Shown piece by piece: positions 1 through 64,000 of a DNA stretch of 64,000 bases. This stretch comes from Isoetes taiwanensis. Lineage: Eukaryota; Streptophyta; Lycopodiopsida; Isoetales; Isoetaceae. Made by a program: the position numbers and the translations under genes. Under the pieces are notes generated by a model, which saw nothing but the letters and a program-made list of their open reading frames with translations, made no database searches and was not told where the DNA came from. The stretch covers positions 470,523-534,522 of the forward strand of contig JAJEKV010000053.1 in assembly GCA_021234155.1 (NCBI GenBank), read 5' to 3'. Numbering within the stretch: the first letter of the stretch is position 1; every line of letters starts with the position of its first letter.

Positions 1-1660
1 ATGGAGTTCAATCATATATTTTCAACATATATAAAGAAGTTCCTTTTTTCTGGCTTGAGCTAATATTTTTTTTTTGCTGAAAAAAAACACGAGTCACAAT
101 AGGGCCAGAGTTCCTTTGGATTTAGAGAGCGAGGCCAGGACGGTTCATGGGATTTGAGAGCGAGCCCAGGACTGCTTTTCTTGCATGTTTGTCATTTCCT
201 TCTAGGTTCCTCGCACTTTACACAATACATTCATAGTCATCGATTTCATATTCATGTCATTGACATTTTTTTGTAGGAATGATTTATCTAATATCTCAAA
301 AACCTTCCTTCATTTCTTCTAATACAATATAGAAACAAAGGTGCGGTTTTTAGGCGTGCATTTACATCTTGCGTGTAATGCCCACATCGGAATGGAAGTT
401 GGGTGCCCAGTTAGTGATGCCTAATTTCTTGAAGGTTTTAACGAGGTCATGTTGTTTTTTTTTTAAGATTTTTTCGGCTTGTTGAATTTTTAGTTAAATC
501 TGAACTTAGCGGGGCGGTTTCTGAGAATAGAACAAGCTGCTTGTCGGAACCCTGGATGACAACGCCGTGGATTTTTAGATGAAAGGAAATGAATAAATAG
601 ATCAAGTAAAGATGAATTAAGCTTTTAGGCCGAGGGGAGCCACGAATCAAGATTAGGCACATATAGTCTTGGAAGGGCAAGAAGTAAACCGCGAGGATGG
701 TATGGGACAAGATCTAGCGGTGAGCAGTGAAAACTACATGGAGCGGTCGGCGAGAATATGGCTATGGCGTGGAGCTTTGTGTTGGCATAAACATATTCAT
801 AAACGCCAAGCGAGCTTCAACATGCAAAGCGGAACAGCGCTACAAAAGCGAGTCCCTTAACTAGAAGCAGGCATTTAGCTCTGAAAAATCGGATCATTTT
901 GCTTAAAACGAGAACATGTAGCTTGAAGCAGGCATTTACAAAATAAAGCACTTTGCTTGGCAGAGGGTTAAAGCTAAAAAGGTACTTGCATGCTTACTAT
1001 CAAACTGGCTGCCTGATGATTGTAGAAAACAAGAAGATCAAAATAACTAGCACTAGAAAGCGTGTGCGTGATGCGGGCGTATTGATGGAGCGTGTGGATT
1101 GAGTAGACATAATAGATTTTGTGGGTAGAAATAAAAGAGTTGTAAGAGATTTTAATTGTGTTAGTAGATGTAATGGAGTCTTAGAGCATCACAGGGGTTT
1201 TCAATTGGTGCTTGTGGTTCGTAGGAGATACTTGAGATCTAATGTTTTGAGTCAACACAATTGCACTTGGAGTGTATAGTGGAAGATTGGATATTGGCAT
1301 TCTAGGCATGTGATTGTAATGGGTATGCGGTGGGTCGAGAGGTGGAAAATAGGTGCATGTGCACCGCATTATATTGGATTGATGGTGTTTACGGATTGAT
1401 GCGTGGACAATGTGCTTGCAAACATCATATTAGCCCAAAAGACCATACATAATTGGATCAAGGTTGAACATTAGAAGGTTATTGAATGGAGTGTAAGATG
1501 GAGTGTGAGAATATTGACAAATGTGTCAATACTTTAAAAGACAATAAAATTGTGTGAAAACACAGCAAGGAATATACAAAACCAAAAAGATGCACTTAAC
1601 ATTGAAGTGAGAGCCAATATAAATTTGGAAAAGCATTTTATCGGTCATCTAGTTACACTG
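1..1660. other. No gene recognised
   Basis: AT-rich sequence on both strands with only short open frames. None shows a motif or a composition that looks coding. I see no RNA gene and no transposon end here. Confidence 0.6.
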
Positions 1661-1668
1661 CTTACGTG

Positions 1669-1882
1669 GTTAAGAATCGGGGAGTGCAAAAGTGAGTTTG
1701 CAGATTATCTATATACTAAGAATATATTTCAAGATAATGTGCTTCATACATTTTAAAGATCAAATTTCAAGCGTGTGGCTAAGAATCGAGTGCAAAAGGC
1801 GAGTTTATAGGAATAAGTTGTCTATACTAAGAATATGTTCAAGATAATGTGCTTCACACATTTTAAAGTAATCACATTTCAT
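1669..1882. repeat. Tandem duplication, about 108 bp unit
   Basis: Two adjacent diverged copies share the blocks 'aagaatcg', 'gtgcaaaag', 'ctatactaagaatat', 'caagataatgtgcttca' and 'acattttaaag'. The first copy runs from about 1669 and the second from about 1778. No coding function is visible. Confidence 0.7.
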
Positions 1883-2100
1883 GGTATTGAGATATTCTCA
1901 AATTCTCTGTAATAAATGACGAGGTCCATTTCTATGATTCTTTATCACGTGGCAGCGGCACTGACCTTTTCACATACCACATACGTGACATTGCTATAAT
2001 TAAACATCCAATAGCGATAGCCAAGACAAAGCAAAAGCGAAAACTCTTGAGCCCAGTTTTCTATTCTAGTTCAATTGAAATTTTAGAAAGCACAAAAATG

Positions 2101-2127
2101 GGATAAGTTGCAGCGGCCAACTTATCC
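2101..2127. repeat. Perfect 10 bp hairpin
   Basis: GGATAAGTTG at 2101-2110 is the exact reverse complement of CAACTTATCC at 2118-2127, with the 7-base loop CAGCGGC. It lies 12 bases before the MITE-like element at 2140, so it may be part of the same or an older insertion. Confidence 0.7.
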
Positions 2128-2139
2128 TAGCATCTCTTA

Positions 2140-2413
2140 GGGTGCTTTTCCATGGAGCCCACGAAGTTGAGTTTTTTGCCCGGGGCTTCACATCGCCATG
2201 TTCCCTTAATCGGACTACGTGGCGTCAGGACGCAATGTTCCCGTAAAGATCACGGCCTTTCCCATGAAGATCGACCTTCGCCGATTAAATTTTCGACCTT
2301 AACAAAAGTGATCCGTCCACAATTCTTTTTGGCCCAGGTCAAAGACCTAGGTACGGCAATCCAGGTCCGGCAATCCAGGTCCGGCAATGTAGGTTGGCCA
2401 TGGGAAAGCACCC
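2140..2413. mobile_element. Tourist/Harbinger-like MITE candidate, 274 bp
   Basis: The left end GGGTGCTTTTCCATGG (from 2140) matches the reverse complement of the right end, GGGTGCTTTCCCATGG (ending at 2413), with one mismatch. The left flank is TTA and the right flank TCA, close to the 3 bp TTA/TAA target duplication of PIF/Harbinger elements but with one difference. The interior has no coding motif and holds a short run of the repeated word 'ggcaatccaggtcc' near 2355-2394. Size, inverted ends and flank fit a non-autonomous MITE. The imperfect flank keeps the call tentative. Confidence 0.45.
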
Positions 2414-2689
2414 TCATAAGAACAAAAGATGGAATCTTCGAAAATGATTGAGTTCATATATGAGTTTGGCAGCAAACAGGTCATTTACATCAACTTTACA
2501 TCAATTGGGTGCCTAATTTTGTACATAATGTAAAACATCTCACTTTGGGAAGTTCTTTCGATGTAAATTCGTGCAAGCAACCATATGGGGATTATAATGG
2601 GGTTAAAAAATTGATTTAGTATTGCTCGCAAAAATTTAAGATGATGAAATGATAATACAATCTAGTGCAATCTGACTGTGGTGTCATTC

Positions 2690-3255
2690 AAAGTATCCTT
2701 ATAGTAAACTCAATGTGTTAAAGAATCTAAACCCAGGGAAGACAACTTACGGTTGACCACTTCAGCTTCAAATTGATATAGAAAGTATCTAAGCCCAAGA
2801 AAGACAACTTACAGTTGACCACTTCAGCTTTAAATCGATATACAAAGTATGTATGCGCAGTGCGTGAGCCCACCATTAGTCATTATCTAAGCTTATGCAG
2901 TATTATCATCATTCTTTATGAGTTTTCCTTGACAACCGAGGAGTTTTAATCCTAGTAGTAATGATTGTAATGCTTAGCCACATTCTTCTATGGGTCCATG
3001 GCCTGTGGTCTTAATACGTGGGCGTTAAAAACTATTCTATTCTATTATATTCTTCTAGAAATTCTAGATTGATTTATCTCTTTGCATGATATCATTCAAA
3101 GTTTCCTTGTAGTAAACTCAATATGTGAAAGAATCTAAGCCCAGATAAGACAACTACGATTGACCGCCCGACTTCAAATCGATATAGAAAGTACAAGCCG
3201 GGAAAAGACAACTACAGTTGACCCACTTGACTTTTAATTGATATACAAAGTATGT
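2690..3255. repeat. Four-fold diverged repeat of a 65 bp unit
   Basis: A unit containing 'aagacaactta' or 'aagacaacta', 'gttgacc', 'ttcaaat' and 'gatatagaaagta' occurs twice at about 2735-2850 and twice at about 3140-3255. The larger block including 'tagtaaactcaat' is duplicated at a spacing of about 410 bp. Between the copies, at about 2988-3055, lies 'gggtccatggcctgtgg' followed by a TATTC-type short repeat. This resembles the 3' tail of a plant non-LTR element but is not enough to name one. Confidence 0.6.
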
Positions 3256-5470
3256 GATATTACGAGAAATTCTAGATTGCTTATCTGGCACACTGAACTT
3301 GTTCTCACATTATAGTTTATAACATTACCTTATTTGATTAAAACAATACTCTCATTCCACATTTACGTACCTGTTGAACCAAACTCGGCTTCTCAAAACT
3401 TTTTTATTGGCGAAGTTTGCAAATTGTTGTTCTTTCATGAAGATCATTCTCTTCACGAAAATGTGCAGGCTTCTTTTGCTTAACATCATTAAAGACATAC
3501 TCGCCTTCTCTAATACAATCTCGGTATCCTTAAATCTCTAGCTTCCTTGGCAAACCTCTCAAATTCATCACCACCATTGCTTGTTGCTTCCATCCAAACA
3601 ATCAAACCACACTTTCCTTGCAGCATCTCTCAACTTTTTAGTTCATGCATACATAAATTTTGGGAACCCGATATTTTGCTTACTATTACATTGTTCTTGG
3701 CCAGGAGCGAGAGGCGCCTTTGTATTTTTTCTTAGTATTTCAACGCAGATCATTTACAAAGCTTATGCGGGATGGCCTTTGTAATTTCCATAAATGAACC
3801 TTTTGATGAGGAATTTGTGGTAGGAAGTCCATGTCCATATAGCGTCTGAGAGGATTGAGGTTCATAAATGTTATCTTAAGCATTTTATGATTGAGAGGGT
3901 TTTACGGCTTTGTTTTATTTTAGTTGGGATTCATCTATGTTACCTTTGCGTTTACGATTGAGTCTTTTGCCCTTTACCGTTGAGAGGTTTTACATTGCTT
4001 ATTTTACTTTTTATACATCGCTTCTCATCCTTTGAAGCCCAAGCGCCTTGGTCATATATGATTTGCTAATGTTGGGCTTTTGTGAAGATCCTTTGTTGAT
4101 GAATAGAATTGATTTGGTCAAAAGAAGATGGATCTTTGAAGCGACTTTCACATGCTAAGCACAAATTGCCACATGGTGATTACTGCAAAGGAAGGGATAA
4201 TTGAATCCGCAGACAATGCGTTTGGTCTAACTAAAGTGGAGGATGCTGGTGCCAGATTTTTCACATATCTGAGATGATAAAGATGATATGCAATGTGAGG
4301 TTGCATCCATGCGTGTGTGATCATTATAATGTGCTCAGCGCAATCAGACCGAATACTTCATGCAATTCTACTTCATTGCTTATACATATAGGAAAGCGGA
4401 AACAAAGATGATGGTGATGGACTAGCTATTTCAGGATAAGCAATCTTTCATTTCCAATTTTCTACTAGAATTGAGGCCGGGAATTATAATTTGGAATTTT
4501 TGTTTTCCTTGTTACGCATTGCACTTACGACATTGCTTTAATGTGCATTATTTATCAAGCTATATTGATCCTCCTTTTATCTCAGGGCACATTTTCTAAT
4601 TATATAGAGTGGCTTTAAGTATGTTTTGACGTGTAAACATCTAGGATATTTGAAGTACTTGGAGTCTATGATTTTCAGTGATGGATATAAAATAGCTTGC
4701 TCATGTAGTTGCCTTTAATTGTTTCTTCGTGCTATGCGTTCTCCTTGATCACTTTTTACAGTTTTTGTACTAGCTGCAAATAGGGAATCTTGACATATTT
4801 GCATTTGTTTTGGTACGAAGGTGATTCTTTTTTTAAAAGCTATTTCTTTCTTGTTTCTTATTTACACTTGGATGTACTTGCTTAAGATTCAATGGATAAC
4901 CAGATCATACTGGTGTTTATACCTACTTTACAACATTTTTAGACTTATGACATATTTTCAGCTATGTCATTTAACAATTATTTGCGCCCTTGCCTTTTCT
5001 TTTCTTGGCTAGCCTCCTTTACCTCGTCTCAACTTGCCTAACGCAATCACATGTTACGAGATGCTTATGTTCAGCTTAGTATCCAGGAGCGTTTTATAGT
5101 TGATGTGTGCCTTTGAACTTTGATGTTGAGGGAGGGTGGATAGCTCTTACTAAAAGTCAGCGATTATGGCAAGCTCACAAGTTGTCTACTTACTTTCTAA
5201 TTATAAAGGTTTGACCCGACTTTTGCGATTGTAATTTTAGCCATTTAGCACAACTCTACGCACCCCATCTTTTGTAAAATGCAACTTGAGGCAGGCTTTC
5301 TTGGATAAAACATGTTGATGTTGAATTTGATAGGTTGCCAAATCTTGTGCACGTTTAGAAATCATTACACTTGGTATAGGTCGCGGGCATTAGATCTCAT
5401 TTTATCCATTTTATCTTAAAGAAATCGTATTTCCTTGCATGATATTTTTAGTTATACGAGTTTTCTAGTC
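3256..5470. other. No gene recognised
   Basis: T-rich plus strand with short frames only. I found no domain motif, no transposon ends and no strong repeats. Confidence 0.55.
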
Positions 5471-5471
5471 T

Positions 5472-5632
5472 ATGCTTGTTTGGCGTTATACCTAGTTGGG
5501 AGCAATATTATTTGCCTATTTAAAATTGGTCTTTATTGTAGTTTGAGATTTATACTTGTTTGGCGTTATACCTAGTTGGGAGCAATATTTGCCTATTTAG
5601 GTGGTCTTTTATTGTAGTTTGAGATTCATGAG
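5472..5632. repeat. Tandem duplication, about 80 bp unit
   Basis: Two head-to-tail copies contain 'cttgtttggcgttatacc', 'tagttgggagcaatatt', 'tgcctattta' and 'attgtagtttgagatt'. They are very similar, so the duplication is recent relative to its surroundings. Confidence 0.8.
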
Positions 5633-5639
5633 AGTCTTT

Positions 5640-6780
5640 ATCTTGTAGAGTCTCTTTTAACCCTTATTGTTAAAAATTCATATGGGCCATTTTCTTTTGC
5701 TTCATATTCTTATTTCTCTCAACTTTCTTGTGGGTCCAAAATTTTGTCATTGTTTTGAACAAAGGACATTGGGTTCAAGCTAAGAGGATTTGAATACTTT
5801 GCATCTTCTAATGTGATATTTCTTCTCAGGTTGTGTATATTATTGATTATTCCACCGAGGTTCATATGGTTTATAATTATGGCATAATGGATAATCATGA
5901 GTTTCTAGAGTACATTTTATATATTATTATGATGTTGGCTTCTTGCTCCTCTGCTAAATAGGCTTGTCTCCACTTGCTACCACAGGTATATTTGCCTCTA
6001 CATCCAAGCGTGACTAGTTTCTCTATTGTTCTTGAGAGTTTGGATGCTAATTATTTGAGTTTTATTGCTATTGGCGGATATTTTTGGATTCAGAATGGTT
6101 GAAATGCCTCGGATCCATGAAAGGCCTCGAATAGTGACATTGATTGCTTGAGTTGAGAGGAGTTTTTCTCAGATGGGTTTTGGTGTTGAGGGAGATTTGA
6201 TGATAGTTGTAGTCTACCCGGAGTAGTTCGCGATTACCTCGATACATGCTTTCTTGGCAAGCTTTTGGGGCGTTGTAGCTGGAACATGTAAAAAGCTGCA
6301 CATTACAGAGCGGATCAATCCAGCCGGTGAGTCCTGAAGACTACTGCGGACATATTTATGAAGGCGGACTCATTAGATCCATTACATACAGTGCTCCCGC
6401 AGCCTTCGCGTGAGGCAGGGTAGATGGATCCAGGAGGCGAGAGGGCGGAGGCTCATGCATGTTGCGGTGTTGGGAGGCTGTGAGAGCCCAGTGCCACACT
6501 CTTCAACAGCACTTGACATTTGGACCTAAATAGAGGCGTGCTTCTGAGTTGATTCTGCTGACGGTAGCTCCATGTGATGTTGCACACGACTTCAATGGGG
6601 ATCTTTGGGATCGTATCGGAGGTAATTGATATGCGCACTCCTATTGTGTCCTCGGCCTTCATTGATATATGTGTCATTATGCGGTTTGTGTGAGGCTTAT
6701 GCGCCAAGGTTTTCCCTCGAAACCGCGCCCGAGTGAGGTTTAATCACGAGGCGATAATGCTTACATTGCGCTCTCTCATT
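5640..6780. other. No gene recognised
   Basis: Short frames only. The part from about 6300 to 6780 is less AT-rich and leads into the TTCAA-type tail at 6821, so it could be the 3' end of an old non-LTR element. No reverse transcriptase motif is visible. Confidence 0.4.
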
Positions 6781-6842
6781 GTTTGGGTCCATAGGCCTAT
6801 TGGTCTCTGGATGATAAAGAAATTCAATTCAATTCAATTCCC
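6781..6842 (+). repeat. (AATTC)4 run after a LINE-tail-like sequence
   Basis: The sequence 'gggtccataggcctattgg' and 'ggatgataaagaa' is followed by four perfect AATTC units at 6821-6840. Plant non-LTR retrotransposons often end in such short tandem tails, which would put the element body upstream on the plus strand. That body is not recognisable here. Confidence 0.4.
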
Positions 6843-7194
6843 GGTTATAATAGGGTTGCTATTAAAAAGAAGATTTATCATGTAAGAAGATGGTACTTGA
6901 CAAAGTCTTTGATTTCCATTGATGTTATCGAGATAAAGCCTTGATCCCGAGCACTCGGAGTATTACCTGAGACTACTAATCGGTACATATATACGTGGTT
7001 TTCTAGTGGTTTTGCATGGCATATTTTTTGTGGCAAATCAATTATTTCTTAAGTTCTAAAATTGCATCATGACATCCGAAGTACTTTAGTTTAGGGTTCT
7101 GAATGAGCGAGGGTTTCTTAGGGCGTCGATTTGGGAGGCATATTGGTTAGGATGTTGGTTGGCGGTGGGATCACGGCAAGGATGTAAGCAAAAG

Positions 7195-7485
7195 CGAGGG
7201 CGGCCACGAATCCAGATCACGAAAGGTATCCTGGTCTTATTAGTGATTAGATTTTTCCAAGCTTCTCATGGCCTTCAAATTTTAGAGAACTATTAGATCG
7301 CAGAAGCATCCCGAGGCGGCCATGCGTACTTAACATATCTCACACTTTCTTGCATTTTGAGAGTAATCCGCGAATCAAGATCTGAGAAGATATCCTTGGT
7401 CTTATTAGGTGATTCGATTTCCCAAGAAGCTTCTCATGGCTGGAGTAGATCTTGGAAACTCGAGGCGGCCATGCCCGGTATACGT
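7195..7485. repeat. Diverged tandem duplication, about 165 bp
   Basis: Two copies (from about 7200 and about 7365) share 'cgaatc-agatc', 'tatcc-tggtcttatta', 'gatt-gattt', 'cttctcatgg' and 'gaggcggccatgc'. The differences are mostly small indels. Confidence 0.7.
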
Positions 7486-7671
7486 ATCAAAGTTTTTCAT
7501 AGCCCTCAGCTCGAGACATATTTCCTCATTTTAGGAAGGTCACGCTCTTCAAATCAATTATGTAACGGCTTCTTTTCTTCCAACTTCCCCATTGTACTAG
7601 CGTGTCATAACAACGCATCATATTCTCCAAGCAATAGATTTCCTCAATACAGTGCAATGCACAAAAAGCGC

Positions 7672-7965
7672 GTAGAACATTTGGATTCCTTATAGCGAGG
7701 ATCTCAACACATTCGAAAGAGCTCAAAGGGATTCTTAAATGGCAATCTCCTATACCTTCCTTATTAGGCTCTTCTTGCTCGATTCATTTGGTTATGGATT
7801 TGGTAATCTAGTTTCATGCCGACAGAACATTTGGATTCCTTAACGGGATCTCAACACGATAGAAAGAGCTCGCGGGATTCTTCTATATGGCGATCTCCTA
7901 CACCTTCCTTATTGACTCTTCTTATAGGGTTTGGTGGACATGGATTTGGCCGTCCTAGTTTCATG
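7672..7965. repeat. Diverged tandem duplication, about 148 bp
   Basis: Two copies start at about 7673 and 7823 with 'agaacatttggattcctta' and share 'gatctcaacac', 'gaaagagctc', 'ggattctt', 'cgatctccta' or 'caatctccta', 'accttccttatt' and 'ctagtttcatg'. No protein match is recognised on either strand. Confidence 0.7.
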
Positions 7966-7969
7966 TTTA

Positions 7970-10060
7970 GAATTCAATGCTCTTGGCATAAAAGTTCAAT
8001 GAGTTGTTGGGTACAAGTCACGGAGGTCATGCGGTGTTGGTGAAGAAGCGATCCGGATGTGCGGGACTCCCAGCGGGAAGTGTTTTTGGACATCACGGTC
8101 TTTTACTTGAAACATTCTCATAGGTAAGATGAGTAGCTTGCATTGCAACACTTTGAGCATTAAAATCACGGAAAGGCGAAGCATCTCTCAGAGTATTTGG
8201 AAGTGATTAAGCGATGACAACGGGAGAATTGGGCTTGGGCGACCATCCTTGAGAGCGGTAATGGCTCAACGAATTACGGCAATAGCGCGAGATGTCACCG
8301 GGGCTTATGTGGTCACCGGCGGCGAGACGGAGCGTTAAAGTAAAATCAAGGAAGGCGGTTGGTGACAACCGAAGAAGATCCTGAGGAAATTAGAATCGCG
8401 ACAATAAAACTTTGAGCAATGGAGCTTGGCAGATTATATTTATGACTTTATGGTGTGCAACACATCATGGGACACTTTTTGACATGAGATCTCACCCAAA
8501 AGCGACCTAAAAAGCGGGGAGATGCGGTGGATGTATCATGGTCCCAAAAAACCGGAAAGGAAGGCGTTCCCAATACAAAAAGAAGACCTTACTACTCCTT
8601 ACTATTTTTGTAGAATGATCAAATGAAAAAATCAGCAAATTAATCTATGTTATTGAAAAATGGCAAGCTCAACCATAGCAACAACATGACTCAATTCTTC
8701 CAAACAACCATAGCAAAGCTCAACCACGGCTTTTTCGAAAAGTATAGAATCACAATCATACCTGAGGAAAAACGGAGGCATTATGGTTTTAAATAAATAC
8801 AATTATTCTTTGTATCTCACTTATTTGGCTTGACGCGAGTAAACTACGATACTACATTGAAAACAATAGAGGCATTATGACTATGATACTACATTGAAAA
8901 ATAGAGGCATTATGCTTTAGATAAATCACAGGTTGTATATATAGGAGTTTAGCTTATGCCTCCCCAATTGCTTACGTCGCAAATGAAGAGCGAATTCGGT
9001 CTCCATTCACAATATTTGAGTACAAAGAGCGAATTTGGAGTCTCCCATTCTAGATCACAATATTTAGTTTGTCTTGATTCGATGACCCCACTAGAGTTTC
9101 AGGTATGAGATCATAAAGCGTTTACATGACTTGTAACAGGTATGTTAGAATTTATAAATCCAATATCCATCGATTCTGAAAGTAAGCGGGATTCCCTGGC
9201 GGGTCCCAATATGAGCATGTAATTGCAATCCAAGTTCATAATGGGCATCTTTTCACGTACATACTCATAAACTCTTCCATACATATATGTTTTGCATAGC
9301 AATTGGCGAACATATTAATGACAAAAACATAATGTAGGCATCCTTTTAAGTTGAATATTCTCTTTTATCTATGAAATACTTGAGGAACTTAATAGATATA
9401 CATGGCACCTAAAACAAACATCTGAAAAAATGAAGCCTCACTTAATTGGAGAGGATTAAAATCCCATGAAGAGGCTTCAGATTCCTTGAGACATCTGATA
9501 CCGGAATGAATGAAAGCTGATGAGGAAATCATGAGATAGCCACACATAAGCCTAGCTTCCGGAAATGAAAAGAGCCATGATAGGTACCTTCGCCAAATGC
9601 ATGGGTTTGCAGCCCGATGCGAGTTGCTTGGCCTCGGAGGTCTTATGCTAAAGCTCTAATATTAGTCGGTAGATGTTCTGCATGCATCAAACTGCGTTTC
9701 ACATTTTTCATCGCCCACCATTTTAGCATTATCACGTATTTGTTTCGCGGGGAATCCACATCTTTTATAGCTGCTTTGCCTTTACTTTTCAGGGCTCACG
9801 GCAACTTAAATTCTGAGCTTCAGCATGTCACATTGAGTTTTCTTTGCTTAGATCTAGATCCCCGCAGGTGACTCATCACTGGGAGCATAGTACCTCCCTA
9901 TAAAAGGGAAACAAGCTGTCATGGCGTTCCTATCCACTGTCCCTTGATTTTTTCCCTGATAAGCCCTTCAATCTTTGCCTGGGTGACAATGATGTAGAGT
10001 TAACTCCTCATAGCTCGTCATCTCCCTTGAATCTTTCTTGTCTCTAATAGTTTCTGCTCC
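7970..10060. other. No gene; two small internal duplications
   Basis: Mostly short frames. At about 8847-8912 'gatactacattgaaaa' plus 'atagaggcattatg' occurs twice. At about 8988-9066 a block with 'agagcgaatt', 'ggtctcc' or 'gagtctccc' and 'cacaatattt' occurs twice. Nothing else stands out. Confidence 0.5.
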
Positions 10061-10064
10061 AAAA

Positions 10065-10740
10065 TCATGCGTCTAGGATATTGTAGCACTGGCCCATAAT
10101 ATTTGGTTTTGAACCAGCGAGAGAAAGTCCACGAGAGGGTTGTGCATCCTTGGGGCGAAAGTCTTGTGTTAAATCATCTCTATCTTCTCTTGCCTTTTCA
10201 ATGCTCGGCCCGGATGTTTGTATTTTCATCTTCCTCTTCCCCCTCAAGTATCAAGCGGGGAAGGATGGCGGTGATTCTTGCTTGCGGCGCTGGCTTCCGG
10301 GGAGTATCACCAATTGATCTTGCTTCCCGGTCTGATGCTTGCCTCTCAGGCGGAAGCTTGAGCCATACAATATTCGTGTCATTATCCGCAGGGGAGGCGG
10401 TGATGGGCTGAGTGTAGCTTTCACAAAGCCACCACTTTGTCCCTCTTGAAGCATCCCGCGATGGCGTTCAAAATATGCGTTGGCAAGGTAGTGGGTAACC
10501 AAACTCTCTGATTAACGTCCTCATACTTCAAAGTTTCAGGATCCATTTCAAAGAGCATGGGGAACAAATGACAACCCCACATGAACTTCTCTCCGCGAGA
10601 GAAGCGAGGAAGCATGTTCTTGAGAGTCACCTTGTCCCGTGAGAAGGCTGCAGCCTTGATATGTCTTTTTCTCATGAGTCTTCTCGAAGATCACTCGGAA
10701 CGCAGCATTTTGAGCAATTTCCTCCCACATCCTCTGAAAT
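10065..10740 (-). pseudogene. Unrecognised coding-like stretch, broken
   Basis: Reading the minus strand downward from 10740, three overlapping frames appear to continue one another. 10730-10548 opens with MWEEIAQNAAFRVIFEKTHE. It is followed in another frame by 10675-10421 with the block FMWGCHLFPMLFEMDPETL and then VWLPTTLPTHILNAIAG. Then come 10502-10251 and 10247-10065, which are basic and rich in K, R and S. The pattern of a hydrophobic 'VW..LP' segment followed by a basic tail faintly recalls the DUF4283-like ORF1 of plant LINEs, but the match is from memory and weak. No endonuclease or RT follows on this strand. It could also be a chance open stretch. Confidence 0.25.
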
Positions 10741-11780
10741 TTTGAGACAATTCTATGCGCATTAACTCATAAAATTAGTCTTTGTCTTTCCTCCATAGAA
10801 GCGGGAATCTTAGTGACCTTGGCACTCCCCACTTTTATAAAAAACTTACATTATTATTCTCATCACGGGTGGCAAAACCTCGCGTTCCCCAAATGGTTCC
10901 CATGAACCGATCAACGGATGCAAAATTTCACGCACCTTCGCGGGGGATCTTTATGCATTTGTAACTACAGGACCCATTCGCGATAGAAAACACACCCATG
11001 ACTTGGTTAGGTCCCAACAGCGGTTGCACTACCGTCGTAGTCCAGTGCGGTCTGCCTCTAACCCGGGATTTCTGTGGTACGCCTTCATCGCAACCGCGTT
11101 ACCACGCAAAAGCCGACTTCCCAATGCACGGCGGCGTTAACATGGGCGTGCTTAAGTCTAGGTTCTTGATATGCCTTCAAGGCCACTTTAAGAAAGTGGA
11201 GAAGCATCTTCTTACGTATAGCCCTTTCCTAGGAACATCCATATCATATTTGCGTGTAGAGTTGATGCCATTCCTTTACAACAATGTGGCGGTGATCTGC
11301 GTTTGGCTGCGGCGTCGCATGCCAGCGAGAGAGCTACGGAACAAGCTAATCTCGGCATCTGCAATGGTGTATAGCACTCCACCAAAGAATAGACAAGGGA
11401 CTCACGGAAAAACAAAAGGCCTTACAAATATGAGACCCATAGCTTGATTGTAAGAACCTCGGGGAGGAAAAATCTCTTGTCTCTTGCGATAGCAAACAAA
11501 AAAACTACCTCTAACGGGAACATATAGATTTATCTCTGTTTTGGAGTTGAGTTTGTGGGAGTAGCTTATTTGTTCCTTTAAGCTGCTGCAAAAGAAGGAC
11601 TACAAGCAAGGGCCACATCATTTTACATAGACAAGATTGAGAACCATAATAAGAATAGTGGTGGTTAACGGTCGAGGAGTTTCTGCGGGAGGCATAGGCG
11701 TATTCACACAACTGCGGACTTCGACATATTACAGACCATAAGGATCATACCAGCTAATTTGGCCCGGGTTCATTTCCTTA
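10741..11780. other. No gene recognised; one 149-codon open frame
   Basis: The longest frame, 10998-11447 on the plus strand, shows no motif, and opposite-strand frames overlap it. I do not call it a gene. Confidence 0.4.
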
Positions 11781-11789
11781 TAAGTAAGG

Positions 11790-12500
11790 CAGATGGAATA
11801 TACAAAAAGGGAGGAAGTGAGAAAACATATTCTATCTTCTTATATTTCCCATAGGACAAAATACATGCACAAGCGAACCGCGAGAAGCACAAATATAGGT
11901 ATTTCAAGGAATCCAAACAACGTTCTTCACAGTCACACGAGGAAAAACCAACAAGCTGGGCCTACAACGTGAAGGATTTAAGTTAGAATGAGAAACAAAA
12001 AATCAACTGACAAAAACACAAAAAAGCAAAAAGACCATAGCTCTGCTATGTAAAAAATGTCTCATAAACATGGCCAATGCCCACATAGGAAAAAGGTTTA
12101 GAAAAAGGAGTTAAACGCAGCTTTTAGTTGATTGAATTAGGAGCTACAACAATCCCATCTTATGAGCATTTCTCACTTGTTTTATAGCCCAAATGCAACT
12201 AATTTAGACAAAAGAACATGATTTCAATCCAAAGTACACGGAACAAGTACAAGCATTAATATCTTTCGAAATATCTAAATGTGGAATTGCGTACAGCATA
12301 TGGGAATATAGAAAGGGAGGAAGTGAAAAACATCTTCTATGTTCTTATATTCCTCACAAGGGGAATGAAATACGCTGGAAATAAGAACAAAAAGCAGAAA
12401 CACAAATGGTATTTCAAAAGGAATCCAAACCGTTCTTAGGATCCAAGGCTCAACAATGGGCATGCAACATTCAAAAAGCAGACTTGATAGAATGAGCTTG
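11790..12500. repeat. Direct repeat pair, about 200 bp, 510 bp apart
   Basis: Copies at about 11795-11995 and 12300-12500 share 'ggaatata', 'agggaggaagtga', 'aaaacat', 'ttcttatatt', 'aaatac', 'ggtatttcaa-ggaatccaaac' and 'gttctt'. The sequence between them is A-rich. No coding content is recognised. Confidence 0.65.
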
Positions 12501-12540
12501 ACAAAACAATAAAAATAAAAGGCAAGCATTCACGGAAAAA

Positions 12541-14155
12541 AAAAAAAAAGCCGCTTGATTAATGCGGTCCAGAGCAATAGAAACTTTTGAAGATCAAAAA
12601 ATTAGGCGGTTACTGCGAGGGATGGTTCGAGGGCAATGCACTGGATAGATCAGAGTGCAACAAGTAAAGGTATGGCACACCATCGCCCCGAGAAGGCCAG
12701 CATGGCCTATCTTCACCAAAGTAGCGAACCGCGCTCACAGGCTTTTAGCCTGGTAAATCAACCGCGGATCTTACGAATCTAGGTACCCCTCTTGTGTCTT
12801 GATGGAATCCAGATTCTTTGCCATGGCCAAACTAGCGCCAAAAGCTGACTTAATCACAAAAGAAATCTTGAGAAGCTCAGTCTTGAGAAAACCGAGGTCA
12901 GTATTAATATAACAAGCCCCTTTTGTTTTATCTTATATCTTATATATCTTATATATATTATATTATATATTATATATATAATGTTGTGTAATGGGTAGCA
13001 CCCTAGATCCGGGCTGGCCCACATTAACTTTTTGAATAGGCAGTGCATTCGAGAAAAGGGCAAAAGCGTTCTTTAGATTTCTTTAGGGTTTAAATTTGGT
13101 ATAAGACATTGTGGAACCATTAGATCCTAGAGCAAGGAAGCGTGATTTGACCAGAGCTCATCTTTTGATCTATTGACAATGACAACTATGATGGCCGATG
13201 AGGAAAAGACTAAGAGGTCGCAATGGATATGGTGCAAAGCTTGCCAACATTTTTCTATAGAGTTCATTATTGGGGAGCGGATAAATTAGCCGTGTCGTTA
13301 CAAGCGGCGAGTTGGATGCCTAATTTTGATTTATGTTACGAAGATAAAGGTTGAATAGGCCTAGCCTGCTTTGGGCCAGAATTTTCAGTGTTTAGCCTTG
13401 ATATACATTAAGGAGATCTGTGATTCACAGTAAACCCGCGGACTAAGGTTACATTTAAACTGATCTTACCGCGATTCAAGATGACATACTTGGAAGAGGA
13501 TCTTTATAAGCTCATGTAATGGCGTGTTACGGACATGGTACGGATGTCACGGATAAGGCGGTAAAGTGGGCGGATAAGCGTGAGAAGGCTCACGGCGGTG
13601 GGGATCAGTCGTCATATCGGTCGCGAAGAGCTCAAAGCATGGCCGGTCGGGGATATTATAATAACAGCAAATGTTTTCGGTAGGTCTGCATGGCGCGAAC
13701 CGACTTTACCAATATGGTGATTCCATTCCTCGGTGCTCACTTGCTAAGAGGTATCATTCCAACTCACACAGGCATTCTCACATGTTGCATTACTTAAGCA
13801 AGATAAGTGTTTCGGGTTGTATCTGAGATTTATTGGCACCTTCATGCTCATATTTCTTTGTACGACTAGCGATACATTAATAAATGAAAGTTTAATGGCA
13901 CCATCACTTTCACCCTATTGGTCTTATCAGAGATGCATGGTTCTTATTCTTATCAAGATGCATGGTTTTGCATTACATTTTGAAATTAATTACCAATCGA
14001 TATTTGTTCTTTTATTATTTGTTCCTAATACAATGGTTTTTATATGTTTCCCATTTAAGGTTCCATTCTATGTTGATCACAACTTCCCGCATCAACTGGA
14101 TTGGCATTGAAAGGAACAGACCTCCACCCGTGATTACATGGTGGCGCCAATTCTC
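12541..14155. other. No gene; AT microsatellite inside
   Basis: Starts with an A-run and holds a (TATATCTTA)-type AT-rich microsatellite at about 12926-12985. The overlapping frames at 13817-14282 are short, hydrophobic and without motif. Confidence 0.5.
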
Positions 14156-14159
14156 ATAT

Positions 14160-15130
14160 GGAGATGAATATTGGCAAACATTCGCTCGAATTTATTATTT
14201 CCTTCAATCTCATATGTTTGTAGTCACAATATGCAATGAGTACCTGGCTGTAAGTTCTATGGGCCCTTATGCATGCCTCTAATTTTTGTATTGTGGTAGA
14301 CCTTTTTAGGAACATATGAATTTAATGAAGTAGAAGATATTTTTTCACGCCTACATCCAAAGTCATTTCTTTAGACCGAAAAGCTCTACAGTTTCTTCAA
14401 ACGTGAAAAAGGTTAATCGCATTGATTAGCTTTTTTGCGTTTTCTAGGAGGTAAAACCTTGGGAAAGGAAGGAGAAAGATAGCTGGCATTATTGGTACCG
14501 CACCCATATGATGCATGCTCCTCATCGGCAGGTAGCCGCCGCTTGGTTTACTGCACACCCCTTTGCACACTCTCCGTAGTGCTTTGCTTTTATTAATTGT
14601 AGTTTGTTGAAGTAACCTGCCTTGGCCCCAGTGTAGATGCAAAAGAAGTAGGTACTCTACCCATACATGTTAATAGCTTTCCTCGCCTCTCTCTCGACTA
14701 AAATTTTTGATGCAGTCACAAAACGAGAATAGAATCGAACCGAGGATCGAGGGGAACTGCTCCTAAATGGAGCTTATTTTGTTCCATCCGATTTTGAATC
14801 AGGGGTTGTTGCATAAGCAAAGCATCCAGCCCCTTTCTTCTGCCAAGTTTGCTACATTTGTGCAATATCTTACTATTAATGCCGGAGCTATCCTCGCACC
14901 TTGTGGCTTGTACAAGAATAACTTTACAAGGAGAGTTGTTGATGTTGTAAAGATCTCGACCGAAACATACCAGTTTGAAATAAAAACAACAGAAGAAAGT
15001 GTGGAAATCGCTGGATATAATGACTTGATCGATGTTCTAATGTAAATCGGCCTCATACCCCTCATGAGATGAATATTGCGCTATTTCGGTTTGAATTTTA
15101 TTATTTCCTTCAATCTCATGTTTGTACAAA
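14160..15130. repeat. Direct repeat pair about 900 bp apart
   Basis: 'gagatgaatattg', 'cg-tttgaat' and 'tttattatttccttcaatc' followed by 'tcat-tgtttgta' occur at 14160-14225 and again at 15064-15128. Between them lies a 92-codon plus-strand frame (14767-15045) containing RRVVDVVKISTETYQFE. It looks mildly protein-like but is not recognised. Confidence 0.5.
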
Positions 15131-18100
15131 ATCAATCTCTATGATATAATATATGCATTATAAATTGAGCTTGAAACAAATGCTAGTGATAGCCTGCAAT
15201 TTTTCGATATATTGGAAATGTGTGAGGTGCCATGAATGGTGCCATCTGATTTGACGAACTTATTCTAACAACTACTTCCTTCTTTCTATTGAGCAATTTC
15301 ATATAAAATTTTGAATAATCTAAACACCATTTGATGGTCTAATTGTACACAATGGATGTCAAAGATAAACATTTAAAATAATCGATACCAAGAAGGTTGC
15401 TAAAACCAAATTTTGAAAATTCTACGCTATAACAATGACATAGCAATCCTACAATACAAATGGACACCAACATTACCAGCCTAAATGTAAACCTTATTAT
15501 TTCTAGGTCTCCAACATTGCCGCCTAGTAGCCTAAAGAACGCCGGGCACCTTAACTAGTAAAATTAATAGGATTACTAGTAATGGTGTTTGCCATTTTGG
15601 TATAAATTGGAAACCTCTTTGAATCGTGTTTACCAGAATGAGAAAAGTTAAATCAAACCTTAAACCTACTGCCAGGTGATGGCAGGTTTAATTCATATTG
15701 TGGGATGTTTCAAAATGTTGAGGTATAGGTTGTGTTTCAGTATTGACTTTGATTTATATATCAGCGACTTGCCAACGCCTCGGCCCTCAATGCGTTCACA
15801 TTCAACATCGAGGAAATAAATTGAGACAGTATCAACCACTAAGGGCCGCCTTTTTATTTCACGTCAATTTTAATTATTCTTATGGTATGTTAACAATGCC
15901 TGTGGTTGATAGTCAATTGTTGATAATCTTTAAGTTTAAATATGCTTCATGATAGACAAGCCCAACATCAAGCACAATGTTGGGAACCTCTTAATGAACA
16001 AATAATGTACGTAATATAAAGCAGGAGAATATTGGTGGGGTTGGTGAGGAGATTGAAAGGAAGCTTGTGCTTGTAGGGGCTATGGAGAAATATACATGAT
16101 ATAAAAGCAAACCACATACAACATTGGGGTGCTCTGTAGGATTTCAGTGCCAGCTTGTGCCTGAGGGAGCTTAAGGGATGGTTTCGCCAGGTTTGTAGGG
16201 GTTTGATGGAAGCTAGGGGGCTTTGGGTGCTTGTAGGAGCTAAGAGGGTTTTCGTATTGTGTTTGTAGGGTTTGGATGGAAGAGGAGTTATCACGACGGT
16301 ACATGCATGCACTCCAACAATGCTCAGGGCTAGGAGCGTGAGGGTTTGTGTCAGGTTTGTATGGTTTGTTGGAAAGAGGAGTTTATCAATGACATATACA
16401 TGTGTATGTAACGTACAATGCTTAGGTAATGTATGCCACAAAGTTCAAATCTTTGTTATACTACGTTTCGACGAATTACTGTCTCATAAAATGAGATGGT
16501 GAGGTACAATTTTAAAAATAAAAATAATAGGGCCAGTAATTAGGTAGTAGTAAAGCATTCATGTGTTTGTGATTCATCAATGTAGTTGTAACAGTAGTTC
16601 ACTGGCTTAAAACTACAAATCATGGATTTTACACATGCTGAAAAGCAATTTGCCATGTAAGTGGCCTTCGGTAAAATACAATCATGGGTTTTAAGCATTA
16701 TGTAGCACATTAAAAAACAATTTCAATATGTAAGTGGCTGCTTATCGTCACCAATGTGCTTGTGTCAGCCACCTAAACACAACCTATGGAGTATATATTA
16801 TGCGGTCAAGAGTCCCTTGGTCAAGAGTCCTTTCTCAAGAGGGGCTTATATTCAAATCTTGTCGGTCCAAACAGTACAGCTCTGGCACCATTTAAGCATT
16901 TCTAAGCAATGATACGCGGCAACGTTTAAAGATGGTCAAATTTAACCATGAAACACTTTCAGATCCTCTTTGTAGCTTACATCCACAACGATTCTCTTCG
17001 AGATGTCGATCTGAAATTAACAATAAATAGATAACGCGCAGCTCATCCAGCCTTAATTCCTTGGAGTCCGGTATAATTATGCCATCTATGGCACCCTTTT
17101 AGGATGGAGGTGTTTCCCAACCCTTGCGCAATTTTACCATTCTATATGTCAAGAAGTAATGGATTTATCTCAAGTACATCCCTCTGTGATAGCCCAATGT
17201 ATGTCTTCCAAGGCATTGTAACTTGAGTGAAAGGACCTGTAAGAGATCATCTCTCTCAATTGTCAGTTGGGGAAAACCACCATATCAATATCAAAAGAAA
17301 TATCCAAAGAATCTTCCTGTAGAATAGCCCTCCCACAGATGCGTGTAAGAAGTTCATCTATGTCAAGATGAATAATCTAATTCATACATCTATCCCTAGC
17401 CAAGACTATTGCTACCTATGTTAAGGGACTTAACAAATAACCTGAGCAATTGTAGCCGGCCTCAAAAAAAAAAAAAAGCTCGACACCAAGTTCCATTCCA
17501 TATTCTAGTCTTAGTCTGCTTTTCCTCGAGCTCCTTAGTTCTGCAAATCACTTTCACTCCCAGAATACCTCTCAAGAAATCATATTATCTGTAGCTGCGC
17601 CTGGCTCCATGTAAGAAAATAATTTGAAACCCCATCAACCATGCTTGATACCTTTTCTACTCAAGAAGCTCCATGAACGCATTGACGCAAGCATGAAATG
17701 GTGCCGATTAAATAACAAACCCATAACTTGTTATGGTCCCAGTTAATCCTTCGGCCATGATAGCCATTAACTTTCCGTGATCAGAGCATAAAATTAATCT
17801 TCCAAAGATATGAGCATATAAAAAATCGAAAGTTACCTTAATCAAAGCTTGTCTTGAAAAGCCTGAATTTGATCAATAAAATTTTGCATGTTGTATGGGC
17901 ATTGCGCCCCTCTCGCTTCAACATAAGACAATGGAGCCCTGAATCATGCTCTTCTGCCGAATATGAAGCCTGCCAACCAACAACCTACAATAATTCTTGA
18001 AGTTGAGTACTTCCAAGTTCTTTCATCTTTTTCTGCTTATCTCTTTATAACTCATGAACGTTACCCTTATCACTTGGATTTCAAAGATATTTAGCTAATA

Positions 18101-19380
18101 ATGCTTAAATAAAATACAGAAAATAAAACTTGATTAGTGGAGCACAGAAACTTAACTCGAAGCTATCAAGAATCGCTATATGCATGTTCCATCCGCTCAA
18201 CCTATCTTTGAGCCAATTGAAGAATAAAGATTTTCATTCCAATGCCTTCAATGTTTAGGAGTACTTCTTCAATGCGCCTTGTATATGTGAGCAAGTTCTT
18301 GCTTGGAAAACGTCTTCGTGTGACCACAAGGAAATTGCCTCGTTGAATTGAAAACGCGAAGAGCGGGAATCATGCACCCCGAATGATGAATTGTTAATAG
18401 TGGCTAACATATGCATTCCTGGTTAAATGTGATTCAAGATTGGATTGATAGATGCTATGAAGTAGGTAGGACTCAGTCGGACCGCTCTATTCAACTATTT
18501 ACATGACATAAATATGTTCGAAAACTCGTGGTTTTGGATGAAAGGAAGGATCAAGGAACTCAGAGGTATCTATCCCAGTTTCTTGAAACTGCCTCGTGAT
18601 CCGCTTCAAAAATAGATGAAGAGGATCGATGAAATCTGTGCTGCACGATCCAGTCATCTACTGCCATTAAAAATATTGTTATTACATAGCAATAGCAATG
18701 ATGTGATGAAGCAATGAAGGTGAAAAGACTAACCTCGACTACGCCCAAACCTCCTTTTGCTTTTTAGAGCTAAGAAAGGCTGAACGTGGCATAATCGTGG
18801 GTTCTGCTAGTAGATCAATCTGCAAATTAGGGCCTTTTAGAGCCAAAAAGGCTTTAATGTCATCCGCACTGATAGATCAACTGACCATAAATTAGGGCGC
18901 ACATTACTTGCACTAAACATTATAATATAAGATATAAGTTTGAACCGGATCGCCCTTTTGTTACAAAATCCATTAGGAACATTCTTGTAAATAAAAGGGT
19001 CAAGATGAAGTTTCTTTTTTAAAAGAATCTTAGTAGAGATTTTGTATGTAATGAGAAACTCTCTTTACAAGCACGACAATGGAAACAATGAAATAAAAAA
19101 CTTTTCTATTTTACACCCTACAAGCTCACAAGTGTTGTAATACATTGCAAAAACCTATAATGCATGTGTCTATATGATGAAAATGTTTTAGAGGTGGCTC
19201 TATTTAAATAACATTTAATATTGTAGGCGATTCAAATATATATAATAGTTTGCATTCCTATACAAAAGTAGCTAGTAAGAAATCCTACTATATAAAATAT
19301 AACCAAAAAACTTAGATCTTATGTGGCTCAACCTACTTAAACTTAGGCCATTTTTGACCTACCGATATCCTACAATACTA
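15131..19380. other. No gene recognised
   Basis: AT-rich. At about 16065-16275 the G-rich phrase 'ttgtaggg' recurs at least four times (cttgtagggg, gtttgtaggg, cttgtaggag, gtttgtaggg). This makes long opposite-strand frames that I read as repeat by-products. The A-run at 17465-17478 is the only other landmark. Confidence 0.5.
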
Positions 19381-19397
19381 TATGGACCAGCACATGT

Positions 19398-19790
19398 AAC
19401 TGAACGGAAGTACAATTGATNNNNNNNNNNNNNNNNNNNNNNNNNNNNNNNNNNNNNNNNNNNNNNNNNNNNNNNNNNNNNNNNNNNNNNNNNNNNNNNN
19501 NNNNNNNNNNNNNNNNNNNNNNNNNNNNNNNNNNNNNNNNNNNNNNNNNNNNNNNNNNNNNNNNNNNNNNNNNNNNNNNNNNNNNNNNNNNNNNNNNNNN
19601 NNNNNNNNNNNNNNNNNNNNNNNNNNNNNNNNNNNNNNNNNNNNNNNNNNNNNNNNNNNNNNNNNNNNNNNNNNNNNNNNNNNNNNNNNNNNNNNNNNNN
19701 NNNNNNNNNNNNNNNNNNNNNNNNNNNNNNNNNNNNNNNNNNNNNNNNNNNNNNNNNNNNNNNNNNACATTGTACTTCCGTTCAGTTGTG
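19398..19790. other. Assembly gap with inverted flanks
   Basis: 346 undetermined bases occupy 19421-19766. The last bases before the gap contain AACTGAACGGAAGTACAAT (about 19398-19416). The first bases after it contain the exact reverse complement (about 19769-19787). The gap is therefore bounded by an inverted repeat, and the right arm runs straight into the chromovirus LTR similarity at about 19791. Either a real palindrome was not resolved or two strands were misjoined. Confidence 0.8.
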
Positions 19791-20198
19791 TTGCTAGATG
19801 TTCTATACCGATAGCATCATGCCAGACTCGATCTCTTTGAACTCTTGAGACCCTAGCGAGTCGATCGATCCTCCTTGGAGTGCAGTAGGGGTAGAACACG
19901 AGGTTTGGGGTGTTTCCTAGGTTTAGTGCATATTCTTTGCGTTGATATTTGGATGGATACGCCACCCCTTCGTGAGTGGTTATTTATATATGATTTATGT
20001 GCTAACCCTTATATTCATGCTTGGCGTAGGGAGACCCATCGAGCGTGGGCGAATGACACCTAGTGCCTTCACTCGAGCATCTCTAGAAGTAGATGGCCGG
20101 GTCGAGACGGAGGCCTTGCTCATGGCGGATTACGCCACTGGGAGAGAAGTCCCAAGTATGTCGTGAGAAGTCATTAATATATTCGAGGCGTCACGATC
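19791..20198 (+). repeat. 5' LTR, 3' part only
   Basis: Aligns with 31038-31450 over the whole stretch, sharing 'gatgttctat', 'gaactcttgagacc', 'gaggtttggggtgtttcc', 'ttggatggat-cgccaccc', 'ggttatttatatatgattt', 'gcgtgggcgaatgacacct' and 'tatattcgagg'. Differences are mainly short indels. The first roughly 1.17 kb of the LTR is absent or lies in the gap. Confidence 0.85.
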
Positions 20199-20216
20199 AG
20201 TATCGAGCCGGGTTTT
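20199..20216 (+). other. Primer binding site, initiator-tRNA-Met type
   Basis: 'agtatcgagccgggtttt' follows the LTR end and resembles the usual plant site TGGTATCAGAGCC with one base missing and a changed start. This is the expected position for minus-strand DNA priming. Its imperfection matches the indel noise of this segment. Confidence 0.55.
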
Positions 20217-22600
20217 GGTTGCTCGAAATCATAGCAGCCAAACCCTAACTTCGTTAGTTGGTAGCAGCTAGGAGGAGGCTAATCTAATTGTGTTATAGTC
20301 CTCTTTGATGTTTGGCTTTGTGTTAGGTTAAGTAAGAAATTGTAGGTTTTAAAGAAGTTAAGGCATTGGGCCCCCAAGTTTGGAGGGGTTATAATTTTTT
20401 GTAGGTAGTTCAAATGAGGAGAAAGTGGTTCCATTGGATCGGTACCCCAAATACCACCAGTCGTCGCTGCGGAAAAATGGTCAAGGAAGGCCCGAAGAGA
20501 AGTCAACTACGCCGCTTGATTTTATGTATGCGGTCGGGTGGGAGGCCAAAAATGCGTTAAACGCAAGCCGTCTGGCGTCCTTGATCCAGCAGACTGAAAG
20601 AATCAACACAGGCGCGCCGCTGTCGACCCGATCCAGGTAGGAGGCCAGCGTGAAATACCGTCGGTAGCCGTATGATAGCCTCCCCGCGTATTCCCGTATA
20701 AATATTTATAATAAAAAAAAAGTTAATAAGAAAAATTTTGAAATTTCAAAAGATATGATGATTAAAGTTTTTCTATCTCGCCTTACCTTCCATGCTTGTA
20801 CTTGGCGAATCAAGCCTTGCTCCTGGCCATGAGGACTGTGCTTAACTTCTTCGCCTAGTTCTTACGTTAACCTAGCGCCTTAGCTCACAGCCTCCCAGCA
20901 TAGCGCCCTACGCTGTTCTTCTAGACCTTAGCGCCTGCCATAGCCAGCACAAAATACATGGACCCACTACCATACCATAAATTTGGATCATGCCTTGATC
21001 GCTTGACATATCAGCTCTTGAGCCCGGCCTTCATGGGCATGCTTACGGGCCGGGTTGGTGAGCCGGGATTCGAGAACAATAATCGGATCCCTATCCCATT
21101 ACCATTCTCAAGGGCGTTTTGATCCAGAGTTGAACCTCGCCATCTTCCTTACACCATGGCGAGCAACTGACGCAGTCATGATGCTAATAAAGTTTTATCC
21201 TCCGAATGTAGAAGGCCTGCAGGAGAGGACACTCCCCGGAAGGAGGCCGACATGTGAAACAGCGGAAGATGACCAAGGGAGATAGAGTGAGCGTCACGGC
21301 TCGAGTAGGAAATATCGGTACACAGGGGATGGGTAGCGTCATAGATGGCGAGAATATCAGTTCCACCATACCGATGGGATGAGGATTCCAGGCTTCATAT
21401 GGGGAAGTCTGATATAACAGATTACTTAATAACAATTCAGTTAATTATGAGCAGTGACCCAGCGGTGCCTGTAGGCTCATACACGTCGTCGGTGCAGGGG
21501 GTGAGGAAGACCCAAGACTCGGGAATTTAAGAACGGCCGAGAGGATCAGGAGGAAGAGGCCGGCAGAGCGGTAGAACCGGAAGGGGAAGAGGCGGGGAGT
21601 GGGCAGGGTAACACCATGAAACACTCTGTTGTGGTACCGGAGGAAGTCTTCTTCGAAAGTCGGCAGGCAATACAAGGACAAGATTGAGGACTGTCGGGGC
21701 TTTTAGGAACGTGAAACTCGATCCGGAGGCGAGGAAGCGGGTGAATCGTCCGACCAGTTGTTGGGGCCAAGGCGTACTGTACAAAGGCCATGCCAAACCT
21801 GCTCTGAGAGGAGAAACCCCGGTACCGACGGCACAACCATATACGGAGATCCGTAAGTTTCAGAAATCAACTCCAGCTTACGTCTGGAAGCTCCCCTTTT
21901 GATTGGTTAGGAGGTGCCCGAGGAGTTCAAAACCGACCTGCTTCCGGACTTTTATGGTGCTCAGAGTACGGAGGCTGTCTGGTGGCACTCTTGAGTGGCG
22001 CCAATCTTTGCCGATCCGCAAGAGGTCACCATAATGCCCTATGAGATTTTCCTTGCGCATGATTGAAATCATAGCATATTTTACGGGGTTTCACATTGTA
22101 AATATTTTGATATTTAATAAACACTTTTTATTTTGTATTAAGAACCTTTTATTTAGTCTTAAATGCAATCTTGTGTCTGACATAAATAAAGGGTTAAAGG
22201 ATCTTCAAAGTTTCATTTCATTTTATTTATATCTGTTTTCTTTGCTTCCTCCTCCTTCCAGCCATGGTAGCCCATGAGCCTCACTTGCATGGTACCAAGG
22301 CGGAGCATTGGGATCATAAGTGCCCTTGACCCGATTGTGCCCCTTACACTATCTCGAGCGCCTTGGTCTCATCACTATTATCGTGGCACCCAGACTATGC
22401 CCGATTCTAGAGTTTTGGAGGAGATGCTTCCTTTATGTATCCCTCTTAGGATCCTCCCGATTACCTAGAGCGGGAGGTGGTCAAGGGATATGTTGGGGGC
22501 GACACCCGCAGTATGATGTCTTTGAAAAGAAATCTTAGATGGGGCAAGCACTTTGCCGTTGTCTGACCTTCGAGCGACAATATCTTGAAGTTGCCACTAG
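20217..22600 (+). other. Chromovirus leader region, no frame recognised
   Basis: Internal retrotransposon sequence between the primer site and the extra ORF. Several overlapping frames on both strands (for example 21345-21530 and 21684-21902 on the plus strand) look like pieces of coding sequence broken by indels, but none carries a motif I can name. An AT-rich patch lies at about 20695-20770 and 22080-22250. Confidence 0.4.
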
Positions 22601-23640
22601 CCATCCTCATGGATCAATACGTTGAGATGAGACACACTGGAGAAAGGCAAACTTCACAGATCTTCAGGAGGAAGAAGGCGAACACATAGGCATAGGTGAC
22701 CGCCCGTTGGAAGGCGGTTAGCGGAGAGAGATGCCACCGCGGCTCGGGAACAAAGGCTGCCACGCTTATCGGGCTAAACGTATCCAGTTGTGTTTCACCA
22801 AGGGCAAGAATATCTTCTCTTGGATGATATCATCTGGACCTATCACATGGTGGTAGGGTTTAAGCGTAAGATAAGGACCATGTGCTCTATGAGCTAGCGA
22901 GTAATTGTATGGATGATTTCATCGACTTCGCCTCCTATTGAAACTCCCGAGGTGCAGCAGCTACTCGGGCCGCCAGAGACCATAGAGCCACCGAGACTTT
23001 GTTACGGCTTGCGAACTGGTGATGCGGATCCGCCTCTCGACCCTCAAGGATGCCTTTACAGCCTATGGGACCTCATGTCCCAAATATTAATATGGTTGAG
23101 GTTCCCTCCGTTCGATGAGGAGGGAGAGGATCTATACCATAATCCTGCTCATTTGAAGGAAGAGCAACTAGAACTTAAGGAAGAAGAAGTCCCTATGGAC
23201 TTAGATAAGGAGGTGGCCACGCCGAGACCCCGCAAGGGAAGGTGGGGGAAACCACCTTACTCGTTTTTTCTTATCAGCTTTTCGCATTAGGCAAGTTCTT
23301 TTTATAGCCCGGATTTAGGGCGGAGGCCGGAAGCTTCATGGTGGACCCTCCAGGTTCTCTCCCATTGGTCAAGCACAAGAAGCTTCCCTATCGTGACGCT
23401 CACTTATGTACTCTCCAGACGACGGGATCTTGCCACGGCCTTGGGACAAGACATTGCACTCGATGAGCATGAAGCTCCTTACGGCAGTCCCATTGGCCGT
23501 CGCCATCCGGCCAGAGTTTGCTTCCATTAAGCCGCCACAGTAGACCCGGGGGTGACTGCCATTTAATCAATCGCCACCACCTCCTCGGTCCTCACAGATG
23601 AAGGAGGAGGACCTAGCTCTTAAATAATTGTATTACGCAT
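22600..23640 (+). pseudogene. Extra ORF upstream of gag, copy 1
   Basis: Broken coding sequence that parallels 50985-51966 closely at protein level. Shared pieces include QEYLLL followed by a WTYH segment, LYELA, CMDDFIDF, a block around NINMV, an acidic EEGEDLY...HLKEE stretch and a KHKKLP or GHKKLP block. Because two independently decayed copies keep the same protein words, this was once a real gene. It is not gag, protease or pol, since these are found downstream. No known domain is recognised. The C-terminal third is acidic and proline-rich, and no catalytic motif is seen. The start is not definable because of frameshifts. Confidence 0.55.
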
Positions 23641-23818
23641 TTTGTATTGTGTATAGATGTAGAATTTTGGTTTGGCAATTTCTTTAGCCATTCTATAGTT
23701 ATGATATACCATCTTCTTATCAATTGTGACTGTTGTCTCAATGAATACAATTAAAATTGGTCTCTTCCATGATGCGTTCATCTATTTATTAGAGTTTACG
23801 GCATAACGAAATTGTTCA

Positions 23819-24307
23819 ATGTTCTATATTCAATTCTATCGTCTTGCAGAAGAAACACTTGAAGAATATGAAGAGAGAATTATCGACCTGATAAGGAGGG
23901 ATGACCCAGGGCCACCCGACCAGGACTATGGCCAAAGGTATGGGGAGTACCCGGAATGGGACGAAGGTTATGAGATGGAACCCGCACCACCAGGGGAGCC
24001 CTATGATCCAGTCAAGGGGATGGAGATAGTTAACATTCTCAGGGAAAGGGCCTTCGAGGACCTGAAACAGACTCTTCGCCGCACATGGGACTATTGGGAC
24101 ATGTCAAGGCACGAAGCGTTCGAGGATGCCAACGACCACTTGTGGCAAATCTTCTATGCTTTAAGGAGACTTTTCAATCTCCTTATTATTAGCCCAACGT
24201 TAGATTACCAACCTGTTATCGTTCAGGCCTGGGCACGTTACAAGCTCGTTAGGGCTGTACGTGAAAGTGTTCGCTACTCAATCCTGTACCCATTTGCGAA
24301 CCCCTAG
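23819..24307 (+). CDS. Acidic 162-codon retrotransposon ORF, unknown
   Basis: One of the few uninterrupted frames in the element. The first half is strongly acidic and proline/tyrosine-rich (LIRRDDPGPPDQDYGQRYGE, then repeated E, D, P, Y). The second half is predicted helical, with ERAFEDLKQTLRRTWDYWDM, HLWQIFYALRRLFNLL and VQAWARYKLVRAVRESVRYS, and ends just after a short hydrophobic stretch. It lies between the extra ORF and gag. The helical half could be a capsid-like or coat-related segment, but no zinc knuckle or gag signature is visible. The first codons follow an AT-rich stretch, so the true start may be spliced or at a later codon. Function is not assigned. Confidence 0.45.
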   Translation: MFYIQFYRLAEETLEEYEERIIDLIRRDDPGPPDQDYGQRYGEYPEWDEGYEMEPAPPGEPYDPVKGMEIVNILRERAFEDLKQTLRRTWDYWDMSRHEAFEDANDHLWQIFYALRRLFNLLIISPTLDYQPVIVQAWARYKLVRAVRESVRYSILYPFANP

Positions 24308-24639
24308 GCCCGGTCTCCTCAGTTGTGTTCTTTTGATGTCCTATGTGAGTTGAACTTCAAATGTCCAATGTATAATACCTGTTCTTGGATTATGTCGTTG
24401 TAGTAACTTCTGTCACTATCAATGTATTCAACATTAATGTAATGACTGTTTTCACCTGTAATAAGGATCTTTGCCATCGTACTTTTCTTGTATTCTTTCT
24501 CTAACCTATCCAAAATGGCAATTTTGTGAGACCTTATGTCACTATAATTCTGCTTATACCCTTTTTTATCTTTGGATATAGATCTGAACGCATAACCCTT
24601 TGGCGAGACACCCTCAAACGCCAGTAGACTAACACCTAA

Positions 24640-25560
24640 ACAGGAACTTATGTTAATGAAGAGGCAATTAGGCGAGTTGCAAGCTTATGTGTTGCACGCC
24701 AACCCACCACAAAGACCTACAAGAAGATCCGGACCGGAAGTTACCTCCGCTTACCACCCACCTACCCCCGCCAGCCGCCTCCACCTCAAACCAGCCCCTC
24801 AGGCATTGCAGAAGGCCCCGTCTAAACGCCGCTGTGAAGTTCTTCTAGGGATAGTGCCACCTCTCCACAATCAGCCACTGTGTGTCCTCACGAGACGCCG
24901 GTATCATCCGGGTGACCATCTGGCGCCGGGACAAGGAATACCGTAAAAGCGACACGCCATAAACTTATATGGAAAAATAGAAAACCGCCCGGTTTGATGG
25001 GGAAATCTAGAGGCGATTGAATGCGAGTCCCGGTTGGACGAGATGAAGGAGTTTGGGAAGTCCTATGGCATGACGTAAAAAGGATATAGGAAAGGTTGCC
25101 ACTACAAACCTTGGCTGAGCGGAGCCCGGATTTGGTGGAAGGGCTCGCTAGAGCCAAGCATCCGGATAGGGAGCAGCAAGTTTAAGAAGTTAAGCCAAAG
25201 GCTTTAAGTCGCGATTATGTGCCTCGTATGCTTCGTGCCAACAAATTCAAACCTTCTACGAGGTTAAGCGTATGTGGGTATGTTGGTTCGGGCTAATCCG
25301 GGAGAGTTTATGCTTTGAGACTATATGTACCGGTATAAATGAAAAGAGGCGGAGGAGGGCTACATTGAAGGGTTGGCCCCATCAATTAAACGAATGGTTA
25401 AGGCCATAGACCCGAAATCCGCTTCTGAGGCTTCCAGGCTAAAGCATTGAGCCTCGAAGGAGATACCAAGGAACCCGAGATCCGCGTCTCAAGCCTGCTT
25501 TACTCAGCCCGGCCATCCACACCTTTATAAACCCCGCCGCCAAGTCCTGGGCCCTCTCAA
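24640..25560 (+). pseudogene. Chromovirus gag, frameshifted
   Basis: Gag would form the particle and bind element RNA. Recognisable pieces are a proline-rich N-terminal part (24650-24946) and a C-terminal part around 25350-25440. The latter reads EEGYIEGLAPSIKRMVKAID, the usual 'F..GL...I+..V' end of plant gypsy gag, and is followed by an STP-rich linker. The zinc knuckle expected at about 25690-25735 is visible only as scattered Cys and His codons in different frames. The gene is broken by many indels. Confidence 0.5.
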
Positions 25561-26029
25561 TAACTCTTATGGCCGCCAGAAAGAAAGTCACCTTCAGCAC
25601 GCGGGATAAACAAGTAACAATGCCGGTAAGGAAGTTTGGAACCTCTTCTGATCTATTCCCAAAGAGGCTCGAACAGCCCTCAGATAAGGGCATGCTCTGT
25701 GGTGCGTATGCGGCACTTTATCTGAATTGTCCTTATGTCATGCAGACTTTGCCTACCGGCCATGGCCGACCTCGATTGGGACGATTTGAATCAACACTAC
25801 CTGGGAGGAGGAGGCTCCCGAGGCCACATTCTCGTGCGTCTCATATCCTTGCAGCTATAGAAACCGGGTAATGCCGAAGTCAGCCGCCGCCATTTCCACC
25901 ATAGGTCAAAGACAAGTAGTTTTTTTGTAATTTTATATGGATGGAAGTACACATAATTTTGCTTCTCCTAGAATGGCCCAAGTCTTACGACTTTGAAACA
26001 TTGAGGTCCCGGTCGAGGCCCTGCCACTC

Positions 26030-26260
26030 TAGCCGCTGGTAAGGTCGACATACTCATGGCCATCGTGATCAATCTCAAAGGTCGCGGTTGCCGTGCACCA
26101 GTTGCTTTGGGTGCCGAAGTTAATGGATATTGGTAACACGACCTCATTGTTGGTATGGAATTCTTGGCATCTGCAAAAGCCAACATAGACTGGCGCGGAA
26201 ACGGAAGTTACCTTCAACGCAGCGATAATGGAGCCCAAGCGGACTATAAAAAGGTGAACC
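26030..26260 (+). pseudogene. Chromovirus protease remnant
   Basis: At about 26125-26200 the plus strand reads DLIVGMEFLASAKANIDW. This is the C-terminal 'D.I+GM.FL....+D' motif of gypsy aspartic proteases, just upstream of RT. The catalytic DTG/DSG triplet is not clearly readable. The enzyme would have cut the Gag-Pol polyprotein. Confidence 0.55.
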
Positions 26261-26535
26261 ATTCAACCCTATTATGCGTCTATGTCCATCGGGCGGTTAG
26301 ATAAAGGCGTGCGCTAAGGAAAGCTCCTTTATGCGTCATTAGACTTGCCTCCATTGAGTCGAGATGCTAAAACGTAAGCAAGTAATCGATGCATTGCCGA
26401 GGGGATCGGGTCTTCTTCTCGGGAATTTGGTGATCTTTTTCCAGATAAGATCCAGAAGCTTCCTCCTTTTAGAGGGGTAGAATGTGAGATAGATTTAGAG
26501 CCGTACTAAGCCTACCCGGCAAGGCCCCATACCGT

Positions 26536-27740
26536 ATGAGTCCTCCAGAGTTGGCAGAGCTTAAGAAGCAACTTCAGGAGTTACTAAACCTAGGTTTCAT
26601 TCGACCTAGTAAGAAAAAGGATGGCTTCTTGAGGATGTGTATTGATTATCGGCAACTCAACAAGCATACCATCAAGAATCGCTATGCTTTGCCTAGAGCA
26701 GATGATCTAATGGACCAGTTGCAAGGGGCCAAATATTTCTCAAAGATTGATCTACGCTCCGGATACCATCAGATAAGGATTAAAGAGGAGGACATCCATA
26801 AATCTGCTTTTCGCACTAGATATGGGCATTATGAGTTTACCGTTATGCCTTTTGGATTAACTAATGCCCCTGCAACGTTTATGCGATTAATGAATGATGT
26901 CTTCCGACAATACTTGGATGATTTTGTTGTTATTTTCTTTGACGACATTCTCATCTATAGTAAGACCCTAGAGGAGCATGAAAAACACCTTCGGTTGGCC
27001 TTACAAAAGCTAAGATGTCATCAGCTCTTTGCCAAGTTCTCTAAGTGCAAGTTTGCCCTCGACTGGTCGATTATTTGGGCCATGTCATTTCGTGGGCAGG
27101 GGAATTGCTACAGATCCAAAGAAAGATAGAGGCCGTAGGGAATGGCCTATTCCGGAAATGTTTCGGGTCCAAGTTTTTCTTGGGATTAGCGAGGATATTA
27201 TCGAAATTTGTAAAGGATTTTGCAAAGATTGCGGCACCTCTTACAAATCTTACAAAGCATGAGAAGGTGAAGGATTGGATGGAACATTTGGAAGGCAAAG
27301 GTTCGTGCAAGTTTCCAGCGGCCTTTAAAGATGCCTTTAACGTCGCACCGATTCTCCACATTGCCCGATCCTCGAAAGGATAAACTAGTGGCGTGATTGC
27401 GAAGATTGCCACCGGTGGAGTCCTAATGTAGGAGGGGAGGGTTATTGCCTATGATTCAAAGAAAATGAACGAGGCGAGCAGCCATGCACCTACCCATGAT
27501 CGAATTGTTAGCCGTTGTCCGCGCCCCCCAGATATGGAGACACTACCTTCTTGGTAGAAGATTCCGCTTGATACGGATCATCAAAGTCTCCGTTATTTAT
27601 CCACCCAGACCAAATCTCAATCTCCGCCGAGAAGATGGATGGAATTTTTGGAGGAGTATGATTTTGAGATTATGTATAAACCCGGAAAGCACAATGTGGT
27701 TGCCGATGCGTTATCACGCCATCCCTTGATAACCCGAACC
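26536..27740 (+). pseudogene. Chromovirus reverse transcriptase and RNase H
   Basis: RT copies element RNA to DNA and RNase H removes the RNA strand. 26536 to about 27060 is clean and shows the canonical RT blocks: [45 protein letters not shown] and [12 protein letters not shown]. The catalytic box is FFDDILIYS, with both Asp present. From about 27057 the frame shifts several times. [25 protein letters not shown] and a 'REWPIPE' piece are spread over three frames. RNase H follows at 27380-27740 with GRVIAYDSKKMNEAS, TDHQSLRYLSTQTKS and the end motif VVADALSRHPL. The start Met at 26536 follows the usual PYRMSPPEL-like linker, so it is internal to Pol rather than a true start. Confidence 0.9.
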
Positions 27741-27879
27741 CATTGTAATGCAAATCTCTACACTCACCGTGGAGTAGAGCGGACCTTTAGCCCATCCTCA
27801 CGAGTTACGAAGTTTGGGATAGTTTGGCTAAGGAAGCTCACGCCTGATAAGGAGCGGGAAGCCTTTCGTATGCGATAAG

Positions 27880-29296
27880 AAAGAGGGCAACTTGTTATAT
27901 TACAAAGATAAGTTGTGTGTGCACGAAGGACCCTGGGGTGCGTGGTGATCCTCCACGACACACACAACAGCCCTATAGCTGGACATGCAGGGTTTATGAA
28001 GACCTACTTTAAGATTCGCTCCAGCTATTTCTGGCCTTCGATGAAAAAGGACATTGCCAGGTACATTAAGCAGTGTCAGGTGTGCCAGCAAACCAAAGCT
28101 GAGCAGTTAAGGATTCCAGGCGAGTTGCAACCTCTGGATGTGCCCAACGCCAAATGGGAAGTGATAACCATGGATTTCATTGTGGGCCTTCCACGTACTC
28201 TCCGTGGATATGATGCCTTAATGGTAGTAGTCAACAAATTGTCGAAAATGGCTCATTTCTTGCCATGTCGTACCCGGATACTGACTTTGATCTTTCCTCG
28301 CTTTTTGCCAAGGAGATCTTGAGGTTACCGCGGAATGCCACGAAGTTATTATATCCGGCGAGGGATCCCAAATTCGTAAGCGCATTCTGGAAAGATTTCT
28401 TTGCCACCATCCAGACCAAGCTTGCTATGAGTATTGCATATCATCCTCAAACAGATGGTCAGACCGAGCGTACCAATCGCATTATAGAGGATATGCTAAG
28501 AAGTTATGTGGGAAGCAATCACAATGGGGTGACTATATTTATCCGGGTCGAAGTTTGCCTACAACGGCAAGATGAAACAGAGTCTTCCGAATGTCTCCTT
28601 TTATGATAAATTATGGTTATCAATGTCTTACTCCGGACACATAGGCATAACCCGTTTCTAAAGTGGAGGTTTTCTCAACAACTTCTCTTGGAGATGCAAG
28701 CTCAGTCGAAAAGAAGTTAAATGGGTACTTATTAGCTACACGCAGTCGTCAGAAGAGTGTAGCCGATAAGCACAGGACCCCACGCATTTTCCAGGTGGGT
28801 GAATCAGTTTGGCTTAAGATTAAGGTAAAACAAGCCAAGCTTAAGATTAGCAACTGCAAGAAGTTGGCACCCGATGGGCTGGACCGTTCAAAATTATTGA
28901 GCGTGTTGGAGAGCGATATATCGCTTGGATTTGCCGCCCCGGCTTTGAAGATCCAATAAGGTCTTTCCGCGTGAGTCTTCTGAAACAACACACCCCTGAT
29001 CCAGAGGAGGTTTTGGATACCCCAACCCTCCTAGAAATGACAGAGGAGCAGCTGGAGATAGTGCCTGAAGCTCTTCTTGATCGAGCTTACAAACAAACCA
29101 GAAGGACTCAAATGTTGCAATACTTGCACTTACCAGCTTGAGAGGATGCTACATGAAGATAGACCTTGAGAAGCACTATCCGGACTTCATCGCGGAATTT
29201 CAAAGGCAGACCATCAACGATGCTATCAACCCTGAAACGGCCGTAAGCTTGGAAGCCTCGATTGCCAAGAGTAGCTCTAGAGGGGTAGATGCATCG
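27880..29296 (+). pseudogene. Chromovirus integrase with chromodomain-like tail
   Basis: Integrase inserts the element DNA. The zinc-binding HHCC module is at about 27950-28090 (HDTHNSPIAGH, then CQVCQQTK). The DDE core is present in pieces: first Asp in ITMDFIVGLP (28160), second in ARDPKF (28365), Glu in HPQTDGQTERTNRIIED (28440-28490). The frame changes near 28300 and 28600. A C-terminal GPY/F-like part follows (FQVGESVWLKIK at 28790). Downstream, FRVSLLKQHTPDPEE (28970) and EALLDRAYKQTRRTQMLQYL (29070-29130), then a broken 'LP.EDAT...LEKHYPDFIAEF' segment, resemble a chromodomain tail. The reading frame ends at about 29296. Confidence 0.85.
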
Positions 29297-29864
29297 TAAA
29301 TAATAATAGTTACCGGATGATCACCTTTGTGTTCTCTAGAAGTAATTATCACACGATGACATGACCACGACCGGGCTTGGAGAGCATATACTTGATGGCG
29401 CCGTTCATTTTCGGCTACAATGGAACTTGACCATTCCCTACCGCAGTGAATTGCAAACCATAGACATGATAGGTTCCCCGGTAGATAGAGTTTTCTTTTA
29501 TTTATTATAGAGGGTCCCTTCAACCACAATCTAATTATATATCTTGGATATAATCGTGTAATGCCGGCGCGAGCGACGCGGACTGCCCATGTTAGAGGGT
29601 TCGGATAGTCCGCGATTACGGTTTTATTACGTCTACACGTCTTATTTTGTTGTTACTTTGATGTTGATATTGGACTTCGGTCCTTGAACTTTTTGGATTA
29701 TCATAATCATGTGGAATGCACCTCGGTGCTTAAACTGTTTTAAACTTTAAAGTTTTTAATATATTACCTTCGGAAATAAGGAATTATCTTCCTTCCTAAT
29801 GTGATTTCCTATATTTGTATCTAACCCAATGCTGAGGACAGCATTAGTTCTAAGGAGGGGAGAA
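29297..29864 (+). other. Chromovirus 3' leader and polypurine tract
   Basis: Non-coding internal 3' region. The purine run AAGGAGGGGAGAA at about 29852-29864 sits directly before the LTR start TGTGACGTTCC and is the expected plus-strand primer site. Confidence 0.75.
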
Positions 29865-31450
29865 TGTGACGTTCCAAGTATTTATCATACGGTATAATTA
29901 TAAATATATTTGACACGCACCCAAGATAGATCATCGCCATGGGGGTATGGTAACCTAGGGGTTGACCTAAAAGGGATTTAATTAGCTATGTTAATTAAAT
30001 CATTAAGGATAATAACCTATAATTAAGGAAATTAATAATTAAGAAGGATAATTAAGCCAATTATGGTTAGGGAAGGCTTCACCGCTTCGATTAAGTCGGC
30101 ATGGTGATTACTAATTGGATCCAATAAGGTGGATCACCACCCCATATCAACCAAAAATGAACAGGTTGGCCTAAGGAGGTTTTGGCTTAAGGACTGTTGA
30201 CTTCACCAAAATCAGCACAACCACTAGTAATTCTTTCTTTACCCTACTTACGACACTATGGAAGCACCCACAATAACGGTTCGGCCCGAAACACGGGTTA
30301 GTAGTAGTTTAGCTTGTGAATTGTAGGATAGTACCGGATTTCTTTTGATTGTCTTTGTTGAGATTAACCCTTCTACGGTAAGTAGGATTAGATTTCAATT
30401 ATGAATGGTGCTTTCACGTTACAAAATGATTGATGAATCTATGGAGTATTTGTTGCTTCCATTAAACGAGGGTTAAAGGGGGTAGAGACCTCGAGCTCAT
30501 ATATGATATTATGCTCCTAGATAGAGCCCTGTAATATTCCCATTAGATGCGGCCTGTGTGCAAGAGACCACCGGGTCGTAGACGCTATGGTCTGGCTTAG
30601 CACCAGAAAAGGGACGCAGTGGTGAAGTGGGGGTGGGGTCTTGCACGAACATAAAAGGCTCCTGAGACTCCTACAGTGGGCTAGGCCTGATAGCCGGTCA
30701 CGTAGAGGGCTGGGTATGGGTCTGACACTCCCTGGGTGTAGAGATGTGATCCGTATGGAGCATCTTGCACTTTGAGTAGATTTAGGGTGAGTAAGTTGGG
30801 TATGGATGCGGGGGTCGCTGATGCGGCACGTATTCTCTAGCTCACCCATGGAACCACTTGTGATCTGGAAGGGGCGCTTCCTCACCTCCTCGGACCGGGC
30901 GTCCATGAACCACCGGAGTAGACTCAAAGGGTGATACCTTGAGTCTGCGTGTCCGGAAGTCTATCGCAAAGCCATAGCGTGAATCGACCCATTTGCAAAG
31001 TGTGCACAGGAGGGGCGGATGGAGTGGACAACCCTAGCCGATGTTCTATGCCAGCCAACGCCATGCCAAGACTCGGTCTGCTGAACTCTTGAGACCTAGC
31101 CGTCAGTCGATCCTTACTGGAGTCTGAGCCGGGGTAGAACCTGAGGTTTGGGGTGTTTTCCTAGGTTTAGATGCATATTCTTTGTCGTTGGTATTTGGAT
31201 GGATGCGCCACCCTTCGTGATGGTTATTTATATATGATTTATGCCGTGTGCTAACCCTTGTATTCATGCTTCCCCATGACGTGGGAGCCCATCGGCGTGG
31301 GCGAATGACACCTCCGTGCCCTTCTTTCGAGGCATCTCTAAGTAGATGGCCCAGTCGGCGGGAGGCCGCTCATGGCGAGATGGTCGCCATGGGAGGAAAG
31401 TCCCCTATGTATACTGTAGGGTCGTATATATTCGAGGAGGGCGTCCTGAT
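29865..31450 (+). repeat. 3' LTR, about 1.59 kb
   Basis: Begins TGTGACGTTCC right after the polypurine tract and ends near GCGTCCTGAT, where similarity with the 5' copy stops. Its last 410 bases match 19791-20198. The promoter is expected inside it, but I could not fix a TATA box with confidence. Confidence 0.8.
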
Positions 31451-31458
31451 GAAGTCTT

Positions 31459-31923
31459 CATGCATTTACTGATGCAAGCTGGGGCAACAACAGGGATTCT
31501 CATTCCACTACAAGTAGCACATGCATATTTTATAGTGGTGCAATAGAGTAGATTAGCAAAAAGCAATCTGTTGTAGCCCGATGTTTAGCAGAGGCAGAAT
31601 ACATTGAGTTATCTACTGGAGTTGCAGATCTTATTTGGTATGTTCACTTGCTTGATGATATTGGTATTTCTCAGCAGCAGCCGATTCATGTTTATGTGGA
31701 CAGCCAAAGCTGCATGAAAATGGCAGAGCGATCAGGGCATCATCCTCGGACAAAGCACATTCCAATTCATTATCATTATGTCCGCGATCTAGTAGAGAAA
31801 ACAATCATTTCATTGATCTATTTGCCGACTGGTGCAATGGTTGCAGATATCTTTACTAAGCCACTGGGTACACAAAAATTTGTACAGTTTAGATCAGCAC
31901 TTGGTGTTATACCATTGCAGTAG
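31459..31923 (+). pseudogene. Ty1/copia RNase H, 3' end of pol
   Basis: Reads as the last about 150 codons of a copia polyprotein. It has HAFTDASWG (first catalytic Asp), AEAEYIEL (Glu), HVYVDSQSCMKMAERSGHH (Asp), RTKHIPIHYHYVRDLVE and the hallmark MVADIFTKPLGTQKF, ending with TAG at 31921. One in-frame TAG at 31549-31551 replaces the conserved Trp of the GAIEW-type motif. The rest of the element should lie upstream, but the chromovirus 3' LTR is joined 8 bases before this fragment and nothing copia-like is seen left of the gap. The 150 bases after the stop may hold its polypurine tract and LTR start (repeated 'attagagtacat'). Confidence 0.9.
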
Positions 31924-32112
31924 CTTCAGATTGTCCAGCCTGAAAGCGGAGTATAATAATTCAAGTTGTATATTATAGTATATTAGATATATTGCCGCAA
32001 TACATTAGAGTACATTTATATATATTAGAGTACATCATGTATATCTCTGGCTGCTGGTTTTCTGTTTTCGACTGTTGGCCTTTCAATGCCATTTATTCCA
32101 TCTACTTATAGA

Positions 32113-32379
32113 TTACATGTAATACAGAGAACATTTAGATTGTTCCCATTCTATTCCTGTTGTGTCTCTTCCATTCTTGCTTCCGCTTTGCCTTACTCTG
32201 TACTGCATGTTTACATCAGTCCATAGCTGATACGTTTTCCAACGTAAGGACACTTTAAATTTATAAAAGTCATAAATGGGTGGATCTGCAGAGGTATCAT
32301 TTAATCCAAAAACCTGTTCCCTTATTGCTTGAAAAGGATGCCCAACATCCAGATCAATAAATTCAGCTTTTTCTGTCAC
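32113..32379 (-). pseudogene. Orphan coding-like ORF, unknown
   Basis: An 88-codon minus-strand frame with protein-like composition: [36 protein letters not shown] and [16 protein letters not shown]. The mix of D, P, W and Y is unlike repeat noise. No domain is recognised, and it probably represents one exon or a fragment of a larger gene. It sits 190 bases downstream of the copia stop, on the other strand. The upstream boundary is a T-run on the plus strand (about 32383). Confidence 0.35.
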
Positions 32380-33890
32380 AATTTTTTTTTCGAGAATTCG
32401 AATTTGTCGTATTCAAAGGATCGAATTCTTTGCCAGAAAAAATGAATGTTGTGCTAAAAGCAGAATGACAATAAAGGAAAGGACAGATTTGCTACATGGT
32501 TCCATTTTGGATAAACAAGGATTTGGAGGCGGGACTAAGGTGCAGAATGAAGGAATTTATGGAAGAAAAAGACGGATGATCTGCGACAAAAGGAGCACAG
32601 AGATGTTTGTGCTTAAAAATGGTGTGATTTAATTGCTTCTTTTTTGTCTGAAGGCTCTATAGTATTTGAACCATTAAAAGGTAAATTACTCCTTTAAGGA
32701 ATATTCCCAATGCATATACCCATTAAACATTACCTCTAAGGCAACATGTTACCTATTATGGTTTGTGCACCTTAGGTAACCCAAGGCATTGCACAACAAA
32801 CAACCTAGGGCAACAACCATGCTTTGAGACTGATTCATATTCCAACTTTCAACCACTAAAACATATCATTACCCCAAACATACCATGCCTGCAAATTCAC
32901 ATTAATGGTCTGTGAAATAGTTTTATCTGCAATTTACTTTTGAGGCACACTGTGATCCCACCTCTGTGCTTACAATTTAATGTCTATTAAAATTTTCCAC
33001 ATTTTTCTTTGAGACACAGAATGATCCCACCATCGGTGATCCTTTTCGTGCAACACATGTGGGAAGGTCTGGCGCCCTGGCAATGCTGTCGCCGCTGCTT
33101 TGTAGGTAAGTGGATGAATGGATATGAAAGAACAGATTAACCATGTAATGTTGACTTGTCAAATTCAGACGGGTCATAACTTTCAAGTCATATTTGTACC
33201 TTGACCGCCTGCAAAAACACCACCTTGATCAGACACAATACCGAGAAAGCCATAACTGAAAATGTGCATGCGCTTTGTGTAGACATACATCATGAAAATT
33301 TAGGAACATCCAGAAGAGTGAGTTTCAAACACCTCAACCTTCCAATTGCATACAAATTTGCAACACACATTCCAGACTTGCTATTTCATTGTGCACAAAG
33401 AAAACTAGGTTGCTAGAATAAGTAAACTTTTGATCCGAATCATAATTTTGATGATAATTCAATTGTATGTTATTCGTAGGGTTGTTTCATATGTGCAGAA
33501 CCCAATAAAAGGATGCGATTTAAAAAACATAAGAATTGCCAACTTGCAATAAGTAAAGCACAAAAGCAATGGCTTCAACATTGACATGGCCCTTTACTCG
33601 AAGTCGCATTTTAGTTTGACTGCCATAGGTGCACAAGGCGCTGGCTCCGCCAGCGCTAAATTCTTGTATGTATATAAATACTTATACTAGCCCATCAAGT
33701 GGCCAGGTCCATTACAGTTTGGAGGCATTTGTAGTTCATTTGACTAACTGTGATGTAGCAAAACTAACACTTTTTGGTATTGCAAGTGCTAAGGCATCTC
33801 CACCACTACTTAAGATATAATCAAATTTTACTTTGCTGCTTTGGTCCTTATGCCCCTATCTGAAGTATTACCTATGATGAAGGGAAAGAT
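32380..33890. other. No gene recognised
   Basis: AT-rich with short frames on both strands and no motifs. Confidence 0.5.
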
Positions 33891-35035
33891 AGCCAAAAAG
33901 AAAATTCTATCCAATACCTGTAGATTTGTCAGAGATCAATCACTCTTGCATTGACATCATTCTATGAATCTAGTTAAATTTCAGCCAGCGGGCATGACCA
34001 TGAAAAAAAAATTATTCCTAGACAGAACACTCACAACGAGCTTCTGCTCATCCATCCAATCATCTGAATACAAAGAAATACTTGGAGCTGTTTGCCTTCT
34101 GATCCAGAAAGAGATGATTGATATTCACTAAGGATGGATGCCTATTGATTGAACACATTTTTTCTATAGAATTTTCTGAAGTGTATTACTGATTTTGTTC
34201 CAGGTGATGGGTATTACACTTTGCTTTAATGAATTAAGAATTAGAGCTTTGCGACAAGTTTATCTACTATCTTTGTGATGCATCATAAGTTAGCTAAAAT
34301 CTGAATTAGTTTCCTAAAAGTTATAGTTTCACATGCAGACGTACATGTTCTTTAGCCAAAAAGAAAATTCTTTCCAATACCTGTAGAGTTGTCAGAGATC
34401 AATCACCCTTGCATTATTCTATGAATCTAGTTAACTTTCAGCCAACGGGCCTCCTTCTGTCATGTACATGAAAGAAACCCATTGCTCGATGGCAAATGCT
34501 ACTTCATTCTTTTTTGCAGATCTATTATCTGAAATTAATCTAGAGAAACTGGCACCCTAATCTAATTATAATAATTTAGAATATGAGATGGATTATTTAT
34601 GTTTCCAACTTCCTTGCTTATTCCAGACATATACAACAGCAGGATGCCTACCATAACGTCTAATGTCACAACCACGGTGATAATGGAGGACTAGCAAGGT
34701 AGGCAGAGATGGTGGCCTAGTCTAAATTAATAATGCACAAACTGAGGCCTTTTAACCTAGATGCTAACTGATGTATTGTAACATAATCTGATCATGCTCA
34801 ATGTATCCATGACAATGTCATGAAAAGGTACCCTGGTAGTGCATAATCTGCACAACTCAAAACCATGGCCATGACTAAAAATTTCATCCTAGATAGAGCA
34901 TTGCTTGCAAACTGTACAAAATAGCTTCATAATGAAGCTTCTGCTCATCCAACCCTATGAGTAAAAGGAATACTTTTGGGGCATTGACATCATTCTATGA
35001 ATGCAATTAAATTTCATCCAGTGGGCCTACTTCTG
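33891..35035. repeat. Three diverged copies of a dispersed unit
   Basis: 'agccaaaaagaaaattct', 'ccaatacctgtaga', 'ttgtcagagatcaatca' and 'tctatgaatctagtta' followed by 'tttcagcca' occur at about 33890-34000 and 34355-34455. A third partial copy at about 34900-35035 shares the 'gcttctgctcatcca' and 'cattctatgaat' parts and ends in '-gggcctacttctgtcatg'. The spacing is roughly 460 and 550 bp. Confidence 0.65.
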
Positions 35036-35060
35036 TCATGTCATGTCATGTCATGTCATG
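35036..35060. repeat. (TCATG)5 short tandem repeat
   Basis: Five perfect TCATG units. They sit exactly where the LINE endonuclease frame on the minus strand runs out, so they mark or caused the breakpoint. Confidence 0.8.
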
Positions 35061-35904
35061 CATTTTCAACTAGGAGTTTGGTTATTATTCTAGCTTTTAT
35101 GTTCGACAAAGTCTCTTCATTTCCTGCTCCTGTGCCTGTCGCGAAATCTCTAATGATATCAAGTTCGGGCACTGGATCTAGGAGATAATCCACCATGGTG
35201 GCTCCACCATCGCCGCCGTCGCTTCTGCAAGTGAAGCCCCCTGATCGCGGCCATCTGAGCATACCATTGCAGATCACCATGTCAAAGATCTGGCATAGCA
35301 GGACCAACTCTCTTCCAAAGGCTCCGGAGACTGTATCCTGGGAGCGTCTTGCATGCTGGGATGCCTCTTATTTCTAGCCAAAGTGGGTTGGAGTCAGCAT
35401 TTCCCTGAAAGATGACCGACTGCCACTGTGCTGTACGTGCATTCAAATCTCCTAATAAAAACACATGACCCTCACGGCGTCTTGCTCTATGTCATCATAC
35501 GGTTCCACAACAGGGCATATGCACATCTATATCCCGCCTCGATGAACCCTGTAGAACTTAGAATTTTCATGGGGTATATAACATCCTACAAGAAACAGTG
35601 GACGATGGTGAGGGCTGCGAGCACTTTCGTATCCACAGTAGCGGTTGAGTCTATCAGCCTTGTGGGCGAGACCGGTGGATGCTATAGCATCTTTGAAGTA
35701 GCACGCGATCCCTCCATACCTGGCTTGCCATGGCTCATTGGCCGGTGAGAAATGATAGTACACTGGGATGTCCGGTAACAGATGACCACTATATTTCCAT
35801 GTCTCTTGCAAGAAGATGATGTCCATTCCTGTAGCAATTTCAGCAATGCCCTCGCCGTGCTTCCAGGGAAATCCCCTACGGTTCCACGATACAATTGAAG
35901 GCAC
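35056..35904 (-). pseudogene. LINE ORF2, endonuclease domain only
   Basis: L1-type ORF2 nicks target DNA and reverse transcribes the element RNA. Only the N-terminal endonuclease/exonuclease/phosphatase domain is here, in three overlapping minus-strand frames. 35904-35527 starts with SIVSWNRRGF (Asn of motif I) and FLQETW (catalytic Glu). 35464-35282 has FLLGDLNART (Asp/Asn motif). 35307-35056 has a GGATMVDYLL segment near the domain end. The order and spacing fit the family. The reverse transcriptase that should follow at lower coordinates is missing, and the frame stops at the TCATG repeat. The start is a GTG in the ORF2 position, 5 bases after the ORF1 stop. Confidence 0.75.
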
Positions 35905-35909
35905 TCTAC

Positions 35910-37197
35910 CTATGTTGTCGTGGTGGCTGCCCTATCCCGATCCCTATGGAGGCTGCAGGGAGTTGGGCCATTGGCGGTGTCGGGGCTCTCATGTCGGCTT
36001 GCCTGGCGTGGGGGTGCGGGTGCTTGGTCCCGGCTGGCGTGGTGTGATCTGCCATTTCGGAGGTGGGGATCGAAGTGCTTGGCCCCACAGTGCGCCGCGC
36101 CCTTTGTTGGTGGTGGAGGCACAAATACCTTCATCCCGCCATTCACCGGGCTGCCCCCTCCCCTACACGGCATGTCTAATCTTTGCAAACTCCTGTTGCC
36201 TCTCCTTCTGTTGAGCCGAGGTCAGATCCATGTCTAAGTACACCGATGTCCCCTTCAAATGACGAGCGCGCTGCAGCATCAACGTCTTCAATGCCTAGTC
36301 GAGCACTGTGAGTTTAACTAGTCGGGGTCTCATGTTTGGCCCTCCGACTCTGGTCGGGTTTCTTACTGTCAAGTGCGGCAATTGAAGCCTTGCCAACACC
36401 AGGGTATGGAGCTTAGCTGGGAGATCTTCCCCCTGTTCTTCAGGTAAGCCCCGAACCACAATGTTCAGCCGACGAGACTGGCGGTCCTTCTCCTCGCGAA
36501 GGACCCGTCTAATTCCCTATGCAACCTCTGCCTCAGGTATTGGGCATGGTGATGGTGCTGCCCCTGTGGTGGTACTTGTGCATGCGCAGATCATACATTT
36601 CCCGCTGGAACTCGGCCATCCTCTTCTCAAGGGCTGAAAGCCTGGGCACTGCCTCGCGACTTTCTGGCTGTCTCTTTTCTAGGGTGTCCAACCTCCCCTG
36701 CATTCCAGACATTGTAGCCTCCTAGTCGCCCAGCAACCTCGTTTAGGGCAACCAAAGCGTACAACTGTAACGCCCTTTGCTGTCGAGCTCATTTTGCAGT
36801 TGTACCACGCCCTCTGACATTTTCCGTTGGAGCTGATCTAGACGTCGGATTGCATCGCTCGAGTCGAGGACATCGGCGGCAATTCACTTCTTAGGCGGGC
36901 TTGGCGATGTCGGCGTGCTTGTCTGCGCTCAAAGTCAACCAGCCCAAAGCGGTCATCCAGTGGCCTAATCGTTCTTCCAAAGATTGAAATACGTTCTTTT
37001 GCTTCCCTGGCTTGTTTCTTGAGAATAGTTGCCGGTTGGGTGTCCCTTTGCATCTCCACACCTGTCAGCTTGTCCTGAATGGCATTCAGCTTTCCCTCCA
37101 GGGCATGTATTGCCTCCGTCTGTGTGATGTACTCCGAGGGGAAGGAGTCCTCGCCATTACGTGCCTGCTTCTTTAGCGCATGCAGATTTCCCTCCAT
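35910..37197 (-). pseudogene. LINE ORF1, RNA-binding protein
   Basis: ORF1 proteins of L1-type LINEs trimerise and coat element RNA. From 37197 downward the minus strand reads a coiled-coil-like, K/E/Q-rich part (LEGKLNAIQDKLTGVEMQRD). A second heptad-type stretch lies at about 36725-36540 (LSALEKRMAEFQREMYDLRM). Then an RRM-like segment at about 36500-36200 in another frame starts RRLNIVVRGLPEEQGEDL and ends YLDMDLTSAQQKERQQEFAK. A proline/histidine-rich tail (36188-35910) is followed by a stop just before ORF2. The frame breaks several times. The domain order (coiled coil, RRM, basic end) and position before the endonuclease support the call. Confidence 0.7.
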
Positions 37198-37266
37198 CGT
37201 TTGTGAGGCCTACAACTTTCGAGCACTCCGGAGTGAATTAGAAATGCGCAGGAAGTATATAGGGAT

Positions 37267-37354
37267 TCAAAGATTGAAAAGGAATCACAAAGAAAAATGA
37301 CAAAAATTGAAAGCGAAAAGAAATCACAAAGAAAAATGACAAAAATTGAAAGCA
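37267..37354. repeat. 42 bp tandem duplication
   Basis: 'aatcacaaagaaaaatgac' followed by 'aaaaattgaaagc' is repeated twice, about 40 bases apart, in the region upstream of LINE ORF1. Confidence 0.75.
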
Positions 37355-37508
37355 AAATTGCCAGAAAGGGACTTGTCATTTGGACACAAATTTGACAATG
37401 GTATCACATGTGCTCATAGAATCGACATGTATATGTCACAAAAAGGACCTAAGTAATGACAAAATTTTGTTTACCAAACATTATAAGAAAGGAAACTAGT
37501 TTGTCATA

Positions 37509-38763
37509 ACTATCTAACTCATGTAATTCTTATTGGCAAGATGCTTTGGCATATTTTGTGTTTCGGGGGGCAAAAAATAGCACTGTTTAAACAAAAAAAA
37601 AGGGGGCAAAAAAGTACGGAGCGGCACGTTCTTTCTCTGATCGTAGCTAGATCTGGGCAGTCTCTTGATGATTCTGGCGATTATGGCAGATCTTCTCTGT
37701 AGATATGATCGTATATAATCCTGTAATTTCAGAACCAGGAACCAACAAACCGAGACCATTTCTAAAATTTTCCTTGACTGGTCCTTCATCCAGCTTTTGC
37801 TCTGGTTCATATAAGAAAATTCCCACTGAGAGGAAAGGCCGAATGAGACATTTCGGGACCTCTGAAGAACTAGATTGTTCTAATTTCCATTCTGAGACAT
37901 TTATCTGCCCTAATTCCACACATATCTTCAACAAGTTTGGGGTTATGCTTCCTGTAGGATTGCTGGCCGCTTAGAGCTTCATTTCAGCCCATCTTGGCTT
38001 AAAATTGTGCTCTAGAGCAGCAACGTGTGTACTGAGCAGCACGTTCTTTCTCTGATCGATTCTTGGCTTAAAAATAGGTAAAGAAAAAAAAATAGAAAAA
38101 AACGAGATGCAGACAACGCTATATCTATTTCTCTCTGAGATCGATTCCTGGGCACCGCCTCTACAATCAACTGCCAAGGCACAATCTTCGGGTTCGCTAT
38201 AGAACCAAATTGCTCCTGCATCTTCCAGCGCCATCCAGCAAGGGCGCCACAGGTTGCCACATTTTAACTAGGCTACCAAGGGCAAAAGTTTCAGTGGGCT
38301 ACTTCAACAACAAACAGTATTGCTTTCGATAGGTTTAGCTGATGGGAGAAGAGCTAGTTTACCTCCACTAAGGGGACCGCCTCTACTTCTGGATTTATTT
38401 ATTTCTCTCCCAGCAATCAGACAGATACTTACACTATAGTCTAGCTTTTTACCATCAAATGAGCTTCTTACCATCGAATATGCCTTTGAGTAGTAATCGA
38501 GCAAGAGTTTTAGTCGGATCTGTGGAAAATATGCAAGCTCTGGTGTTCTTACCATCAGATATGCCTTTATTACATAAGTTACTTACCTTCACCATTAATT
38601 CCAGGGAAAAAAGGGAAATTTGCTTGCTTTAATTCTATCTGCATTTGTTGCTAGGTTACTTATAATATTGCATTTTTACTCTTGAGAATGTAGAATATTG
38701 ACAAAGATAGTGCAAGAGGAGAATGGTTTTCTTCTGAGATAATCTTGGGCATTAAAAGTCCCC
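37509..38763 (+). repeat. 1.25 kb direct repeat, left copy
   Basis: Matches 49679-50935 over its whole length in the same orientation, from 'tctaactcatgtaattc' to 'cttgggcattaaaa'. Many internal words are identical, such as 'ggcaagatgctttggcata', 'gattctggcgattatggca' and 'gagcttcttaccatcgaat'. The 'cacgttctttctctgatcg' phrase occurs twice within the copy. Short frames on both strands are shared by the two copies but have no motif. It may be an LTR pair of a non-autonomous element or two copies of one repeat family. Clear TG...CA ends and a primer site are not visible. Confidence 0.85.
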
Positions 38764-39052
38764 CCTCCTCCCCTTAAAAAACTAAAAGCAGGCGACTCAG
38801 AGGTCAAAACTACAATAGCAAAAAAAAAAGGGGATGCATTCATGGATTACCCCTAGTCTTTTACCGCATCCACCGGTGAAGCCCAAGACCAGAAAGGAAA
38901 TAAGGGAGGTTCAGATTCAGTGAGCTATTTAAAGAATGACTTAGCAAGGCATTTGGTTGCAATCAATTCATAGCTCAAAAGTCGGGTTCAGAAAACCCCA
39001 TGGCCTTCTTCATAGGTCAGGAAGAGCCGCAATTCTAGATCTTTCCTAAATG

Positions 39053-39094
<42 letters not shown>

Positions 39095-39584
39095 GGAGGG
39101 GTGTCTCTTGCACTCCATGCCATATGGGATGAAATGGATGCTCTTGCTTTAAGCATTTTCCCAACCATTATAAGACCCATCTATGGAAATCATTATGAAC
39201 TAAATGCATTTCATGTAGCCTAGAAGTTAAAGTGACAATCATAGATTATAGTCGATGATTGACTTGCATTGATGATAATGGCAAGTTTAACCTTGGCTGA
39301 TGTATCTTCATCCCATATTCCATAACCAAAGTATGTGATTGATAGACCATCTAGAATACCAACACTACAACACTGACATTGTTTAATCCAATACCGTTGT
39401 TATAATGGCTTTGACTTTTATACATTTTGAACTGACAATGGATACTTTTGCACCAATTTGAAGAAAAGAAATGTTCGCGGCGGCTTCTTGTACTTATAAG
39501 TGGTATAGCTAATATATATTTCTCTTGGGAATTAAAAGGGTAGCTTCCTGATTTTTAGCATGAAGTGTCAAATGAGTTTTATAC
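38764..39584. other. Spacer with T37 run
   Basis: Lies between the left direct repeat and the transposon. A run of 37 T at 39057-39093 could be the A-tail of a retroposed sequence on the minus strand. No gene is recognised. Confidence 0.55.
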
Positions 39585-39588
39585 AAAT

Positions 39589-39610
39589 GGGTAAAAGCAC
39601 GCTGTGGTGT
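39589..39610 (+). repeat. Left terminal inverted repeat and TSD
   Basis: 22 bases matching the right terminus with one mismatch, preceded by the AAAT target duplication at 39585-39588. This is where the transposase would be expected to cut. Confidence 0.85.
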
Positions 39611-40998
39611 TCCAATTCGGCTGTCCCCACTGTCCCCCCAAAATATGGCGTTGCATCCACCACTTTTGTGGTATGAAAGTATAATTATGGCACCGCTCAG
39701 CTGCCGTTATTTAAGAATAGAGTCCCAATTTGTGGGGGAAATTCTAATTTCAAAAACTAAAATTCAAATTCCTATTATTTGGCCCCTTCCTGTTCTTTGC
39801 CTACGTCCTGTTCTTTGGCTCCCTCCCTGCTGCAAGCTCCAATCCATTGTGGATATGGATGTCAATGAGGTAATCTGTCCACAAACCGGCATTTCGCATG
39901 TGAGAAAACGAAGAAGAACCAAGGAACAAGAAATGTTGAAGAAAAGATGCCGAGGAAAAAGAAGAAGAGAAGAAAAATTGGAGCTTGCGAAATTGGCGAA
40001 GGATCCGTTCATCAAGAAGTGCAAGCAAGAAACGCCAGTATTGTCCTTAATTTGCTAATGTCTTTCCATAAACGACCAAAAGAATGGAGGATAGCATGAA
40101 GAAAGAAATTTTACTTGAGTTTTTGAGGATAAAACATTGGAAAAATTCATAGGTGAAGAATTAAAGGATTTAAGCCAAGAGCATCGTTATAAGGGGAGCC
40201 TCTAGGACGCCATGCAGACCGTCAAACTCTCTACCGAATGATATTTAGCTAGCCCAAGAATAGTCGCCCTTGCAATGTCCGGTACCTGCGCCGTGCGGTC
40301 TGAAAACAAGTGACAAAATCAGTCAGCGAGATCTTGGAAAGGTATTAGGTGTTCACCCAAGAAACCTGCGAAAGGCAAAGAAAAAGAGGGAAGAGATCGA
40401 TTACAATGGTGGGAAATGGGTTTCTTACAAGAGGGCTAAAAGATTCGATGCAATTTCAGATGAACATATAGAAAAGATTCAAAATTTTTGGATTGAGAAC
40501 ACCAGAGTGTCTCCTAACACAAAGAATATTAGAACTAGAAGATTGGAGAGAAATGTAAGAGAAGAACATGCTGCCCACTATCTGGAGGAATCACATGTTA
40601 GTTTATTTCTGTTATTCATGTTTTCTTAGCTATGGTGCTTAGTGTGGTGGTGCATGTGGTGGTTATTGTGTTGTACAGTGATTGTGGTGTACTGTATGCA
40701 GCATGTGAATTGTGTGTAGTTGACTCTAGTCTGAAATGCAATATTTAATGTTTGGAATATTAGAACATGACAGAATTGAGTACTCCTTTACTGGGTGTGT
40801 ATACAGTCTAAACATATTTGAGAATGATAGATAACTAACTGATCCTAAGAAGTACAAATTTTTGCTGAATAAAGACAAATTTTTGTCAGATTCAAGCACA
40901 GCTCTGTTGGAAAGTATAATATATTAAAAAAAGGATCTTACAAAATTTGGCTTTCCATTGAAAGCTCTGTACCCGAGAACTAAATTTACATGCATTTC

Positions 40999-41526
40999 CT
41001 AAGCAGCAGGAAATGCTGGTATGACTGGCTCGAGAACTGGTGCATCCAAAATTATTGTTTTCTGCACTAAAGCATCTAAGCTTTCTGCAGTCATCCCAGA
41101 ATTTAACAGGATGAGGTTTGCCAGTGCTTCCTGCATCCCCTGGTGGTAAGAACGCAACAGGATCACTAATTCCCGCTATTGCAGGCTCAGACCGGGCAAG
41201 TGACAGAGAACAAATAAACCAGCTGACCTTGCAGCAGCATGTAACATAAGGTCATGGACCTTGTCTAAGAGCTCACTTACTGTCAATTTGCACCCAAGCA
41301 TAGCCATTGAAGGCCCAGCATCCAGTCTGTTGTATGGCTTTAGGTTGGATTCGAAATCAGCAAAGAAGGTGGATTTACGCATTTCCACCTTCAGAGATCG
41401 GTCACGAGCCCTATTTAACATATGCCGAATGCCCTCCTCGCTCACCCTAGAATGGCCGTAGTGATCTCTGAACATATTCCCTACCGTTGCCGGAATGAAC
41501 TTGTTCGATTGGGAATGAAACGGCAA
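40999..41526 (-). pseudogene. Minus-strand ORF inside the transposase intron
   Basis: 176 codons on the minus strand with a single in-frame TAG (41176-41178). It is read as one protein because composition and frame continue smoothly on both sides of that stop. The N-terminal part has GNMFRDHYGHSRVSEEGIRH and RARDRSLKVEMRKSTFF. The middle has KLTVSELLDKVHDLMLHAAA. The C-terminal part (about 41170-40999) has RELVILLRSYHQGMQEALAN and ILDAPVLEPVIPAFPAA before the stop. It looks helical and soluble, with no domain recognised. It lies wholly within the transposase intron, antisense to it. It could be a third transposon gene or an exon of a captured gene. Confidence 0.5.
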
Positions 41527-41659
41527 AAATCAGACGCAGGAACAGGATTTAGGACCCAGATCCTTTTCTAATGATTAGAAGAGGAATGTAATTATTATCA
41601 GGGTGTACGAATTTCAGAAATGTTTATGAGAGCAGGCAGATTTTTTATGTCAGACGAAA

Positions 41660-42440
41660 TAGGATAAAAGTGATGTGATGTGATGTGTGGTGTGGTGTCG
41701 TGATGGTGTGGTGTCGTGGTGCTAAGCGTGGCGCGATGTGGTGTGGGGTGCGTTATGTCCATGGTGTCATGTGGGTGTGTGCATGTTAATGTATGATATG
41801 TGGGATTCAATTTTATTTATTCTCCCCTTACCCCACCACACCCCATCATCTATCCCACCACCATAGACTACCACCACATCTTTGCGACCACCACATTACC
41901 ACCACATGCACCACATTGTCCATTACCACCACACTCCACACATTCCACCATATCCCACACCACACTCCTCCACCACACTCCACCACCACCACCACACTCC
42001 CATGTACCACACTCCACCACCACCACCACTCAACCATGTACCACACCACACCCTCCACCACACTCCACCACCACCACCACACCACATCACACCACAATCC
42101 ACAACACCACACTACACCACCACCACCCCCCACCACACTCCACCACACCACACCACACACCACCACTCCACCATCCATCATACCACCACACACCACTACA
42201 CCCCCACCACCACCCCCACCACCCACCACCCTCCACCACCCCACCACCACCACACCCCCCACCCCCACCACCACACACCACTCCACCACCCACCACACTC
42301 CACCACCACTTCACACTCCACCATTTGGTGTATGGTGTATGGTGTGTGGTGGGGTGTGGTGTGGTGTGTGGTAATGTACACAACACTAAGGTGCTCGTTC
42401 TTGAATATGATGAGTGTGGGGCATAGTATGGTGCATGGTT
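41660..42440. repeat. CCACCA-type array with inverted flanks
   Basis: The core at about 41825-42312 is CCACCA/CCACAC-type on the plus strand. It is flanked by GTGGTG/GTGTGG-type sequence at about 41665-41745 and 42322-42375, so the array itself has inverted halves. It lies in the transposase intron. Long frames in all directions across it are repeat by-products, not genes. Confidence 0.9.
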
Positions 42441-44369
42441 TGGTGTGATATACACATCCTAACAGTTTAGTGTTCATTTCATGCAGATGCTATTGTTCAA
42501 GAGGTTTTACGGACCAACATCCAGAATTAAGATTCGTCTTTGAGCTTTTGAGAAGCTAAAACCCTGGTTTGTTGTGAAATTGAAGGACTTCAATAGTTCT
42601 TTGTTGCATTCAAAGACGTGAGGATGCAAATGCTAGTGGATGGACTCAATGGGATGAGAACCAAACATCCTAAGAATTGCACTTGCACCTGCGATGTTTG
42701 TAGATCACATGAACTTGGTCAATGCAGGGGCACACCGGATAAAATTGCAAAGTCTGAGGAAGCTTGTGGAGATCTATATTATGTCCAAAAGTGAATTAGA
42801 TGAGTTTCACAAGAAGGCGTGCATCCTTGGAGATTGTGGTTTGTGTGGAATCAAAGAGTTTAGGACTGCCCCATGGAAGAAAGTGGCGAATGAGGAAAGT
42901 GAAATGGGAGTACATTGACTATGAAAAAAGACAACGCCTCGAGTTACGTAGGAGACCCGACTCATCAGTACAATGAGACGAGGCAAAGAAATACGGATAA
43001 ACCGAAGAGCGTCTAAAAATCTTTCCATTGCATAATTTCCGGTACCAATGGCATGCAAAACAATTTAAGGAGCTTCTAGAGAATCTCCCGGCAGATGCAT
43101 GTCTTTTCGGTAGTGGATGTTGCGAGAACTATACATTCAAGAAACAAGAGGAGGTGCGGTCGATGCCTTTGGGTCAATAACGAGATTACCATTTTGGTTC
43201 AAATAACATATCGGTATGACTTCGATGGCGGATGAGATTATCAAGGAAACACATTACTATGTATCGGATGATAGGGAACACGATACTTTGTTAGGTGCAA
43301 CCTTTGCTTCATGAAGCACCACAAATATCACGGAAGCGAGAAAGGAAGGGTGCCAAAGAGACATTATGTGTTTTCGGATGGTGCGACATCTCAATTCAAG
43401 GCTTCTAGACCATTTTACTTTGTGGCTAGGTACACAAAAACGTCAGCGATGTCTATATGATGTGGAATTTTTTGGTTCTAACCACGGGAAAAGGTGAACA
43501 CGATGGCAAAGTTTCTTTGAGTTGAAGAGATGGTTAAGACAAGCGCAATTAAAATACAAATGTATAAAATTGGGTAATGCTCATGAAGTGGTAGAAGTTC
43601 TTTGAAGAGATGTTTACTTGTGGAACATCAAATGGATGAATACATCCAAAACCCGATAAGAGGAAGAATATAAAAAGGTTCTTTGGGAAGTCAAGGTGGA
43701 GGATATAGATAGAAAGAAAGTATGGGGTGCGAAAGGATTTTGGACACTAGGGCGATCCATTGTGTACATGCATTCAATCCTGAATCTCCATTCGCGATTG
43801 CACACGAGGGAACTTTCATGCTTCTCGCCGGCTCTTTGCTTGGATGGCATGTGGGACGATTGTGTGAACAAGCACTATGTTGATAATTGGAAACTTCAAG
43901 TTATTGTACCATCCTCCAATGTGCATCTTTGACATTGAGGGCCGTAAATCCAAAGAGTCCTTGTTCTCCTCCAATCCCACGATGTTAGCAGAGGCACTTA
44001 GAGTTGGTGATAATTTTGCTGTCGTTGCTCCGAAAGGGAATGATGAGGGTTCTGAATTTTGGATTCTAATGTGCACAAAACCAAAATGGATAGTGGAGAA
44101 AGACTTCCAACTCAATGGAACATGGTACCTCGCCGGTGATAGTGTCATAGAAGGTATGTATTACAAGAAGGGCCTTAGAATCAGCCGGCTTATGATCTTT
44201 GCGAAAAAAAGCGCCTTAGGCATAGTATTCACAACACGTCTGTGCAATCAGACTTCACATGCCACCAACTAAACGTCAAAACAGGACTGTATATAGGCTG
44301 GATCCTTTAGATGAGGAGAAAATTTTACGGAATTTACCCGAAGTTCTTTCTGATGATGATGAAATGTAA

Positions 44370-45625
44370 GACCATTCTGTAGTTTTCAGAACTCATGTGA
44401 AGTTTTGTGCTTCAGCTGTGAAAATGAGTTTGTCTTGATTTCTTTTGAAGATTTGAATTCTTCTGAACACTTGATTCCTTTGTTTGTGAGATGAATTGAA
44501 TATGAATTTTCATTCAAATGAATCGAGGTTACAATAACAATTATGTACATAAGAAAGATATACAGTGATTTAAAGTACGAGGTGACTCATGCACCTACAT
44601 ACTTCCCAATACATATGTTCCTCTCAGTTCCAGATTTTGTTGCTTATAATCTTAAAATTTCAAGCATGAACACTCTAACATCAACTAGATCCCGGGTGCG
44701 AAATGTCCACAACCCGCGGTTAACCACACTTTATCAATAACGAGTTTGGTTTCTCTCTTTGCATTTGAGTTGACTTACTAGATCGGACAACAATATATTC
44801 ACTCCTTTCAAGTACCCCCTCACAAATTTGTGCATAAACGGAACATCTGGCGGGCCACATGAATGACCATCGGTTTGAAGAAGGCGTTAAAATTTTCACA
44901 ACATCCGAGATTGTAAAGCTGAAATTATTGTGTCCAAGCAATTCTAGGAGCCCCATTCAAAGTTTGTTGTCATTGTGCCACAACAAAGAAAATGCAATGA
45001 GCAAGCACTAACCTCTCAATATGTGCCCTTACGCCATGCAAGCCCGAAAGCTATCAAAGTGATATATCCCCGGTTTATATCTGTGCGAGACACGCGTGGC
45101 TTACAATCGAAAAAAAGGTCCATGATGTCCATCACAAGCGTGCAAAAATATGTAACCGGCACTTATCCGATTCACATGTTTCCTTATTGTTTTATAACTA
45201 TTTGTGTTATTGGACAATGTCGAAAGAAAAAAGAGGTCAAAGAAATGAAAGGGATGGCTCATTCCTTGGGCATCAAGTAGTATTTCATGTATCCGCAAAC
45301 ATATGCATATGATGGCACAATCCCCGATGATCACAAATCAGATGAAAGTATCACCTTGAGAAGAGGAGGATCAATTGATCATTGAACCACCGCGTGATCG
45401 GCTTCCAAAATTTTGATGTCTGTGGAGCTAATCACGATAGTTTCAGTTCCACTCAAAGACCACTTCCAAATGTGTATTTGGCTTTAGATAGACGAGGGGG
45501 AGGCTAAGCTCTATCATCTCTAGTTCTAAACACACACGAGAACATTTGCTCACAATCCATTCAAATATTTTAAATTGAAAAAGTACAACACATATCATAG
45601 AATTTTTTTTTACTTATATTGACTT
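44370..45625. other. Convergent spacer between transposon genes
   Basis: Separates the 3' ends of the plus-strand transposase gene and the minus-strand FCP1-like gene. Minus-strand frames at 44956-44720 and 45334-45101 look mildly protein-like (RWSFMWPARCSVYAQICEG), but no motif is recognised. They could belong to the last exons of the minus-strand gene or be noise. Confidence 0.4.
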
Positions 45626-48600
45626 TCAAAGAGTTTTACAAGATTCATTTATGAAAATACTTGTCGAAAGCATTTTCATGCGGTTGATTCTTGACTCTTC
45701 AGAATCCCACATGTTCCACATTTGATGTTCCTTCACATAAGTCGGGCACACTTCGCAGCGAAGTCCCTCCACCCATGGTTTGAGTTGCTCCAAAAGGAAA
45801 TTGGAATCCAACCCGTCCGAGCAAAACTATTTGGACATATCATTGTGTTCTACCGGGTTGGCGTAAACCCTTATATCTGTTGTCATCTATCCACAATGTG
45901 TTTTTCACTTGGTATTTCGAGAATTTCGGTACACTTTGGACAGATCCTTAAGGGAAATTGGCTTATTAACCACTTTTAATTTTGTGTTGGTGCAGTCATC
46001 CTGATTCCAAATAAAAAGAAATCTGCCCTTATATTCCTGCAGCAACTTTCTCATCAACAAGTCAACATTACTCTTAGCCATGTTGGACCACAATGCAATT
46101 TCAAATTTTGAAAAATAACATTCTAAGAACTCCTGTAATCCAGGCCTGGAAACTGCTGCCTTTTGAAGGTTCAATTTCTGGAGGGACACTTCTGGCTCGG
46201 CCGATGCAGGGATCCTCTCTTTCAAGTCATAAAACTTGCCTAAAACCCCATTAAAATCCAGAACAAGGAGAATTTCAGTTAACCTCTTGGTTTTTCTTGG
46301 TTGAGGTTGTATTGGACTCGTTGAGCAGTCTGTATCTTGTCCAGGATCCGGGGTTTCTTTGTCAACTTCATCACCTGCATCCGCATTTTGGCTCATGTTC
46401 AGCTCCAAAACTTTTTTCTGGTGAAGGACCCCGGCCAGAATGAATCTCAAGGGAATTAATTTCCCCCCCCTAAAACAGATGCACTAGGAATCTCTTCGTG
46501 ATGGCTTCCAGTTGCAGTAGCATTTATCTCTGTAACATAATTGAAATGAGGAAGACCATAGAAAAATACAAAAAAATAAATCATGTATGTGGCATCGGTA
46601 CTTACTTGTTACGACTGCATTCAGTTCACTATCCAAATTTCGTTTTGGAGTCTCCACACCGTCAGCAGCTGGCATTGACTTAGAAGTATCAAATGGGGTG
46701 AATTCTAGGTACAACCGGGAGGTATCTTGCAGTCTCATAACTGATCGAGGCGTGGATAACTGTTGGATATCCTTGGTCTCAAATTTCTACAATTCTGCAA
46801 ACACTAAGTCGGGTAGGACCTGCGGACAACATCAGTAAACATTAGTTAAGGCACTTACTTGTGTCTATTGGTTCTTGTGATACCACTCGAACACCAAAAG
46901 CCAAAAGCCATGTCTCAGTCATAATGTGGACACAACTGGGGCTGCAGCAGGTTCTAGAGTGTCTGCAAAACAAATTCAAAATCAATAGAGTCTTTAGACG
47001 AGGGTTAGAGATGATAATATTTACCTCAAATGGTGTGATAGACATGGAATGTGATATTGGTGGCGCATTCGCTATCACAACCGGCAACATTTTACCCTCC
47101 CATTTTAATACACGTCCACAAAATGGACAACCTTCATCACCCTCTTTTTCAAGGCCAGAAGCATTGAAAGTGCGATCTAAAGGAGGTCATGACCACTACG
47201 CCGGAAAAATCTCAAATCTTTGCATTCGAGGTTGCGGCTCCAGCAAGAAGTCTTCACATGCCTTTAGCTCAATTTCAGTTTACGCGGTTCCTTATTTAAC
47301 TGATTCATCCCGAGGCAAACACCGCACCATTTAGCTCTTCATTCTTTAGTTCGCTACAACCCCAACACCCTCTGGCCGCTTTTCGATTTGTTGTTATGAT
47401 TGATTGCCATCCATGCAAATCAGCTCTAATTTCCGATGTTTTATGCCCATCAACTCAATCTTTCTTTTGATATCATTTTTCCTATCCTCCTTTGCTTGCA
47501 ATCATTGCTTGCATCTATCAAACCTAGCTGATGTTGCAGCCAACCATTCCTTCACAAGTCCGCCATAGTCTCCAAAACAAAACACTACATATATGTCGAC
47601 CTCCTAACATAGTAAACCCGCGTCTTTGATGGAAAAAACCACAATCACACACCACACAACACAAGGTACTCTCTACACACCACCACATACCACACACCAC
47701 ACAACATATGCTGCACAGTACACACCACACAACACGCTGTGGTGGTAGCAAGGAGTGGTGGGACATTGTGTAGGGTGGTGAAGTGTGGTGGTGTGTGTGG
47801 TGGTGGTGGTGGGGTTTGGTGGTGGTGGTGGTGGTGGTGGTGGTGGGGTGTGTGGTGGTGGTGGAGTGTGGTGTGGGACATGGTGGAGTGTGGTGGTGGT
47901 GGATTGTGGTGTGGGACATGGTGGATTACGGTGGTGTGGTGTGGTGGTGGTGGATTGTGGTGTGGGACATGGTGGAGTGCAGTGGGTGTGGTGTGGTAGT
48001 GGTGGAGTGTGGTGGTGGTGGTGGAGTGTGGTGGTGGTGGAGTGTGGTGGAGGGGTGTGGTGTGGAAAATGGTGGAGTGTGGCAGTGGGAGATGGTAGAG
48101 TGTAGTGGTGGGAGATGGTGGGGTGTGGTGTGGGACATGGTGGATGCCAACAACTCACCACTCACCCGGACCACACACATACCTCATCTATCATTCGGCA
48201 TCCATTGCAACGAAATGCCCCACAGATGGCATCATAGAGACACAACATGACAATACAAACATGATGCAAAATGGTAGTAGACATGCCTGATTCTTGAAGT
48301 GGATTTGATGTTACCTTTTCTGTGTTGATAGAAACAATCTAGGTCAAGCTTGAGATTTTTTTCTGTTGTAACACAACTAATAATTGAACATACCTGCAAT
48401 GGCATGTTTTGGCCTCAGAACATTGCTCTGCTTTTCTATTTTGATTGTGAGTTCAGATTGAATGTGTGGTCTAGAGGAACCTGATTTGGTTTTTTCTTTA
48501 TCATCTTCATCATCTTTGTCACTTTTACTATTTTCCTCCTGGTCAGGTTGGATTTGCCTATGCTTTCTCTTGGGTCTAGAAGAACTGGCCTCTCGCTTTC

Positions 48601-48959
48601 GTCGGTTTTATAATAATCCGGAAGCTCTTCCAATTAACGACCTCCCCTTTATATGTGTAATAAGCCAACGCCGAGTTCCGAGAGCCATTCCACCCCATGT
48701 ATGTGGCTTCCCTGTAATTCTTTTGTAAATTTGCATGAACTCTTTGTATTGTTCATTGCTCAGATTCTTCAACCTGTAACATATGCCTTAATTTTTCAGT
48801 TTGAACAAAAACATTTGGGGGAAAATACCTGTAGCCAGATTTATTTGGAACTCTGTCACCCCAAAGCTTCTTTAGATCTTCATGGGCACAATCTCTTGTT
48901 TGAGGAGAGATTTCATCGTGTAACCAGTGGCATTCAATTCTGACTCCATTAGAGTTCAA
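45626..48959 (-). pseudogene. Transposon gene with FCP1/NLI-like HAD phosphatase domain
   Basis: Multi-exon minus-strand gene convergent with the transposase. From the 5' end: RIECHWLHDEISPQTRDCAH and WGDRVPNKSGYR (48950-48826); YKEFMQIYKRITGKPHTW and a charged linker (about 48770-48400); donor CAG/GTATG at about 48394; an intron with the CCACCA array; FGDYGGLVKEWLAATSARFD (about 47570); cysteine pairs KWCGVCLGMN and GCPFCGRVLKWEG (about 47310 and 47110). The C-terminal HAD domain (46450-45905) has VLDFNGVL, SRPGLQEFLECYF, IALWSNMAKSN and FIWNQDDCT, then LWIDDNRYKG in the next frame (about 45890). The last frame ends at 45626. Introns of 76 bp (46530-46605) and possibly 39 bp (about 46821-46859) have GT-AG ends. 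The second Asp of the FCP1 DxDx(T/V) motif is Asn, so phosphatase activity is doubtful. A G8 run near 46466 and a base near 45930 shift the frame. The 5' start codon is uncertain. Confidence 0.7.
47640..48180. repeat. TGGTGG-type array in FCP1-like gene intron
   Basis: Plus strand is CACCACA-type at about 47640-47735 and TGGTGG/GTGTGG-type at about 47738-48140. In the sense of the host gene (minus strand) the main block is CCACCA-type, the same sense as the array in the transposase intron, so the two arrays are inverted copies 5.3 kb apart. Frames across it are not genes. Confidence 0.9.
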
Positions 48960-49156
48960 TCGGCAAGAAGCGGCAAAAAAACAGAAGAAGAGGGGATTAT
49001 TTCTTAATTCAAAATGAGGGACAATGACGTGGCATAAAATTCAAAATAACCGACGCTCATTAATTCGCACTCCCGCAATCTCCGCTTCGGTATGCACCAC
49101 CCGATTCTACCACAAAGTGGGTGCCAAAATGTGGCGTCAAAATGCGTGTTTTTGAT

Positions 49157-49178
49157 ACACCACATCGTGCTTTTACCC
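49157..49178 (-). repeat. Right terminal inverted repeat and TSD
   Basis: Plus strand ends CGTGCTTTTACCC, the inverse of the left end, followed by the AAAT target duplication at 49179-49182. The segment between the first exon of the minus-strand gene and this end (48960-49156) would hold that gene's promoter. Confidence 0.85.
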
Positions 49179-49182
49179 AAAT

Positions 49183-49678
49183 CTATTTAAGTTATCGTTA
49201 GGTGGAGGTACATCTTTCAATTTAAAATGCTAAATAAGGATAGATAAGATGTCGCTGCATGTTATCTTTTTTGCCTTTGCATGCCATAATCCACGGGAAG
49301 ATATTCTAAAAGCAGTGATCCAAGTCCTGAACCAATTCCTCCACCAACGAAGTTAAAAATCAAAAACCCTTTTAGAACAAAGCAATTGTTTGCCAATTTT
49401 TTATTCCATCAAGGCAAAAGTGCAATTGTTTGCAAGCTTTGCAAGTTCCATGGTAGACTATGCCCGTAAAGCGTTGCCTAATCATCTTCAAGCTATACTA
49501 TTCCATTTGAAAATAATAAGTGTTTAGTTGAAGAAACTAGTGGCTTTTTTCATCAGAAAGTAGAAAGGTGCAAACAGTATTAGTATTTTTGTATCACTTG
49601 ACATGCTTATACTTGACATACTTTTTTCTTTCTTAGGTAGGTTGTAAACCTTAGGAACAAAGAGGAAAAATAGAGATG
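49183..49678. other. Spacer, no gene recognised
   Basis: About 500 bases between the transposon end and the right direct repeat. AT-rich, with no motif. Confidence 0.5.
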
Positions 49679-50935
49679 ATCTAACTCATGTAATTCGTAT
49701 TGGCAAGATGCTTTGGCATATTCTGTATTTGGGAGGGCAAAAAATAGTGCTGTTTAAACAAAAAAAAGGGGCAAAAAAATACTGAGCGGCACATTCTTTC
49801 TCTGATTGTAGCCAGATTTGGACAGTCTCTTGATGATTCTGGCGATTATGGCAGATCTTCTATGCAGACATGATCGTATATAATCCTGTAATTTCAGAAC
49901 CAGGAACCAACAAACCGAGACCATTTCTAAAATTTTCCTTGACTGATCCTTCATCCAGCTTTTGCTCTCGTTCATTAGAAGAAAAATTCCCACCGAGAAA
50001 AGGAAAGGCCGAACTAGACACCCCGGACCTCAAAGAACTAGATTGTTCTAATTTCCATTCTCGAGACATTTATCTGCCTAATTCCACACATATCTCTAAC
50101 AAGTTTGGACTTACGCTTCTCAAAGGATTGCTGGCCGCTTAGAGCTTCATCTCGACCCATCTTGGTTTAAAATTGTGCTCGAGAAAGGCGGCGTGTGTAC
50201 CTTGGCGGCACGCGTTCTTTCTCGATTGATTCTTGGCTTAAAAATAGGTAAGAAAAAAAACAAAAAGCGAGATGCGGACAATGTTATATCTATTTCTCTC
50301 GAGATTGATTCACAGGCACCGCCTACAATCGGTACCAAGGCACAATCTTCGGGTTAAGCTATAGAATCAAATTGCTCCTGCATCTTCCCGTACCATCCAA
50401 AAAACACAGGTTGCCACATTTTAACTAGGCTACCAACAAGGGCAAAAGTTTTTGCGGGCTGCTTCAACAACAGACAGTATTGCTTTCGATAGGTTTAGCT
50501 GATCCAGAGAAGAGCTAGTTTACCTCCACTAAGGGGACCGCCTCTGCTACTGGATTTATTTATTTCTCTCCCAGCAATCGGACAGATCTTTACACTATAA
50601 TCTATCTTTTTACCATCAGATGAGCTTCTTACCATCGAATATGCCTTTGAGTAGTAATCGAGCAAGAGTTTTAGTCGGATCTGCAGAAAGCATGCAAGCT
50701 CTGGTGTTCTTACCATCAGATATGCCTTTATTACATAAGTTACTTACCTTCACCATTCTTGAACATAAATAATTCCAGGGAAAAAAGGGGAATTTGCTTG
50801 CTTTAATTCTATCTGCATTTGTTGCTAGGTTACTTATAATATTGCATTTTTACTCTTGAGAATGTAGAATATTGACAAAGATAGTGCAAGAGGAGAATGG
50901 TTTTCGTTACAGATAATCTTGGGCATTAAAAATCC
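49679..50935 (+). repeat. 1.25 kb direct repeat, right copy
   Basis: Same sequence and orientation as 37509-38763. Similarity stops at 'cattaaaa', after which the chromovirus-type fragment begins. The two copies differ by scattered substitutions and small indels. Confidence 0.85.
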
Positions 50936-50984
50936 CCTGGAAGATGAGACCTTGCCAGCAGAGAAGGGCAAAGCACCAGCGGTG

Positions 50985-51966
50985 AGCAGATGACGAAGAT
51001 GATGAATACATCCGGGAAGATGACTTCGTTCGGTGGAAACAATAGGCGGAGAAGATGCCTCTACACCCGGATCAGGGGGCACGACTCACTGGATTGGATG
51101 CCCTTCCGGTTATCCACCAGCAGGGGCAAGAATACCTCCTGTTGGAGGATATTATGTGGACTTACCATGTTGTTGCTAACTTTAAGTCCAAAAGGAAGGC
51201 ACAGGTATTGTACGAGCTCGCCGAGTCTTGCATGGATGATTTCATCGATTTTACACCAGCTGAGCTCCCTACTGAGGTGCAGTAGTTGCTTCAGTTTCAT
51301 CAGGAGACCATTGAACATGTTTACACCCTCTTATGCTTGTGACACCTTATGTTGCAAGAGGCACCGTCACCGCCACCTGAGAAAGCTTTTGTTGCTATGG
51401 GACCCCACGTCCCAAATATTAACATGGTGGATATTCCCTCGGAGACTAATGAAGAAGGGGAAGATCTTTATGACAACAAAGATCATCTGAAGGAAGAAAA
51501 GTAGGAAGTTAAGGAAAGAGGAGGTCAGCGTAAATCTCGATAAGGAAGTAGCCACCTCTGTCATTCCAGAGGTTAGTGCTATGGGAAATCACATTACCCA
51601 CTTCTTCCTTTCAGCTTTTAAGCAGGGACATGTCCTTTTTGTGGCGCGAGATCTAGCTCCAGAGGCAGAGGCATGATGGTGGCACTCCGTGCATTATCCA
51701 CCTTAGCCGGCCATAAGAAGCTCCCACATCATGCGCTCACATATGTGCTCGTGCGACGGGACTTCACTTTGACTGCCCTAGGGCAGGACATCGCACCATG
51801 GATGAGCATGAAGCTCCTTGTGGCCGCTCCCTTGGTCATGACTTATCCTCTAGAGATTGCTTTCGTCGCTGCCAATACCATCAGCCCAGGAGTTACACTA
51901 CTTCGACACCGCCAACCACCTCCTACGCCAATGGATCATGATGCAGGACCTAGCTCCGGAATATAG
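50985..51966 (+). pseudogene. Extra chromovirus ORF, copy 2 fragment
   Basis: Homologous to 22600-23640. The best-kept frame, 51055-51285, reads QEYLLLEDIMWTYHVVANFK and VLYELAESCMDDFIDF before a TAG. A second piece (about 51390-51540) has the NINMV block and acidic EEGEDLYDN. A third (51673-51966) has LAGHKKLPHHALTYVLVRRD and ALGQDIAPWMSMKLL. Comparison with copy 1 shows a conserved protein of roughly 330 residues of unknown role. It has no gag or pol next to it. It is joined on the left to the 1.25 kb repeat and on the right to a copia fragment in the opposite orientation. Confidence 0.55.
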
Positions 51967-51972
51967 TTTTGA

Positions 51973-53819
51973 TTATAGTATATTACTGATTGGCCAAGTA
52001 ATTGACCAATCCTGGTCAAATAAGGAAGCATCATTGGTATCCCAAGGTACATCATCATTGTACCGTGCATGTTCAACAAAGTGAATAGACCTGCTGAGAA
52101 ACATCTTTCTTTTTACAGGATCATATAGCTTGTAGGCATCATGTTGAGGCTGATAGCCTACAAAAATTGCCTTGACTGATCTATCATGCGTCTTACCAAT
52201 TTCTTGACTTCCTCCAAGAATAAAGTGGCATAGGCCAGACATCCAAATATCCTCAAGTGTGATAGATATGATTTTTTTCCATATAGAGCTTCATAAGGTG
52301 TCGTATCTGCAAACAGCCTTAGTGGGAGCCCTGTTCATGATGTAGACTGCAGTACTAACAGCCTCAACCCAAAAAGATTTTGGTAGACCTGCATGAGCAG
52401 TCATAGATCTTGCCAAATCTAAGATGATGCAATTTCTTCTCTCAGCTACCCCATTTTGAGGGTGAGCATAGGGAACAATCAGCTCCCTTTCTATTCCTGA
52501 AGCATCTAGGAAGTTTGAGAAGGCTTGAGACACATACTCTCCACCATTATCACTTCTAAGATACTTAATGGTCATCTCAAAATGTTTATGAACCATTTGA
52601 TAAAACTTCTGAAACGATTCAAAGACTTGGGACTTATACATTAGAGGAAATACCCAAGTAAAGCGAGAGAAGTCATCAATAAGGGTCATAAAGTACCTGG
52701 AGCCTCCTATGCTTTTGACTTTCACGTGACAGAGCTCCGAGTGAATGATTTCAAATGGTCGAGAGGCCCTATGCTCAACAACTTTTGGATATGGAACTTG
52801 GGACTGTTTGCCAAGAGAACAAGCATTGCAATGAAGATCCACGTCTTTCAGATTAGGCAAATCCCGCACCATGTTTTTCCTGCGCAACATGTGGATATAT
52901 TTGCAATTGAAATGGCCTAACCTGTTGTGCCATAACTCTTCAGGGTTATTATGTTGGTGGATGAGCGCATGATTCATAGCTTCAATTTGTTCCAGCTTAT
53001 AAAGCCCATTCTGCAACTTGCCATGCGCTAATTCTTGTGCTACTGGATCATCCTTGGGATGTGCATCATAGATGACTGCTTTGCCACCTCCAAAAAAGAA
53101 TAAATTTGCCAAATGAATCCATTTGCGAAATGGAGAGTAAATTTGTTGCCAACTCAGGGACATACATGACGTCTCTGATTGCTTTCAACATGCCATCATC
53201 TAGATCCAAGGTGACTAGACCCTGCCTTGAATTGGATGAGAGAAACCATCCCCTAACTGGACTCCGCCTTTCTGCTCCTTATGTAGGTACTGAAATACAG
53301 TAGAATCTCCGGACATCCAAATTGGATTTTTTCAGATTTTGATTTGCTCTCAGATGCGCTTGCCTCCTTTTGCCTGGCATCCTTAGCATCCTTCCTTTGC
53401 TTAGCATGGCATCCTTTGCAATATGCCCCACTTATGACAATAATAGCATTCGATTGCTCTTCTACTTGAATTCTTTGTAGAATTTTTTGCTTTGTGATCT
53501 GAAACCAAAGCCTTTTCACCTAGTATTCCTCCCTCTTGAGGGTTTTGATGTGAGACTCCTCTTGAATTAGCATTCTCTTAACTTCAAGAAAATCAGGCTC
53601 CTTAGCATGTCGGATTTGAGAAGATAACATGGCATACTCAAGAGGGAGATTGATCAAAATGCATTGAATGAGATCCAGATCTTCCATCTTTCCTCCCACA
53701 GCAATAAGCTCTAAACTTAGAGCTTCCAAATTCTCCAAATATTCAGTCATATTTGAAGAAGAAATCAGTAAAGTTGTCTCAATCTTTTTCTTCATGGCAA
53801 GCTGAGTTGAGAGACCCAC
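51973..53819 (-). pseudogene. Ty1/copia gag to integrase, truncated
   Basis: Minus strand, in order. Gag at 53819-53520 has SSNMTEYLENLEALSLELIA and SQIRHAKEPDFLEVKRMLIQ. A zinc knuckle near 53430 (CYYCHKWG, then GHIAKDC-like) is broken by a frameshift. A shortened protease region with DVMYVPELATNLLSISQMD at about 53150 follows. Integrase at 53163-52291 has ELWHNRLGHFNCKYIHMLRR, CNACSLGKQ, LIDDFSRFTWVFPL, LRSDNGGEY and PQNGVAERRN. The integrase C-terminal part (52242-51973) has KAIFVGYQPQHDAYKLYDP. The first catalytic position, usually HSD or HTD, reads HSEL here. RT and RNase H are missing at 51967, where chromovirus sequence begins. The 5' end is cut at 53817 by the CACTA-like terminus. Confidence 0.85.
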
Positions 53820-54454
53820 TACAAAATTAAAGCCCTGTTACGACGTCTATTACGACGTCCAGACGTCGTTTAGACGTCGATGATCGACGTCAAAACGTCG
53901 GTGGCACGCGTCTATTTCGGCGTCGGAAAGGCGATCGCGACCTTTATGCGTCGCTATACAGCGTCGCAACCGGGGCGTCTTAAAGCGGCGACGGCGATGG
54001 TTCAACGGCGCCATTACCGCGATAGGCGCCACGCTAGCCGGCGTCGGCGGTGGCGTCGGCAGCGGGGTTCTTGGCGTGGCGACCGCGTGTTTGGCGTCGT
54101 TTAACGGCGTCGCGCGATACCGCGTAACGACCACGCCCGGCGACGGCCAGCGGCGTTACCCGGCCGCCGTTGTCGACGTGGCAGCCACTTAAGCAACGTC
54201 GTTTGCTTACGTGTATTAAAAAAAATTTAATTTTTTTTTTAATTTTTTTTTTTTATAAATTGAAAAAATAATAATAACACATTTATTATGAATGAAGTTA
54301 ATACATTTAATTTAAAGCCTATAAAATGAATTTAACCAATAAAGAAATATAAGATTTTAACGCCATTAAATGATGTCGCAAATATATTAAAAAATACAAA
54401 AATAAATGAAGCCCCAATTTTTTTAGCTAAATACATTAATCAATAAATTAAGCT

Positions 54455-54865
54455 AAATACATTAATCAATACATTAAGCATATATTGAAAATTAAATGCT
54501 TACCCGGTACAAAGCATTAGCAAAGTTGTTTTGCACAAACAAACGATTTGCTAGGAGTGTACATGCAAAACAATAAATTCAATGATTAGTAAAATATTAG
54601 TATAAATAAAGAACTTAAAGGAAAAAAAAAAAAAATATGGAAAATCAATGGGGAGGGGTGGTTTCAATGACGCCCCTTCTTGGATAACAATTTAACCTAA
54701 ATAAAGCATTAGTATTTTATTAAGTATTGAAAAAATTAAATCCTTACCCTCGAAGAGGTGCCAACTTGTTTTGCAAAAGAACAACACATTTTGCTAGGAG
54801 TGTACATGCAAAACAAAAAATTCAATGATTAGAAAAGAAATAGTATAAAACAACTAATAAGGAAA
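54455..54865. repeat. Direct duplication, about 170 bp, 240 bp apart
   Basis: 'ttgctaggagtgtacatgca' followed by 'aaacaa-aaattcaatgatta' and 'gttgttttgca' or 'ttgttttgca' occurs at about 54520-54600 and 54750-54840, with 'aaataaagcatt' or 'acaaagcattag' before it. It lies inside the CACTA-like candidate. Confidence 0.65.
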
Positions 54866-55008
54866 AATTTTGAAAGAAGAAGGGTCTCAGTCTTTTAACG
54901 TCTTCTTAGATGGGAAAAAAAAAATTAGAAGAAGAATGGAAGAATTCAAGAAGAAAAGGCTAAGAAGAAGAGGAGGAACCAAAATGGGGAGGAAGAATAA
55001 GAAGAAGA

Positions 55009-55185
55009 TGAAGCCAAGAGGAGGATTAAGAGTAAGAATTTGAATAAGAGCAGGAAGAAGTAGTATAAGAGGAGGAAGAATCGAAGAAGAAGATGAAGCG
55101 CAAGAGGAGGATTAAGAGTAAGAATTTGAATAAGAGGAAGAAGAAGTAGTATAAGAGGAGGAAGAATCGAAGAAGAAGATGACAA
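55009..55185. repeat. Purine-rich tandem duplication, 90-100 bp
   Basis: The block 'agaggaggattaagagtaag', 'aatttgaataagag' and 'agtagtataagaggagg' is present twice in an A/G-only stretch. Opposite-strand leucine-rich frames across it are by-products. Confidence 0.75.
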
Positions 55186-55697
55186 AGGGAATGGAAGAAT
55201 ATGTATGGAAGAAGGATGCAAGAATGGAAGAAGAAGAATGAAGGTTGAAGGAAGAACAAACAACAAATACAAAAAGCCCTAAATCTACCCAAAAACAAGT
55301 TTAGATTCAAAAAACGAGTTGGTTGATCCGTGCACATACCTTATGAAGCTTGTCTTACACTTAGAATAGACCCCAAAGTAGATCCACACCAAAAAAATCA
55401 GCCTCAAAAAAGCGGCTCCTCCATAAGCTTTGCTTGCTTTCGAAAATAGCGGATTGCCGCCTGTTTCGATTTAAATCCGTGTCGTCATTTAATCCACGCC
55501 GTGACGTCGTTAAACGCATCAAAAACGCCGTTGAACGACGCTTGTAACAACGTTTTTTTTTTACGGCCACTAAAAAAAAAAAAAAAATTTAAATAGTATA
55601 TGTAGCTACGTGTTCGCTTGTTACGACGACATATATATATATACAAGAAATTTAATCCGTCCTACGGTGCATGTTTGAGTTTTAGCATGTTCCTACG

Positions 55698-55990
55698 TGC
55701 AAGTTCTTGTAAAAGAATCTCTTGAGAATGCTCTAAATTCATAGGTTCTCTAAGATTCTACCAAGGTTCACTTAGAGGGTTCGCGAGCATTTCTCTAAAT
55801 TTTATCTAGATTCCATTAAATTCCTCTAGATTCTATAAAGATTACGTGCAAGTTCTTGTAAAAGAATCTCTTGAGAATGCTCTAAATTCATAGATTCTCT
55901 AAGATTCTACCAAGGTTCACTTAGAGGGTTCGCGAGCATTTCTCTAAATTTTATCTAGATTCCATTAAATTTCTCTAGATTCTCCAAGAT
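55698..55990. repeat. 148 bp tandem duplication
   Basis: Near-identical copies start at about 55698 and 55845 with 'acgtgcaagttcttgtaaaa' and run through 'gaatgctctaaattcatag', 'accaaggttcacttagagg' and 'gcgagcatttctctaaatt'. Confidence 0.85.
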
Positions 55991-56530
55991 TCTATAAAGA
56001 TCCCCTTAGATTCTCTTAGATTCATTTAGGTTTTATCAGATTGCCCTTAGATTCAAATAGATTCTATAGAGATTCCCTTAGATACTCTAAGATTTCATCA
56101 ACATTTTCTTAGATTCCCTTAGATTTTATGAAGATTCCTTTAGATCCCCTAGATTTTAAGAGATTCCCTTAGGCTTGTAAATATTTTCCAAGATTCTCTT
56201 ACATTTTATAAGATTTTCTTACATTCTATTAGATTCTTCTGGATTCCTTTACATTCTAGAACTTTTTAGAACATTCTAAGACTTCCTGGAACATTCTAAG
56301 ACTTTCAATATATTCTAGAACTTTCTGGAAGTATTTCCCTAGATTTCCTTACATTCCCGTAGATTCCCCTACATTCTAGAACATTCTAAAACTTATTAGA
56401 ACAATTTGGAACTTTCTAGAAGAATTTTCTTAGGTCCCCCCTAGATTCTCTTATGCTCTAGAACTTTCTAGAAGATTCTAGAACTTTCTAGAGCCTTCCA
56501 GAACATTCTAGAACCTTCTTGAACTAGCTA
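55990..56530. repeat. AGATTCT / TTCTAGAA degenerate minisatellite
   Basis: A long run of loosely periodic words: 'cccttagattct' types in the first half and 'acattctagaactttctaga' types in the second half. The second half is rich in alternating GAA and TTC triplets. No coding content. Confidence 0.75.
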
Positions 56531-56606
56531 GAATGTTATAGTTTATTTTATCTTAATGGGAACCTGCGCTTAAGTATATGCGAAAAATAAATTACTTATA
56601 GAATTA

Positions 56607-56668
56607 ATGCTTGGTCTAGTGGTTAGAATGGGGGGTTGGGGGGTCAATGGCCAGGGTTCGAATCCCCC
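56607..56668 (+). other. tRNA-derived module with pol III A and B boxes
   Basis: TGGTCTAGTGG (56612-56622) matches an A box, and GGTTCGAATCC (56655-56665) is a perfect B box, with normal spacing of about 32 bases. Between them 'gggggttgggggg' replaces a proper anticodon arm and the acceptor stem does not pair, so this is not a functional tRNA. It may be the head of a SINE, with the body in the following 300 bases. Confidence 0.55.
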
Positions 56669-56714
56669 ACACAACATAAAAATTTTAAAAGCCTTTTCCT
56701 AAGGGATGAGCATT

Positions 56715-56945
56715 CAACTTGGGCCGTAGGATCTTGGACCTGATCAAGGGTCGAGATCTCACGCAACATGAGCCATAGGATCTATTACATATAATTTCCA
56801 AAGTCATGTGCACCGTCGGTCAGGATCAGATCAACCTGGACCATAGGATCGTGTCTATACGGATTATATATAAACTCCCAAGCCATCTGGGCCGTAGGAT
56901 ACATCCCAAAGCCACGTGAGCCGTCGGATCTCGAACGGACGGTCG
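56715..56945. repeat. Interspersed GCCGTAGGATC motif
   Basis: The phrase 'g-gCCRTAGGATC' or 'gCCGTcGGATC' occurs about five to six times (near 56722, 56770, 56840, 56898, 56927), 30 to 75 bases apart. It is always preceded by a 'tggg', 'tgag' or 'tgga' step. It follows the tRNA-like module directly. Confidence 0.6.
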
Positions 56946-57052
56946 GATAAGCGCGACAAACATAAGAACATATGTAGAGTAGATAGATAGATATATATTT
57001 ATTTTTTTAATTTTGTCCCCTGCTAGATGTAGTTTATCTCAACAAGCTAGCT

Positions 57053-59920
57053 GACTTAGGAAGCTAGCTGACAAAAAATCAGAATTTAAGTCCGTACTAT
57101 GCATTAATTACGAATTTAATTTAATGTCTTGCTCATCGCAAAGCGGCCTTGACTTCTAACCGCCACAACGGGAGGAATACAGTCCAAACTCCATTCCGCC
57201 AGTTCCTGCTTTGCTTCGTTCTCAATCAAGATGTGATTGGCCACGCCCAAGTGCAAAAGACCAAACTCTAAGACCCAAAACGAAAACCCCGCTAGAACCC
57301 GCAACTCATAGGGTTACGTTTCGAGGCTCTATGCTTGTCGATTTGACTAGGACCTTCGGCGCGGTCTTGACATAGAGGGGTGTTGACGCCGACCGCACGG
57401 ACCCTAAAACCACAGGCGGCTTGCCCCAAAAGTCCTCTCCCGAAGGCCCCGGCGACGGACGGGCAACTTCCCCTCCGGAACCGTGGATCTGTCTCGCCAA
57501 TGGACTCGAACGTCAACATTGCCCTAGGGACCAAGTTTTGTGGCCGTAAGCCCACCCCTCTCAAGAAGCCAAACTATCTCATGTGCAACGCGACTCAATT
57601 AGTCAATTGGCCTAGGAGGTATCAATACCGCAATGTAGGGCGGGTGTTTCTTTGCAAACCTGACCGGTAACTTGGTCCCTAGGGTAATTTTTGGCATTCC
57701 GGACGATGTGGCGAAGTCGGATCGGCATTTCGAGCCTCGCGAATGTCGGGAACGACAAACACTTTGGTTTCTACCGATCGCCGCAAGCGGACGCGGCTCA
57801 GGTTTGATATGTTCTCCTGACGGATGTTGGATTTTTGGACCTTCTGACCGGTTCCTGGAACAAAGATTCAACGGCCGGGATACCGAACCGAGATCCCGGA
57901 GTGTGGTCTTTAGCGTCACGGGGCGGAGCCGCCGCCAAGAAAGGTCCGGGAAGCTTTTTTGGCTCGCCTCGGGTTCTGACTCTCCCCTCTAATGAGGAGG
58001 GCCTTGCAAGGTCCTGGCCTTGTTTGACTTGGGCAAAGTCTTGCCGCCAACAAAGCGTCTCTGACCGCTCTTAGTGCAAACTATTTGATCTAAAACCATA
58101 TCCAAAATTTTTGAAAGTTGGCCTCAGATGTTGGCGGCGACTTAGAAGCTAGCCGACAAAAAATCAGAATTTAAGTCCGTTTCATGCATTAATTACGAAT
58201 TTATTTAATGTCTTGCTACCGCAAAAGCCGGCCTTGACTTCTAACTCACAACGGAGGAGTACGTCCAAACTCCATTCCGTCAGTTCTTGCTTCGCTTCAA
58301 CTGCATGTGATCGGCCACGTCCCAAGTGCAAAAGACCAAAACTGGCACCCAAAACGCAAACCCCAGCAGTAGAACCTCGCAACTCATGGGGTTTACGCTT
58401 GGAGGCTCTATCCTGTCGATTTGACTAGGACCTTGCGCCGCGGTCTTGAGGTAGAGTGGGTGTTGATGCCAGAGCACGGACCATAAAACCACCCGGAAGC
58501 AGCTTTTGCCCCAAAATTCCTCTCCGGCCCCCCGGCGTAATTTGACGGGAACTTCCCTCTCCTGAACCGTGGAGTCTCCTCGCCAATGGACTCGAACGCC
58601 GACATTGCCCTAGGGGACCAAGTTTTGTGGCGGAAGCCCACCCCTTCTCAAGAAGCGCAAACTATCTCATATGTGCAACACACTCGTAGTCAATTGGCCT
58701 AGGAGGTGGTCACGAATACCGCAAATGTAGGGCGAAGTGTTTCTTTCTTTGCAAAACCAACCGTGGTAACTTGGTCCCTAGGGTAATTTTGGCATTCCGG
58801 ACGATGTGGCGGCGGATGATCGGCATTTCGGAGCCTCCGCAATGTCCGAACGACAAAACATTTTGGTTTCTACACTGCCGCCGCAAGGACGCCATGTTTG
58901 ATATGTTCTTCCTGGACGGATGTTGGATTTTTGGACCTTCGACCAGGTTTCCCGGAACAAAGGATTCAACGGCCGGATACTGGAACCGAGATCCCGAGTG
59001 TGATTCTTTAGCGACGCCACGGGCGAGCGCCGCCGTAAAAGGCTGCCTCAGAAGCTTTTGGGGCTCGCCCTGGGTTCGAATCCCCCTCTAATGAGGAGGC
59101 CTTGCAAGGTCCTCGCCTTGTTTGACTTGGGCAAGTGTGCTACCGGGCTGCCCAACAACAAAATGCCCGGACCGCCTCTAGTGCAAACTATTTGATCTAA
59201 ACCATATCCAAAATTTTTGAAAGTTGGCCTCTGTGTTGGCGATGACTTAGGAAGCTAGCTCTACAAAAATCCGAATTTAAGTCCGCATCATGCATTAATT
59301 ACGAATTTACTTAATGTCTTGCTACTGCAAAGCTGGCCTTGACTTCTAACCGCCACAACGGGAGGAGTACAGTCCAAACTCCATTCCGCCAGTTCCCCTT
59401 GCTTCGCTCTCAACTGCATGTGATCGGCCACGCCCCAAGTGCAAAAGACCAAAACTGCGGACTTCCAAAACGCAAAACCCCGCAGAACCCTCGCAACTCA
59501 TAGGGTTTACGCTTTGAGGCTCTATCCTTGTCGATTTGACTAGGACCTTGGCTCGCGTCTTGAGGTAGAGGGGGGTGTTGACGCCGCAGAGCACGGACCC
59601 TAAAACCACCCAAGCGGCTTGCCCCAAAATTCCTCTCCGGCGTTCCAGGCGGACGGGCAACTTCCCTCTCCGAACCGCGGATCCGCTCCGCCAATGGACT
59701 TCGGGGACATCGACATTGCCCTAGGGACCAAGTTTTGTGGGCCGTAAGCCCACACCTTCTCGAAGAAGCGCCCAACTATCTCATGTGCAACACACTCGTA
59801 ATCAATTGGCCTAGAGGTGGTCAAACACCGCAATGTAGGGCGAAGTGTGTCGCTTTTTTGCAAACCGACCGCGGTAACTTAGTCCATAGGGTAATTTTGG
59901 CATTCCAAACGATGTTTATC
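57053..59920. repeat. Tandem satellite, 1.1 kb unit, 2.6 copies
   Basis: Units begin at about 57054, 58139 and 59245 with 'gacttaggaagctagct' or a close variant, followed by 'aatcagaatttaagtccg' and 'gcattaattacgaattta'. Periods are about 1085 and 1106 bp. The third unit stops at about 59920 before a T-run. Units differ mainly by 1-3 base indels. Frames on both strands are similar between units but repeatedly shifted, and I see no known domain. Unit 2 contains a perfect pol III B-box-like GGTTCGAATCC at 59073-59083. Confidence 0.85.
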
Positions 59921-59956
59921 AGCCAAAGATTAATTTTTTTTTTTTTTTTTTTTTTT

Positions 59957-61068
59957 TTGTTGTCCAAAGACGCAAAAAGTTAAAATGAAGCCGAATAAGT
60001 ACATGTTCAATGGATTTGGGATGTGTAACACATCCTTCATTTTAAAGTTCCCTTCATTTTAGGGTTCACAAAAATGGTAAGATAAGATTGCTCAACTCCA
60101 TCAACTATGGAAGCATTGGCATATATTGAAGGCAAATTACATCGTTGACATGGACAAAATGGTAAGGATGAACATTTCAACTTCTTTAGCATGACTAAAT
60201 GACTAGAGTAACTTTATGGGTTGCCCATGAACTCTTGAAACGTAAATGCCACTTGGAGATTTTTGCTTTTTGAAAGAACTTAGGTAAGAAAAAGTTATAT
60301 TTTATGCAAAGGGCCTTTTCAAGATTATCGTATTGACCTTTATGTACTTTTTTATTATATTGAAGGCATGTTTGCCACTTGTCCAAACCTAGCAAGTTTG
60401 GATTGCATGCACAATTTTATAATGTTTGTGGTTTATAGGGCTACGAATATCATGCCATGCTTTTTATGGATGAATATTATCCTCCGATATGCCCTTCTAA
60501 TTCTCATATTTACCCTAACATTTGTGGCATTGGATTTTCGTGGCCTAGTTTGCCCTAACATTTTTGCCTTGCAATTTTCGCTACACGAGCATAGCAAAGG
60601 GGTCGATCTATAACTTGATCCGATGCTACACTATCCAATTTGATTCTAGCAGAGTTACAGTTGCCTAAGGCTTACTGGCTAGTCTAAGAGCACATTTGAA
60701 CTGTGGGCATTGATACAAAGGTTACATGTAGAACAAGAATACAAGGAATATAAGAAGAGGCAAACAGATTCTCGCCAGGGGACTTCGGATCAGAATTTGA
60801 TTTGCTCATCTTTTACCTTTTAGCAAGAAGAAGGGGATCTTGGCATGTCGGTTCTTGGACTGAACAAATTGATTATGGATCTAGTTTTCCCGAGCAAGCC
60901 AATGGTGCTGATCTTATTCTCAAGCAATCTTATTCCCAAGTATTATAGAAAAAGAATTCTATTAGCAAAAGCAATGGCAAGTTGGAGCAAAGGTCTTCGG
61001 ACGCCACATTCAAATTCAAACCCCATCGTTATATCTTTTGATTTAAGTCCTTTACATCATATTTGTTG
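59957..61068 (+). repeat. Direct duplication, left copy
   Basis: Starts at 'ttgttgtccaaagacgc' right after a T-run (about 59935-59956). It matches 62893-64000 in the same orientation across at least 1.1 kb, and the true right limit is beyond the window for the second copy. Both copies hold a plus-strand frame with KLIMDLVFP and RILLAKAMASWSK (60845-61177 and 63775 onward), which is unrecognised. Confidence 0.85.
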
Positions 61069-62892
61069 GCATGGCTTATTAGCTCGTTTATCTCTGAAAT
61101 TAATGCCGCATTATGATATGCTTAAGGCCATTTATGCAATGGCGATAGATCATCGCTCAACGCATGAACTAAATTGATGATGTTCATTTGCTAAAATTAT
61201 CACCACCCATTATGTCAGTCCCCCACGTCAAGCCATTAAAGGTGACTATGTAATCCAGTTTGGATGTAGTTAACCCGGTGATATAATTTATTAAATGCTT
61301 TAAAGGATTATAAAGTGTGTTGAGCATGATGCTTCACGATTGGGAGCAGTCCACTAACGGGAAGCACTCATCTTGAAAACCAAGAATGCAAAGCTACATT
61401 TGTTTACATTTTTTCATTTTGCATTCTAACAAAATATTTGGCCCATTTAGGGAAACTTCTATCAAGGTGAAGGGTGTTAAACCCAAGAAGTTCATAGCTT
61501 ACCCGCTTTGTAGCTTAGGCTTTTACCCTCTTAAGGCTAATCGTCCTTTGGTTCTCATCAAGTGCTCGAACTTCTTGCTCTTTGTTTTGAAGTTGTGAGA
61601 AATGCAATATTTTATTCGCTTACACTAAAGATGAAAGCTAAGGATGATTCAAGATCAACTTTCAACATGGCTTCAACAAAGCAGATATCACTTTGAAAGT
61701 ATACTTTTTATTCTCAAATGGCAATATATTTTTGTGGTCTTGGATATAAAGTCAAGAAATGATTATCGTACTTCTTCGAAAGTATTTAATGGAATTAAAT
61801 TTTGATACTTTGTAACCGTGATAAGGCTTAGGTTAGTTGGCACCGTTCTAACCTAAAAGGTCAAATGTATCCGAAAATGGTCTTTGCATGAAGTCCATTG
61901 GATGGTAAAAAGTCCGTGGTAAACGGATTTAAAGGTTTTTTTCTCTTCACCCAGTTCTCTAGTTTTACTAGAGACCTTAATCATGGTTACTACTGTGTTT
62001 CAGGTGTGAATATTGAGTTACTAATGGCATTTACATAATTTCGTACTGATACGCATTGGATATTTATAGGAATTGGTTGAAAATGATGATTCTGATACAA
62101 GTAATCTTTATAAGTACAACTCAAGGACTATGATTGCAGAACTGACAGCCAGGCTCTGCAGTTCAGACTATTGTGACATACTATTATCTATTATCTGCAG
62201 ACATGGCTCTGATCAGACCTAACTTGTCTTGATTACGAGGGGCTTTTCGTTTACTGAAAATATCAACACAAAATGCCAAGCTGACATTTGTAGCTTGAGC
62301 AACACAAAAGGCTCATGCCTGACAATTTTCCATATGGCCTCATCTAAAGCGCTTTAAGTCAAGGTTAAAAAGTTCTTTTTGCTTAACTCAGTTCTTTGGT
62401 TTAACCAAGGACTTTGGCTATGGTCTTTTATTCAGTGTGACTTCCATTCATAAACTAACTTATTACTATTCATATGATACAGGAAAAGAGTCTTCTTTCA
62501 TTGAAAATAGAAAAGCAAAATGCCAAGCCGACATTTGTAGCTTGATAAACAAAAAGTCACAGGGGATGACAATTTGCCATATGGCTACATCTTATACTTG
62601 CATTTGCCAAAAATAGATTTACAAAGGAAGACATAACTAAACTAGTGATGCGATCTCTTAGCGAGAAACAATTTCCTCGGAATTCTATGCAATGTGGTCG
62701 ATACACGCAAAGCACTCAAAGAAATGCGGTAAGTATAATCTATTTTGAATATGGAGTAGAAATAAGTTAGCATGGGAGGGGGGCCTTTGTTACAACAAGG
62801 CCCCGCTCTCCTTGTTGTAACTCATGAATTATAGATATGTTGTCTATGATGGAAAAAGGTCCCCAAACTGCGGTTGGAGGAAGGATTTTTTA
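61069..62892. other. Spacer between duplicated copies
   Basis: No gene recognised. 'tgccaagc-gacatttgtagc' with 'tgacaatttgccatatggc' or its variant is duplicated at about 62274 and 62521. A 'cccagttct' or 'ctcagttct' block is duplicated at about 61955 and 62385. Confidence 0.5.
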
Positions 62893-64000
62893 TTGTTGTC
62901 CAAAGACGCAAAAGTTAAATGAAGCCGAATAAGTACATGTTCAATGGATTTGGGATGTGTAACACATCCTTCATTTTAAAGTTCCCTTCATTTTAGGGTT
63001 CACAAAAATGGTAAGATAAGATTGCTCAACTCCATCAACTATGGAAGCATTGGCATATATTGAAGGCAAATTACATCGTTGACATGGACAAAATGGTAAG
63101 GATGAACATTTCTCAACTTTTTAGCATGACTAAATGACTAGAGTAACTTTATGGGTTGCCCATGAACTCTTGAAACGTAAATGCCACTTGGAGATTTTGC
63201 TTTTGAAAGAACTTAGGTAAGAAAAGTTATATTTTATGCAAAGGGCCTTTTCAAGATTATCGTATTGACCTTTATGTACTTTTTTTATTATATTGAAGGC
63301 ATGTTTGCCACTTGTCCAAACCTAGCAAGTTTGGATTGCATGCACAATTTTATAATGTTTGTGGTTTATAGGGCTACGAATATCATGCCATGCTTTTGCG
63401 GGATGAATATTATCCTCTGATATGCCCTTCTAATTCTGTTATTTACCCTAACATTTGTGGCATTGAGTTTCGTGGCCTAGTTTGCCCTAACATTTTTTGC
63501 CTTGCAATTTTAAGCTACGAAAGCATAGCAAAGGGCCGATCTATAACTTGATCCGATGCTACACTATCCAATTTGATTCTAGCAGAGTTACAGCTTGCCT
63601 AAGGCTTACGACTAGTCTAAGAGCACATTTGAACTGGTGGGCATTGATACAAGGGTTACGTGTAGAACAAGAATACAAGGAATATAAGAAGAGGCGCAGA
63701 TTCTCGGGACTTCTCGGATCCGCAAATTCGATTTGCTCATCTTATAGCTTTAGCAAGAAGAAGGGGATCTTGGCATGTCGGTTCTGGACTCAAACAAATT
63801 GATTATGGATCTAGTTTTCCCGAAAGCAAGCCAATGGTGCCGATCTTATTCTCAAGCAATCTTATTCCCAAGTATTATAGAAAAAAGGATTCTATTAGCA
63901 AAAGCAATGGCAAGTTGGAGCAAAGCTTTGGGACGCCACATTCAAATTCAAACCCCATCGTTATATCTTTTGATTTAAGTCCTTTACATCATATTTGTTG
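62893..64000 (+). repeat. Direct duplication, right copy, runs off window
   Basis: Same sequence as 59957-61068 with small indels, 2936 bases downstream. It continues past the window end. It could be the second LTR of an element, a tandem duplicate or another family copy. No TG...CA ends are identified. Confidence 0.8.

Follow-up and report, generated by a model that had tools for sequence, protein, structure and literature searches.

The segment 39589-49178 of the window, as we call the whole 64,000-nucleotide stretch of Isoetes taiwanensis DNA analysed here, is a cut-and-paste DNA transposon and one copy of a multi-copy family. We consider it likely that this family, probably of the Sola lineage, carries two genes, a transposase gene and a convergent gene for a protein with an FCP1-like (NIF) domain, and that the NIF gene is kept by selection. 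The original prediction had listed a transposase-like gene, a convergent multi-exon gene with an FCP1-like domain and an antisense reading frame in the transposase intron, and all three were found. Its description of them as a three-gene cargo did not hold, since the gene on the plus strand is that of the transposase proper and the FCP1-like gene recurs in further copies as well as in a fragment of a diverged sister lineage.

The insertion is flanked by AAAT on either side, at 39585-39588 and, as read from the flanks, at 49179-49182, which corresponds to a 4-bp target-site duplication. The terminal inverted repeats, GGGTAAAAGCACGCTGTGGTGT at 39589-39610 (plus strand) and GGGTAAAAGCACGATGTGGTGT, the reverse complement of 49157-49178 (minus strand), agree at 21 of 22 positions, just as had been predicted (22-bp termini with one mismatch, AAAT on both sides). 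When the 64-kb window was scanned for inverted pairs of 22-mers spaced by 0.2-30 kb with at most one mismatch, 101 pairs were found, five of which survived a low-complexity filter: the terminal pair of the element in two registers, and three pairs from the GTGGTG/CCACAC arrays. A third match to the 12-bp tip of the repeats was sought in the window at up to one mismatch and is absent; at two mismatches there are three others, giving a total of five matches against a chance mean of 4.87. Both ends also carry imperfect copies of a subterminal motif, CCACTTTTGTGGTATGAA at 39660-39677 on the plus strand and CCACTTTGTGGTAGAA at 49105-49120 on the minus strand, and the score of the shared motif was reached by 5 of 500 shuffles. 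The two microsatellite arrays, CCACAC at 41.8-42.3 kb and GTGGTG at 47.8-48.1 kb, are complementary and make long imperfect inverted repeats; each of the two convergent genes has one of the arrays in an intron, in the case of GTGGTG according to a tentative gene model.

A search for further copies, which had been proposed as a check of the prediction and the failure of which was to have refuted it, was successful. With the left 116 bases as a query against the genome (1,658,258,908 bases in 1110 contigs), 40 places were scored among 480 candidates; one is that of the window itself, at 100%, and the remaining 39 lie at 97-98%. Twenty of these 39 places, chosen for the left end, were fetched at 10 kb each (L009-L028), and eight of them were extended shortly. 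In all twenty, GGG is the common start of the shared sequence and the flanks differ, so that the left boundary of the element is identical throughout. A clear right end was seen in six copies, which span 9,582 to 11,179 bp, and each of the six has a perfect 4-bp duplication of its own (TCAT, TGAT, TTAT, TATT, GCTT and GTGG). No clear right end was seen in the other 14 fetched copies, including L011 and L017, where the right-end matches are weak, degenerate and without a duplication and were not scored as ends; the tally of duplications is six of six without these two matches and six of eight with them. The aligned stretches of at least 100 bases are 79-97% identical between the element of the window and the copies. 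Because matches that extend into the flank score higher, the fetched sample is biased to AAAT-like flanks; 15 of the 40 left-end matches start at query base 5, i.e. the base preceding GGG is not T, and two of these 15 fall in one duplicated stretch of contig C907. There, at L038 (C907:40535661-40537760), two left ends are separated by 1.8 kb within a direct duplication (99%), which reflects duplication in tandem or an artefact of the assembly; a short derivative of the element had been suspected at this place and was rejected in view of the duplication.

The plus-strand gene is, judging from alignment and predicted structure of the homologue family, in which the DDD triad and the RNase H fold are seen, a DDD-type transposase with an RNase H/integrase-like core and putative catalytic residues. 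The protein has 23 homologues (P0001-P0023, best E value 4e-104), i.e. KFL_005820050 of Klebsormidium nitens and 22 further sequences, with identities of 29-42%. The N-terminal exon was placed at 40264-40596, in a stop-free frame that runs from 40264 to 40629 and was taken to the GT donor at 40597; a tblastn match of the Klebsormidium protein P0006 (38% over 40324-40599, E 1e-11) indicates that the N-terminal part is kept there. A putative GT...AG intron with the CCACAC-type microsatellite follows at 40597-42486, with P0006 matches continuing across it, and the main exon spans 42487-44369 and encodes a Cys cluster, the RNase H core and a C-terminal beta-rich domain. Within it, the codons at 43116-43118 (VVD) and 43377-43379 (SDG) are presumed to specify the first and the second catalytic Asp, and the Glu and Asp of GKGEHDG at 43496-43504 (E329 or D331) are candidates for the third catalytic residue.

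Profile libraries gave no name for this protein. The six-frame Pfam scan of the element matched no transposase model, NIF alone being above its cut-off (DUF6264, E 0.59, was below), and the transposase parts of the 10 homologues of 23 that were scanned with Pfam gave sub-cut-off matches only, the best of which, DUF6597 in P0003 (E 0.00024, 21.6 bits versus a cut-off of 27), was not used. P0006 carries leucine-rich repeats according to Pfam. No NCBIfam transposase model was matched by the two of 23 homologues scanned. A PDB sequence search with the transposase profile returned Spindlin-1 alone, at E 0.63, and was not used. With the whole transposase model, nothing reached E 0.001 in Foldseek, where the highest-ranked structures were mostly Argonaute and NurA with a query TM of at most 0.15; a second structural comparison (VIA-align) gave integrase matches. 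Searches with the transposase alignment confirmed no relative in IMG/VR (41 pattern matches) or among the prokaryote genomes of GTDB (50 pattern matches).

The last exon of the minus-strand gene (45640-46520) encodes a HAD domain of the FCP1/UBLCP1 type (Pfam NIF) in a broken frame. The raw frame of the window matches NIF at E 4e-7 (30.3 bits) and the read-through at E 4e-12 (46.5 bits versus a cut-off of 21.8); among the copies, L019, L027 and L023 score 59.1, 52.4 and 36.6 bits, respectively, and L019 and L023 possess longer open frames of 218 residues (E 5.5e-16) and 264 residues (E 4.6e-9). The nearest PDB sequence is UBLCP1 (3shq), at E 0.011 for the read-through and 0.00019 for L019. Tentative upstream exons were assigned to 46610-48950 on the same strand; CxxC pairs lie close to 48.2 and 47.1 kb, and the GTGGTG array was taken as intronic. 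In the part that was tested, no Pfam match reaches its cut-off. Among the 7,998 best-sharing candidates, a list probably flooded by an acidic stretch of the query, no homologue of the minus-strand protein reached E 0.001, and the NIF part alone, used as a protein query, gave none at E 1 among 410 candidates. By tblastn the NIF gene was detected in 14 of the 20 copies, 13 of them, including the diverged L027, in the expected orientation; in L019 it is inverted and lies in what seems to be another fragment. In the remaining six copies, the match to the element stops short of the NIF region.

In canonical FCP1/SCP phosphatases motif I reads DxDx(T/V), and further conserved elements are known as the WS, K and DD motifs. 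Motif I was matched in five of the 20 copies: it is LDFNGVL in the window as well as in L017, L020, L023 and L028, and LNFNGVL in L026. The sister sequence in L027 reads VNTF at this place, and the WS, K and DD motifs are retained. The DxDx(T/V) of the active enzymes is seen neither in the window nor in these five copies or L027. As the second Asp is lost, and in the sister also the nucleophile, a role in binding appears more plausible than catalysis, and the sequences suggest that the NIF protein is a pseudophosphatase with a degenerate motif I.

The antisense reading frame of 117 amino acids at 41179-41529 (minus strand), within the transposase intron, is a possible third gene. It was matched by tblastn in 19 of the 20 copies, often with stops, and the minus-strand Pfam scan of the window yielded no match for it. 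Seven versions, picked as the more open ones and including that of the window, gave a mean dN of 0.151 and a mean dS of 0.257. The frame is conserved among copies, and these values hint, if faintly, at a coding function.

The element was originally presented as a complete transposon of 9.6 kb, which applies to its structure and does not extend to its coding capacity: as assembled, the transposase frame of the window is broken 14-19 times and the NIF frame, by reading, at least twice. The L027 transposase can be followed in one frame along residues 1-603 of P0001 with 8 stops. Within the lineage, the larger comparisons of the transposase gave dN near dS (e.g. 0.143 versus 0.158), which points to decay more than to constraint. 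The ratio of substitutions at third versus first and second codon positions (p3/p12), determined for the copies against the window frame, varied from 0.00 to 5.24 in the presumed exons; in two controls, each read in its three frames, it was 0.71-1.18. This test is unusable because the frames are broken and the differences are mostly post-insertion. With microsatellites excluded, the copies differ from the window by 8,068 substitutions in 117,502 aligned bases (6.9%) and by 3,187 indels, 2,164 of which are of one base, with 275 of these in homopolymers of at least four bases and thus the majority outside homopolymers. The indel/substitution ratio of about 0.4 among L009-L028, with indels mostly of 1-2 bases, means in our judgement that small indels are unusually frequent. 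Repeats in Nanopore-based assemblies can retain uncorrected indels. The published I. taiwanensis assembly (1658.30 Mb in 204 scaffolds and 909 contigs) is based on Nanopore and Illumina reads, and pilon polishing is mentioned for gap filling (PMC8566536). Nanopore indels may therefore explain part of the frame breaks in the window, which is a warning that broken frames in the repeats of such assemblies may be sequencing errors. The copy in the window is either a relic with its structure complete or a copy damaged in the assembly, and is not demonstrably active.

Around the insertion, several other sequences were recognised. A minus-strand fragment resembling the tubulin GTPase domain lies at 49286-49399, about 100 bp to the right (Pfam Tubulin, E 0.0011, below cut-off), and approximately 49.5-53.8 kb on the minus strand is occupied by a Ty1/copia-like retrotransposon, whose matches to gag, pre-integrase, integrase and SH3-like domains are spread over several frames. 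On the left, weak minus-strand matches to an OPT transporter and to endonuclease/exonuclease/phosphatase proteins (34633-34902 and 35584-35847) are below the cut-offs, a plus-strand ORF at 26488-27129 resembles, by eye, a Ty3/gypsy reverse transcriptase and lies within a block of higher G+C content (about 20-31 kb), and 19421-19766 is a run of 346 N. Neither Rfam families nor tRNA genes were detected when the window was scanned for them.

The main evidence for a lasting role of the NIF gene comes from L027, which leaves the element family at position 5781 and continues as a diverged sister sequence. The latter contains an open ORF for the transposase C-terminus at 5621-6535 (34% identity to residues 387-582 of P0001, without stops), followed on the opposite strand by a NIF ORF at 7198-7923 (E 6.3e-14), which is the same order of transposase and convergent NIF gene as in the window. 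It adds an acidic ORF with GRPSKK and a coiled-coil-looking ORF with a Cys/His cluster; further to the right, a gag-like zinc-knuckle ORF was noticed by eye. The NIF part of the sister is identical to that of L023 at 42 of 105 and to that of L019 at 49 of 129 residues (37-40%), with dN of 0.58 and 0.66, respectively, and a saturated dS (3.9 in the former comparison, not computable in the latter). Such dN values alongside saturated dS and the same convergent place argue for long retention under constraint, a claim that rests on this between-lineage comparison with one truncated sister locus. The NIF gene thus looks like a lasting component of the elements and not like fresh cargo.

Two other readings of these data concern the NIF gene, and both seem rather improbable to us. 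The gene could be a captured host gene that is merely carried along, as in Pack-type or transduplicated cargo. In favour of such an origin, eukaryotic hosts have NIF genes of their own and fragments of genes are frequently picked up by transposons in plants; moreover, in most copies, as assembled, the NIF gene is interrupted by stops or frame changes. However, a passenger would hardly be expected to persist as the same domain in the same convergent place in a lineage that has diverged to 37-40% amino acid identity, or to retain the open frames of L019 and L023. It is about equally doubtful that the sister fragment in L027 is a chance neighbour or an assembly chimera and that the two-gene arrangement is thus documented for one lineage only; the switch at 5781 and the lack of a recognisable left or right end of the sister within 14 kb would fit such a view, yet the sister part alone, independently of the junction, holds a transposase C-terminus followed by a convergent NIF gene.

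The superfamily was assigned from published descriptions, and on these grounds Sola is probably the best available fit, given the 4-bp duplication, the DDD triad, the length of the terminal repeats, the size and the report from a moss. The Sola superfamily reportedly goes back to Bao et al. in 2009. That a 4-bp duplication suits Sola-type elements, as originally proposed, was confirmed for the length (seven of seven two-ended copies) and not for the target: Sola2 duplications are given as AWWT by Bao and Jurka in 2013 (PMC3627910), and only the AAAT of the window conforms, TTAT, TATT, TCAT, TGAT, GCTT and GTGG failing, so the assignment stays provisional. An undescribed superfamily, making 4-bp duplications at loosely chosen targets and combining a DDD transposase with an additional gene of the FCP1-like kind, would account for this misfit, for the left-end matches that lack a T before GGG, and for the failure of Pfam and NCBIfam transposase models on the homologues scanned; we nevertheless regard it as unlikely, since duplication length, DDD triad, element size, imperfect terminal repeats about 21 bp long and the report of Sola from a moss all suit the published descriptions of this superfamily (PMC10741241 and PMC3627910). 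Other known superfamilies are very improbable. Large size, a Cys-rich transposase and extra genes do recall KDZ-type (Kyakuja-Dileera-Zisupton) elements, the duplications of which are 8 bp, and Pfam includes a KDZ model. In the window and in six copies the duplications are 4 bp, and no KDZ name appears among the Pfam matches at E ≤1 of the six frames and of the 10 homologues scanned, although a distant relation could escape such a scan. The 4-bp duplication is also reminiscent of Kolobok, which duplicates TTAA (PMC9587614), a sequence found in none of the seven two-ended copies, the window included.

Returning to the two-gene, probably Sola-type family that we prefer, from the ends, duplications and copies observed and from the predicted fold we infer that the DDD transposase, with its RNase H fold, Cys-rich N-terminal part and beta-rich C-terminal domain, would bind the 22-bp ends, excise the element and insert it at cuts staggered by 4 bp, and that repair of the gaps would then produce the 4-bp duplication. 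For the NIF protein we favour a binding function over ordinary phosphatase activity; it may serve as an adaptor that recognises phosphopeptides and connects the transposase or the chromatin of the element with host transcription or proteasome complexes. A bolder version, which we regard as speculative and improbable on balance, is a plant and algal two-gene lineage, perhaps a superfamily of its own, with an obligate FCP1-like pseudophosphatase partner (zinc-binding, coiled-coil) linking transposition to phosphosignalling of the host RNA polymerase II CTD or the proteasome. For the family as such, with elements of 9.6-11 kb and dozens of copies or more in a lycophyte, a second gene maintained by selection would imply that cut-and-paste transposons can depend on a protein resembling a phosphatase. 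Sola is present in a moss and seemingly uncommon in flowering plants (PMC10741241).

The combination of genes, which had been called unlike any described plant transposon, does appear unusual. Literature searches, both those aimed at transposons carrying NIF, FCP1 or phosphatase genes and those on Sola, showed none by title or start of abstract, Repbase and subscription papers being outside this scope. Among the most similar systems, the uncharacterised transposase-like family formed by KFL_005820050 of Klebsormidium and the 22 further sequences is the same transposase family as that of the window. The HAD phosphatases FCP1, SCP and UBLCP1 share with the Isoetes NIF protein a domain that can be matched as far as the WS, K and DD motifs, whereas the latter has a degenerate motif I and is encoded by a transposon. 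KolobokP composite-like transposons (PMC9587614) are similar in combining a eukaryotic DDD/E transposase with a second enzyme gene inside the element, but there this gene encodes a His-Me finger homing endonuclease and the target is TTAA. Sola elements share with the Isoetes element the 4-bp duplication, a DDD transposase, short imperfect terminal repeats (12-21 bp) and a large size, and Sola2 of a slime mould even carries a captured gene, in that case Fanzor1 instead of one with an FCP1-like HAD domain (PMC3627910); the duplications of the Isoetes family, unlike those of Sola2, are mostly not AWWT.
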